Shown: positions 1 to 64,000 of the stretch, piece by piece
Position numbering within the stretch: the first letter of the stretch is position 1
Layout: each line of letters starts with the position of its first letter
Source: Megaleporinus macrocephalus
Lineage: Eukaryota > Chordata > Actinopteri > Characiformes > Anostomidae
DNA length: 64,000 nucleotides
NCBI GenBank assembly: GCA_021613375.1
Contig: CM038703.1
Coordinates: forward strand, 24,106,194 to 24,170,193
Reading direction: 5' to 3'
Notes under the pieces: model-generated
Databases searched by the model: none
What the model saw: the letters and a program-made list of their open reading frames with translations, nothing else
What the model was told of the DNA's origin: nothing
Translations under genes and position numbers: made by a program

Positions 1-825
1 GAAGCTTGCACAGACCGGCCATCAACACACCGTCCGATGATGGTCACCCAAATCACAACAGACCAAAGCAGCGTTTCCGTAGCTTTATTGGTCCCTAAAT
101 ATTGCATTAAAACACTGTTCGTAATTGTCAGTCAAATGTGTGATTTGTGTTGTTAAAACTGGCAGTTATTGGTCACATTTACCCAATGAAACTATACTGT
201 CAGTGGGTGGGCACTAATGATTAGACCGTGGGACCATAGTGAAACGTTAGCTAATGGCGCTGGCTAAAAGTTTTAACAATGTATATCAGAAAATGGCTCC
301 GTAAAGAAAATGGACCGTGAGACCCAGTCGACTGTTAGCATAGAGCTGCAAACAGAGTCTGCGCTGAGAAGATTCATTTCAACAAAGAGATTACTTTAGC
401 TTTATTGATTTTTTTTCTGACATGGCAAGTTTGGTGTGCTTAGCACGTAGTGTTGTATTGTTTTGTATTTCTGCCTTATTTGCACGTATACTGTGTGATG
501 TTTGTTAAGAAGTGCTTCGTTGGCATACAAATTCGGTTGTTTGCATAATATAGGTGTTGTCAGGATTTGATATTGCTGAGGCAAGCTAATGGTGTTACTG
601 GCTGCATTTTAGCGCCGTATTTTCGGACCAATCAGATTGTGCAGGTTCACTGCCAGAGGTGGCAAAATTCTTTTCACTTTATTAAGCACCGCCCTCATAA
701 AAATTTCTGAGGCCCCCCCACTGTATCGGTGCGTCCGAAATCGCGTACTAGATCAGTACGTACTCAGTTGGAGCTAGAGCGCACTGCCTGTCCGGTAAAG
801 CAGTGCGCTCTTTCAGTGTGCGAGT
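1..825. other. Non-coding flank, no gene seen
   Basis: No open frame here resembles a known protein. Near its right edge is a perfect 12-bp inverted repeat (776-787 with 800-811, arm AGAGCGCACTGC, 12-base loop) that would form a hairpin just before the retroelement remnant. The GCGTCCGAAATCGCGTAC stretch near 730 resembles terminal sequence of fish DNA transposons, but no partner end was found. Confidence 0.4.
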
Positions 826-2500
826 GTGCAGTATACACGCAACCTCGGACGCACTACATCCTCCATCTTACCAACGTCCTGTGACGCAAGACGTCAGACC
901 GTCACGGTAAAGGAATTTCCTGCGGAATTTCCTGCTTATCTGGATGACTACCAAGTTGGATTCCAACAATCTGCGCACCTGGGCCTGCTGACTGCTGCTT
1001 CCCGCTCTAGCCGCCACCTATGTCTGTGAGACTAAAACCTGGCCCAGTGGTAACATCTGCTCCTGCGCCACAACCTGTGCATGTCATCAACTCAGCATCT
1101 CTGACCCATCAAGCGCCTCAAGCGGCATCATCCTTTGAATCAAAACTCCCTAGTGGCCTAGTACCGGCGACGAGTTCCCTCTCTAACCAACAATTTCCTG
1201 CTAATCCAGTAGAGTCTCAGTTTTCAACAGTGTACCAACCTGCCTACAGCTACAGCCAACCAACCATGGAGTCATTTAACACTACTCAGCATGCCAGCCA
1301 TGGAGCTCCACCACCTTTCTCGATCAGATCCTGGAGTGGCTCAGGGATGGCGAACAGTGTCAAAAAAACGCGGTTGCAATCACCCCGAGGACCGGTGCAC
1401 GCTTAAAGCTCCCCTGTAAAACCTCACCATTTTGCACGAGTCAGTTCAGGAAACCAAACAGAAGGTGTACACAGTCAGCCTACTCCCCACAAAGGTGTAC
1501 CTGGATTGGCCCAACAGGTCTCAAAGAGTAATGTTGAAGGTGGTAAAGGTTCTGCTCCATAACGGCGATCGAAGGATGCAGACTTACGCAGTACTCGATG
1601 ACTGGTCAGAGAGGAGCATCGTCCTTCTTACTGTCCGCTCCTGTTGCATGGACCAACCTTGGGGCCTTCCCTGCTTGGTGTCTTACTGAGATTCTGCAGA
1701 GATTCTTGCAGCCCACTGACACACCGGTTCATCTGGAGAGACATGCAGAGGGAGAAAGAGTCAAGTATCTTCAAATGGCAGGTGCTGCCGTTCGGCAATA
1801 CATGCGGCCCTTGTTGGGCTGTATATGCCCTCCAATGTCACACAACCTATGCAAGGCTTTTATCTCCAGCAGTGGGCAAGTAATGTGCCAGCAGGGATCA
1901 AGCATCTTCCCTCAGAAGCCAAATTAGACTGCTGTGAGCTTTGGCTGTCTAAGGGTAGTAACTACCTACAGGAGTCGATCTTGGGCCTCCAGTGGAACTG
2001 TCTCACCGACTCGCTAGGCTTTAAGCAGCGTCCAGTGGACCACCTTGAGCCAACCCTGAGGAACATTTATAGAGCTCTAGTTAGTATGATCCACTGGGCT
2101 TTATCAAACCTATGTACTTCCATGTGTCGACGAGTCTACTGCATCCAGGGAGCTTCACATCTTCTGCGAAGCATCAGAGAGAGTGTATGGTTCAGTAGCC
2201 TACCTACGCACCATCGATGACCAAGGTCATGTCTACACCTCCTTCATGCTAGCCAGATCAAGAGTGCCACAGAAGAAATGCCTTAGCCTGCCACGTCTGG
2301 AACTTAGCGCAGCACTCACTGGTGCTAGGTTCGCCATGTTTATCCAGACAGAGCTGACCATACCCATCCAGCAGACGTTCCATTGATCAGACTCCACTAC
2401 GGTGCTCCAATGACTGAGTTTAGAGTAGTGCCGCCACAAGGTCTTTGCACGCGTATCGCAGAGATTCAAACTCTAATTGAGGTAGCTAGATGGAGGTATG
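826..2500 (+). pseudogene. Decayed BEL/Pao LTR retrotransposon polyprotein
   Basis: Fragments of one polyprotein appear in order across all three plus frames. A low-complexity Pro/Ser/Gln-rich stretch (about 1020-1406) could be gag or linker. A protease-like piece follows (about 1510-1640, YAVLDDWSERS), where the family has Gly after the Asp pair and this copy has Trp. Then a reverse-transcriptase piece (about 1760-1860, WQVLPFG and AVYALQ), a piece with LWLSK and TLRNIYRAL (about 1930-2090), and an RNase H-like piece (about 2190-2380, LPRLELSAAL). Each sits in a different frame or after a stop, so the copy is dead. Family assignment rests on the order and motifs typical of BEL/Pao pol. LTRs were not found. 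Confidence 0.7.
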
Positions 2501-3610
2501 TGAACTTGGGGAGGAATCCGAACTGTCGGACTGTCGCGAACGACCCGACGCTCCAGCGAGGCGAGAGCTTGTCAGTGAAGCTGCTGACTGCAGGGTATTT
2601 CTGAACAGGCATCTCAACACAAGCCTTAACAAAGAGAAAGACACAGACCAGCAAACAACCAGAGCCCACTGCTAACAACAAACGCAGTGTGTGAATCGCG
2701 AAGGCTGCCAAAACACGCTTTTAAAATAAAAGAGTTTTTAAATAGTTTCTGCTTTTTCTGTGGTTTAATTCTTGGTTGTGACAAATATACCTGTTTCTGA
2801 TATTGGGTGTGACACATCCCTCCTGGTTTTACGCCAATGTTGTAGACCCACAACCAGGAGATCGCCATAGCGTAACTACCCAAGCACACACCAACCAGGG
2901 TTGGCAGGTCCTACAAAAATATCCAGCCCAAAGTCAGTCTAAAACCTTTTCTTCAGAAGCTTAAATTAGCCCAAAATATATGTCTGTCACACATTTGAAG
3001 CAAATGGCAAAACAACTATGAATCTATGACTTAGTATTTTGTTTGTGAGGGATTTATTATCAGTATTTCTATTTATATTAAAGTCATTAATAATATTGTA
3101 ACATTAGTGTTTTTTTAGTTATTTTATATCAGTTTTATCTCCCAGTCAAGAACATTTAATAGTAACATAATTAGCAAAAAAAAAAGAACCTTTACTTACT
3201 TATTTCTGTTCTTGCCCCTCCTGAACTCTCTTTCCTCCTCTAATCCTCTTTTAACAATTTTTTCATCGCCTTGTGATTTCTGGTTACATGAAGAGCTATT
3301 ATGAACTTTTAGACAGTTCTTTCCATGCCATGTTTGCTATTTTTTGTTGTTATCTTTTTCTTTTTTTCTTGACTTTTAAGGGCTCCTCCTTCCTTTAGAT
3401 TTTTGTTTTCTTAAGAACTATTTACAGTCTTCAAACTTTTTTCTTCTAAACATCTGTACTCTCTTCCTCAGCAAGTGCTGAGTAAATATCTGCAGTGAAG
3501 AGAGAGATCATTCGTAGTGATGGCTTGAATTTATGGCAGCACACTTTTTTCCTTTGCCTGTAAGCTCTGATTCTCTTTGTATTTAGCAGAGTTTTCTGCT
3601 CCAATCTGTT
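2501..3610. other. AT-rich non-coding stretch
   Basis: Several short frames are open but none resembles a protein. The sequence around 2740-2890 might be tail sequence of the retroelement on its left. The remainder is AT-rich with T-runs and shows no recognisable element. Confidence 0.35.
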
Positions 3611-5285
3611 TCACAGCTTATTCTTTATGAGGTTCATTTGAGAAAATGAACGTTCAACAGCAGCACTGCTGAATGGTAAAGCAAGCAGAGACAGGGCAAA
3701 GTTGCCCAAAATCCCTGTCATCTGCAGCATCTGTGGGCATTGCAACCTCTATCCAGAAGTCCTCAATTTGATTGTCCTCTTTGTATTTCCAATCTAGAGT
3801 ATGTATAAATCTCCACTGTTGCTCTGCTTTTCCTATGTCTCCTTTTTGAAGTGAGAGAAGAAGGTAAGATCATCCAACATTGGCTTATTTACATGCAGAA
3901 CATTGCTTGCTGACAGAAATTTTAGAGCCTCTAGTTGTTACAAATTATCTGGAAGCCTCTTTTTGATTTCTTTAGCCAATTCCAGCATGTAGTCCCTGCA
4001 TCTGCTTTTCAGGTCTTGTAATGCCTGGTCACTTATTCCCCTTGATTCGTACAAAGCAAGACGGAACTGAACCCCAAAGTCTACAGCATCAATGGGCAAA
4101 AGACGATCAGACAGGTTGAATTCCATGATGTCATGCCAGCCCTTGAATGTTTGTGGCAGCCCAATTTGCTCAAGAAGTGATTGGTAGAATGTTACAAGTT
4201 CTTCTAGAACTTTTGCAGGATTGGCTGTGTCAAGCTGAAATATTTTATTAATTCTGTTTAGTTCACAATTGGTTGAACGAATTTCAGGTAGATCAAATTG
4301 ATTTTGTCACTGTACATTTGGTAAAGCAACTCAGCAGTGTAGCTTCTTTCACTATCTTTCATCAGTTGGAAATGCAACCTTAGCTCCTGGTACTGTGTAA
4401 GGATACGGTTGACACACTCATTGATGGCGAGCCACCTAGTGTCTGCTAATTTAAGTATTTTTAGAGGATTTTCACCTACATTTATGGTCTTGTACAATTC
4501 TGCATATTTCTAAAGTCTTTGGGTGGCATTTGAACACCAGCTGTAGGCCTGTGAAACCATGTTCTTTACATTTTGGGGCAAAACATTCGCAGCCTTTGAT
4601 GCACAGAGCTGAAGGGAATGGCAAACACACTTGATGTAGACAATATGGGGGTTACATTCCCGAAATTTCTCCAGCACTGAGTTATGCTGTCCACACATTG
4701 TATTGCAACCATCAGTCGCAAGACCAATGCAATTCTGAACAAACAGTTTGTTGTCATCCAGGAACTTGAATAAAGCATTAGCTATTGTCAGTGAATCACC
4801 AGATGCAATTTGTAAAATTCCTGCAAATGTGCTCATGATTTGAGAGTTTTTCACTGAAGTATCTGATGACTACACATAGCTGTTTTTCGGTTGTAACATC
4901 TGTGCTCTCATCAACGATTAGAGAGTATGGCCCACTCCCTATATCCTCTAAGAGATCTTCATGTGCTGCCGGCCTGATCACTGAATTGATCAGTGCTGTG
5001 CATTTTGTTCTGTGTAAACTAATGCCTTTCTTTGGAATGTCTTCCACTACACATCCTAAATGATTAAGAGTTAGAATGCTTGAATGGCATGCCACATGAG
5101 CAGCCATCTGCAACTCTGCCTCCTTCCCTGGAATACTCGATCTTGTAAACGAGCTGCCTGTGTAAAACAATGTTCTGGAATTTGAGAATGGAGCAGCATT
5201 CCTTTTGGGTTTTTCTGTGGCAGCATGGGCAATCAGATCCCTGTGATGTGAGCTCTTATTTCACGTTTGCAGTATTTGCAATATG
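3611..5285 (-). pseudogene. Decayed hAT-superfamily transposase
   Basis: Read on the minus strand, hAT transposase segments occur in order. A BED-like zinc-finger start (CKYCKREIRAH, about 5230-5285) is followed by a one-base frame change. Next comes a block with IVDESTDVTTEKQL (about 4870-4930), then GLATDGCNTM and CVCHSLQLCASKA (about 4590-4730), then LADTRWLAINECVNRIL (about 4400-4460). The C-terminal dimerisation segment is LLALPFSSAAVERSFSQMN, ending in a stop at 3611-3613. The DE(S/T)TD and ATDG motifs match the catalytic regions of hAT and of host genes derived from it. Stops and frameshifts between blocks make it a pseudogene. Terminal repeats and an 8-bp target duplication were not found. 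Confidence 0.75.
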
Positions 5286-6289
5286 CCTTTTTTCTCGTCA
5301 TTAGGGACACTTTTAATCCATTTCATGAAACCTTTTTCTTTTTCCCAGTCCTTGCAATACCACCTCCCGCATTTCCCCATTTACCTGGCATATTAGCCAA
5401 CGGCTGCTGTTTTCTCTTCACATTGTGTGTCTGTGTTTCTTTCTCTCTCTATCGCTGGCTCGCTCTCTCTCCGCTCTCCTTTTCACGCTGTCCTTTTTCT
5501 CTTTGTCTCTCGCTCCCTCTCTCCGTTTCACACTATCCACCTTTATGTCGTTGTGTTCTCTTGGTTCTTAGTGTCGATTTGTACACGTTTGCCCGCCGTG
5601 TTGACGTAACATCCAAAGCAACACCCACTTTTTTTTTCGGCGTCCGCGATAATTTTTAAAAGTCGCCTCTATAATAATACTGCGGTACTTCACAGGATTT
5701 ACATGATGCATAGTCTTATCAGTTTGGCTGCCAAATATGATCTCACGGCTTTAACACGCGCGTACTTTGTTGTTCTGCCGTGCCACCCTGTGGGTTTAAT
5801 GAACAATATAATAATATAAGGAAATATAAGGAATAAATATCCACATTTCGTCTTCTCATTTTAGACCGTTAGTGAGTCGGGGCAGATCCTAGCGCCTGGG
5901 GCGTCCAGCAGAGTAGGCTGGCCACCCTCCGGTCAGACCTGTACCCGTTCAAAAATTTCACTCGCAGTTTTAAGCGAGGATACGGGCGTCACCCCGCATC
6001 GTTATTTTCCTTACTCATCAGTTTAAGGCATAACCAAGTCAGCTCAGCTGCACCGACCTCAAACACTAAGCCAGCCTGCTCGGTGACGGTGAAGAAGCAA
6101 ATACACAGAATCTTATCATTTGCGTTATATTACTTATTATGATTGCCTAAATGCACATTAAAAAATAAGTCGTGCACTTGAAATGTCAATCTGCTATTAC
6201 TTTTGAACTGTAACGATATGTTCTCTCACGTTGTACTTTTTGACTGCAGTGCATTGTGGGATTGACAAACGTCATCCCTGCGACCACTC
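5286..6289. other. Pyrimidine-rich and unique non-coding DNA
   Basis: About 5400-5550 is a CT-rich low-complexity tract whose open frame is compositional. From 5700 on, no gene or repeat family is recognised. A TGCATTGTGGGA word at 6250-6261 resembles the core of a ZNF143-type promoter element and lies just upstream of the short frame at 6293. Confidence 0.35.
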
Positions 6290-6292
6290 ACA

Positions 6293-6391
6293 ATGGACGG
6301 TCATATCCGCGCTTTGCGTATTTTCTGCTTGCTTGCTGTGTTTCACTGTGAATACAGTTCCGCATTCTTTGTATACAGGGTGAAGTATTAA
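6293..6391 (+). CDS. Short ORF, 32 codons, signal-peptide-like
   Basis: An ATG at 6293 opens a 32-residue frame ending at TAA 6389-6391. Residues 8-18 (LRIFCLLAVFH) are hydrophobic after a basic start, like a signal peptide. The possible splice donor GGGTGAAG at 6378-6385 could make this a first coding exon, but no downstream exon was found before poldip3. A ZNF143-like word lies about 30 bases upstream, the spacing expected near a transcription start. It may be an orphan exon, an upstream ORF of a long poldip3 transcript, or chance. No homologue is recognised. Confidence 0.15.
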   Translation: MDGHIRALRIFCLLAVFHCEYSSAFFVYRVKY

Positions 6392-6739
6392 AAGTCCCCG
6401 TTTTTGTTTATCATGATTATATTTAAACTTGTTGTAAACACACACATTTAATTAATGTTTTCTTTTGCTTTAAACGTGTAAAAGTCTACAGAGGAAAATA
6501 AAGAGAAGTATTTAATAATAAATCTTATCTTCTTACTTGATAAATTGCATTTTTATAAATGTATATTTCTCCACTATAGTTTACCACTATAAACACTATA
6601 GTTACTACATCTGTACTAGTGGAATCGCATCATGTACATGAGCAAATTCCTTAAAACATATGACATAAGAATTTAATCTTCGTTAATAGTTTTTATCAGC
6701 TTTTGTAAACGAAATGACGCCGCGCTGCGTCTTCAGTCC

Positions 6740-6780
6740 GCGCATGCGCTCCCTGCACTGAGAAGGAAGATGGCGGATGT
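6740..6780 (+). promoter_or_regulatory. poldip3 core promoter motifs (NRF1, YY1)
   Basis: A perfect NRF1-type palindrome GCGCATGCGC lies at 6740-6749, 20 bases before the start codon. The word AAGATGGCGG, matching the YY1 consensus, covers the ATG at 6770. No TATA box is seen. This arrangement is usual for housekeeping promoters with very short 5' leaders. Use of these sites is inferred from sequence only. Confidence 0.5.
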
Positions 6781-9700
6781 TTCTTTGGATGAGCTGATTC
6801 GCCGCCGCGGTGCTGCTAAGAGGTAAAAAAAAAACACAACTTTAAAAATGCAGAAAATGTTAAACAAAGTCGTCAGTTCGTTAGTACCACCAGCGATGTA
6901 TTCTCTACATATTTTAGCGTTAACCGCTGCTTTAAACTAGAGCAGACGGAGTATATCGCCGCCTTGAAGTGTTTTGCTTGTCGACCCGCCTCCGTCTTTA
7001 GCACTGGTTGGTCAAGGCGTATAGGCCTGGTAGTGTCCTGTGCTGTGTTTGGCGGTCTGTGCAACGTCCTACTCTGTGATTGGTTCATTCTGCAGTCTAA
7101 CACGCGTGGCTAAACTAGCCTAGATTAGCTTAGCATAGCCGAGTAGCATTACAGATTTAGTCAGAGGTATAAAATTAACCGAGAGTTAATGTTTCAGCCA
7201 GAGCCATGGATAAAATGCAGTTAATTTCGAATTAATCATTTCTGATTACATCTGAATTTCTCCTAAGGAGGTTTAAAGTTTGCTTGTCACTTGATCAAAC
7301 TCAGATTGGGAAAAGGGACAGCTGATTATCCAACAAACACAAATCTGCTTTATCAATTGCTTAATAATGTTTAGTTTAATTTTTAACTCTTCTGTCACAG
7401 CTAAGAAGGTTATTGATCATTTATTAATCAGCTTGAGCTCAATACCCGCAGTGTTCATAACAAGGTTCTGAACCAGGTTAGCAGAAAGGCAATTACGTTG
7501 GCCTGTATAAAAACCTTTTTTAAATAAATTGAATAATTGAAACTAAGGAGACATTTTTTAAGGCTGCTGTCTCAAGTCAGTATTAAATCTTTTGTCCAAA
7601 CTTTGTATTGTTTGAAATAATGTAGATTTGTTAGTTTTTTACTCAGCAGTTTTTACTTGCTGTGTTTCTGCTAAGGTTAGTAAGGGTGCTGGAAAAGGCA
7701 TCTGAAAGATCTGTGGACACACATTTCCAGAAAGCTGCTCTGGGACAATAAGTTACATTAGTTATGATAAGGTATTAAGTCTGCTCTGTTCAACACACCT
7801 ACTTTGTTGGTCCTCCTTGTAGATGTAAAGTTAGAGACAGTAGCTCATGTGTTGCTGCACAGTTTGTGTCATTCTCTAGTCCCTCTTCAGTGGTGTCCTG
7901 CTGGATATTTTTGGTTGGTATACTATTCTTAGTCCAGCATTGACACGGAGATATACCTAATAATGGGCAGTGTGTACATGTATTATCTCATACATAGGGT
8001 TTTTTACTTTACAATATTGTGTGAAACGGATAAAAGAGTTGGTGAGCTATGATGTTTTCATGGAGATGTTTACATTTACAAGTACATGATTTTAGTATAT
8101 AATTGTTATTGTGTTTCTGTTGTTATATATTGTATTATAATTTATTATTTTGAGGTTTAGGTGTGATGGACATTTTATAGAAAGTTGTCACGTCATGCTT
8201 TTCTAAACATATTATAGGCTCTTCAATGATCATCCGCAGTGCAAGTGCATTCTGTCTGTACCAACTTATGAAACTTCAGCAAAAAAACTAAATATTGCTA
8301 TGCTTAGCATGTATAAAGAAAATGTCTTCAAACATTGTTAAAATTAATTTTGCCATATTTTCCAGCCCTAGTTTTATTGTTTCTTTTGCAGGCCGATATT
8401 CGGGAGAGGAGCAGGCACAGTGGGCAGAGGGGCAGGTTTGGCAGGCAGAGGGTCAGGTATGGTGGGAAGGACGTTTGATGCCAGACAGAAGATTGGCACC
8501 AGTGACGTGAGACAGAGACTAGGAGGGGCTGGAGGTAAACCCCTGTTTTCCTCCAAAAATTATACAATATATTGATATTGAAGTATATATATATATATAT
8601 AATTATTTTTTTTTTATTGGTGAAAACTTTTATAGCTAATTCTTTACTCATCTTTCCTTTGGTCTAATGCAGGAATTTATGTCAGATCTAGGCCTTCACT
8701 ACAAAATATTTTACCAGCGATTTGCCCCTTCTGACAAAGCAGATTACCAGGTCAAGAGCTCAATAGGAAGCTATTGAAGATACAGATGATCTGGTAGAGG
8801 GAAAACAGTTTGATCTTTAGCCTTCATATCATGCTCAAAACTGATCTGAGGCATTCTGATATTTTCAGACAAACGATAAAACACTGTTTGCTGTTGCTTT
8901 TGGCTTTTATGCTAAATTATACAGCACATAGGCGAGTAGATGTAAGAACCTGAAGCAGGAACATTTCTGTCTCACACAAACACTCATTTGCCCTCTTCTT
9001 CCCAGTGTTCCAGGTGAAAGATGCACGAGAGCGTTTGGGGCAGAAGGACGCACGTTTCCGTATAAGGGGTAGAGGGGCCACTGTAAACTCAGTACAGGAT
9101 GCCAGACAGACCATAAACTCCCGCAAACAGCAGCAGCAACAACAGCAAGAACCCTCAACAGCCAGCAGCCAGCACACACCTATACCCCACATCCACATCC
9201 ATAACATCACCCCAGTCAGCACCACCCCCAGGGCCATCAATCAGGGACTTAACTCCAGAGTAGGTGTGGCCATCCAGCCCGGAGGTGGGCTCACGAAAGT
9301 GGTGGATGCACGGGATAGACTGAGCTTAAAGAGGAGTATCTCATCACCCAGCCAGGGACCATCAGCTCCACTCAAGATCACCAAAACCATCCAGGTAAGG
9401 CAGAGCATATGAGTATTTCACAAAGTAGAGGGTCTGTCTGCTTAAAAAATGTAACTTTTTTTTTACCATACAGTCATGATTAACAACAGCGGTTAACAAC
9501 TTTTTCTATTAATCTAGAGATACTTGTGCTTGCACATGAATGTGCGACTTCTAGACCAACAGCCAATCACGTCAAATACTGGTGACATAGACCCACTGGC
9601 CAATTAATTAGAAACACCACTTGCATTTACACTTATTGTCTGTTTTATCAGCTCCACTTACCATATAAGAGTACTTTGTGCTTCAACAATTACAGACTGT

Positions 9701-12700
9701 AGTCCATTTGATTTGCTGCATATTTTGTTAGCCCCTTTTAGCCTGTTTTTAGTGGCCAGTGGACACTCACAGGACCACTGCAGAGTAGGTACTATTCGGG
9801 TAGTGGGTCATTCTCAGAATTCCCGTGACACTAACATGGTGGTGGTTTGTGCAAGTGTTGTGGTGTTATGTGTGGTTCAGACACACCAGTGTTGCAGTTT
9901 TTTTAAACACTGTGTCTGCTCCACTAGACACCATGTAGTTGACTGTTAGAGAAAATAGCACATCTGTTGCTACACAATTTGAGTGCATCATCCTCTAGTC
10001 CTTCATCAGTGGTCACAGAATGCTGCCCAAATGTTGGCTAAATAGTTTTGGTTGGTGGACAGATTTCAGCCCACCGCTGACGCTGAGATGTTTTAAAAAC
10101 TCCAGCAGCATGGCTGAGTCTAATCCACTAGTACCAGAACAACATGAACTAACATACCATCATCACATCAGTGTCATTGCAGTGCTGAAAATCCACTCGA
10201 ATAATACCTGCTCTCTTGCATAATACCTGCTCTGTGTACTATGTGTGCTTAAATTCTGTGTTCTGTGGTTGAAAAGTGTTATCTTTCAGGCACTTGTTGC
10301 AGACATTATAAATAAGTATCTTAAGTAGTTGCTGCATAATTGCGTGTATTCTTTTAGTGTTTTTAGGAAGAGTGAGACTTTGTCAGAAGCTTGACCATGA
10401 TAAGTCAGAAGTTTCTGGTCTAAGAGCTATTACTCTAGCTCTTGTTGAAGCCGGTCGCATTTTCTCTCTCTTCTCTCCTTATCTTTCCTGCTTGGCTTCT
10501 CCTGTCTTGTGGCTGTTAAGTATTCCTAAGAGACTCTCTTCACACTGCTTCTAAAACCAAGACGCATGGATTTGATTAAGTGATCTCTCAATGCAATTGA
10601 AACCATCTTCTGTCCTGATGGAACATTTGCAGCTGGATATGCAAGGGGCGCGTGGGAGAAGTGGCATGTCGTGTGCCTGGCGACTCTTTCTGTGGAGGAC
10701 ATCAAAGAAGTTTTCCTTTTTGGCACAATGATTACTGGGGTTTTGCTGCTGATTGGAAAACTGTGGGCAATCAGACTGTGACTTTTAACCGCAACATGGA
10801 AAACATCTTGGAGAAGCACTCAGCTTTGCAATGGAGTGTGGAGAAACTTGAGGACCATGATGGACAAACAGAGTGACTGTGCTAAACTGGCGAGTGGCCA
10901 TCAGCACTGGTCTTGGCCCAGGCGAGCCGCTGATAAAGCAAAAGGCCACTGTCTTCAGAAGGCCACTGTTTTGAGAATCTATCCCTGTATCCCACTCCTT
11001 TGCTGCTTCGCCCCGCCAGGTGTGGCAGGACGGGTCTGTGTGCGCACCGGAATTAATGACTGCGTACCAGATGGCTGCTTGTTGAACTGGTTTTGTGTCT
11101 GCTTCTTCTCTCCCTTACCTGTTGCTAGTTCTGTTTAATGTATTGAATGTGCCTATGTGCAGAGTGTTTTTTCTAATGTTCCTAATTACATTTTGTTTTT
11201 TTCCCTTCTCCTTTCCCTCATGTATCCCTTCTTATTTTTATCATTCCCTGTCTTCCTGTCCTGTCTCCCCTCCCACCTCTCCCCCTCACCTTGTACTTGT
11301 ATGTACGCACAGGTTGATGGCTAATTTTGCCAGTTGCATGTGTACTTGTGAATTGTGACAAAGGCATTCATTCATATTAACGATACATAATCTGGAACTT
11401 AACCTGCCCATGGAATGTAGTTGAGTTAGATCAAAAGTTTAAAGTTAGCTGGCTTAGCAAGAAATCCTAATTTATGATACTGACCCCTTTCAAAAGCTCG
11501 GAGGTATTTCTACTGGAGATTTACGGTGCACATAATTAGAGCTTCCTGTTTTAAGGTGTTCATTTGTTTAGAAGGCTACACCAAACACTATACGATTTCT
11601 TTCTCTCTGTCTCTATATAGCAGAGGCCGGTGGGTATGACCAGTGGAATCCGCATTAATGTGCCTGGCAGGGCAGCTCAGGTGAGCCTTATCTCTGGCCC
11701 ATACATTTTTTTACTCTTCTCTCTGCTTACATGTTAACACATACCAGGAGGAATGGTTGCACCCAGTTGGGTTTCTACACTGATACACTAAAGCAGTGGT
11801 AATATGTATGTTATGTTCTGTCCAGGGTATCTCCACCGATGATGATGATAGTGGTGTCATTCACAACAAACAGATGAAAATCACCACAGCCAATAACATG
11901 GCACCGACACGAGTGAGTTACACATATATAAATATATGTTGTTCTTAAAAAAGGGTATAATCAGTTTATCAGTAATTACCCGAAGCAATATGTTTTTTAA
12001 AGGTTGTTTGTTTTTGTTAGTGTTAACTACCTTAAATTTTTTGAGATCTTTCTCATCCCTCTCTCTCGCTCTCTCTCTAGGTGAATGCAGGTGCTTCATT
12101 CTCTATGTCCACTCCCATCACTAAGGTGGTTAAGAATGACGCTTACACAGCCCCACCCCCTCCAACCCCTGTTGCTGTGGCACCCACTCGTTCCAATGCC
12201 CGCCCTCCTGCACAGACCCTGCAGCCTGTCTCCGGAACGATGGTTACTGGACAGCAAGCCACTGGAAATGACAGCACTCAGTCTGCGCCTCCACAGGTGA
12301 GACACACACTGACTATGGCACTTTTCACACACAAAGTTAAAAAGTTAGTTTGTGTTTTCTGTCATTCAGAGATGCAGCCACTAAGCAATGTTTTACCAGG
12401 ATTTACATACTTAAAATCCTGGAATCAACATTTTTATAACCATTCATAAATATTTTGATTTGAGGCAGCTGTCTACTTGGTGTTGTCTTGGTTTCAAAAA
12501 TCATCAGCTGTTGATAATTTTAAAATGTTGTTCAAAGGGATACCTTTAAATGATGTCTAACATGACTGGCTATTAGTTTCCACATAGAGTCCTGAAATGC
12601 CTACTGGGTTTTTCATGGTGTACTATAGGTTTGCTTGGGCTTTATACAAGTAGGTTAGTAAAGTAATTAGTAATAAAATATATATTTTTAGGAGGTTATG

Positions 12701-15700
12701 AGTGTAAAGTTGTACAGTGTTCATTTCAGTTTTAGCAAGTCATAGCCTGCTTTCTAATGAACACAAAATGTGCATTAGGATATGGCTGCCCAGCAAAAGG
12801 CCTTAAAGGCAAACTAACTCCTGGGACAGGGAGGGGTTATAAATATAAAAGGGACTGCTCAAACTAATTCTTATAATTTTCTGTTTTCCTTAGCTTCACT
12901 AAACTCATGTCTCTCTCTGTGTGTGTCTGTGTGTAGCCAGTCTTCAGTCCCTTGGAAGGAACCAAAATCACAGTAAATAATCTGCACCCGCGTGTCACGG
13001 AGGAGGACATAGTGGTGAGTGTTACAGAGTGTTTCCCTGCACAACACAACAGGTTACGCTTATCAGCCACTATATATAAATTGTGATAATACACATACTG
13101 CTCATGGTCATTTCACACACCGATAATTGCGCAGCGTAGCTGACTAGTCGGCACTGTGGGTAACAATCAAAGGGCAATCTAATTTTTTTTGTAATGGAGT
13201 GGTGACTAAATTGCAGTGAAGACAGAATAATTTTTTTTGTTAAACACAAAGTACTTAATTAATGTAGAAAAAAACTACAGGAGATTTAGCCTACTCCACT
13301 GCTAGCTGTGCAAGACTAGGCTGAAACTGGGCTGGTAATTTGAGAACCATGGCTCTGATGGAACAAGCTTACATTTGCACAACAAACTATCAGAAACAAT
13401 CAAAGACTGTTGAGTTCAGCATACACAATAAAACAAGCTTGGAATAGCACCAAATGTCTGTGGCTATCTCGTTTACTTGCTACTTACAGTTCAAAACACA
13501 ATTCAGGAAGAACGTTTTAAATTGAGAATGTTTTCGCCTCAGTGACTAGAACTGTATTTTACTTTTGAAATGCTCATTAGTGAGTAGATTCCTACATACA
13601 GCATTTGTGCTGCAAAGTGTTGCAGCAAGTAAGTTCTGCAGTTATATCAAACGAATAAATAGTTAAATCAGTCTTGTTGGTCAATAAATTTGTATTTCCT
13701 TAAAGAGCACATTGCAGTTGTTTACCTTCTGTGTTTGTTCACTCCCACATGTTAAATTGGTTTTCTCTTCTAGAGTAGACGTCTTACGACATCTGCTAGA
13801 ATTAGCCCTCACTACCAAGCTATAGGCTTCCGTAACACTATTGTTTTTTAAATTATTGATTAAATAATTAGTCAACAACTAAAAATAGATAATCGCAGCC
13901 CTTATTACACACCCTTTTATATATATATATACACAAAAGCATGTTCTTTGTTGCTACACAATTGTTTGTGCTCATAACACCAGTCGATCTGTGTGTCTGT
14001 AGGAGCTGTTCTGTGTGTGTGGAGCGCTGAAGAGAGCGAGGCTGGTAAAGGTGGGAGTGGCTGAGGTGGTATTTGTACGGAAGGATGACGCTATCAGTGC
14101 CTACAGGAAGTACAACAACCGTTGTCTGGATGGTAGGAAACTTGTGCACTAATAATAATTTTTATGGCTTAATCAGAGATCACATTTAGTATTCTCACAT
14201 CTTAGTATTAAAGTGCTTTACTGTGAATAATTTTCACTCATATCACCATATCATCTCCCATGTTTGGCTCTTACAGGCCAGCCAATGAAGTGTAATCTGC
14301 ATATACAGGGCAGTGTGATCACATCTGACCAACCAATCCTTCTGTGAGTCTAAATCTCTTTCTCTTTCAGTTTTTAATTTTATCCAAATACTGCAATTCA
14401 TTGTATTTTACTGGAATGAAAACTGGTGCTACATTTATATTTGTAATGCCAATTATACATATTTTAATTAATCAAAGAATAGCAAGATAACAAACGTTCC
14501 ATTGTAAAAAAATAACACTGTTTTTCAGTTTGTTCTTTTACATCCACACATTGCTTCATCCGTTTGATTGATTGATACATCTGCCTGTCTACATGGCTCT
14601 TCTTCCATTCCTTCATTTGCGTGTTGCTTTCTTAGTTTGTTTATTCATTTGTCCTCCTTTCTGTCTGCACAACCTTTCCTCTGTTCCTTCAGGCTAAATT
14701 ATTTTAGTTCTGTTTAAGTGTGGCAGAACAGGCTTGGAGTGTTGGACTGGCAGCTGTTAATCATGCTACTTTAATAGATACACCCACACAGTTCTTAGAT
14801 GGAACTGTACATGTTTATCTCTTACATTTTTCATTCAACTTTTGCTTAATGTTTAATAAAATATTTATGGTTAGTATCATGCAAAAATTTGTAATGTTCT
14901 ACTGCGTTCCCTTGGAACATAGGCCCACAGGATACACTATTTAAAAAAACAAGAAATTCTTGTTACTTTTTGACTTTTTTAAAATATATTTTTTATATTT
15001 ATTATAATCATATTACGTTTCATATTTTATATATGTACCTACAGCATTATGTATCCCAAGTGTAAATAATGCCACGTTCGAGCCATCAGACTTCTAATGT
15101 AGAATATATAGCTATCATAATACTGAACTAACATTTCATGCCTAAAGCTTGGTGGCCCATTTTTTAAGACCGTCACTTACAGTAGGATCCTGCAAGCAGT
15201 GTGCAACTATGCAACAAACAACTGTGTAATAAACCTTTATAACAAGCATTAAGAAAAGCTTAAATAACCTACTTTTTTCGTTTTGCCCGAGACACTGCAT
15301 CCAGTAGTGGCTAAGACTGGTATGAAGATCGAGAGGGAATGAGTCCATCAATAAGGGAGCAGTACTTTACTAATCTAAGATTTGTTCAGTTAAAATTGTG
15401 GAACTGTTCTTCAACAAAACAAAGACTGCAGATTCAAGTTAGATGCTTAATAAACACTGAATTGGGTTGGACAAAACAACATTTTTATGAAATATGCTAT
15501 TCAAAGATAAGAAAACAGCCAATAAAAAGTCTTAAAAAAATGCTTGGCATCATTCTTTCTGTGACAGTTCTTAGTGAAAACATAACAAAATCTGTAGATA
15601 ATGGCAAAAAATCATGGAGCTGAGAACATGGCTTTAAGACTTTTGTGCTGTGCTTTATGTATGTATATAACTTTGTCTGCTCTTTGTGTGGTAGGAGGTT

Positions 15701-15908
15701 GAGTGACTCTCCTGCAGGCGGCACGGCTACCAACAGCAGTAAGAAGGACGGTCTCCCAGCATCTCTGTCCCGCTCTCGCTCCAGCTCTGTCCAAGCTGAG
15801 GTGGATCCACAAACAATTCTAAAGGCTCTCTTCAAATCCTCAACTCAGAGCACATCCACCACAGAGCCAGCAACTGCACACCCTACAGCCTTCCGTATCA
15901 AAATCTAA
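6770..15908 (+). CDS. poldip3: DNA polymerase delta-interacting protein 3 (SKAR)
   Basis: Ten coding exons join in frame to 478 codons plus stop: 6770-6822, 8392-8534, 9006-9394, 11621-11680, 11826-11912, 12081-12296, 12937-13014, 14003-14132, 14277-14343, 15695-15908; all introns are GT/AG. The human protein is about 420 residues, so this one is somewhat longer. Residues 1-17 (SLDELIRRRG) match the family N-terminus, which resembles a UAP56-binding motif. Residues about 18-65 are Gly/Arg-rich, and several DAR repeats (KDARERL, KDARFRI, QDARQTI, VDARDRL) follow to about residue 180. A Pro-rich linker precedes one RRM at about 325-398 (RNP2 ITVNNL; RNP1-like VAEVVFVR). The tail has AEVDPQTILKALFKSS. 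The family is nuclear, bound to spliced mRNA at the exon junction complex, works in TREX-linked export, recruits S6K1, and binds the polymerase delta p50 subunit. rrp7a follows 2.7 kb downstream on the same strand. Confidence 0.95.
7785..7965. repeat. Fragment of palindromic interspersed repeat (poldip3 intron 1)
   Basis: This stretch shares its order of words with the central part of the longer repeat at 9590-10230: GTTGCTGCACA, CTAGTCCCTCTTCAGTGG versus CTAGTCCTTCATCAGTGG, then TTTTGGTTGGT. It is a diverged partial copy within intron 1. The rest of intron 1 shows no recognisable element. Confidence 0.5.
8581..8603. repeat. Short AT microsatellite, poldip3 intron 2
   Basis: A run of AT dinucleotides just after exon 2, followed by a T-run. 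Simple repeat with no evident function. Confidence 0.7.
9590..10230. repeat. Palindromic interspersed repeat in poldip3 intron 3
   Basis: The two ends are imperfect inverted copies. Left (about 9785-9910) reads GTAGGTACTATTCGG, GTGACACTAACATGGTGGTGG and GCAGTTTTTTTAAACAC. The right end (about 10090-10225), reverse-complemented, reads GCAGGTATTATTCG, ATGACACTGATGTGATGATGG and GGAGTTTTTAAAACATC. I recall a family with this layout as abundant in characiform and siluriform genomes. It lies between exons 3 and 4 and may have supplied the short open frames seen here. Confidence 0.6.
13916..13933. repeat. Short AT microsatellite, poldip3 intron 7
   Basis: A short TATATA run about 70 bases before exon 8. 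The rest of intron 7 (13015-14002) and of intron 9 (14344-15694) shows no recognised element. Confidence 0.6.
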
Positions 15909-16130
15909 TTTGCACCAAACAGCCAGGCCTCTCTACACATTATTAAAGTCACGCGTACACTGAACCGCAGAGCTGGATGAAATTTCTGTTGTGTATTGTT
16001 GATTTGTAACACATCCTTACACTCCTTTATAGGGAGGAAAAGTGCAGCCTTATGCTATCACCATCTGTCGTTTGGGTGTAAAACACTTTTGGCCGTAGGA
16101 AAATTTTTAAAGCTAAAACTTTTAAAGAAG

Positions 16131-16136
16131 AATAAA
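16131..16136 (+). terminator. poldip3 proximal poly(A) signal candidate
   Basis: Canonical AATAAA, 223 bases after the stop codon of poldip3. Later signals are possible, so this is only the nearest candidate. Confidence 0.45.
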
Positions 16137-18378
16137 AGCCAGCCCTGAGAGCAATATATCTCCATTATTATTGATCTTAAATCAATAGAAAGCACCATGG
16201 TGAAACATCTTATCGCCATCTTAACAGTTTGCTTGAAAGTCCAGTCTTTACTTTCTTCTCCAGGAAGCTAGTGACTTCAGTCTGATATCTAATCGCAGAT
16301 CATTTTACAATCGCACAGTCAATATTTCTGAGTTTTAGTGTCACTTATTTTGATAGTGTTTTATGCCCAACTTTGGTTACTCCTGGGAAGAGTGCAAATA
16401 AGTTACCACATCTAGTGAAAACACACTTTAGCAACATTTTGGTGCATTTTCTTTGTGTTCTTTCTCTTTTGCCAAGATTATCGTTTCATGAAAAAAAAAA
16501 TTAGATGTGGCCATACATTTTTTCCAGTATATTGAGCTCAGGAGAAATTCCAAATTGTGTACTGAAATTAGCAGAAAATGACGTATTTAAGTTACCTGTA
16601 GAAGATGCGTTAAAATATTTTCACATAAAATTAATTCAATTAGTAAACCATGCTATTTATAGGTTTTCAACCTATATGAGTATATTGTTTGAAATGTACC
16701 GAATTATGGGGATAACAACCTGTAAAGTGCATCGCCTCCAATTCAGAGCCAGCCTGCATTTTGAAAACAACTAGTACAAGGGATCCGACCACTTTCCTTT
16801 CTGATATCCACAAAGAGCATCCCGCCACCATTAATGGATACGTGACATCCTTGCGCATGTGCATACATGGGCAGTGATGTGGAGTTTAAAGAGTGTTATT
16901 TTGTGTTTAGAACAATTCAGATTTTTTTGTGCCCTGTAGTTTTTGCTTTGTTCAGATTTGGTTCATGTTGAACATCAATAACCACATGAGAATTCCCAAA
17001 AGTGTTGTTTTTTGTTCTTTTTCTTCTTTTTTGTATTTTGTTTTGAAAAGTCCAGCCACTAAATAAATGTCTCACACACACACCAGTGAAAAGCTGCTGT
17101 TGGTTGTACATGCTGTGTATAAAGCCTCTGTTAGACTGTTGTCATTTCAGTTGGAGGTGACTGTGTCCCACCCCCCTGCCTTTGTTTTTTCAGTAGTGGA
17201 TGCTTTGCTCATACTGTCTGTGGAGTTTCTGTGTTTGGGGTGCGGAGTTTGAGGTTTGGGGTGCGGTTACAAACCTGTTAAACTGCGATTAAGGCTGTTT
17301 GTCCTGTGGCCAGGCGCTGCCACACCTCTTTTATGGATTGTTTTTGTTTTGCAGTAAATCTTTTGCTTTATACGTAACTGTGTCATTATTTTTTCAGTAA
17401 ATATTCATTCCACCATGCACATCTGTTTTCTCAGAGAAATCTTCAGTTAATCTGACACTAGGCAAGGTTATTTATATATATATATATTTCCTATACAAAT
17501 GCATTTCAACGTGCTTTCCATAAATAAAAGCGCTACAAAATTTAAAAGTAACTTATATACAGTACCTTGCTAATGACTTGGGCACCTAGACATTATGTTC
17601 TTTTCTTCTAGTATGGATACAGTAAATAAGTGGTGTTACATGTGTGTACGTTTAACTTCCCCAGCTTTTTCTTGGGGCAACCCAGTATTATTTGCAGTTA
17701 TCGTCTAATCACTGGTTTGGCTACTCAGTACTTCATTAAGCTATATCAACATTGTTGGTGGAGGAATTTAATACATTCATGCAATGTCTGGGGTGTTTAG
17801 GAGAGATCTGGAACTAAACTTTCTGGCTTACAAAAGTGGCTTACAAAATGTATACTTCTTTTAAAATAAGATATTCATGTGACTTTGTATATTTATGCTA
17901 ATTTACATTTTAATGATTTATGATGCTCCTACTGGTGACAGTACACTTATTACACTTACTAAGATAACAGGTTTTAAACTTTAGTTACAACTTTAAGCAG
18001 CATAAGAGCTAAACGCACCCTCACTTATAGCATATAGTAACTTATAGCTCATAGCTGACCAATCCTTTTTAATCTGATGGGCCTGTCAGGATTGCATTCT
18101 TCCAATAAATCAGAGTTTTATTTTGATCACATGCCATTTGAGTGATTTATGGACAAGATGTAGCACTTTAAAGTAAATTCTGTAACTAAGAGCTGTAACC
18201 GTATGGCTCTTAAAAGCCAATTTCACCAATGTTTCAAAGTTTCTGCATAGTTCAGTGGTTGAGATGTAAACAGTTTTTCAGAGTGGTTTGATGTGAAATG
18301 CTCCATTCTGGAGGACATAAGTTTAGATTTAGAATGGTGGCGATAGGAATCAGGGGTCATGATTTGTACAACTCAAAT

Positions 18379-18402
18379 ATATATATATATATATATATAT
18401 AG
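18379..18402. repeat. AT microsatellite
   Basis: Perfect run of AT dinucleotides between the poldip3 3' region and the rrp7a promoter. Confidence 0.8.
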
Positions 18403-18568
18403 TTAAATAAATAGTTACAAAAGTGTGAACCGATCAGATATCTCATTTCGTTCAGCTCACTTACGCTGAAATTGAACACAATCGTCTTAAAAAAAGATGT
18501 CGCGTTGCTGTGTTTTATTTGATAAGAAGGGACATTTGAACTACGGACAGCAGCTTCACAGTAGAAGA

Positions 18569-18637
18569 ACTACAATGCCCAGCTTTCGTAAAAGAGTCAC
18601 TTCCGGACTGTGACGCATACATAGAGAAGATGGCGGC
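18569..18637 (+). promoter_or_regulatory. rrp7a core promoter motifs (ZNF143, ETS, YY1)
   Basis: ACTACAATGCCCAG at 18569-18582 matches the extended ZNF143 element. ACTTCCGG at 18599-18606 is the reverse of the ETS/GABPA core CCGGAAGT. TGACGCAT at 18611-18618 is CRE-like. AAGATGGCGGC at 18627-18637 is a full YY1 word lying over the start codon. All four sit within 70 bases, as in housekeeping promoters without TATA. Factor binding is inferred. Confidence 0.55.
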
Positions 18638-19059
18638 ACCCAAAAAGAAACACGCGAGCAGCGCTTTTGTAATTTCAGCAGGGTTTACAGGTAAATTCCC
18701 TTTAAATACATACCTGCCGGAGTTTATTTTTTTACATCCAAATAAGTTTAATTTACAACTGATATAGCTGGTAGTCCATACAAGACGTAGACACCAAGAA
18801 GTAGAGGAAGAAAGAGTATCAGTGCTGCGCGGAAAAGCTGAAGCGATACTGAAGTAAAAGCTGCTGTGCAATATTGACCCACGTAGAAGTAAAAACAGCC
18901 TAGCAAAAACGACTAAAACAGTTAAAAGTCTCTTCGAGTGCTGGATACTGTAGAACTGCTTCTTAGTAGCTCTTTCATCACGTATGAAATTCCTCCCAGT
19001 TTTCCAGATTTATTTTATGTGAATGCTGAATATATGTATATATATATATATGTATATAA

Positions 19060-19107
<48 letters not shown>

Positions 19108-22100
19108 ATAAAGAAAACTTACTGACTAGTGGTGATGATTTACTTACTACCTGAAACCAGTGAATTTTCCAGTGAGTTGTTGTAAGTAACGTTGATGACG
19201 CTAAACAAGAGGAAAGTATGAAAGAAATATATTTGGTTATGTACCAAATATAATGAATTATGATTTTAGTTAAGTTTTCTAAAATATAATCAGATTTCAT
19301 TCATAATTAACTCTACGCATGGAATGAACCTTGTCTGTAGTGAAATCTGTATGTTTATATATTGTATCTTTCAGAACAGAACCTTGTATTTTAAAAATAG
19401 TAACTTTTCAGGAGGAATCCTTGGTATAAAGGTATAAGAAAATAAACTTGCAGCATAGGCTTTTTTCAGTGATTCTTTTAAAGAAACATGTTTAAAAAAA
19501 GTTTTAAAAGTAAGGCTTTTTATTATTTAACGGTTACATTTTGTACTAGAAGGTTTTTAGGAAACCACAACTGGTTATTCTGCATATTCACCACATTTGA
19601 AATCATCACCATATACAGGGTGCTTAGGTTTGATTGTTGCCTGGTTTGAGAAAATCTGTTTAAGTGGTCGATAGATTTGATAAGTGGGAAAACTTGCAAG
19701 AAAACAAAATATGTCTCATATGTGCATTGGCAGTGATGTTTTCAAGTTATAGTTAAATCTGCTTAAACACCCAAGTATGTTGCTCAAACTGTATTGCTTT
19801 TTTGTTGTTGTTTTCAGAAATATAGTTGAGTTAGTTTGAAGAACCCAGTTTGATTTTTGGTTTCCTCTTGATGCCTCAAGCCATCAGATAGATTGACTAA
19901 ATTCTGTTGACTGCAAACTTGATTTAACATAAAGAAGTATTAATTAACCCATGAGGAGAGGTTTAGGATTGGTTAAACAAATGGCTTGACATACATAACA
20001 CTACTTATTGTATTAAACATTAGCAACATTTGTCCCTATTTTGTGTGAGATTAGTTTGTTTGAGGTGTTTACTACTCCTTGGTGTAACATTTTGTGTTTT
20101 GTATTCCAGTTTTGTCTATAAAATTCCACAGCAGCTCAGCGCAGCACCAGCTGTGTGTGAAGGAGCACCGGGTGCGTGCAGAGAAAAACGTGGACAGGCC
20201 ACGAGACAGAACACTTTTTGTCCTCAACATCCCCCCATACTGCTCACAGGTAATGCATACAGAAGAGTTCAGCATATTTTCACACAGGTAATATGTTACA
20301 GGCACTCGTACAGGGCTTTAATGAGCTGAAGAGTTGAAGCATGTGCAAACACTAGAAAACATTAGTACACACTTAATCCCCTCAGGCTGATGTTACAGTG
20401 TACCTCCAGTGAACAAATATGCAAATTGAAATCTTTTCTTCCTTGTACAATTAATTTCTTTTACGTATTTGTCAGATTTTTAAAAATTGTGTGTGTGTAT
20501 GATAAATGATGCCTGTTGAGATTTTTTTGTTGGGTTATATTATGAGCCATGACAAACTTGTTTAAATAACATGTTGCCTTTTGAGCAGTACAGTACAGTA
20601 ATGTGTTACTGTTAATTTTTATAAACTGAAAACATTTCATGGCATAAAATTTATAATGCATGTTCTTCCATACACTGACACATGTCCAGATGAAGCATAG
20701 TATTAGAGAGGGTCTCTGAGGTAGCTGAGATGTCGAGCATGAATCATGATGTTTGGTTAATGTAATTTTCTCTTCCCAATGCTTCACGGTGATGTGGCAG
20801 AAGATGGCAGTAGTCACTGTTTTTTGATGGAAGATTACAGAAAAACTAAATTTTTGTGTTTAAATAAACTGCACTTCACATGAGTGTAATAGTTAGCTGA
20901 CAAGATGAAAAGGTCAGTTTTAATTTTGGATTGAGTTTAAAGATCAGGAGTTTAGCGCCTTACATCCTTAAAAGCCTAGTTATTGGTGTAATTGTGCTGC
21001 ATTATTTACATGTGATTGTTGAATTGTATAATAATAAATTATACAGTTACTTATATTGTGAAATTACATGTACATTTATTACATTTTGTACCAAAAGGAA
21101 TGAGGATGCACGATAATTTTTCAGTTTGTTTTGATCTTAAAAAAAAGAAAGAAGCCATTATAGTGTTTGCATGTTTTACCTTTTATTATAATAGGAATGT
21201 GATTCAATAAAAACAGTAAATAAAAGTTAGGAAATGAGTCAATCAGTCAGTCAGTCACTTGCAGCTTGTTTTAATGAGCAGTTTTAGGATAACATTAAGT
21301 AATATAATTAAATTATTATCATTAATATAGAGATTTAAAACCTTAAATAATGTTTTTGTGTGTATGTGTAATAGTTATAAACAATAGTTTGTATTTCAGA
21401 GTGCAGTTAAGGAGCTGTTTTCCCAGTTTGGAACGGTTCAATCTGTAGAGCTGAGGGAAAAACCTGGATCACCAGAGGCTGAAAATAACACTCTGTCTAA
21501 GTACTTCAAACCAGCAGAAAAAAAGGTAACTCTTGAAGGGTGAGCCACACAGTGTGAATTGTCATTGCCTCAGGACATCTAATCTAAATGTTGCTATTGA
21601 TGTAGAGAGTTTTGTTGTCCAGCTAATGGAAATCATGCTCACATATTTTGATTGATTCATGTAATTACTTTAATTAAATTCAACTGCTCGATGGAAACCT
21701 CTGCTGCTGACTTAATAATGACATGATAGTGTGTGTGTGTGTGTGTTTGTGTTTGTATGTGTGTTGGTGGGTGGTGTTGGTAGGAGTCAGTGTCCATCAA
21801 ACAAAAATATCCAGTCAAGCAGCTCTCAGGTCAGAAAATGTCCACTAATAGGGCTATCGCGTGACTATCACAGCTAGGGCTAAAAGGGCTGTAGAATGAC
21901 TAATACAGACTATATATCAATAGATTTTTGTATATAGCATAAAAAATGAGAAATACTCTCTCTCACACTCTCTCTCTCTGTGTAGTGTTTTAAGGTGGGT
22001 TACATCGTGTTCAAAAAGGCCTCCAGTGTAGCTGCAGCTAAAGCTCATCCTCCCGACTCTCCACTCATTATCTCCTCCAAAGAGAAACCTGTTCAAACCG

Positions 22101-25100
22101 GCTTGCAGAGTGAGTGATACTACATTTAACACACTACTGAACAGCTTTATACACACATCTCTAATATAGTGCTGAATACATAAACATAAACATGACATTA
22201 GATAAAACACCTTTGCTTTTTACCTTTTTTATACATTGTTCACCTCAACCAATTCTCAAACCCTTCTTTGTAGAGTGGATCTATGAATACAAACAATCGT
22301 TTGTTAAGCCAGAGATACTACAGGAGGCTGTGGATGAGTTCATGAACCAGTATGACAAGAGGAAAGAGAAGGTAGGGTTATGTTGGATGTTGCAAAGATA
22401 CAGGTGCATCGCAATAAATTAGAATATCATCAAAGTTAATTTATTTCAGTTATTCAATTCAAAAAGTGAAACTCAGATGTTTTATAGATTCATGGCAAAC
22501 AAAATGATATATTCCAAGTATTTATTTTGTTTAATGTTGATGATCATGGCTTACAGCCAATGAAAACCCAAAAGTCATTATCACAAAAAAATAAAATATA
22601 TAAGACCAATTAAAAAGAAGATTTTTAATACAGAAATGTTGGCCTACAGAAAAGTTTGTACAGTATATGCACTCAATACTTTGTCGGGGCTCCTTTTGCA
22701 TGAATTACTGCATCAGTGCAGCATGGCACAGAGGCAGTCAGCCTGGGGCACTGCTGCGATGTTATGGAAGCCCAGGTTGCTTTGATAGTGGCCTTCCACT
22801 TGTCTGAATTGCTGGGTCTAGTGTCTCTCATCTTCCTCGACAGTATCCCATAGATTCTCTATGGGGTTTAGTTCAGGCAAGTTTGATGGCTAGTCAAGCA
22901 CAGTGATGCTGTGGTTATTAAACCAGGTATTGGTACTTTTGGCAGTGTGGACAGGTACCAAGTCCTGCTGGAAACTGTCCCAGACTCTGGGACCTTGATT
23001 TCCAAATGAAATGCAAAATTTACTTTCATCTGAAAACAAGACTTTAAACCACTGAGCAAGATTTCAGTCCTTTTTTCTTTGGCCCAGGTAAGACGCTTCT
23101 GCCGTGGTCTCTGAGTCATGAGTGGCTTGACACAAGGAATGCGACAGTTGTATCCCATGTGCTGGACATATAAGTGTGGTAGCTCTTGAAGCACTGACTC
23201 GAGCAGCAGTCCACCCCTTGTGAGTCTCCCCCCAATTTTTGAATGGCCTTTTCTTGACAATCCTTTCAAGGCTGCAGTTATCCCTGTTCCTTGTGCACCT
23301 TTTTCTACCACACTTTTTCCTTCCACTCAACTTTCAATTTATATGCTTGAATACAGCATGTGTGAACAGCCAGCTTCTTTAGCAATGACCTTTTGTGGCT
23401 TGCCCTCCTTGTGGAGTACGTCAATGACTGCCTTCTGGACATCTGTCAAGTTAGCAGTCCTGCCCATGATTATGTAGCCTACTGAACAAGGCTAAGGGTC
23501 CATTTTAAAGGCTTAGGAAACCTTTGCAGGTGTTTTGTGTTGATTATTCTAATTTGAGTTAGAATCTGAGTTATTGACTTTTGTTTTTTCAGTGACTGTA
23601 AGCCATGTTCATCAACATTAAAAGAAATAAACGCTTGAAATAGATCATGCATTTCATGAATCTATATAATGAGTTTCACTTTTTGAATCGAAATACTGAA
23701 ATAAATTAACTAAATTAAATTTTTGCATCTGTAAATGGCTTTAAATGACTTAGTTTATCTTCTACTCTAAAAGAAAGCTCAGTTAGAGTTGTGAGCTGGG
23801 TGCAGAGAAGTTCATGACAGATGGAGTGAAATTTTCTATTTTCCTTTCAATTTTTCTAAATACAAAGTAGCCTGCATAGAAATGCTACTGTGTATCTGTT
23901 TTGTCAGAAGCAAAGGATATATTAACTGTGTACTAACTTTGTCTCTCAGGAGGCAGAACGTCTGCAAAAGGAGGCAGAGCAACAGCAGGAGGACGAGGAG
24001 GGTTGGGTTAAGGTGACAAAAGGCAGCAAAGGTGTTAAAGCCCGCCCGCATAGTGAGGTGGCTAATGAGAGAGCACTTCAGAGGGAAGACAAAAAGAAAA
24101 AGAGAAAGGAGCTGCTGAACTTCTACACATGGCAGCGACGAGACACGCAAAGAGAAAGTGAGTTTTACTAACATAGGGTTGAAGTTTTCAGACACTTGAC
24201 TAACACTTTGTTGTTAGCCACTAATTGTCCTTTTCATCTTTACATGAGGCTTGCAGAACATTGTTGAAAAATCAGCCCAACCTAATGAGAAACTATAACT
24301 AAAATACCCTACATTTGAAAATAGAAAACATAATGAAACTTGTCTTGGGTTTACAAAAACAATAGCAATAGTTTTAATTTCTAATTGATGTTGTTACACC
24401 TGTAGAGGGCAGTGCTGAGTAGTGTGTACTTATGAACTTAATTGGATGTATCGGAAGAGTTGCAAGATAACACAAATTCCAGTTTTGGCACTTTAGACTT
24501 GTAGTTGCATACAATAAACAAAAAAGATAATAAATTGTTAACTGTAATTGTTTATATGGCAGTTTTGTTAGTTACAGTGTCATAATTCTAAATGTCCTAT
24601 TAATGTATAAAATTATTTTGATGCTTAACTGTAGCAGTGTGTTGAGTGGTTCTAAAGGTTTTAGGGGTGGCAGCACAAAAAGCAGTCAAATGTACGGTTT
24701 ACTGGTTTAATGTTCCTCGCTGTTGCCTTTCTATCACTGTAAATTTATGGTAATGGACAAGTACAATGGGAAAGATGCTCTGAGCTAATACTCTATGACA
24801 ACAAATTAGAAAGGATTGAAATAATGTCAGAAATGCTAATTCTACAATTCATATAAAACAAAATGTCAACAGTTACTGAGAAAGGAAGCATTTGTGCAGG
24901 TTTTTATTGTTAGATGTTTGGTGTTTGTATTATAATATTGTGCTGATATAAAACCAGAATTATGGTGGTAAAGATGTTCATGTGACCTCGAAATGCTGCT
25001 CCTCCAGTCTCATGTGCATAAAACAGTGTTCACTGTTTGCAAATGTGTTTTTCCCTCACAGATATTGCACAACTGAGGAAGAAGTTTGAGGAGGATAAAC

Positions 25101-25147
25101 AGCGCATTGCTCTGCTCCGAACGCAGAGAAAATTCAGACCCTACTGA
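18630..25147 (+). CDS. rrp7a: Ribosomal RNA-processing protein 7 homolog A
   Basis: Seven coding exons join in frame to 280 codons plus stop, the length of human RRP7A: 18630-18690, 20110-20249, 21400-21525, 21986-22109, 22274-22371, 23950-24157, 25062-25147; all introns are GT/AG. An RRM-like fold covers about residues 54-125, with RNP2-like LFVLNIPPY (56-64) and RNP1-like VGYIVFKK (113-120). The RRP7 domain follows: an acidic EEQQQEDEEGWVKVTKGSKG stretch, a Lys/Arg-rich helix, ELLNFYTWQRR, and the conserved end LRKKFEEDKQR...RKFRPY. The family works in the nucleolus in early 40S assembly with the small-subunit processome; human RRP7A is also linked to primary microcephaly. Intron 5 carries a Tc1 element between TA dinucleotides. 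poldip3 lies upstream on the same strand. Confidence 0.96.
19030..19103. repeat. Compound TA/TG microsatellite, rrp7a intron 1
   Basis: Tracts of TA repeats, a GTATATAATGTATG bridge, and then a long GT run. Probably polymorphic. The rest of intron 1 has no recognised element. Confidence 0.85.
21730..21775. repeat. GT-rich microsatellite, rrp7a intron 3
   Basis: Interrupted GT run ending in GGTGGGTGGTG, about 210 bases before exon 4. Confidence 0.7.
22401..23731 (-). mobile_element. Tc1/mariner element, internally deleted, in rrp7a intron 5
   Basis: The ends are imperfect inverted repeats beginning CAGGTGCATC (left) and, reversed, CAGATGCAAA (right), and both include TTCAAAAAGTGAAACTC. TA lies directly outside each end (22399-22400, 23732-23733), the expected Tc1 target duplication. 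On the minus strand a transposase pseudogene runs from ATG 23467 to stop 22673. It keeps MGRTANLTDVQKAVIDVL, RQKRLTWAKE, a changed first-Asp region, GNQGPRVW-like sequence in another frame, FQQDLVPVHTAKS (second Asp) and LNPIENLW (third acidic residue). The part between GNQGPRVW and FQQD is missing, and there are stops and frame changes. It is a non-autonomous dead copy. Confidence 0.85.
24399..24414 (+). promoter_or_regulatory. CTCF-like word in rrp7a intron 6
   Basis: CCTGTAGAGGGCAGTG differs from the CTCF core at few positions. Short words of this type are common in repeats, so occupancy is uncertain. Confidence 0.25.
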
Positions 25148-25302
25148 ACAGCATTACCCACAATTTGTCAAACCCAAGCCTCACCCACTATCCACAGCAC
25201 TGCACAGTTTCCCTGCATTGTTCTTACACAGTTCTGTTGTGATAACGGATAGTGAATACCTGGAAGTACAGTCTGACACTTCTCATATGCTGTTTTGTTT
25301 TG

Positions 25303-25308
25303 AATAAA
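25303..25308 (+). terminator. rrp7a poly(A) signal
   Basis: AATAAA about 155 bases after the rrp7a stop codon, with GT-rich sequence some 25 bases on. It implies a short 3' UTR. Confidence 0.65.
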
Positions 25309-25329
25309 TACCTCATAAGGTCTTTGGTC

Positions 25330-28300
25330 ACCACTGTGTCATTGGTTATTTGGTAATCTGTTGGCTTGGCATGGGTTATTATATGATGGACCGTCTGTGT
25401 TTAAAGGGGTAGTTTGGCGAAAAAGCAGTCAAATGTACATGGGTGGTTGACATATTTGGCTGAAAAAGGTTTTTTAAAAAAATCTCAAATGTAACTCATG
25501 GAAATTACTGGGTTATACTCTAGCAACTCTTATATTTCCAAATATATATGTGGTCTTGTAGATTTTTTTCCCCTGAAATTTACATGTATTCACTAATTTA
25601 CGATCTTGGTGACTAAAATTGTCATATGGTGTGAAGTGAATGTTATTGTGTATTAAATTAAAAAGGGCTGTAATGTGATAATGTAAGTATTTATCATTAC
25701 TATATAAAAGTATAGCATTTCTCAAGTGCAAATATGTTACCTGTTGCATTATTTTACTTTATCAACACTCGTAGGAAGACATTTACTCATAATCTTTCAG
25801 TATACTTCAAATTAAATTGGGAATACCTTGTTATAAAAGTACCAAAAGTCTTGTAACCTTTGCTGGCACTATTCCTTGTCTGTCACATTGATGAGTTTAT
25901 AATTAATAACCAAAAAGCCTTAATTTTTTTCAAAGTTCTGAATGTCGCACCAAATGACATGGTGTCACGCCATATGATGAATCACACCACACAACAATCT
26001 GTATTCAAAAATCTGTATTAGCTGCATTTAACAAACAACCAAACTGACAAGTGATTGAAATCATTTTCAGTTACAGCAAAATCACAAAATTGTTGAACAG
26101 TAAACTGTATGCTTTAGATGATTAACTTATTTTAATCTGCTGAATATTATCTACGTGAATTTTAATAATCTTTAGTAAATCATTGACCATTTTTTTTATA
26201 TTTAATGCATATATTTATTTTAAAATGGGAATCAGTAAAACAATGATTGAACAGCAAGCTGATGGTGCATCAAATTCAATCATGTACATAAGCATTTCAG
26301 AAACTCACTGCAAAAAATAATCATATTAATAATTTATTGCATTTACTTTTGCATTTAGGAGTAACTCTGCAAATGAGTGAATCTGCATGAGTGTGTGTGT
26401 GTGAGAGAGAGAGACACTGGTCATGCAAGTGTGTGTATGTTTTTTTGAGCCAAGTTTTTCAGGTATATTGTGCTTTTCAACTTGGTCTCAATATAACTGC
26501 ACATTGTACAACTGGCATAGGCTATTTGATGCAGCACCTGCATCATTATCAGTAAATTCAATGTTTCTATTTACTTTGCTTGTCTTTTCCTCAGGGCCTC
26601 CTCTCTTTTTACAGAATCTGCATTTAATCTCTCCTTGTTATTTCCTTGTTCTTTCTGTACTTGCCATCTCTTGTCATTGCAGAAATCTGCCTCAAACTAA
26701 ATAAATAAAGGGAAACGTTTGAGTGACACAATGCTGTAGTTTAACATGGATTTAGCTTAAAGATGGGATAATAGGGAAGTAGAGATTCACCAAATTGAGT
26801 TGATGTATAGATAATAAATTTGAAATTAACTATATACTGTCAAAATGTGTTGAAATGTGTTAAAAGAATGAAATATTCAATAAACTTAACTATTAGCTAT
26901 AAAATGTGTATCTAGGAGCATTATTTATGTATTTAAATGCAGTTCATATAATATAGTGGGACAAAATAATCATATGGTGTGACAAAAAAACCTGTCACAC
27001 CTCATGACATGGTGTCACAACATATGAGGTTTCATGTACTTAGCATGACATTAAGCAGTGTGTCTTTATGCTAACATCATATAACCATGCTAACTACAAT
27101 ATGGTTTTAAAGGTAATATCGACTGAAAATCAATTTTGTTTGGGCATTTTTGTGTAAAACGTGTCACACCAAAAGACAGTGCAAAATGGAACTGAAGCAG
27201 AAGTGCTGGATATACTTGATTTTCTTGAAAACATGAAGAGCAATAACTCTCTTTGTAACTTTCAGTGTTCATGTGAGGTGTTGTTCTTTCTACTGAAAGA
27301 AGGGGGGGCCCAACTTCCCAAAGTTTTCCAAACAATTGCCCGTTTAAAAAAAAGGAATATGACATCACACCATATGGACAAAATGTTTTAGTGAAGGGTG
27401 GCTTCAAAATATTATGCCTGAACTTTTAGCCAAGCAGACACACAAGTAGACATCTGGGTTATTAATATATGATTGAGTAAACAGAAAAATAATTCATATT
27501 CTAGTTTTTATTCAAAATCTAACTTAGTGAAATGTGCCTGGGACAGTCACGCCACATGAGCTTTTTCTGGTTTGACTGAAAATCGTGAAAATATGGAATG
27601 TTAATCCCATGAATGCTCTAAAAGTTCATATAAAACATCACTTTCTGAACAATATCACTACAGTTTCTGACATATTGTTCTATCATTTATATATATTTGA
27701 CACATTGGTCATGTCAGTTAGTTAGTCAGTTAGTTGACATGTTCAGTGTATGAACTTTGTTGAGGCTAATGCAGCTGACAAATAAGCTTATATTCCATGA
27801 CTTAGAACTGCTAGCTGTTAACTCAAACAGACTTGCAAAACTGATGTTTCTGTTTTCTCTATATACATAATTGAATCACCATTTCATACAATGCTTTATT
27901 TACTCTGTTATTAATATTCAATCAATGAACTACCCATATTAAAGTCTTGGAATATGGAACAATATTAGAACAAGCGTGTGCAAATTACTGACTTAAAATT
28001 ACTGAATTACTGGTTATTTTCTGTGTTACACTTAGCCAAGGGGCCATATCTGCTATGCATTTAATTATTGTTTTCATGCTACACCTTAAAACAGCATTCC
28101 ACATTATATCCTACATTTTTGGGTAGATTATCTTTTCCCTTAGGATCCAGCTACCAATGTTCATGTGGGTTTATGCATCCAATACAGTTACAATTAGTGT
28201 AAAATACTATTTTCAAACTCTTCTTTATCTTTTCCAATTGATCAGGTTTTTGTTATTGTTTCTTAAGACTGTATGCAAATGAGCACTATTCTGATTGGCT

Positions 28301-28560
28301 ATTTCCATTTCTCTTTGCTCTCAATTCATCTCAGTTCATCTAAGACATCAACAATGGAAAGAAGCTGGGCCCTATCTTTTGGATTGTTTGTTGTTATTTT
28401 GATTATGTGTAGTACCTGCAAAAAGAGTGACACTGTTCTCACTTCAGTGGTATTGTGCAAAATGTGATTTCACAACACATCATTGGTTTCCCATTCACAA
28501 CCGGCACATCATCTTAGATTGTTTCTTTCTTTGTCCACTTGCTCCATCACAGGTCTTGAA
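25330..28560. other. Intergenic DNA with recurring CATATGGTGTGAC words
   Basis: No protein-like frame was recognised. Between 25.9 and 27.6 kb, near-identical words recur in both orientations: CACCAAATGACATGGTGTCAC, TCATATGGTGTGAC, GTCACACCTCATGACATGG, TCACACCATATGG. The pair at 26972-27008 forms an imperfect hairpin. A GT/GA simple repeat lies at about 26391-26413. These suggest an old repeat, family unknown. Confidence 0.4.
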
Positions 28561-28572
28561 TTATATATCATC

Positions 28573-28635
28573 GCTGTCCAATGAAAAACATATTTGGACA
28601 GTTTTTCATCAAAAACATGTTTTTCATTGGACAGC
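28573..28635. repeat. Perfect 18-bp inverted repeat
   Basis: GCTGTCCAATGAAAAACA at 28573-28590 is repeated exactly as its reverse complement at 28618-28635, with a 27-base loop. It could be a MITE remnant or a stand-alone hairpin. Confidence 0.75.
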
Positions 28636-28894
28636 AATGATATGCATTTATGTATTTGTTTATTTGTTATTAAAGGCTTTTCATTTGGGCTTCTCCAAAT
28701 GTACTGCTAAAGTTGCAGACCTTCAGCATCATCAAACGCCTGTAACAATAAGCCACAGTTAACACTACCCATAGTGGAGTACGTATGATGGGACGTGTAG
28801 TTTATATTTGTATAAAGAACAAAAAAAAGGTATAGAATATCTTTAATATAAGAGAGCCTCCCTGGATGACATGAAGTTTTCATGTGGCTTGCTA

Positions 28895-29040
28895 GACTAT
28901 GAGAGCTGTTCCCAACCTTGGTCCTGCAGCACCCTATTGCCTGCTTCACACCTGGTCCAACTAATCAGCTCATTAACAAACCATTTTTTAGCTGAACTTA
29001 GCTGAGCTATAAGACAAAGTTTTAACATTTTAAGCCAAGT
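28895..29040. repeat. Probable interspersed repeat fragment
   Basis: GTTCCCAACCTTGGTCCTGC and the following ATTGCCTGCTTCACACCTGG resemble a fish DNA-transposon-derived repeat I recall. No second copy exists in the window, so this is tentative. Confidence 0.3.
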
Positions 29041-30380
29041 TAGTGTATTTTTTATTTTATTTTGAAAAATGGAAAAACGTTTTGGACACCCAAAGATATT
29101 TGAACTCGTAACTGTCACCAAGATTTCAGACTCAATTAGCTTTTTAGGGTTATGGCCTCAAACCCCATCCCAACAACCAATATCTTACACTTGGTGTGTA
29201 ACAGCAGACAAACATGAAAACGTGTCATACAAAGAGTTCTCAAGAACTAGGATTTGGAACATGTGGCCTATAAAATATGAAAACATGACGATATCAATAA
29301 CCCTAAATGTACACAAGACTATAACTATAAACAGTATCTAAAGCACAAATTGTTATTATTAGTAAAATATCACTTTCAATATTGTCCATAAAATAATAAA
29401 ATAAACTTTTATGAATAAATCTGTAATTAACTCACATATAGCAAACAAGAGACATGCAAGATGGCCTAAAATATATTTTGATGTTACATCAAATGTTACA
29501 TACACATCAAGTCAATAAGAGGTTGCTAATAAGTGAACCAGTTTCCCCAAAAAAACATCTTAATATTAACAACATCCTAATTGGTAGCAAGAATGTTGCT
29601 GTTATTTTAACTTTATCATTAAAGAGTCATCTTTGTCCTATCATTTGGTAAACCAGGCCAGATGAGTTGCATTAGATGTGTTCAGAGCAGTGGGCCTCCA
29701 GGATCCACAATGGAAAACTCTAGATATAAGTGCAGGCTAGGTAGTAAACATGGGAAGTAACAAAATAAACAATACATTATTATATTATTATATTAATATT
29801 TTATTCATCATTCAGAACTACACTGTAATAGAATGTGTAGACTGCGACCAACATATTGTCACTACTAGAAACTAAAACTAAACTTTTTAGTTTTTTAAAT
29901 ACAATACAAAATACAAGGTTTTGTTCTAATAGTCACAATATACATTCTGGTTAAGAATGCATTCTAAATTCAAAATAAAAATGCACATAATTTTATATAG
30001 TAATATGATTATTAATTCAAGTGAAAAATATAAATGCAGTAACTGTTTGATTCCCCCTCCCTGCACTACTCTAAAACACATTTTTACTCATTGAGTTCAA
30101 AACAGAAGGAGAAATGTATTATTATCTGACTGTCTGTATAGTGTTTCACAAAACTTCTGATCTGGATAGTTTTGCTGGTCTGTATTAAGACTCAATACAT
30201 ATTCAATTCTAACATCTTCCCATAAAAAGGTTTTGTTGAAAAGCTTTCACGCATTCATCACACAGCATCACACTTCCTTACACCAGTCAAGCCCATGGAT
30301 TCTCTACTATATATTAATATTAAAAACTGAAGACATGCAGCCAAATGTAGAGGAAATGTAGAGGAAATTAGCTTTTTAGT
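29041..30380. other. AT-rich intergenic DNA
   Basis: Short open frames only, with no recognised protein or repeat. Confidence 0.3.
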
Positions 30381-30384
30381 ATAA

Positions 30385-30910
30385 GATAAGATAATCCTTT
30401 TTTACTACCACAGTGGGGAAATTCACTGTGTTACAGCAGCACAGGGATAGCAAGTCACTCAGTACAAATATAGATAAATAAACAGTACAATATATACAAT
30501 ATAAATATAAAAAAGTCAAGAACTCTTAAGATTGTGTTTACAAATAATTGCACATTGCTTCTTTATTACACAGGGGGAATGGAAAAATATTGCACAAAAA
30601 AGTGTGCAGCACTTAAGTGTGTGTGTATATAGTCTGCTGTGTATATGTGGTCCGCTGGGAGCAGTGCTGGTTTTAGAGTCTAGCAGCAGCAGGAAGGAGT
30701 TCTTTGGGGTTCCCCGCATTTATCTGGAGGTGATTCTGCAGAAACCAGTCCTTCTCATTAGTTATGCGGCCGGCGATTGCTGAGTCATCAGAGAACTTCT
30801 GCAGGTGACAGTTCTGTGAGCTGTATGTGTAAGTCAATGTACCGGGTGAAGAGGTGCTGCTGCTGAACACCTTAACAGTCCCGTGCCCTCACATACTGTG
30901 GTCGGCTGGT
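30385..30910 (-). mobile_element. LINE 3' region fragment
   Basis: The stretch starts AGATAAGATAATCC and continues with CACAGTGGGGAAATTCACTG, GTTACAGCAGCACAGGGATAG and later AGCAGCAGGAAGGAGTTCTT. This is the order seen in 3' regions of fish non-LTR retrotransposons; the poly(T)-like left side implies minus orientation. Exact family not assigned. Confidence 0.5.
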
Positions 30911-31028
30911 GAGGTAGTCCAGAATAAAGGAAAGTTCAACAAGAGCTGAAAATGTCTAGTTCCAGGTCCAGAGTAAGAATCAGGAAATGCTGACAAATAT
31001 ATATCTGTTTGGTATATTCAAGCTTTTA

Positions 31029-31170
31029 CAGTGGCATGCAAAGGTTTGGGCACTTTGTATGATCAGTACTAAGTAACGCCCTCTTTGGCATGCATCACAG
31101 CTTCTTAACACTTTCTGTGTTTGTTCAAAAGCACTTCGAGGAGCTGGACACTATAGTCTTGTTGGAGTTA
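31029..31170. mobile_element. Tc1-like element end fragment
   Basis: A TA at 31027-31028 is followed by CAGTGGCATGCAAAGG and TTTGGGCAC, a typical fish Tc1 terminus. Then CGCCCTCTTTGGCATGCATC and CACAGCTTCTTAACAC match the usual sub-terminal sequence. No partner end was found, so it is truncated or very diverged on the right. Confidence 0.55.
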
Positions 31171-32007
31171 TTAAGTATTGTCTTGTGCATGATATTACCA
31201 AAACTTTCCAGGGCAGACATTTTGAAAAACTAATGTTAGAAAACACTGGATTAACAGACAGTCTTGACACAATAATAAAGTTATCCTACTATTTTAGAAG
31301 AGGGGGAAAAATCAAACAGTGCTTTTGTCTTTCACTGTGTTTTGAAGGGAAAAAAGGCCAGTACATGGACAGTCCATAGAGAGAAAATATAGGTTAACTG
31401 TGTAAATGGAGCTTCTGCCCAATAATTCTTGGGATAGACTCCAACACCCCCAAGAGCCATAAAGACAAGCAGCTTAGAAGACAAATGAATGCATTAATTA
31501 TATGAATTACAAACACAAATATAGTGAAAAGAACCAAACAGATTGTGATGTTTTAGTAAAGTTAGTAAAGCCGATATCTTTGAAAAAATTATTTCTTCAC
31601 TTTTTTAAATTAAAGGAATTTTCATATATAATACAAGAACACTGTTTTGAACAAGTTTTACACCCCATCCTTTATATGGAAACTAAGCAGCAAAAACATA
31701 TAGTATTTTTTATATGTCTATATGTCTATATGTCTATTCAGTCTACAGCAGTTGAGCAAGAATATACAAGTCTGTTTAGATTTTTGAGTGAGGTACAATA
31801 CAGGACAGCCACTCAGAATAGGGATTATTTGCATACATTTGTCTTTAAGGAACAATAACAAAAACCCATTCTTTTTAAGAAATGAAGAAGAGTTACAAAA
31901 TAATATGTAAATTTTAGTTCATAAAGCCACATAAACACTGGCAGGTGTATGCTTATGAACTGAAACAGTCACAATTAATTTACATATTAATCGAAATTTG
32001 CATATTA
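31171..32007. other. AT-rich intergenic DNA
   Basis: Open frames at 31185-31379 and 31502-31858 are AT-rich without recognisable motifs. No gene is called. Confidence 0.3.
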
Positions 32008-32808
32008 TCGAAAATATTTTCTAACGGAAACACACCTTTTCATTCTTGCGTGTTCTCCCTTTGACCACACGGTGGCGATCAGGCTCCGTCAATGATACTT
32101 CTCTCGCTGCCCGCAACTGTTTCCGCTGTGTTCTCGGTTTGTCTGCTAAACAAACTTTACGTCCAAGATATAATTGTTATTCAGTAGGAACATGGGAAGT
32201 TGTACCACTTATATTTGCTTCTCCACTAAAGCAGCCCCACTCATTCACAAAATACTAGTAGTGCCAGTCACGTGCTCCTACTACACATTTCATCCTTTTG
32301 ATGATCTACTAATGTGACCACTTTAACTGCTGTTGTCATCCCGCACCCTTAACTTAAATGATTGGGAGGCTCTACCGAGATTCACTGATCAAACACAGAA
32401 GTAATGATGATGCAGTGCGCTCTAAAGTGTAAATACAATAACGAGACTCCCACCAAAGCAAAGTGAAGACAGCTTTCAAAGACTGGCTGTGGCGTCACAG
32501 CACCGCTGTGCGCATGCTCATTCTCCGTGGGCTGCCCAAGTACGTCGAGTCCGAGGGCACAAAATCCGTCAATAGTGGACTAGTTTTAAATAACATCATC
32601 CATAACATTTAAACGCACCTCAGTGTTATTATAATATCTGTTCATGTCTGGGCCATAGGCCTACTGTATACTTAAAGTAGGCTCATGAAAAAGTTGTATT
32701 AAAAAAAACTAGAAGGTATAGGCCTAGGCCTTATGCTCATGTTAACATCAGCGGTTAAAATGGGTAGCTGTGTGTTTAGCTTATGACGTGAATTGAATAC
32801 AGAATCTT

Positions 32809-32810
<2 letters not shown>

Positions 32811-32843
<33 letters not shown>
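32811..32843. repeat. GA microsatellite within left arm
   Basis: A long GA run. The matching place in the right arm (about 33991-34001) has only a short CT run, so this tract expanded or shrank after the arms separated. Confidence 0.85.
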
Positions 32844-32846
<3 letters not shown>

Positions 32847-33254
32847 ACAGGAATATCAGAAAGCATAAGAAAAAATATATATTGCACGTCTTGAAACCGC
32901 ACCTCCAAAAAACCCATATACTTCAAGTCGCAATAGCTTACCTATTATATAAAATGACGACGTCTGGCCCTTAAGTTCGTTCTCTTGTGTTTTAACTCTT
33001 TGTGTGCCAAACACAATCGCTAATGTCACTGATAACCCTTGTCAGGCTCATTAAGCTTAACTAGGCTGAAGCTCGATGTTGTTGACGTAGCTGCTGTATA
33101 TGTGATCTAGTCAGTTGTGAAGCTAAATAGGAGCTGTTATGTGGCCTGTTGATACTTCTGATAGTAAACGCTAATAAGCGTACTGGAATATGATATTGCT
33201 GTGTGCTGGGTGCGTGTCTCACTGTGGCTTCATTGCGTGGCCACTCACGTTCAA

Positions 33255-33440
33255 GTGCAGCTTGTATATGTGCGATCTGACAGAGTAATGATTTCTCGTT
33301 GTACTTGTTAAGTTCCGATTAAAGCAGGGAAGAAGAAACGCCTGTTGTGTCGCCGGCTCTGCGGGTGCTCCCGAAACCCTGGTGGCCCAATGGCTAAGGC
33401 ACTGGGCTTCTAGTCCAGAGATGGTGGGTGTAGAGCTAGC
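33255..33440 (+). repeat. Direct-repeat unit 1 with truncated tRNA-Arg-like core
   Basis: Paired with 33663-33880. The tRNA-like part is about 33374-33430, with A-box-like TGGCCCAATGGCTAAGG and an anticodon loop CTTCTAG that would read Arg (TCT). The T arm is missing: relative to copy 2, 22 bases between two TGGGT words are gone. The upstream part CGTCGCCGGCTCTGCGGGTG is shared with copy 2. Confidence 0.65.
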
Positions 33441-33662
33441 AGAGCAACGCAGCGCATAGGGAGAGAAAGATCATGTATGTAGAGCCTTAACTAAAAACAA
33501 TAGTGTTATCTATGGATATGAAGCCTAAACCAAAGGCGCTTAAGTAATTATGTTAGAAACTGGAGGTCGGTGCATCTGTGTGAAGCTCTTATAAGCACTA
33601 CTCTGCTGAAGTATTGGTATGAACCATAATTGCACTTTACCCTCTAGGAACACTGGCTAGCA

Positions 33663-33880
33663 GTCCAGCTTGTATGTGTGCGTTCTGACAGAGTAACGAT
33701 TTGCTTTTCTCGTTGTACTTGTTTAGTTCCAAATAACGCAGGGAAGAAGATTGGCCTGTTGCGTCGCCGGCTCTGCGGGTGCTTCCGAAACAGTGGTTGC
33801 CCAATAGCTAAGGCACTGGGTTCCTAGTCAAGAGACTGTGGGTCAGAGTCCCACCTGGGGTGGGTGTAGAGCTAGCACAA
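33663..33880 (+). repeat. Direct-repeat unit 2 carrying the tRNA-Arg-like core
   Basis: Second copy of the 33255-33440 unit: GCTTGTATGTGTGCG, TCTGACAGAGTAACGATTTG, CGTCGCCGGCTCTGCGGGTG, then the tRNA-like part and GGGTGTAGAGCTAGC. The two units are in the same orientation about 0.4 kb apart. The sequence between them (33441-33662) is unrecognised. Confidence 0.7.
33788..33861 (+). tRNA. tRNA-Arg(CCT)-like pseudogene or SINE head
   Basis: Follows the vertebrate tRNA-Arg(CCT) layout: CAGTGG, D-loop CCAATAGCTAAGGCACTGG, anticodon loop TTCCTAG, and a T arm GGGTCAGAGTCCC where the consensus is GGGTTCGAGTCCC. The 3' acceptor-side CACCTGGGG is intact, but the 5' acceptor side is AAACAGTGG rather than GCCCCAGTGG. 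One base is lost in the T loop and the D arm is extended. It is unlikely to be a working tRNA gene. It sits in direct-repeat unit 2 (33663-33880). Confidence 0.55.
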
Positions 33881-34837
33881 TTAATTTAATTATGGGAACT
33901 AAAACAATGGGTTTAGAGTGATCGGTGCAGTTTGAAGACGTGCAATATATATTTTTTTCTTATGCTTCTTGATATTCCTGTGTTGTCCCTCTCTCTCTCA
34001 GAAGATTATGTATTCAATTCACAACGTCATAAGCTAAACACACAGCTACTCGTTTCAACCGCTACTCTAATGTTAACATGAGCATAAGGCCTAGGCCTAT
34101 ACCTTCTAGTTCTTTTTTAATACAACTTTTTCATCAGCCTACTTTAAGTATACAGTAAGCCTATGGCCCAGACATTAACAGATATTACAATAACAATGAG
34201 GTGAGTTTAAATGTTATGGCTGATGCTATTTAAAACTAGTCCATTATTGACGGATTTGTGCCCTCGGACTCCACGTGCTTGGGCAACCCACGGAGAATGA
34301 GCATGCGCACAGCGTGAAAGCGTGTCTTCACTCTGCCTGGTAGGAGTCTCGTTATTATATTTACACTTTAGAGCGCCCTGCATCATCATTACTTCTGTGT
34401 TTGACTCGGTAGAGTCTCCCAATCATTTAAGTTAAGGGTGTGGGATGACAACAGCAGTTTGAGTGGTCACATTAGTAGATCATCAAAAGGATGAAATGTG
34501 TAGTAGGAGCACGTGACTGGCACTCCTAGTATTTTGTGAATGATTGGGGCTGCAAATATAAGTGGTACAACTTCCCATGTTCCTACTAAAGAAAAAATAT
34601 ATCATGGACGTACAGTTTGTTTAGCAGACAAACCGAGAACACAGCGGAAAAAGACTAGAGTTGCGGGCAGGGAGAGAAGTATCATTGACGGAGCCTGATC
34701 GCCACCCTGTGTTCAAATGGAGAACAGTGTGTTTCCATTTGAAAATATTTTTGCACTCAGCGATATCATGAATTACTGTGCTTGCGAAGAATTAATTTAA
34801 TTATGGAAACTAAAACAATGGATTTAGAGTAATCGCA

Positions 34838-35170
34838 ACCCAGATAACAGACGACTCTGTTCCGGATCCGGGTTTCTAGCAGATCCGCGCAGCAGTCACA
34901 ACCGTTTAGCGGATTCGGCCCCGCCCGTTGCGTGTTCGAGTCACGACCTAAACTGTAATATAGATCCGTTTTACTGATGATAAATCCGCTAAACCCTCAC
35001 ACTCATTTCAGTACGATTTTAGTACGGAGTCAGATTTCATATGTAGTTTAGACTCGTTATATGAATCCGGTCCAGATCCGCGGAGGAGCACAGAATCGGC
35101 ACTAATTCAAACTCAGCGTGAGGAGCGACCAACGGACATCACCACCAGCTAACAGTGGCAGCGGAGCTAC
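34838..35170. repeat. GATCCG-rich module at left edge of repeat family A
   Basis: Many ATCCG/CGGAT words (TTCCGGATCCGGGTTT, CAGATCCGCG, TAGCGGATTCGG, GGTCCAGATCCGCGGAGGAG). It ends in a donor-like AGAG-GTAGGTTAC at about 35180. A related GC-rich module lies at 38205-38345 (AAATCCGGCACGG, GTGCTCCTCCGGTCC). They may be the ends of one element of about 3.5 kb. Confidence 0.4.
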
Positions 35171-36494
35171 GACACAGCAGAGGTAGGTTACACTTGAGAA
35201 AGTTTATTAAACTTGGATGTGTTTTTTAATACAGGTTAGATTTGTTAATGTTGGATATGCACAGTCTAGCCCTTCTGAGTCACTCAGGCACCATTTAAGG
35301 TGGAAAGGGAGAATTTAAAAAAAGCTGGTAAATGCCCTTTGTCTGAAAATGTTTTTAGAATTAAAATGATAATTAGGATGTTTTGATAGTAAAAGGTGCG
35401 TACTGCAAGTATATAGTGATCATTAAACTGAGTCTGAAATGGAAAAACACTATAAACATTGGAAACAAAGTTACTACACTGGGCTAATAATATACATATT
35501 TTAACCAGGATCTCTTAGACAGATTGTTTAAACACCTGAAAGCCAGACCTTTTGCTTCCATTTAAGGTGGGTTACATTTATGTCAGTCAATTTAATTAGT
35601 CTTTTACAGGTTTGGATTAATATTATACATTATATGTTAGATAACACAGGGTGATTTGTTTGTATTTTATAGGTTATAACTACAGTCTAGTTTTGTAGAC
35701 AAAGGAACAGCATGTAAGTCTACTTCAGTACTGTTCACTTTAACTAGTTTTGCTTCGCTAATGCAACCATTTGTAAAATGATGTGAGTTATAAAGCAGTG
35801 TAGTTTATCATATAACGTTAAAATGTGTTAGATGTTTAGTCCCTTGCCAGTTGACCTGTGACCTCTGAACAGGCTCTTATATTGGACCCCCTGATCAGCC
35901 CTGTTGCATCAACCAGACAAGGTGAGTTACATTTAGTTCAGTAAAAAATCATTGTTTTTTACAGGTTTGGATTTATCTAATACATGTTGGATGATATTTT
36001 GTATTTCATAGGTTACACAGCATAATTTATCTAGCTAATATGTTGGGGCCACAAAATACTGAATGAATGCATTCCAAATTGTAATCTGATGCTCTACATA
36101 GAAGATATGTGACTTGTACATGTATTATGTACAGTTTTGTACTGTGTACTGAATGGAAAACTATATTTAAACTGTCATACTTGAAAAATTAGTGTACAAT
36201 GTGTAAAACTGTACATACCATAAACACTGTTGTTTAAATTTAATTCCTGCCTTTACAAATCAGGGAAACAAAAACAAGCTGATTCCCAAACCTTACTATG
36301 CTACTCAACAGTCTCTACTTCACCCAAAATTATGTCCCCAAACAAGGGAAACCAGCTCGTTTCATTCTAGGGCCAAACCATACTGTAAATAATGTGTAGA
36401 ACCATATCTGGGCATTTTTCAACCAAAAGGTCACACAACGTCAGAGAACAGTTTTAAATACTGAATAAATGCATTCAATGGCACCTTGCAACTA
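35171..36494. repeat. Interspersed repeat family A, copy 1
   Basis: Matches the copies at 39988-40830 and 59053-59445. Within it, a block starting GGT(A/G)(G/A)GTTACA recurs at about 35183, 35568 and 35921, each time followed by ACAGGTTTGGAT in two of them, so the element is internally tandem. Shared words include CTGATCAGCCCTGTTGCATC (with copy 2) and GTACATGTATTATGTACAG (with copy 3). No coding frame; family not known to me. Confidence 0.7.
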
Positions 36495-38204
36495 TTAGGA
36501 TCTAAATTCTAAGTTTGCATTGTTGTCAGTTTTGACAGTTGTTTATGCCACAACCAACAACAAACCTAGTTTCATCAGTTGGGTTGAGCCAAATACTTCT
36601 AAATTAAATGTGCATCATTAATATATACTAATTGTTTGGGTTGCAGGATGGACAGTGGCCCATTACCTATATTGAGTTTGACACTCCTGGTCAAAACTGT
36701 TTAGAGAGATTAATAAAACTGGACCTGATTTCTTAGCAGTTAGTTGTTTGTTGTAGACTATAGAACTAACTAAAAGTAACATTGCAGTATTAACGTTTTT
36801 CCTTTTCTCCTTGCAGGTAAAGCTTGTGAGAGCTACTGCTGGCACACTGTAAACTAGAGACGTGGTCCCTGTCACTCTGTATATACAACAGAGCATAGCA
36901 TGTGGATCCCTGTGGTCTGTTAGTTGGGATAATTAAAAGGTATTTTTTTTTCTTTTACTTTAATATGCATAATTCATGTAAAATGGTAATATTTCATGTC
37001 TATAGGTGAAGATGCACCCTCATATTACTATGACTATAAAGCACATCTAATTAATATAATCCTGACTTCTCACAGTGTTTAGGAAGAGTGTGAGAACAAA
37101 CACACTGTGTACATGGTCTTGGTGTATGCAGGGTTAATTGGCACGCTACTCATGCTGTATATTGGAAGTCAGCTGTGAGAAAAAGTTTGTAGACTTAAAT
37201 CTTTAGAAGTTCTGCACCTGAAATATGACCTAATTGTAAACAACATTGAATAGATATATGCACTCGCTCAGAAGTTTTTTTTTTTTTTAATATACACCGC
37301 TGTTACTTAAAAACAACCTTTTGCGCCAGTGGTGGACCTAGTGTCATTGAAAATATTGACGTTTAAAGTTGTTACATTATGATACATTATAATTAAGTGC
37401 AGTCTAGTCTTTTTTAGTCTTTTATTGTTTTGACCTAAGAACATATTTAATGAGGCAGATATCTAGATAACTTCTATAGTTTAGAAGTTATCTAGATAAC
37501 TTCTGTCACAGCTACCTGTGACTGTGTATTTATGGCTGGGCACTGAATTTGTGCTGGTTCACAAATAATATATCTTTTTGTGTCTCCTCTTTAGGCTGCT
37601 TACATAAGAAATGATGCACCGTGTCAAGTCTCTGCATCCAAGAATGCTCTGATCAATGTAGGAAATGGCTGTTTGTTAATATTGTGTGGAATAAAAATGT
37701 TAAAATAAAAATGTTAAAGGCTGTCCCTTGTGAATTATTTATTTTGTGTATATGCTTACGTTAAAAATTAATTTATTGCAATATAACATTCTTGTTTGAA
37801 TCTATTTGGTCCTTTTATAACAGTTAAAGGTACCTAAGCCTCTCAGCGTTTTACAGAGTTTTATTTTGACAGCTAGTGGTCTGATGTGACTTAATTAATC
37901 TAATCAATTGAGTTCTGTAATCGGTCTTGTTTCTTGACGACTGGTAGTCTGACTGGTAGTCTTATTTGTTTTTGAGATTTTATGAGGGCCTTGCTTGTCT
38001 TGGCAAGTAGGCTTTATTTTTTGTTCGGTTCTAATTGTTCACCTTGAGTTTATTTTGTGTAGGAAGTTTTTTTTTTTTTAGTTGGGTAAAATATTTTTTG
38101 TCATTGCAGCTAGCTTACCACTTATGGCTAGCTTCTGTCCTCTAATATCCAACAAATGTCATTGGTCTTTTTAATGAATGTTGATTTATTAACTTCATAG
38201 CTGC
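36495..38204. other. AT-rich DNA, possibly interior of the same element
   Basis: No protein-like frame. Contains an ATCTAGATAACTTCT direct duplication (about 37460-37504). The region may be part of the element bounded by 34838 and 38345, but no second copy is in the window. Confidence 0.3.
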
Positions 38205-38345
38205 AGTTAAGTTTTACACAACGGGTCAAATCCGGCACGGATGTGGATTCCGGACATGGAACAATACTGAGGCGGTACTGGCCCAGGTCTTTATGGTTTT
38301 TGTGCTCCTCCGGTCCAAATACGGGCCCGCTCCGAGTCTTAAGTT
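38205..38345. repeat. GC-rich CCGG module, possible right end of element
   Basis: ACGGGTCAAATCCGGCACGG, GATTCCGGACATGG and CTCCTCCGGTCCAAATACGG stand out from AT-rich surroundings and echo the 34838-35170 module. The two are not clear inverted copies. Confidence 0.35.
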
Positions 38346-38817
38346 ACAGAATCAGTTTTCGTTGTATAAGTCTCTCCTCATTCAAATAAGTAGTAAACTT
38401 ACCCATAGGAAGAAAAAAAACTTAAAGTAAAAACCCTTAAACTCAGAATGTTCTTTAATTCAGTTCTTAAGTAAGACTTTCTTTAATATTTTCCTAGGCA
38501 AAAATATTTATGCCTTAGAATTGATTTAGTTTTTTCTTACATTTAAGACCCTTGTAGGTAAATAACATCTATGCTGGTTGACTGCCCTTTATTGTAAATC
38601 ACACCAGTCTGAAACACTCATTTTGATTTCAGTGTTGGTGGGTCGCAGCGTTATTTTAAAGTAACCACCCATGGAGCTCCAAACACAGTATAACTTAGGA
38701 AGGATTTGGGTTTGTGTTTGAATATAGGAGGGTTTTAAAATAACGACGGTTCCACCTGTTTCCGTGATCTGGTTGATGTAGAGTGTGTGGTAGGGATGGG
38801 CGCGTGACACGAGAGTG

Positions 38818-38970
38818 GCAGATAGATAGATAGATAGATACTTTATTGATCCCGAAGGAAATTTAGTAGCCAGTAGCAGTTACACTGAACAAAAACAAAG
38901 TACAAAACACAGTACAAAAAGCAATAAGGTATATAAAGAAGAATAAAGAATTCCAATAGTAAAAAGGTAG
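38818..38970 (-). mobile_element. LINE 3' tail with GATA repeat
   Basis: A (GATA)n run is followed by CTTTATTGATCCCGAAGG and AAATTTAGTAGCCAGTAGCAG, the usual 3' tail of a fish non-LTR retrotransposon in reverse orientation. Truncated; the rest is not seen. Confidence 0.6.
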
Positions 38971-39419
38971 AAGTTAGTTAGAAGTTTCAGGCAATGTGGA
39001 CCCCCTTCTTTTCCTATGGAAATCAATGGAATCTCCCTGCAAATTTCAGAATGAATCACACATTCAGGTTAGGTGGTGGCTCATCAGTCTTAAATCATTT
39101 GTGTTCTAGCCATAATGTGAGAGATTGGATATGAGGTGGAATTAGTGGTTGGGATATGATTTGGCACTATGTATATTAGGAGAGACTTCGTTTAGCTGAC
39201 CTGTAGACTTAATAAGGATTTATTTATTTATTACTTTTATTTTATTGATTTGTTCAGTCTTTTGCTAAGATTCTTTTTTATTTTATTTATTTTTTCTTCC
39301 TGTTACTATTTGTTTCTCTTTTGACATGTTCTTCTACGCAACTATAAGAACAATTATACCCTGAATGGCAAATGTTTAAAAAAATTTAATAAAACAAAGT
39401 TTAAAAAAATAATTAAGAG

Positions 39420-39987
39420 ATCCGTTCATAAAATCAAAACATATTGTCTGTAGTTCTCCATCCTCATAATATTTAGTCATATATGTTTTCTTGATGTAGT
39501 GTACCTTTTTCTTCCATATTTAATCATAGTTAATCTGATTAATTTTTCTAACTGCTTTGTTTGGTATGGCTAAAGAATAGGCTGTATAAATACATCTAGA
39601 TATCGATTCCATCTTAGTTAGAAAAACTCTACCAAGCAAACTAATGTCTTTTAACAACCACAAATTGAGTGTGGATTGACATTTCTTGATAACCTTCCAT
39701 ACATTCTGTTTTTCACTCTCATCTGGATCTTTACAAATATGTATACCCAAATATTTTATAGAGTTTTTGATTGGGATATTATGAACCTCATTCAAATGAG
39801 TGGGATGGAGTGCCATAATTTCACATTTGTTCAAATTCAATTTAAGACCTGAGGCTTTTGAAAAAATTCTTATAATTTGAAGAATTTTTGAAGTCTCATT
39901 CGCATCTTTCATAAAAATAGTGGTGTCATCCGCAAATTGGGTGATTATGAATGGTCTTCCTAACATATTAAGAGGAGCATCTGACAG
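39420..39987 (-). pseudogene. L1-type reverse transcriptase fragment
   Basis: A 158-residue minus frame (39996-39520) has the RT active-site box QFADDTTIFM, then SGLKLNLNKCEI, IKYLGIHI and SLLGRVFLTKM, in the order seen in L1-group ORF2 proteins. Upstream domains are missing, so it is 5' truncated. Its 5' break at about 39987 abuts the start of repeat A copy 2. AT-rich sequence at 39180-39420 may be its 3' region. The first codons of the frame come from the neighbouring repeat. Confidence 0.75.
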
Positions 39988-40830
39988 CAACAGCATGTAA
40001 GTTGTTTTGCTCTGCTAATGCATCTATTTTGTAAAATGAAGTATGAAGCAAGTTAGTTTATTGTAAAATGTTAAAATGTATTTGGTGTTCAGTCCCTTGC
40101 TGGCATCACAAAGTGATCGCTTTCTGTATACCAGGTGCCACTGGCAAACAGCACTAAGTGTTGTGAGATGCAAGTGCCCCATTCAGTCATTAAAAGTTAA
40201 CAATTGCAGGTGCCTTTTTACTGAGACATGCATACCAATATATGCCATTTCCTGACAGCCGAGTGGCTGCTTCCTTTTTGACAGATGACAGAGTGACTTG
40301 AGACCCTCTTTTAAGTTTCATTTGGCTCAGTTCATAATGTGCCAAATTTTTTTTGTTATTTTAGAGGTGTAATTTAATAGTTATACATACAATTGTTTTT
40401 ATAGTCAGTGATCATCAGCTTAAAAAAACTATGACAGGTTATCCAGCAGTGCTTATGACCTTAAGGGCTGTACACTGCCAATATAGAATCATGCCACACA
40501 GCTGAACTATGAGACGTCAACTCCCCATTTTACCTCTGTGACCTGTGCACGGACTGTTTCTTTGGACTTACCACCTGATCAGCCCTGTTGCATCAACCTA
40601 AATAGGTGAGTAACATTTAGTTCAGTAAATTAATGTAAATAATCTGATTAATTTAATGCATGTTGGAATGTTGAATTGTATTTTGTATTTCATAGGTTAC
40701 ACAGCCTAATATATCCAGCCAACATATTGGGGCCACAAAATACTACATGGATGCATTCTGAGTTGTTCTCTGATATTCTACATAGAAGATTTGTGACTTT
40801 TACATGTAATCACAGCACTAGTTTTAAACT
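39988..40830. repeat. Interspersed repeat family A, copy 2
   Basis: Aligns to copy 1: CAGCATGTAAGT (39990 with 35709), TTCAGTCCCTTGC (40089 with 35839), CTGATCAGCCCTGTTGCATC (40576 with 35891), TTGTATTTCATAGGTTACAC (40683 with 35998) and TTGGGGCCACAAAATACT (40726 with 36043). About 400 bases in the middle (40105-40520) are specific to this copy. Confidence 0.75.
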
Positions 40831-41688
40831 CTTCAAACAGGCTACAAGCGGAGAGCTGGAGAGCCATCATAATGAAAGTAACGAAATTGGGTTTCATCCC
40901 TCTTAGTCCATCTTCATACTGTGATTGGTCTTAAAGGGCGGACGGGGCTAAACGCAGTTTCAAAGGTAACTGGCAGGTATAGGAATTGTGAATTGTCCAT
41001 GTCAAAACTAGGCGACTTAAAAACTCGCTTGTGTAAATAGCGCGAGCGTAAATGTAAAGCTCGTAAGCACAGAAAGAAGTCCTGCGTGCGTGTTCATCAT
41101 CATAACGCGCTCAAACCGCCTTTTTCACTCTCGATTCGAAAGTTGTCCTCGCGCGCCATGTGAATCACCTTTGACTGCTTTCTGTGCTCGAGTGAATTTC
41201 TTTGTGCCCGAGTGTTGGATTGGGCTGGTTTTGTTTTTTATAAGCGTTCACTGATTCTCATCGCCCACTTGCCTGTTCCCCCATCAACTATAAACTCTGG
41301 TTAAGCCACCTATCGCCAAAACGCAAATAAACTAGCCGCACGTGAACTGTGCGTGCGCGGCTGCTATACAATTGTTTGTAAGAGTCATTGCACATTCAGA
41401 CCTGAGAATAAGCCTTTAGTGCACAAGTAAAATTCACAGCTTTATAAAATAGCAATTTTTAATAGTAATCCATAAAGTCAACAGATATGCGTCTAGAACA
41501 TTGTGTACATATGAATTATGAAGTGATTCTACTGTACAGTTTTTAAGTAAATGGCATCAAAAATCACCACCATGTTTAACTGTATTTTAGTAAGAATTGT
41601 AGTTAAATGGCATTAAATGTTCATAATAATAACATATATCAGTCCAGGATTTATTCAGGCAATAGTTGGCAATAGTCAGGCAATAGTT
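40831..41688. other. CpG-richer intergenic stretch
   Basis: About 40990-41370 contains many CG dinucleotides (GCGCGAGCG, CTCGCGCGCC, GCGTGCGCGG) amid AT-rich DNA. It might be a small CpG island or the remains of a GC-rich element. No exon was found next to it. Confidence 0.35.
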
Positions 41689-41836
41689 GGCCACCAGAGG
41701 GAGCCAGAGGGTCTAATTTCTACCTGACCTTTTAAAGGCTGCAGTTGTTAAATTTGGCCACCAGAGGGCACTAACTTGCAAAGAATTAGCGGGCTAGTTT
41801 CTACTTGACTTTTTGAAGGCTGCAGTTGTTAAATTT
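41689..41836. repeat. Tandem duplication carrying CTCF-like sites
   Basis: Two adjacent units, 41689-41755 and 41756-41836, both start GGCCACCAGAGGG and end AAGGCTGCAGTTGTTAAATTT. The second has CCACCAGAGGGCACTA (41758-41773), a near-perfect CTCF core; the first has CCACCAGAGGGAG (41691-41703), weaker. Binding is inferred. Confidence 0.65.
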
Positions 41837-42804
41837 CGCCAAAGTTTCACAAGTGAGCCGACAAGAGCATTTAAGCTAGTCCAATGAACATATTCTAAAG
41901 CACTAAAAATCATAAGAGCTTTACTTCTGGTAGTTCTCAGCACAAAAATATATATATATTTATACTTTGACTTTGAAAGTGCTAGGGGTGGTTGATACTA
42001 TGGTTAGCACAGCTTAGATTGTGGGGGTCACTCACAATCACAGGTAATAACGATGGTAACACAAAATTACACACAGGAATTCAAACAACAATATGGCTGG
42101 ATTCCGCAGACAGATGAATTATTATTCGAACTTAATACAAAGATATTGGAATTTCACATTATCAAATATTCAGAGACCGGAATTTCAGGGTCTAAGTAGC
42201 TTAATTCCAGTTAACACTCTTGTGGCAGTCAAGGATAGAGAGAGATCCCACAATGCGTGAAGACAACATAGGGTTAAACTGGAATTTAATCTCTGGAATT
42301 TGCAGCAAATTGAATCCACATATGTGGTATGTAGTGAAGTAATGGAATTCATGCTACCAGGCTACAAATAAAACCTTATTAATGTGTATGACACATTATG
42401 CATGCAATAATAATTCAAAATTAGAATACTCCAAACAGTGCTGAGTTGAACAACCGCCATTGTTCAATACTGAAATGTGTTCATACATTTATAAACAAAA
42501 GAACTGCACATAAATTAGAAGAAGGTAATAATTGCTTTGTTACTGTTGTTACTGGCCCTTAGATATGCTAGGCTAACCCTAAGGTAAGAGGCTAATAAGC
42601 TAATCACGTGGTGACTATGCAAAGCTAATTGGCTAACATGCTACAGGAAATGGCTGCTATGGAGGATAGGCCAGGTGTAAGCGTGCTAAGCTAATTTGCT
42701 AGGATGGGCTTTGTCTGCCACATGCTTTTATGGTGTGGATATTTTAACTTATGTCTAAAAAAGAGAGAGAACATCTAGATATGGATGTATGTATGTAGTA
42801 GACT
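41837..42804. other. Intergenic DNA, no gene seen
   Basis: Includes a TATATA run at about 41948 and a GCTAA-rich low-complexity part at about 42560-42710. No recognised element. Confidence 0.3.
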
Positions 42805-42915
42805 GTATCCAGTGTTGTAATGTTCAGCTGTTCATGAGTGTGATGGCGTGTGGGAAGAAGCTTCTCTGTAGTCTGGAGGTCTTGCTCCTCATGTAGCGCC
42901 CCCTAGTAATTAGGT
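42805..42915. mobile_element. LINE 3' region scrap
   Basis: GTTCATGAGTGTGATGGCG, GGGAAGAAGCTTCTCTG and CATGTAGCGCC follow the order found in 3' regions of fish non-LTR elements. Short and diverged. Confidence 0.4.
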
Positions 42916-43016
42916 ACCAGACTACGCCACCCATTAAATAGTTTTTTTTACTTTGAGTAAGTAGAATTCTATAGGAAATACATGGAAATGTCACTGCAGC
43001 ACAACAATACAATCTT

Positions 43017-43017
<1 letters not shown>

Positions 43018-43085
<68 letters not shown>
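43018..43085. repeat. Long AT microsatellite
   Basis: About 34 AT units in an unbroken run. Likely length-polymorphic and hard to assemble. Confidence 0.95.
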
Positions 43086-43087
<2 letters not shown>

Positions 43088-43952
43088 CTGATCCACTGTC
43101 AGTTCAATTTATTACTACCTGATACTAGCCCAGGGTATGAGACTTTATGAAGTCAACCAAATATGACCATAATACCACACATGAATAGTTTAAAATCTGT
43201 CAAGTCACTACACCACAACCTTAAAATGCAAATAATTCCAAACTTCAAGTGAACACAGCACACTCAAATATGTTTGACCAAATCTCAGTTCCAGTTGTAG
43301 CTACTGTTAGATCGTAAAATACAATAATAAAAATAACTAATTTAGCCCAAGTAATGTTTCTGACTAATGGCTTAGATTTTAGCCACACAATATTAAATAA
43401 CCAAAGCAGCAGATCACATGAAACCACTGAGCAGCTTAACACACTGAGCATTAGGATTTCTTGTGGTAAAATAAGAAAACAAACAAAAAAAATAAAACGG
43501 GAGAAAACCCGGGAGAAAGGGCTGTGGCCCTTTATGTAAACACAAAACCAAAAGAAAAAACATTACATTAATTTCATGAAACACAAATGAACGAATTCTG
43601 AGTTAATGAATCACAAGGGGAAACATACCACATTCATCAGGTTGACTAACTTCACTCATGGACAGAATAGCAGCTTGTCTGTTAAGAACACTAAAAGGCA
43701 AAATACAATTAGGAACAATAAAATTTCTTGTTCAGTGCATACCAAAGATGCATTCTACCACTGCATCATCCACAGACCTGGCCCAATACGCAAACTGCAG
43801 GGGGTGATCTGGTCTATGAGGGTCATGCATGTGCTTAGTGGGATGTAAACTCCAATGACCAGTTTATGTTTATGAACACAGATTCCAGATCAGGACTGCA
43901 TGTTTTCATGAACACAGTGACACCTGTACACCAGCCGCGGTTGATGACACAG
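43086..43952. other. Intergenic DNA, no gene seen
   Basis: Only short AT-rich frames. No recognised protein or repeat. Confidence 0.3.
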
Positions 43953-44170
43953 CATCTCCTCACCTTCTTACAACACACAGACAGCATCTCCTCACCTTCT
44001 TGCAACACACAGACAGTATCTCCTCACCTTCTTATAACACCCAGCGTCTCCCCACCTTTTTACAACACACACAGCATCTCCTCACCTTCTTACAACACAC
44101 ACAGCATCTCCTCACCTTCTTACTTCACACAGCATCTCCTCACCTTCTCACAACACATATCATCTCCTGA
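43953..44170. repeat. Minisatellite, unit CAGCATCTCCTCACCTTCTT plus spacer
   Basis: Seven or eight head-to-tail units of about 25-33 bases: CAGCATCTCCTCACCTTCTT and a variable ACAACACACA spacer. The same unit forms the array at 57440-57815. Both arrays are followed by TATTTGAGG and preceded by TACACCA-type sequence, so the flanks are shared too. Confidence 0.9.
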
Positions 44171-44419
44171 CCTTTATATTTGAGGCATTGCTTTTATTAT
44201 TATTTTTGTTGATTTTTTTATTTGCTTGTGTCTGTATTTGTTTGTTTGTGTGTGTGTGTATGTATTTGTGTGTGTCTGTGTTTGTATTAGTGCTATTGAT
44301 GATCATGGTTCATCATGTTTCCTCCAGGAGGGTCTTCTCTCTTTCTTCTCTCCTCCACCTCTTCCTCTTCCTCTATAACCTTCTCTCTTTATCCTGTCTT
44401 TGTATCTGTCTGTGCTTTC

Positions 44420-44559
44420 ATTGTCTGTCTCCATCTGCGGAATATCGTACACCACATGGCGGTCCCTGGTGTCTGGATATCACTCTCAGGTTCCAGGGTG
44501 TCTCTCCATACGTGGAGGATGGTATACCACGTGACGGTCTCTGGTGTCCTGGTGTCTCT
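44420..44559 (-). other. Imperfect tandem duplication after the terminal exon
   Basis: Two diverged units of about 60 bases, sharing GGTATACCAC/CGTACACCAC, GGTCTCTGGTGTCC/GGTCCCTGGTGTCT and GGGTGTCTCTC. They lie just past the predicted stop and may be 3' UTR. Confidence 0.4.
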
Positions 44560-47500
44560 CTATCTGTGGCTGATTGAAGGAGGCCTGCACTGCTCATTGG
44601 CCTTAACTGGTTCCTTTTCCTGCTTGTATTTAATTTTCCTTCCTCCTCCACTCATTTTTCTTCTCCTTTTTCTTTTTGGCCCTGTTCCACATCCATCCAC
44701 TAGCAGGTCATTGATTTTAGCTGGAGGACAAAATGAGAAGAATCTCTAAAGACAGTATCTGGAACTCAGAGTAACTTAGCAGAGCTTTTCAGTTGAGTCT
44801 ATCATTTCAGTGGATTCAACTGAGGAACATCTTCAACGCTGATATTGAGGCTGAAACTGCTACAGAGTGTTCCGTCTGGTTGTGTGCTGTAATCCAGCTT
44901 TGTAATTTGTGATCAGCAGTGTTTTATTGTCATTACTCACCCACAGATTGGTTCTTGGTGGCGTCGGCCATGTCAGTGATGTTGGTCTCTTCACTGAATA
45001 CATCATTCCTATCTTCAGCAGCTTTTATGCTGAGCACATCTTTTACTGCAATACGAATAATAATCTGTTCAAAGTCTTTTAACTGAAAATCATATTTTAT
45101 ATATTTGTATATGTACTGATGATGGAATATTATCTAAAGTGTTAATACTGAAGTATTAGTATTCTTTCTTCTTGAACGATGCTATAGAAGAACGACTTTG
45201 GGTTCCCTAAAGAACATCTTAATGGAGGCTACTTTAAAGAAAGACGTTTAAAGGTGCTTGTATACCAATGATAGCGTTTCTCTAGAGTTGTATATCCAAC
45301 CCAAGAACCTGTAAGAACCTTTATGTTTAAGAAGAGCGCATGTTTATGTGTTTCAACTACGAAGCCTAAGATTTGGTTCCTCTACTCACTCTGAAACGGC
45401 TCAGTAACTGCCACCAGCTCCTCCAGGATGAGCTGTTCTTCAACAGGAGCAGTCTGCTTTCCAGCGTGCTCGACTGTCTGCAGCTCATCACCTGCCGTCA
45501 CATGAAGAAACATCAACAGCTGTCCAAATCCATCACTGTAGTTCAATCTGACCATCATGTTTGTGTTACTGACCCAAAATCTGGATGTCTTAGTTTCACT
45601 TTGTAAAACAAGTCTGAGTTCTTTAATAGCTGCAGATTGATTTTCAACACTTATGGTGAATCTTTTGCTGTTATTACTTATATTAGACCAAAGCAGCATA
45701 TTCATGATTAATAACATGATTGTTAATAGCTTATAAATGACTAATAACAGCAGCTGTTTCATAAGAATTGTTCTATCTGGTAATGATTCGCTTTTCTTAC
45801 TCAGAGGAGGAATGCTGCTCTGCTCAGTAACCAGGTTGGTCAGCTGTAGCTGGGTGGTGTTTTCAGCTGCAGCGCTCGCCAACTCTCCATCTAGAGACAT
45901 CAAGCAGAATGTTTATTAATTAAGGCAGTTTATTAATAATATTAAGCAGAATTCCTGAAGAAACATCAGCAGGTCTTTAACCATTCAGAGCTATTATGAT
46001 ACTAATCATGCTACTGGTTTCTTCCCAGTTCTTTAACTAGCATCTCCAGCCTCTCCCAAATTACCTTGGTCATCGGATCCTTCTTGCTCTCTAGTTTATT
46101 TTTGGAGTATCAAATAATACATAAATGTTAATATGAAACTTTATTCCTGCTTCTGAATCTTATTATTATGTCTCTGTTTATTGACTCACCGGGTGTCTCA
46201 GCAGCTTCACGCTGAACTCACGCTGAAGGACTGATCATCAGGGCCTCCACCCCACCCATCACCAGCCAGCTCTCCTTCCCAACTGTGTCTACTGCTACAC
46301 CCTCAGTTACATCACTGTGCCATCCAGATGTACCAGCATTGAGATAGGATGGGACACCCACTTTACATAAAGACTCAGTCATAGACTGCCTCAGCCAGAA
46401 AATGCCTCAGTTATACACTGCCTCTATCTGTGCAGCTTCTAAAGCTGTGCTATCCAGATTTCAAACAAAGGCTCCTTTCTTTGGTATTTAGTTTAAACTG
46501 TAAATACTGTTTGACCAGAGGAGGATGGGTCTCCCCTTGTGAGTCTGGTTCCTCCCAAGATTTCCTCCTCCAGTCTGAGGGAGTTTTTCCTTGCCACTGT
46601 TGCCTCTGGCTTGTTCACTGGGGGATATATGTTGTAAATGTCTGTTTCCAAAACTCTGTAAAGCTGCTTTGAGACAACATCGATGTAAAAAGCGCTATAT
46701 AAATAAACTTGACTTGACTTGACCAAGGAGCTCATCCAGTTCCAACAACTGTGTGGTCGGTATCTCGTCCACTGGATTCACATTAATAAACACTGTCAGT
46801 CGTCCGACTGTGTCACTGTCATACTTGATAGATGTGCACTGATCATTTCTATCACTTACTGAACAATTGGTCAATGTCCAGGTGGTGTTTGGAGCCACTA
46901 TCTGAACCTGTGACCCGTGTCTGTAGCTCTGCTCCTGATTCAGACCCTGAAAGGATCAGCAGATGTCCAGTAACGTTATGGTCAGTTCTTATGGTCCTCG
47001 TCAGCCCGTAAAGTCAGAAAATGATGACATCGCCAAATCGTAACTAGAGCCTGATGGAATTTGGGTAGTCGTCATTACATTATTCATCATTTATTACATG
47101 AACAGTTCTGGACCGTGTGACTGCTGGACCAGGACTGTCCAAATACAGGACGATTGTCCTCATCATGTCCTCATCACGTGTTTACTGACCCAATATCAGG
47201 TCCTCTCAGTCTTGCTCAGCACATCTGAACAGTGTTAATGTTGTTGAATTCAGAGTTAATGTGATGCTAATAATGCTTGTGGTTTCTCCTACTCACCCAG
47301 AGGTGGGCTGCTGGATGTTCCAGTAGCATCCAGTGTTACCATCAGCTCCCTGATGATGTCTTCCCTTGTCACTAGAGCAGTCAATCTCATTCTCTGCTTT
47401 TATAAAATTAAATATTCTCAGTTTTCCAGTTTGTTCATTCTAAAAGTATCAATTTGTGTGCTTTACCCACCCAGACGCTGATCACTGATTGCAACTGTGT

Positions 47501-48343
47501 TCTCCAGCAGCAGCTCAGGAACTTCCCTGACCATGTCCTCACCGAACTGCTGTTCTTCTGCTTTAATTTTAATGTCAGAATTAATAATATCAGCATTTGT
47601 CGTGATAATTTAGAGCTCACTTGATTCTGAACATGCTACTGTTTTCTCCTACTCACCCAGAGGTGAGCTGGTGGATGCTGCAGCATCATCCATTGTTACC
47701 ATCAGGTCCCTGATGGTGTCGTCCTTTGTAGGTACAGAGGTCAGCGTCTTATTCTCTGCTTTTATAGAATTAAACATTCTCAGTTTTCCAGTTTGTTCTT
47801 TCTAAAAGTATCAATTTGTGTGCTTTACTCACCCAGACTCTGATCACTGGCTGCAACTGTGTCCTCCAGCAGCAGCTCAGGAACCTCTCTAACAATGTCC
47901 TCACTGAACTGATGTCCTTCTTCTTTCATTTTGATGTCAGACTTATTAATATTAATATTAACATGTCCTGATAATTTGGAGCCTACATGATTCTGAACAT
48001 GCTGGTGGTTTCTCCTACTCACCCAGAGGTGAGCTGGTGGATGCTGCAGCATGTATGTCAGCCTCTGAAGTGACCATAGTGACCTCTATTCCAACAACAA
48101 ATAACATTTTCCATTAAAACTTGTTATTTTGTATGAATTCATTTAACAAGATTTGAGCTCATATTAATTTCTCATAATGAGTTCTCAGCCTGTAATAACT
48201 GATTCAGTTTATTTTATAAACTATTCAGTAATTACAATCACATCTCCTCCTCTACTCACTCAGAAGCTGCTCAGCACCTGCTGTAATCTCCTCCAGAACC
48301 ACTTTCTTCAGGTCTTTGGAGATCTCCTCCTGTGGTGGAGGTG
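44560..48343 (-). CDS. Unrecognised multi-exon gene with repeated phase-1 exons
   Basis: Minus-strand exons (5' to 3'): 48343-48260, 48085-48023, 47922-47833, 47758-47657, 47560-47471, 47371-47297, an exon from about 46950 down to the LINE at 46724, 45890-45390, 45045-44941 and terminal 44720-44560 (stop 44562-44560). Eight internal exons (84, 63, 90, 102, 90, 75, 501, 105 nt) are divisible by three, start after AG, end before GT and read open as phase 1-1. Exon pairs repeat: EDIVREVPELLLEDTVAASD with EDMVREVPELLLENTVAISD, and TIRDLMVTMDDAAAS with IIRELMVTLDATGTS. The 501-nt exon has a hydrophobic run (MKQLLLLVIYKLLTIMLLIM) and then YSDGFGQLLMFLHV, resembling YDSDTVGRLTVFINV in the interrupted exon. 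The tail is basic (PKRKRRRK). This could be a type II membrane protein. No start exon was placed; a frame shift occurs in GAA-rich sequence upstream. Some acceptors lack pyrimidine tracts. Gene or young pseudogene. Confidence 0.45.
46233..46724 (+). mobile_element. LINE 3' tail inserted in the minus-strand gene
   Basis: Near-identical to the tail at 53050-53850: ATCACCAGCCAGCTCTC, ACTGTTTGACCAGAGGAGG, GAGTTTTTCCTTGCCACTG, CTGTAAAGCTGC and AAAAGCGCTATATAAATAAA with a TTGAC-repeat end. It is 5' truncated. It lies between a coding segment ending LLELDELLG (46728 side) and one encoding AAETP before a donor at about 46195, so it probably split one exon. Confidence 0.85.
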
Positions 48344-48760
48344 CTGGTGTCTCAGCCGATCAGGTGATCAGTCACCTCCTTCTCCACATTTGTGGCTTCC
48401 TGGCCCGTATGAATTTCTGCTTCTCCGTCTTTGATGTTTCCATCCTTTCTCCACTTTCCTCTTTTCTTCTTCTTCTTCTTCTTCTTCTTCTTCTTTTTCT
48501 TCTTCTGTGTTCTCAGTCTCTCCTCTGTGCCTGTGTCAGAGGCCTCTGCAGCACCAAAACCAGAGGCAGCTCATCTTTACTGTTGTTCTGTTTGGAGCTT
48601 CAACACAGACTGATAGGAAACGCTCTCTCCATTTCACAAGTCTTCTCCTTCCACACACAGTATTCCTTATTGATTATGACTTCACAGCAGAATTTCACAC
48701 AGCATTCTATTACGTCTTTGTGGCTAAGTGAACTACAGAAAAAGGGCTGCAGGTAGTAAA
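48344..48760 (-). other. GAA/AAG-rich stretch upstream of the unrecognised gene
   Basis: A (TTC)n run at 48469-48504 reads on the minus strand as Lys- or Glu-rich protein, followed by KDGNIKDGEAEIHTGQEA and VEKEVTDHLI. A stop then lies one base out of frame with the exon starting at 48343. This could be the broken or misassembled first exon. Confidence 0.3.
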
Positions 48761-49077
48761 TCATAGTAATGCTGCTGTTGAATTATTGTTATCAGATAAT
48801 ATGAGTGAGAATAAATTCAGATCACTGATTATTTTTAGAAAAAGTGCTGTAACTTCATTTTATCACCTCACAGTAAACAAATCGCAGTAACTGTATGAAC
48901 AGTTCTACAGGTGCCATAGAATCAATTCACTCAGCATTTAAATCATTCTCTGATGTCAATGTTTTGGCTACATGTAAATATATATCCTGTTATTAATTAT
49001 CACAGCTGCTCCTAATGAATCTCCAATTAGTCCCTAAATAAAGTTCTCCACCTTCTATGGCTATGTCAGTGCTGGGG

Positions 49078-49800
49078 GGCTAAGATATACATGCTGGTGG
49101 GCTATAATATTGGTGGTGGTTTGTTATGTAATCGAGGACGGTGGGCTATGATATTGCGGAGATTGGGCTTTGATATCAGGGGTGGTGGGCTTTGATATTC
49201 AGAGTAGTGTGCCATGATATCATGTGCAGTGGGCTATGACCTCAGGTGTGATGGGCTATGATATCTGGGGAGGCGAGCTATGATATCTGGGGCGGTGGGC
49301 TATGTGTGCAGTTGGCTTTGGTTTCAGGGTGGTGGACTATGATATCATGGCTGTGGTCTATGATATATAGTGGGCTGAGATTTTGGGTTTGTGGGTATGA
49401 TATCAGGGGTGGAGAGCTATGATATTAGAGGGCAGTGGGCTATGATATCAGGGGCGGTGGGCTATCATATCAGGGTACAGTGGGCTACGATATCGGGGCA
49501 GTGGGCTACGATATCAGGGGGTGGTGAACTATGATATCAGAGGGCAGTGGGCTATGATATCAGGGGCAGTGGGCTATGATATCAGAGGGCAGTGGGCTAT
49601 GATATACAGGCTGGTGGGCTATGATATCAGTGGTGGTCTATGATATCAGGGTTGGTGTAATATGATATCAGGGGCGGTGAGCTATGATATCATTGGGAGT
49701 AGGCTATGATGTCAGGGGTGGTGGGCCATGATATTGTGGGTGGTGGGCTATAATATACAGGCTGGTGGGCTATGATATTGGCGGCAGTGGGTTATGTGAG
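49078..49800. repeat. Minisatellite, unit GGGCTATGATATCAGGGGCGGT
   Basis: About 30 diverged head-to-tail units of some 20-24 bases around GGGCTATGATATCAGG. The same unit returns at 51783-51975 after the L1 remnant. Confidence 0.9.
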
Positions 49801-50061
49801 ATTTAGAAAATCATAAAAATAAAAAAACAAGCTATAGAAACACCTCCGTCAACCAGCAAGTCAGTGTTTGAAGCCTGTTGTGAGAAATAAAGTAAACAAC
49901 TTGCTGTAAAGTTTAAACGCTAGAGCAAAATGATCCGAGACGGAGAGTCGCGTGATGCAGCCACCACGGGCGGACATGTATCTGTGAGCTACGGGTTAGC
50001 CTCAGCACTAATGCCCTTGTAATAACTAACTATATCTATATATATATATCTATATCTATAT

Positions 50062-50514
50062 ATGGAAAAGGAGATAGCCTTTCAAAAGGAGAAAGCGGAT
50101 GACTTGGAAAACCGGAGCAAAAGATCAAATGTGAAAATTGTGAACATCCCAAAAAATGCTGAGGGTAATGATGTGGTGGGCTACATGGATTGTCTCATCC
50201 CGGGACTTTCTCAAGAGGAACACTTCCCCGCCCTGGTCATCATTGAGGGAGCTCACCACTTGGGGAAAGCCGCGAAGTGCGTCAGGCCTATCCTTGTGAA
50301 GTTACTAAGCTACAGGGATAAAGACAAGGTGCTCCGCTTGGCCAGAAACAAGGGGACTGTTTATTTGTATACCAAACGAATCTTCTCTTACCCAGATTAC
50401 AGCATCGAGGTGCAACGCAGGATGACCGCTTACAGTGAGGTAAAGAAAAAGCTACAAGATAAAAACATTGAATACGCCAGCCGCTACCCTGATAAACTGA
50501 GGATCCGACACTGA
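50062..50514 (+). pseudogene. L1-type ORF1 protein fragment
   Basis: A 150-residue open frame. It begins in a coiled-coil-like acidic/basic stretch (KEKADDLENRSKRSNVKIVN), then NIPKNAEGND, then a C-terminal domain with RPILVKLLSYRDKDKVLRLA and IFSYPDYSIEVQRRM. This is the trimerising nucleic-acid chaperone layout of L1 ORF1p. It lacks the first part of the coiled coil and a clear leader. It pairs with ORF2 pieces 0.5 kb downstream. Confidence 0.75.
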
Positions 50515-51019
50515 GGGGTATTTAAGCTTTATTTAGCACCATCTAAGAGGACCAGAACATTTCCCGCGTGCGAGACGAATCCACACCACAACTGTAAATG
50601 GTAAGGCACCGTCACACAAGATGGTAGAAACGTAGCTATTAATCACTGTGCCTTCTCTTAAATGTTATAATGATGTCTTTAAATACAATACCTGTGTACA
50701 TATTTACCTGTAAACACCATTTGTATGCTATAGAGATGTCACTTATATACAAAAAGCTCATATATTTAATCAAGGGCGTAGGAGCGCATTTGACATTTGG
50801 GGGGACACATTTGCTAATATGAATGAAAGCCCACCCTGTCCCCTAAGATATTACCTATAAGCTGATTCCACTATAGGTAAGGTAGTAAATCACTGTATGT
50901 AGAGTGACGTAGAACAACATTTGTGTAATTATAGTAAATACAACATTATCCCTTAGTGACACTGCCCATGGATGCAGAAAAAAACCCAGAATTGAACCTG
51001 GTTTTCTTTTTGAGACTCT

Positions 51020-51660
51020 GAAGGCCATGAATTTTGGAGACACCTTTAACAGATACGCTAAAAAACTCTGACCCAGGTCACAGATCCTGACTAATGGAGT
51101 CATGTTGGATGCCCTCACAAGCCCCCCTGGCTTATTCTCTATCGCTATAAAACCATTACCCATTGTAATCCGCTCGGATTTATCTATCACAGGAATGAAA
51201 ATAGGCAAAGAGGAGCATAAACTGGTGCTTTATGCAGACGATCTATTAGTATTTATATCCCAAGCCCCAAAATCCTTCCCATCTTTTCTTACATGCCTTA
51301 AATCATGCAGTGCAGTTTCAGGTCATAAAATGAGAGTGAAAATAGTTTCACTGTCATAAAAGAGTTTCTGTCATATTTATTTCCAATAAATATGACAGAA
51401 CAGCAGATAAAAGTGTTACCTGGCTTCTTTAAATGGTGTCTTGATAGTCAAATCCATTGCTGTTAATGTTTGTTCCTCATATGACAAAGTCTACCAAGAG
51501 AATATCATATCATTACCATATCATTAATTAACAAATCCAAAGCACATTTATCTTTAATTAGTAAAGCTAACACAATTAAAATAAAGCTTTTACCTAAATT
51601 AATTAATAAAGGTGGTTTAAATCTTCCAAATTTCAGAATCTATTTGTAAGCACTTCCTCT
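51020..51660 (+). pseudogene. L1-type ORF2 remnants
   Basis: A piece at about 51100-51360 has LFSIAIKPLPIVIRSD and the active-site box LYADDLLVFI followed by SAVSGHKM. A second at about 51600-51650 reads KGGLNLPNFRIY, the segment that follows RT in L1. The endonuclease and most of RT are missing. With ORF1 it makes one heavily deleted L1 copy sitting inside the GATATC minisatellite. Confidence 0.75.
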
Positions 51661-51782
51661 CAGTGCCTGCAGGGGTCTCAGTCTCCAGAATACTAGGTAT
51701 CCCTGGACACACACACACACCAATCATTACACATACCTGTCACCCATTACAGCTCACAGTGCGTGGTATTGAATGTGACAAC

Positions 51783-51975
51783 ATCTGGTGGGCTATGATA
51801 TCGAGAGCGATGTGCTACGATTTAAGGGGTGGTGGGCTTTGATGTAAGGACCACCCCAAGGTCTATGATATAAGGGGTGGTGCGATATGATATCATGCAT
51901 GGTGGGTTATGATATCGAGGGCGATGTGCTACGATTTAAGAGGTGATGGGCTATGATATCAGGGACATTGGATTA
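51783..51975. repeat. Minisatellite, second part
   Basis: Same TGGGCTATGATATC unit as at 49078-49800. A CA run lies nearby at about 51709. Confidence 0.85.
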
Positions 51976-52249
51976 AGATATCAGCGGAGGACATCATTAA
52001 CATTTTACCCAATAGAACAAAGTACAAAGAACATCCTGTTAGACCAGCCGTGTCCAGTCTTATCCACAAAGGTCCCATGTGGCTGCAGATTTCCATTACA
52101 ACAAGACCAAAATGGAGATGCAGGGTTTTGTTCTCAGAAGGTCTGGAGATGCGGGTTATGAACTTCTTAATGCAGGAAATTACAGACAGAGCTGATTCAT
52201 ACAGTGACTCTATGAGCTGAGAGAATGATTAATAAGCATTCGGTCCAAA

Positions 52250-53852
52250 GGCTGCTCGGATTAAATGTTCAGACTCAGATCTGACATTTATTCAACACAT
52301 AGGTAATATTACAAGGACAGCGTTTCTTCACCTGCGAAACATATCAAAGTTAAGAAATGCGTTACCTATATTTGATGCTGAAAAGTTAGTGCACGCCTTT
52401 ATAATCTCAAGGCTGGATTATTGTAATGCATTATTGTCAGGATGCTCCAGCAGGAACCTGAATTAATTGCAGTTAGTTCAGAACGCTGCAGCTACAGCAC
52501 TAACTAAAACCAGGAAATATGATCACATAATTTCCTATTATGAACCGCCACGCTTACTTAGATCATAGGATGCTGGTTTTCCAATAGTTCCAAAAATTCT
52601 GAAGACTTCAATGGGGTGAAGAGCTTTTTCCTACAAAGCCCCCAAATTGTGGAATAATCCCCCAGTTAATGTCCGGGACTCTGACACAGTCTCAACTTTT
52701 AAGTCTAGACTAAAAACATACTTGTTTAGTGTAGCTTTTGGTAATTAATCTTCTTTTTAGATAAAGGCAGGAGATCCGGGGGTTCATGGACACATAGGTT
52801 TATGGTAAACCGAGATGTTGGTGCTGTTATCCCACCACTTCACGCGATCACACAGGTTTGTTGATGGTGGAGTGGGGGGATCCCAGTGTCTCAGGGTGCT
52901 CTCATGTCCATGTTACCTTCTGGTTCTCTCCTTTTAATTTAGGCTGTTATAGTTAGATCTGCCGGAGTCACCAGCCGAACTCAAAAATTCTGAATATTTA
53001 TATTCTCTACAGTCATACTCCTGAGCCCAACTAACTTAAAAGCTGTTGGATGACTGACCATCAGGGCCCTTCTCCCTACCCATCACCAGCCAGCTCTCTT
53101 GTCCATTTGTGTCAACTGCTACACCCAGATGCACCAGCACTGAGATAGGATGGGACTGTTTCAGCTCATGCCTACTTTTATATAAAAAATCAGCCTCAGT
53201 CAGAGACTATCTCTACCTGTGCAGCTTCTAAAGCTTTGCTATCCAGATTTCAAACAGAGACTCTTTTCTTTGGAGTTTAGTTTATTAAACTGTAAATACT
53301 GTTTGACCAGAGGAGGATGGGTCTCCCCTTGAGAATCTGGTTCCTCCCAAGGTTTCTTCCTCCAGTCTGAGGGAGTTTTTCCTTGCCACTGTTGCCTCTG
53401 GCTTGCTCACTATTATATTATTTATTCTAATATCGCTGCTATAGACCATATCACAAAGTCACTTTAAACAGATATGCAAAAGTTTCTACATATGTCCTCC
53501 TGTATATCTTATGTATATATGTTGTGTATGTTTTGTATAGTCCTTTATATGTTTCAGTTATAACTATATGTATATTGTACAGCTTATTTTTACTTTAATA
53601 TTGTCTATTTATTGTATGTTTGCACTGTTTTCCATATATAATGCTGCCCTGCTGTAGAGTTGTATCTGGGCCTCATCCCAAGCATTTCAAAGCATGTTAT
53701 GTCCTGACATGATGTGCAAATGACAAATAAACTTGAAATTTGAAACTTGAAACACTGGGGGATAAATGTTGTAACTGTCTGTTTTCAAAACTCTGTAAAG
53801 CTGCATTGAGACAACATCGTTGCAAAAAGCGCTATATAAATAAACTTGACCT
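52250..53852 (+). mobile_element. LINE copy (end of RT plus 3' tail)
   Basis: The first part encodes a decayed RT C-terminal region: DLTFIQHIGNITRTAFLHLR, KLVHAFIISRLDYCNALLSG, then stops and frame changes. The 3' region continues with CCAGCCAGCTCTC, GAGTTTTTCCTTGCCACTG and GCGCTATATAAATAAA. The coding motifs suit an L2/CR1-like fish LINE; exact clade not settled. Another element is inserted in its tail. Confidence 0.8.
53412..53753 (+). mobile_element. Nested insertion inside the LINE tail
   Basis: The tail reads GGCTTGCTCACT, then about 340 foreign bases, then CACTGGGGGATA, whereas the uninterrupted tail at 46.6 kb reads GGCTTGTTCACTGGGGGATA. CACT is repeated on both sides, like a short target duplication. 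The insert ends GACAAATAAACTTGAAATTTG, like a LINE or SINE 3' end. Confidence 0.7.
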
Positions 53853-53872
53853 GACTTGACATTTCAGGCTGT

Positions 53873-53988
53873 TTCATCTATCTATCTATCTATCTATCTA
53901 TCTATTACACACTCAGCACACACGTACTGTTTATAAACAACAATCATCTATCTATCTATCTATCTAGCTAGATCTAGATAGCTATCTA
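53873..53988. repeat. TATC microsatellite with spacer
   Basis: (TATC)n, then ACACTCAGCACACACGTACT, TTTATAAACAACAATCA, then (TATC)n again. The same compound occurs at 55471-55624, so it flanks the Tc1 copy on both sides. Confidence 0.85.
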
Positions 53989-55467
<1,479 letters not shown>

Positions 55468-55468
55468 T

Positions 55469-55470
<2 letters not shown>

Positions 55471-55533
<63 letters not shown>

Positions 55534-55566
55534 TAAACACTCAGCACACACTGTTTATAAACAATC

Positions 55567-55624
<58 letters not shown>
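55471..55624. repeat. TATC microsatellite with spacer
   Basis: Two long (TATC)n runs around ACACTCAGCACACACTGTTT. Mirror partner of 53873-53988 on the other side of the Tc1 copy. Its open frame is only the repeat itself. Confidence 0.95.
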
Positions 55625-55639
55625 ACAACTGTCTCAGGA

Positions 55640-56590
55640 GTATGACTGTAGAGAATATGAAAGTAAACAGATGAAAAATTGCAGAGTGTGACTGGTGACT
55701 CCAGTAGAACTAACTATAACAGCCTAAACTAAAAGGAGAGAACCAGAAGGTAACATAGACATGAGAGCACCCTGAGAAACTGGGATTCCCCACTCCACCG
55801 TCAACAAACCTGTGTGATTGCGTGAAGTGGTGGGACAACAGCACCAACATCTCGGTTTACCATAAACCTCTGTGTCCATGAATCCCCAGAACTCCTCGTT
55901 TATCTAAAGGAGAACAATAATCACTAAAACCTAAACTAAACAAATATGTTTTCCGTCTACACTTAAAGGTTGAGACTGTGTCAGAGTCCCGAACATTAAC
56001 TGGGAGATTATTTCACAATTTGGGGGCTTTGTAGGAAAAAGCTCTCCCCCCCATTAAAGTCCTCTGAATTTTGGAAACCAATAGCAAACCAGCATCCTGT
56101 GACCTGAGTAAGCATGGCGGTTCATAATAGGAAATAAGATCTTGCAGGTACTTCGTTGCGAGACAGCGCAGGGCTTTATACGTTATTTATACGTATGATA
56201 CGAAATTTAACAGAAAGCCAGTGTAGCTGATAAAACTGGACTGATGTCATCGAATTTCCTGGTTTTAGTTAGTACTCCATCTGCAGCGTTCTGAACTAAC
56301 TGCAGTTTATTCAGGTTCCTGCTGGAGCATCCTGACAATAATGCATTACAGTAGTCTGGCCTTGAGGTTATAAAGGCATGTACCAACTTTTTAGCACCAA
56401 ACATAGATAACGCATTTCTTAACTTTGAAATGTTTTGCAGGTGAAGAAACGCTGTCCTTGTAATATTACCTATGTGTTGATTAAATGTCAGATCAAAGGT
56501 CAATTGTCACCCCAAGATTTTAGCTATAGAACCAGGAACTACAGAGAAGTCAGCAAGATTAAATCTGAACATTTAGTATGAGTAGCACCT
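55640..56590 (-). mobile_element. LINE copy, opposite orientation
   Basis: The reverse complement matches the 52250-53050 copy. The minus frame 56503-56207 reads TFNQHIGNITRTAFLHLQNI, then KLVHAFITSRPDYCNALLSG and NKLQLVQNAA, the region after RT. A frame change upstream separates VPGSIAKILGVTIDL from DLTFN. It lacks the GCGCTATATAAATAAA tail. Inverted relative to the first copy with the Tc1 between. Confidence 0.8.
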
Positions 56591-56848
56591 TCAAAAGTTC
56601 TGAACCAGTTTTCAGAACCTGTGGAGCAGATTTGATACATTTCTATAAGACTTGGTTAGTAAATTTCTCTAGAAGTAATGATCATCTCTCAGGTGAATCG
56701 TGACTTTCACTGTTGAAGGGCAGTGTGTAAAGCTTTAGATCAACCAATCATCAACCAGTTCTCTAGGACAGGACAGAGATGCATCTCATCATCCTTCATT
56801 GGCAAGCAGACATGATCAGAGCCTAACACAACATCAAAATTTCTGACA

Positions 56849-57110
56849 GTGAAGGAGCAACAACGACACCACCAGAAACCAGAAAGAAGAAGAGTGAGGA
56901 TGCGTGGTGGAAGGGTAAGGAGGCAAAACAGAGGAAGAGGCAGAAGAGGCCAAGAACATCTGTACCTTACAGAGGAAATAAGAGCCACAGTTCCAGACGA
57001 TGTCATCAATCATGGCCTTACGATGTCTGAAGCTGGTCGAAGGGTGGAGCTAAATGTTGGGTGAACTGTTTCCTCAATAATTCAAACAATTTCGAGGGAG
57101 AACATGTGTG
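56849..57110 (+). pseudogene. N-terminal fragment of a Tc/mariner-like transposase
   Basis: An Arg/Gly-rich stretch (RRVRMRGGRVRRQNRGRGRR) is followed by TEEIRATVPDDVINHGLTMSEAGRRV and, in another frame, SSIIQTF. This resembles the start of a fish DDE transposase family where a basic leader precedes a helix-turn-helix. The catalytic part is absent. Confidence 0.55.
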
Positions 57111-57310
57111 CAATCCAACAATGCAGTCTCTCCTGTAATACTTCATACCTCATGTAACTCTTCATACTACAATACTCCACTAGCATCTTACAGTATACAG
57201 TAAATATCTAAATATACTATACACACACTGTAACACACACACTGTAACACACATACATACATTTACATATGTACAGTGTGCATACACTATTAGCATCTCC
57301 TCCCCTCCTT

Positions 57311-57311
<1 letters not shown>

Positions 57312-57357
<46 letters not shown>
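57312..57357. repeat. AC microsatellite
   Basis: A pure AC run, then interrupted ACACAAACACAC to about 57405. Confidence 0.9.
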
Positions 57358-57362
<5 letters not shown>

Positions 57363-57439
57363 CACACAAACACACACGCACACACAAACATACTGTAACC
57401 CACAAACACCCACATTTACATATCTACGGCATGTATACA

Positions 57440-57815
57440 CCACAGCATCTCCTCACTTTCTTACTACACACCACAGAATCTCCTCACCTTCCTACTAAAC
57501 ACACACAGCACCTCCTCACCTTTTTACTAAACACACACACAGCATCTCTTCACCTTCTTACTACACACACACACACACAGCATCTCCTCACCTTCTTACT
57601 ACACACACAAAGCATCTCCTAACCTTCTTACCACACACACACACAGCATCTCCTCACCTTCTTACTACACACACACAGCATCTCCTAACCTTCTTACTAC
57701 ACACACACGCAGCATCTCCTCACCTTCTTACTAAACACAGCATTTCCTCACCTTTTTACTACACACAGCATCTCCTCACCTTCTTACTACACACTCAGCA
57801 TCTCCACACCTTCTT
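57440..57815. repeat. Minisatellite, same unit as 43.95-44.17 kb
   Basis: About a dozen units of CAGCATCTCCTCACCTTCTT with TACTACACACACA spacers of varying length. The right flank TTATTTGAGGTA matches the first array's TATATTTGAGGCA. Confidence 0.92.
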
Positions 57816-57869
57816 ATTTGAGGTACTTCTTTGTATGCAAAATGAACTGAAGAGTAATTATGACTTCTT

Positions 57870-58106
57870 TTACTTCTTCCTTATTTTTACACAGACCTCT
57901 ATATCAACATCTGAACCATCGACCTCAACCAGAAAGGGGAGTTCTGGATCTGTGCGCTGTAGTCCCAGAGAAGTGGAAAGGTAGCATTTAAGTTCCTTGA
58001 ATGCTCTCTGGGTGTCTGGTAGGAAGTCCCTCATGCCTTTCTTAGCGACAGCTGTAAAAAGAACACTGTTGAAAAGCACAGCATGAGGCGTAGAGACATG
58101 GAGCAT
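57870..58106 (-). pseudogene. Gypsy-type retrotransposon RT/RNase H fragment
   Basis: Within a 78-residue minus frame, QRAFKELKCYLSTSLGL and DPELPFLVEVDGSDVDIEV match the start of the RNase H-like domain after RT in gypsy elements. Neighbouring domains and LTRs are not seen. It is a short dead fragment. Confidence 0.65.
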
Positions 58107-59052
58107 GGTCAGTCCATAACTGCCTTAGATTTAGCCTAGCCCATTCTAAGCTGGCACGGGGAGACAAAAAAACCCAGGAAAGCTACTGACCGTGCATGGA
58201 AAAGAGACTTTTTTTTTATTAATGTAAGGATGGCTTTCCAAGTGCAGCTGGAGAATCCTTCTTACATGCTCTATGTGTTAGTCTAAACACAGCGGCTGAA
58301 GATTAGAATATCATCTAAGTATGTAATGCTGAAAGACGATAGGAAGGTTTTTTTTTGTTGCCAATGGTTAATGCAACAATTACTGTTTTTGAAAGTCTGT
58401 CAGAATGTTCCAGAGTGACGTCGGCATAACTAGATTAAAATATGGCAATGAAATATTTTCTCTACATTGACTGCAGGATTATTCTAATCAAATAATGTAC
58501 TGTATTTCCTCTGTGATTAGGTATCAGGATTATTTCTGCTGCAATGTTTTCTGATTTAGAGTAGTATTATTGTATTGTCCAGAAAGAACAGTTAATATCT
58601 TCTAGAAAGTAGAGCTTTATTGTTATTTATAATGTCCAATGTATTTAAGACACATAATATGCCACAGGTCAATACAATTTTCAAGTATGTTTAGGTTAAA
58701 ATTCTGCTTAAGGGACATATTTGTAGGGATTTTCAGTTACCATATGCCAAATGTCTTGGTAAAAAAAACATTGGAATGTGTTCCAAAATTTGAAGTGTAT
58801 GAAATATATTGTCTTTTCATTAAAAGAGTTCATGTTTTTTTCATGTTCTCCTTGTATGTTGAATAACTATATATGGTGGTGAAGTAAGTGGGTACTATGT
58901 GCTTAGTAATAAGTTGTGATGAGCGATGAACTCAATCAATACTGATCAGCAAATGTGCCTAACCTCGTGCTGCGCCGCACCGCGCCATGCCGTGATGTGC
59001 TGCGCCGCCCCACCACAAGAAGTTGCTACTCAGAAAAAATTTCCCAGGTTGG
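58107..59052. other. Intergenic DNA, no gene seen
   Basis: AT-rich, with a small GC-rich patch at about 58965-59015 (GCTGCGCCGC repeated). No recognised element. Confidence 0.3.
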
Positions 59053-59445
59053 CAGGTCTGTACATGTATTATGTACAGTACTGTACTGCTTACTGAATGT
59101 AAAACCTATATTTAAACTGTCATACTTGAATAATATGTTTTCAGCATGTATAACTGACCTACCGTAAACCTCAAAACACTGTTGTCTCTCCTTCAAATAC
59201 AAATCTTGCCTTTACAAAACAAGGATAGTAAAACATGCCGATTCCCAAATCCACATATATTACGCAACAGTCTCTATTTTACCCAGAATGATGCCCCCAA
59301 ACAAGAGAAACCAGCTGTTTCATTCTAGGGCCATGAATGTGTAGAATTATATCTGGTCATTTTTAAACCAGACGAGTGTCACACAACATCTCTGTGGAAC
59401 ATCAGAGAACAGTTTTAATTACTGAATAAATGCATTCTATGGCAC
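59053..59445. repeat. Interspersed repeat family A, copy 3
   Basis: Matches 36117-36494 of copy 1: TACATGTATTATGTACAG, TATATTTAAACTGTCATACT, AAACAAGNGAAACCAGCT, CATTCTAGGGCCA, CAGAGAACAGTTTTAA and TGAATAAATGCATTC. Only the right part of the element is present here. Confidence 0.8.
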
Positions 59446-60086
59446 ATTGGATGTGTTTCTGGCACAGTCTGATGTACATAGATGCTTTATGGATATTAAT
59501 GATGTTGAGGCATCAGTTTCTGTCAACTTAAGTATTAAGAAAGTAATTAGTTCTCACTTTTTTTGTCCTGTTCAAAAGATTGTCTCTAAAATAACATTTT
59601 CATGCCATTGTTAATTCCTGCAAACTGATGGTTTAATTAAAAAAAAAGCTAATTATTCTAAACAGCCATATTCCTGTAACCATCATAGATATGAATCCTA
59701 TATGCTAAAACATATTATTCTGGTTCTAGTCAAATAGAAATGAAACTTTTTTTAAAGTATATATTTTTTTAAAACTTTACTTTTAAAAACATTTTTTTTG
59801 TGGACATCTAGTATCAAACAGACGTATTCTGCTATGGTGGCATGTCGAAAAAAGAGCATGTGGATCCATGTGTTCTTTTAATGTGAGTACAGCGTGCTGA
59901 CTAGCCTCACTAGAGAACGTAGTGTGGATGCGAGAACGAGCTGTTTCTCATTGCAGATGGCGACACAGCGGTTTATATTCGGATGTAAAATATACGATGA
60001 ACGTCCAGCGTTTACTTCATCTGTCTCTGACAGAGTTTGAAGTTGGTGGGCCACATCTTGAAGTATGTTTAAAACAGTTAGCTGAA
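59446..60086. other. Intergenic DNA, no gene confirmed
   Basis: AT-rich. A frame starting ATGGCGACACAG at about 59959 runs 27 codons without recognisable features. Confidence 0.25.
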
Positions 60087-60181
60087 GTCCATATCAGCAT
60101 TAAACTGAACTAAACCGTCCCTATCAGCACTGAACTGAACTGAACCAAACCGTCCATATCAGCACTGAACTGAACCGTTCC
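60087..60181. repeat. Short minisatellite, three units
   Basis: GTCC(A/C)TATCAGCA(C/T)T followed by AACTGAACT-type sequence, repeated three times with a unit of about 30-35 bases. Confidence 0.75.
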
Positions 60182-60366
60182 TTTCCAAACCAAACTAGAG
60201 GCAGTCATTTGGTGCATGACTCTCAAAGCCATTCGCTAATGATCTTAAATCGTTTGCAATGGTTCTTAAAACACTGCTATAAGTAACACAGCGCTGATCT
60301 AAATGAATGAGGGTCAACAACTTATAGTGAGGATAGGACCGCCCACTTTATTAACATACAGACGGA

Positions 60367-60726
60367 GAAATAGAGAAATAAATAAATGTAGAAATGTAGA
60401 AATAAATATATAAATTAATTAATAAATGTAAAAATAAATAAATGTAGAAATACAGAAATAAATGTAGAAACAAAAATGTAGAAATACAGAAATAAATGCA
60501 GAAATAAATGTACAAATAAATAAACAATTAAATAAATAAATGTAAAAATAAATACATAAATAAATGTAGAAATATGGAAATAAATACATTTATTTATTTC
60601 ATTATGTATTTGTGCATTTATTTATTTATACATTTATGTATTTAATTATTTATTTGTGCATTAATTATTTATTAATTTATATATTTATGTATTTCGTTAT
60701 ATATTTGTACCTTTATTTATTTATAC
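60367..60726. repeat. AAATAAATG-rich low-complexity tract, self-inverted
   Basis: From 60367 to about 60590 the strand is AAATAAATGTAGAAAT-rich; from about 60590 to 60726 it is TTTATTTAT-rich. The two halves can pair as a long AT hairpin. It adjoins the palindrome at 60731. Confidence 0.8.
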
Positions 60727-60730
60727 TTGT

Positions 60731-60963
60731 GTCATTTTTTGTCTGACCAATAAGTATTAAGCTCTGTCGTCAACAAGCCGTCGCTTCACAATGACATAAT
60801 ACGTTAAAATCTCGGGAGTGCAAGGCGGCTGCAGGCTTCGCACACAGTAGCTGCAGTTGTTCTTACTAACTGCGCCGAGCCGAGAGACGGCTTGTTGACG
60901 ACAGAGCTTAATACTCATTGGTCAGAAGCTCCGCGGAAACATCTATGGAGGACAAAAAATGAC
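60731..60963. repeat. 53-bp inverted repeat with a 26-base insertion in one arm
   Basis: The left arm 60731-60783 and right arm 60886-60963 are reverse complements with a single mismatch, apart from 26 extra bases at 60925-60950 in the right arm. The arm core is TTGTTGACGACAGAGCTTAA. The 102-base centre is GC-richer. It could be terminal repeats of a MITE or a recent inverted duplication. Confidence 0.85.
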
Positions 60964-61515
60964 ATTCAGTTCTCTGTCGCCGGTAGCGCCGACTCAAGTC
61001 GGACAAAAACACTAACCGGCATGCACCGCACCGAGCCAGGCGGCGATCGAGCTGCGCAGCGCCATGTGAAGTTAAACACGCCTAATCTGAATTTGATTAA
61101 TCATTATCCTAATCTGAAGCGCGTTGTGTAGCATGTTCTTTTTTAGTCGATTTTATGTTAGGTTACTTTGAAATGGACTATATATACTCATATAAAACTG
61201 AATGAAATTAAAAGTCTTAAATACACATTTATATTATGGAGTGCAACATCAGATAGATATTTAGGAAAAATAATTCAGGTTTATAAAATTCAAATCCTGT
61301 TCCAAATTACTCCGTAGAGTAGAAGAAAAAGAAACATGACCACAAAACCACAAATTCATTAAAATTGTACTTGAATACAGGAAACACGTAATGTGCTGAC
61401 GGTTTTCACGTTTTGTTTTGATCGGTCACAAGTGCGGAAGTATCCGACTAACCGCATTAGCCACCTTCGCCCGTCATCAGCAAGAGCTAAACAAATCCTC
61501 AAAAACATTAGAAAC
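60964..61515. other. Upstream region of the WBP2-like exon
   Basis: A CpG-rich part (60966-61070, GCGCCGACTC, CGGCGATCGAGCTGCGCAGC) is followed by AT-rich DNA. An upstream ATG at 61393 is in frame with the exon below, but its protein does not resemble the family, so it was not chosen as the start. Confidence 0.35.
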
Positions 61516-61574
61516 ATGGCACTGAACCGCAATCATTCTCAGCAAGGAGGTGTCCTCGTTGATAACAACGAGAG
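61516..61574 (+). CDS. wbp2nl: WBP2/WBP2NL-like protein, first coding exon (partial)
   Basis: ATG at 61516 gives MALNRNHSQQGGVLVDNNE and two bases (AG) of the next codon, followed by a good donor GTGAGG at 61575. WBP2 family proteins start MALN-NHS-GGG-V-NN-ES, with the first intron in the final Ser codon, exactly the phase seen here. Family members carry a GRAM/PH-like domain and PPxY motifs; WBP2NL is the sperm postacrosomal sheath protein. The GRAM-domain exon was not found before the window ends, so the gene should continue beyond it. Choice of WBP2NL over WBP2 rests on human WBP2NL lying at 22q13.2 with POLDIP3 and RRP7A. Short exon, so moderate confidence. Confidence 0.6.

Positions 61575-64000
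<2,426 letters not shown>

What the first reader, a model, noticed from the sequence alone, without database searches (positions are those of the whole stretch)
44560..48343. Unrecognised gene built from phase 1-1 exons
Seen: eight internal minus-strand exons, each divisible by three, each with AG before and GT after, each open in the one frame that keeps phase 1, and a terminal exon that continues that phase to a stop. This is unlikely by chance. The protein would have acidic helical repeats, a hydrophobic segment, an ectodomain-like part present twice and a basic tail. I match it to no family. Inference: a lineage-specific membrane protein, or a recently broken one.
Basis: seen in the sequence. 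Interest (0 to 1): 0.75.

Follow-up and report, generated by a model that had tools for sequence, protein, structure and literature searches.

The report
Decaying exon-array orphan gene in fish
In a characin-like fish genome, a row of short, similarly built exons looks like the remains of a fast-changing gene with no relative found, made by repeated copying of small exon units and probably no longer able to make its full protein.

Summary
The exon-like structure is there. Exons 2-6 are a 366-bp tandem duplication that includes introns; exons 1, 3, 5 and 9 are older copies of one another. The spliced product would be acidic (pI 4.1 without the last exon) with a basic tail, and has no hydrophobic segment: that lies in an in-frame 309-nt intron.

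Decay is visible. The nearby ATG does not connect to exon 1; exon 4 lacks the acceptor of its twin exon 6; a SINE-like repeat cuts one exon-like block; another has lost its donor. Recent copies show no purifying selection (3 synonymous, 19 nonsynonymous). A strict splice-site chain test did not single the locus out.

Two protein searches found no relative; a control from the same window found 189 proteins. Best reading: a decaying, lineage-specific orphan gene grown by phase 1-1 exon duplication. Transcription is untested. Modest interest.

The parts
48344..48574 (-). Putative first-exon region: ATG at 48574 gives 12 codons (MSCLWFWCCRGL) before a stop; an AAG microsatellite (48456-48506) follows; no single frame links the ATG to exon 1
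48260..48343 (-). Exon 1 (type I), 84 nt, phase 1-1; ordinary acceptor; 3' part 77% like exon 9
48023..48085 (-). Exon 2 (type II), 63 nt
47833..47919 (-). Exon 3 (type I), 87 nt; very poor acceptor
47657..47755 (-). Exon 4 (type II), 99 nt as drawn; lacks the AG used as acceptor by its twin exon 6, so needs an upstream AG
47471..47557 (-). Exon 5 (type I), 87 nt, twin of exon 3
47297..47371 (-). Exon 6 (type II), 75 nt, twin of exon 4
47247..48052 (-). Tandem duplication, period about 366 bp, 85% identical, introns included (units 48052-47607 and 47686-47247)
46860..46946 (-). Exon 7, 87 nt, good acceptor
46724..46771 (-). Remnant of a further phase-1 type-I exon (DEIPTTQLLELDELLG in frame), running into the SINE-like repeat
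46229..46723 (.). SINE-like repeat (the name is recalled), also matching 53052-53411 and 53753-53860
46190..46216 (-). Possible 3' remainder of the split exon, before GTGAGTCA
46025..46090 (-). Remnant of a type-II exon, 66 nt, open in phase 1; no GT after it (the following sequence resembles the introns after exons 2, 4 and 6)
45801..45890 (-). Exon 8, 90 nt, good acceptor, weak donor score
45492..45800 (-). Intron 8, 309 nt, open in frame with exons 8 and 9; holds the hydrophobic segment
45390..45491 (-). Exon 9 (type I), 102 nt
44941..45045 (-). Exon 10, 105 nt
44560..44720 (-). Coding part of the terminal exon, basic tail KINDLLVDGCGTGPKRKRRRKMSGGGRKIKYKQEKEP..., stop TAG; strong acceptor
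44193..44222 (-). Two AATAAA signals (first bases 44222 and 44198)

Best explanation
A degenerating copy of a lineage-specific, fast-evolving fish gene. The gene grew by repeated tandem duplication of small exon-plus-intron cassettes. Because every cassette exon is phase 1 on both sides, copies can be added, skipped or lost without shifting the frame; that explains both the growth of the array and how it could tolerate a lost acceptor, a lost donor and a repeat insertion. While intact it most likely made a soluble, acidic, partly helical repeat protein with a short, strongly basic C-terminal tail, possibly tethered to a membrane by a cysteine-rich N-terminus. The acidic repeats would serve as a flexible binding surface and the basic tail as a nucleic-acid, membrane or nuclear-import handle. 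In this assembly the start no longer connects to the array, so the full protein is probably not made. Shown: exon-like anatomy, paralogy among exons, lesions, composition. Inferred: former expression, helicity, protein behaviour, loss of function.
For: Ten phase 1-1 blocks plus a terminal block. Phase-1 excess at donors. Good acceptors at exons 7, 8 and the terminal exon and AATAAA downstream. Old similarity of exon 1 to 9 and of 3 to 9, and of intron segments. Recent 366-bp duplication. Lesions: ATG frame closed after 12 codons and three stops in the exon-1 frame between there and exon 1; no AG in exon 4 where exon 6 has its acceptor; SINE-like repeat in an exon-like block; donor missing. No purifying selection: 3 synonymous and 19 nonsynonymous changes. 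Acidic body and basic tail.
Against: No transcript data. The strict splice-site chain test was negative. Some simulated sequence reached the observed donor count (maximum 13 in 2000). A true first exon may lie elsewhere, or the frame breaks around the AAG microsatellite may be assembly errors. The direction of the exon 4/exon 6 acceptor difference is not known: exon 6 may have gained its AG. The recent copies have no indel in 192 compared exon bases and 2 in introns, too few to test; one of the two falls inside exon 4 as I draw it.
Confidence: 0.5

Rival explanations
1. A living gene. Its first coding exon lies upstream, or the breaks in the first-exon region are assembly errors, and the exon turnover and high nonsynonymous rate reflect diversifying selection, as in an immune or reproductive protein.
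For: One phase fits all drawn exons; strong terminal acceptor and polyadenylation signals; more nonsynonymous than synonymous change, not significant (P 0.19).
Against: Several splice sites lost or poor; no start found in the region read; no relative among the scored candidates, although other characiforms are in that database.
Confidence: 0.27
2. A detached N-terminal exon array of a larger multi-copy fish family, such as PIM-like kinases (a resemblance in N-terminal style that I recall; it comes from no call), whose catalytic exons were lost or replaced by the basic terminal exon.
For: Recalled only. The array has no catalytic domain of its own.
Against: No HRD-type kinase motif in six frames of the window; ten scattered DFG strings, none beside other kinase motifs. 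No Pfam family for the joined protein. No relative in a database rich in fish, with a query whose length admitted proteins to about 850 aa.
Confidence: 0.1
3. Never a gene: a noncoding tandem-repeat region in which duplication of a few donor-like and open segments imitates an exon array.
For: Introns diverge about as much as exons (15% against 0 of 30, 13% and 17% in three exon segments); no purifying selection; strict chain test negative.
Against: The phase-1 excess survives collapsing of tandem copies (8 of 12 groups); good acceptors and a terminal exon in the 3' half, outside the recent duplication; exons 7-10 and the terminal exon fit one phase.
Confidence: 0.13

Closest known systems
Orphan (taxonomically restricted) genes enlarged by tandem duplication of symmetric exons (general knowledge)
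   Same: Short phase 1-1 exons repeated with their introns; no relative found; fast change
   Different: Here the start is not connected and several copies have lost or poor splice sites
Fish PIM-like kinases (recalled lead)
   Same: Recalled: a cysteine/tryptophan- and lysine-rich start followed by variable acidic exons
   Different: No kinase motif or domain found in the window or the joined protein; ends in a basic tail; N-terminal similarity not tested
Modular membrane receptors built from phase 1-1 ectodomain exons (general knowledge)
   Same: Exon phase
   Different: No Pfam match for the joined protein, no hydrophobic segment and no cysteine in the acidic part of the spliced product

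Membership tests
Functional protein-coding gene | Open reading frame from a start codon through all exons | tested here: not met
   ATG at 48574 closes after 12 codons; the exon-1 frame has three stops before exon 1 and no ATG after the last. A distant first exon was not excluded
Functional protein-coding gene | Consistent splice sites and phase | tested here: inconclusive
   Phase consistent; acceptors good at 7, 8 and terminal, mixed at 9 and 10, ordinary or poor at 1-6; chain test negative
Functional protein-coding gene | Purifying selection on the protein | tested here: not met
   Within-gene copies only, 52 codons: pS 0.157/pN 0.123 for exons 3/5, 0/0.204 for 4/6 (from exon 6's acceptor); pooled 3 syn, 19 nonsyn, P(<=3) 0.19
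Functional protein-coding gene | Transcription | not testable with these tools
   No RNA data held
Membrane receptor | Transmembrane segment | tested here: not met
   Maximum 19-residue hydropathy 0.97 in the joined exons; 2.34 only with intron 8 read through
Membrane receptor | Recognisable ectodomain | tested here: not met
   No Pfam family for the joined protein; for the read-through ORF two matches, both below the curated cut-off; single-sequence model mean pLDDT 49.9, confident only around one helix
PIM-like kinase | Kinase catalytic motifs | tested here: not met
   0 HRD-type and 0 glycine-loop matches in six frames of 64 kb
PIM-like kinase | N-terminal sequence similarity to annotated members | not tested
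Taxonomically restricted orphan | No relative outside the lineage in a database that covers neighbouring lineages | tested here: inconclusive
   None of 5180 candidates at E<=1 and none of 7995 at E<=10; control 189 hits. The search needs shared 5-residue words and similar length, and sees predicted proteins only

The most novel reading that the evidence does not exclude
A living, characin-specific gene under diversifying selection, in which phase 1-1 exon cassettes are gained and lost continuously so that individuals or species carry different numbers of acidic repeats, with optional retention of the in-frame intron 8 adding a hydrophobic segment and switching the product between soluble and membrane forms.
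Probability: 0.06. Interest if true: 0.65.

Novelty: new member of a known kind. Interest (0 to 1): 0.3.

Why it matters
If it was a gene, one locus shows several stages of exon birth and death: recent and old cassette copies, a missing acceptor, a missing donor and a repeat insertion, all tolerable because of symmetric exon phase. It could serve to date exon turnover in an orphan gene. If it was never a gene, it is a useful warning about how duplicated noncoding DNA can imitate an exon array.

Tried and rejected
Strict splice-site chain scoring: at four settings the longest phase-1 chain in the region was 1, 0, 0 and 2, while other windows (227) reached up to 4 in some phase. I keep this as evidence against. 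The splice-site frequencies were typed from general knowledge, not measured in this fish.

A second gene copy near the related minisatellite at 57.4-57.8 kb: read and searched by DNA profile; matches at E<=0.5 all lie inside 45.3-48.4 kb, some of them weak and on the reverse strand.

Kinase exons in the window: none seen. Pfam, PDB and Rfam for the locus: nothing. Viral and prokaryote contigs: nothing, as expected for a fish gene. Structure of the 176-codon read-through ORF: mean pLDDT 49.9, so no fold search was made. The spliced product was not folded.

Synonymous counting on the old pairs failed in the script (exit status 1, after the recent pairs were printed). By eye, exons 1 and 9 differ in 9 of 14 codons, and all nine change the amino acid.

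Literature: five searches, seen as listings only; nothing in the titles or abstract starts bears on this locus, and one search found no paper. No paper was opened.

Full report
The window is from a fish, most likely a characiform. Two exons of rrp7a (ORFs at 22165-22422 and 23926-24171, + strand; Pfam RRP7, the first below the curated cut-off) gave 189 proteins at E<=0.001, of which 120 are listed. The named ones are fish; the best is Prochilodus magdalenae at 86%, and Acnodon, Astyanax, Brachyhypopomus and Hoplias follow closely, with one unnamed entry between. This also shows that the protein database covers fish.

Observation. On the minus strand I draw ten internal blocks with AG before, GT after and a length divisible by three, open in phase 1: 48343-48260, 48085-48023, 47919-47833, 47755-47657, 47557-47471, 47371-47297, 46946-46860, 45890-45801, 45491-45390 and 45045-44941. 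The choice among nearby AGs was mine and guided by phase. The terminal block from 44720 continues phase 1 to TAG at 44560, with AATAAA at 44222 and 44198.

Chance. In 48450-44801 there are 16 donor-like sites (GTRAG[TAG] or GTGGGT); 12 have at least 20 open codons upstream in phase 1, 9 in phase 0 and 3 in phase 2. For 199 other donors in the window the share is 27-30% per phase. Binomial P is 8.7e-5, or 2.6e-4 for three phases. After collapsing tandem copies, 8 of 12 groups are open (P 0.014 for three phases); leaving out two donors inside the SINE-like repeat, 8 of 10 (P 0.0022). Among 312 other windows the best had 9, in a stretch that holds the 57.4-57.8 kb minisatellite. Simulations reached 12 in 0 of 5000, but a run of 2000 had a maximum of 13. 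A stricter chain test that scored acceptors and donors did not separate the locus from the rest. By pyrimidine content the acceptors of exons 7, 8, 9, 10 and terminal are in the top 2%, 6%, 27%, 14% and 0.6% of AGs, those of exons 1-6 in the top 44-93%; by matrix score they are 5.5, 3.2, 4.6, 0.4 and 7.5, against -1.1 to -13.2 for exons 1-6. The 3' half is therefore gene-like on its own; the 5' half is mostly carried by duplication.

How it was built. Units 48052-47607 and 47686-47247 are 85% identical: exons 2, 4 and 6 are one type, exons 3 and 5 another, copied with their introns. Older similarity links exon 1 to exon 9 (77% over 65, E 1.7e-7), exon 3 to exon 9 (E 0.001) and exon 1 to exon 3 (E 0.066), and intron segments before and after these exons to one another. 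The DNA profile search found no further copies elsewhere in the window at E<=0.5.

Decay. The sequence aligned to exon 6's acceptor has no AG in exon 4. At 46771 a phase-1 block similar to the start of exon 9 (E 0.009) begins after CCAG and runs into the SINE-like repeat at about 46723. At 46090-46025 lies a 66-nt block open in phase 1, followed by sequence like the introns after exons 2, 4 and 6, but without a GT donor. Upstream of exon 1 the ATG at 48574 (MSCLWFWCCRGL) closes after 12 codons, and the exon-1 frame has three stops between there and exon 1. Between the recent copies I count 3 synonymous and 19 nonsynonymous changes in 52 codons; the expected synonymous share is 24%, P(<=3) 0.19. 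Substitutions are 0 of 30, 11 of 87 and 13 of 75 in the three exon segments and 38 of 248 in introns; indels are 2 events outside those segments, one of them inside exon 4 as I draw it. There is no sign of purifying selection, and no significant sign of diversifying selection.

Product. The joined exons give 345 residues: pI 4.14 and charge -38.5 without the last exon, +10.8 for the last exon. There is no Pfam match, no PDB match and no relative among 5180 candidates at E<=1 or 7995 at E<=10. The maximum hydropathy is 0.97. A structure model without an alignment gives one confident helix there and low confidence elsewhere. Retention of this intron is possible but has no support beyond the open frame.

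Reading. I favour a decaying orphan gene, with a living but rapidly changing gene second. The PIM-like lead rests on memory alone; no HRD-type kinase motif is in the window. The own genome, relatives and RNA could not be searched, so expression and wider distribution remain open.

Noticed in passing
5879-6031, - strand: U12 minor spliceosomal RNA gene (Rfam RF00007, 128 bits), a few kilobases from an ORF at 8954-9412 that I recognise from memory as POLDIP3; I recall the same neighbourhood in human.
   Followed up: partly
43947-44178 and 57437-57832: Two arrays of one 28-34-bp minisatellite (ACACAGCATCTCCTCACCTTCTTAC), one just downstream of the exon array, the other beside a retroelement-like ORF (named from memory).
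   Followed up: partly
49140-49778 and 51863-51964: 22-bp tandem repeat with GATATC.
   Followed up: no
54349-54804, + strand: Tc1-like transposase piece (Pfam HTH_Tnp_Tc3_2, 3.3e-19).
   Followed up: no
39520-40014, - strand: Reverse transcriptase fragment (RVT_1, 4e-11).
   Followed up: no
61516-61580, + strand: ATG frame MALNRNHSQQGGVLVDNNE running to GTGAGG, read by eye; possibly the first exon of a gene that leaves the window; not identified.
   Followed up: no
45383-45912, - strand: 176-codon open frame running through exon 8, intron 8 and exon 9; 0 of 300 Markov resamples hold one as long.
   Followed up: partly
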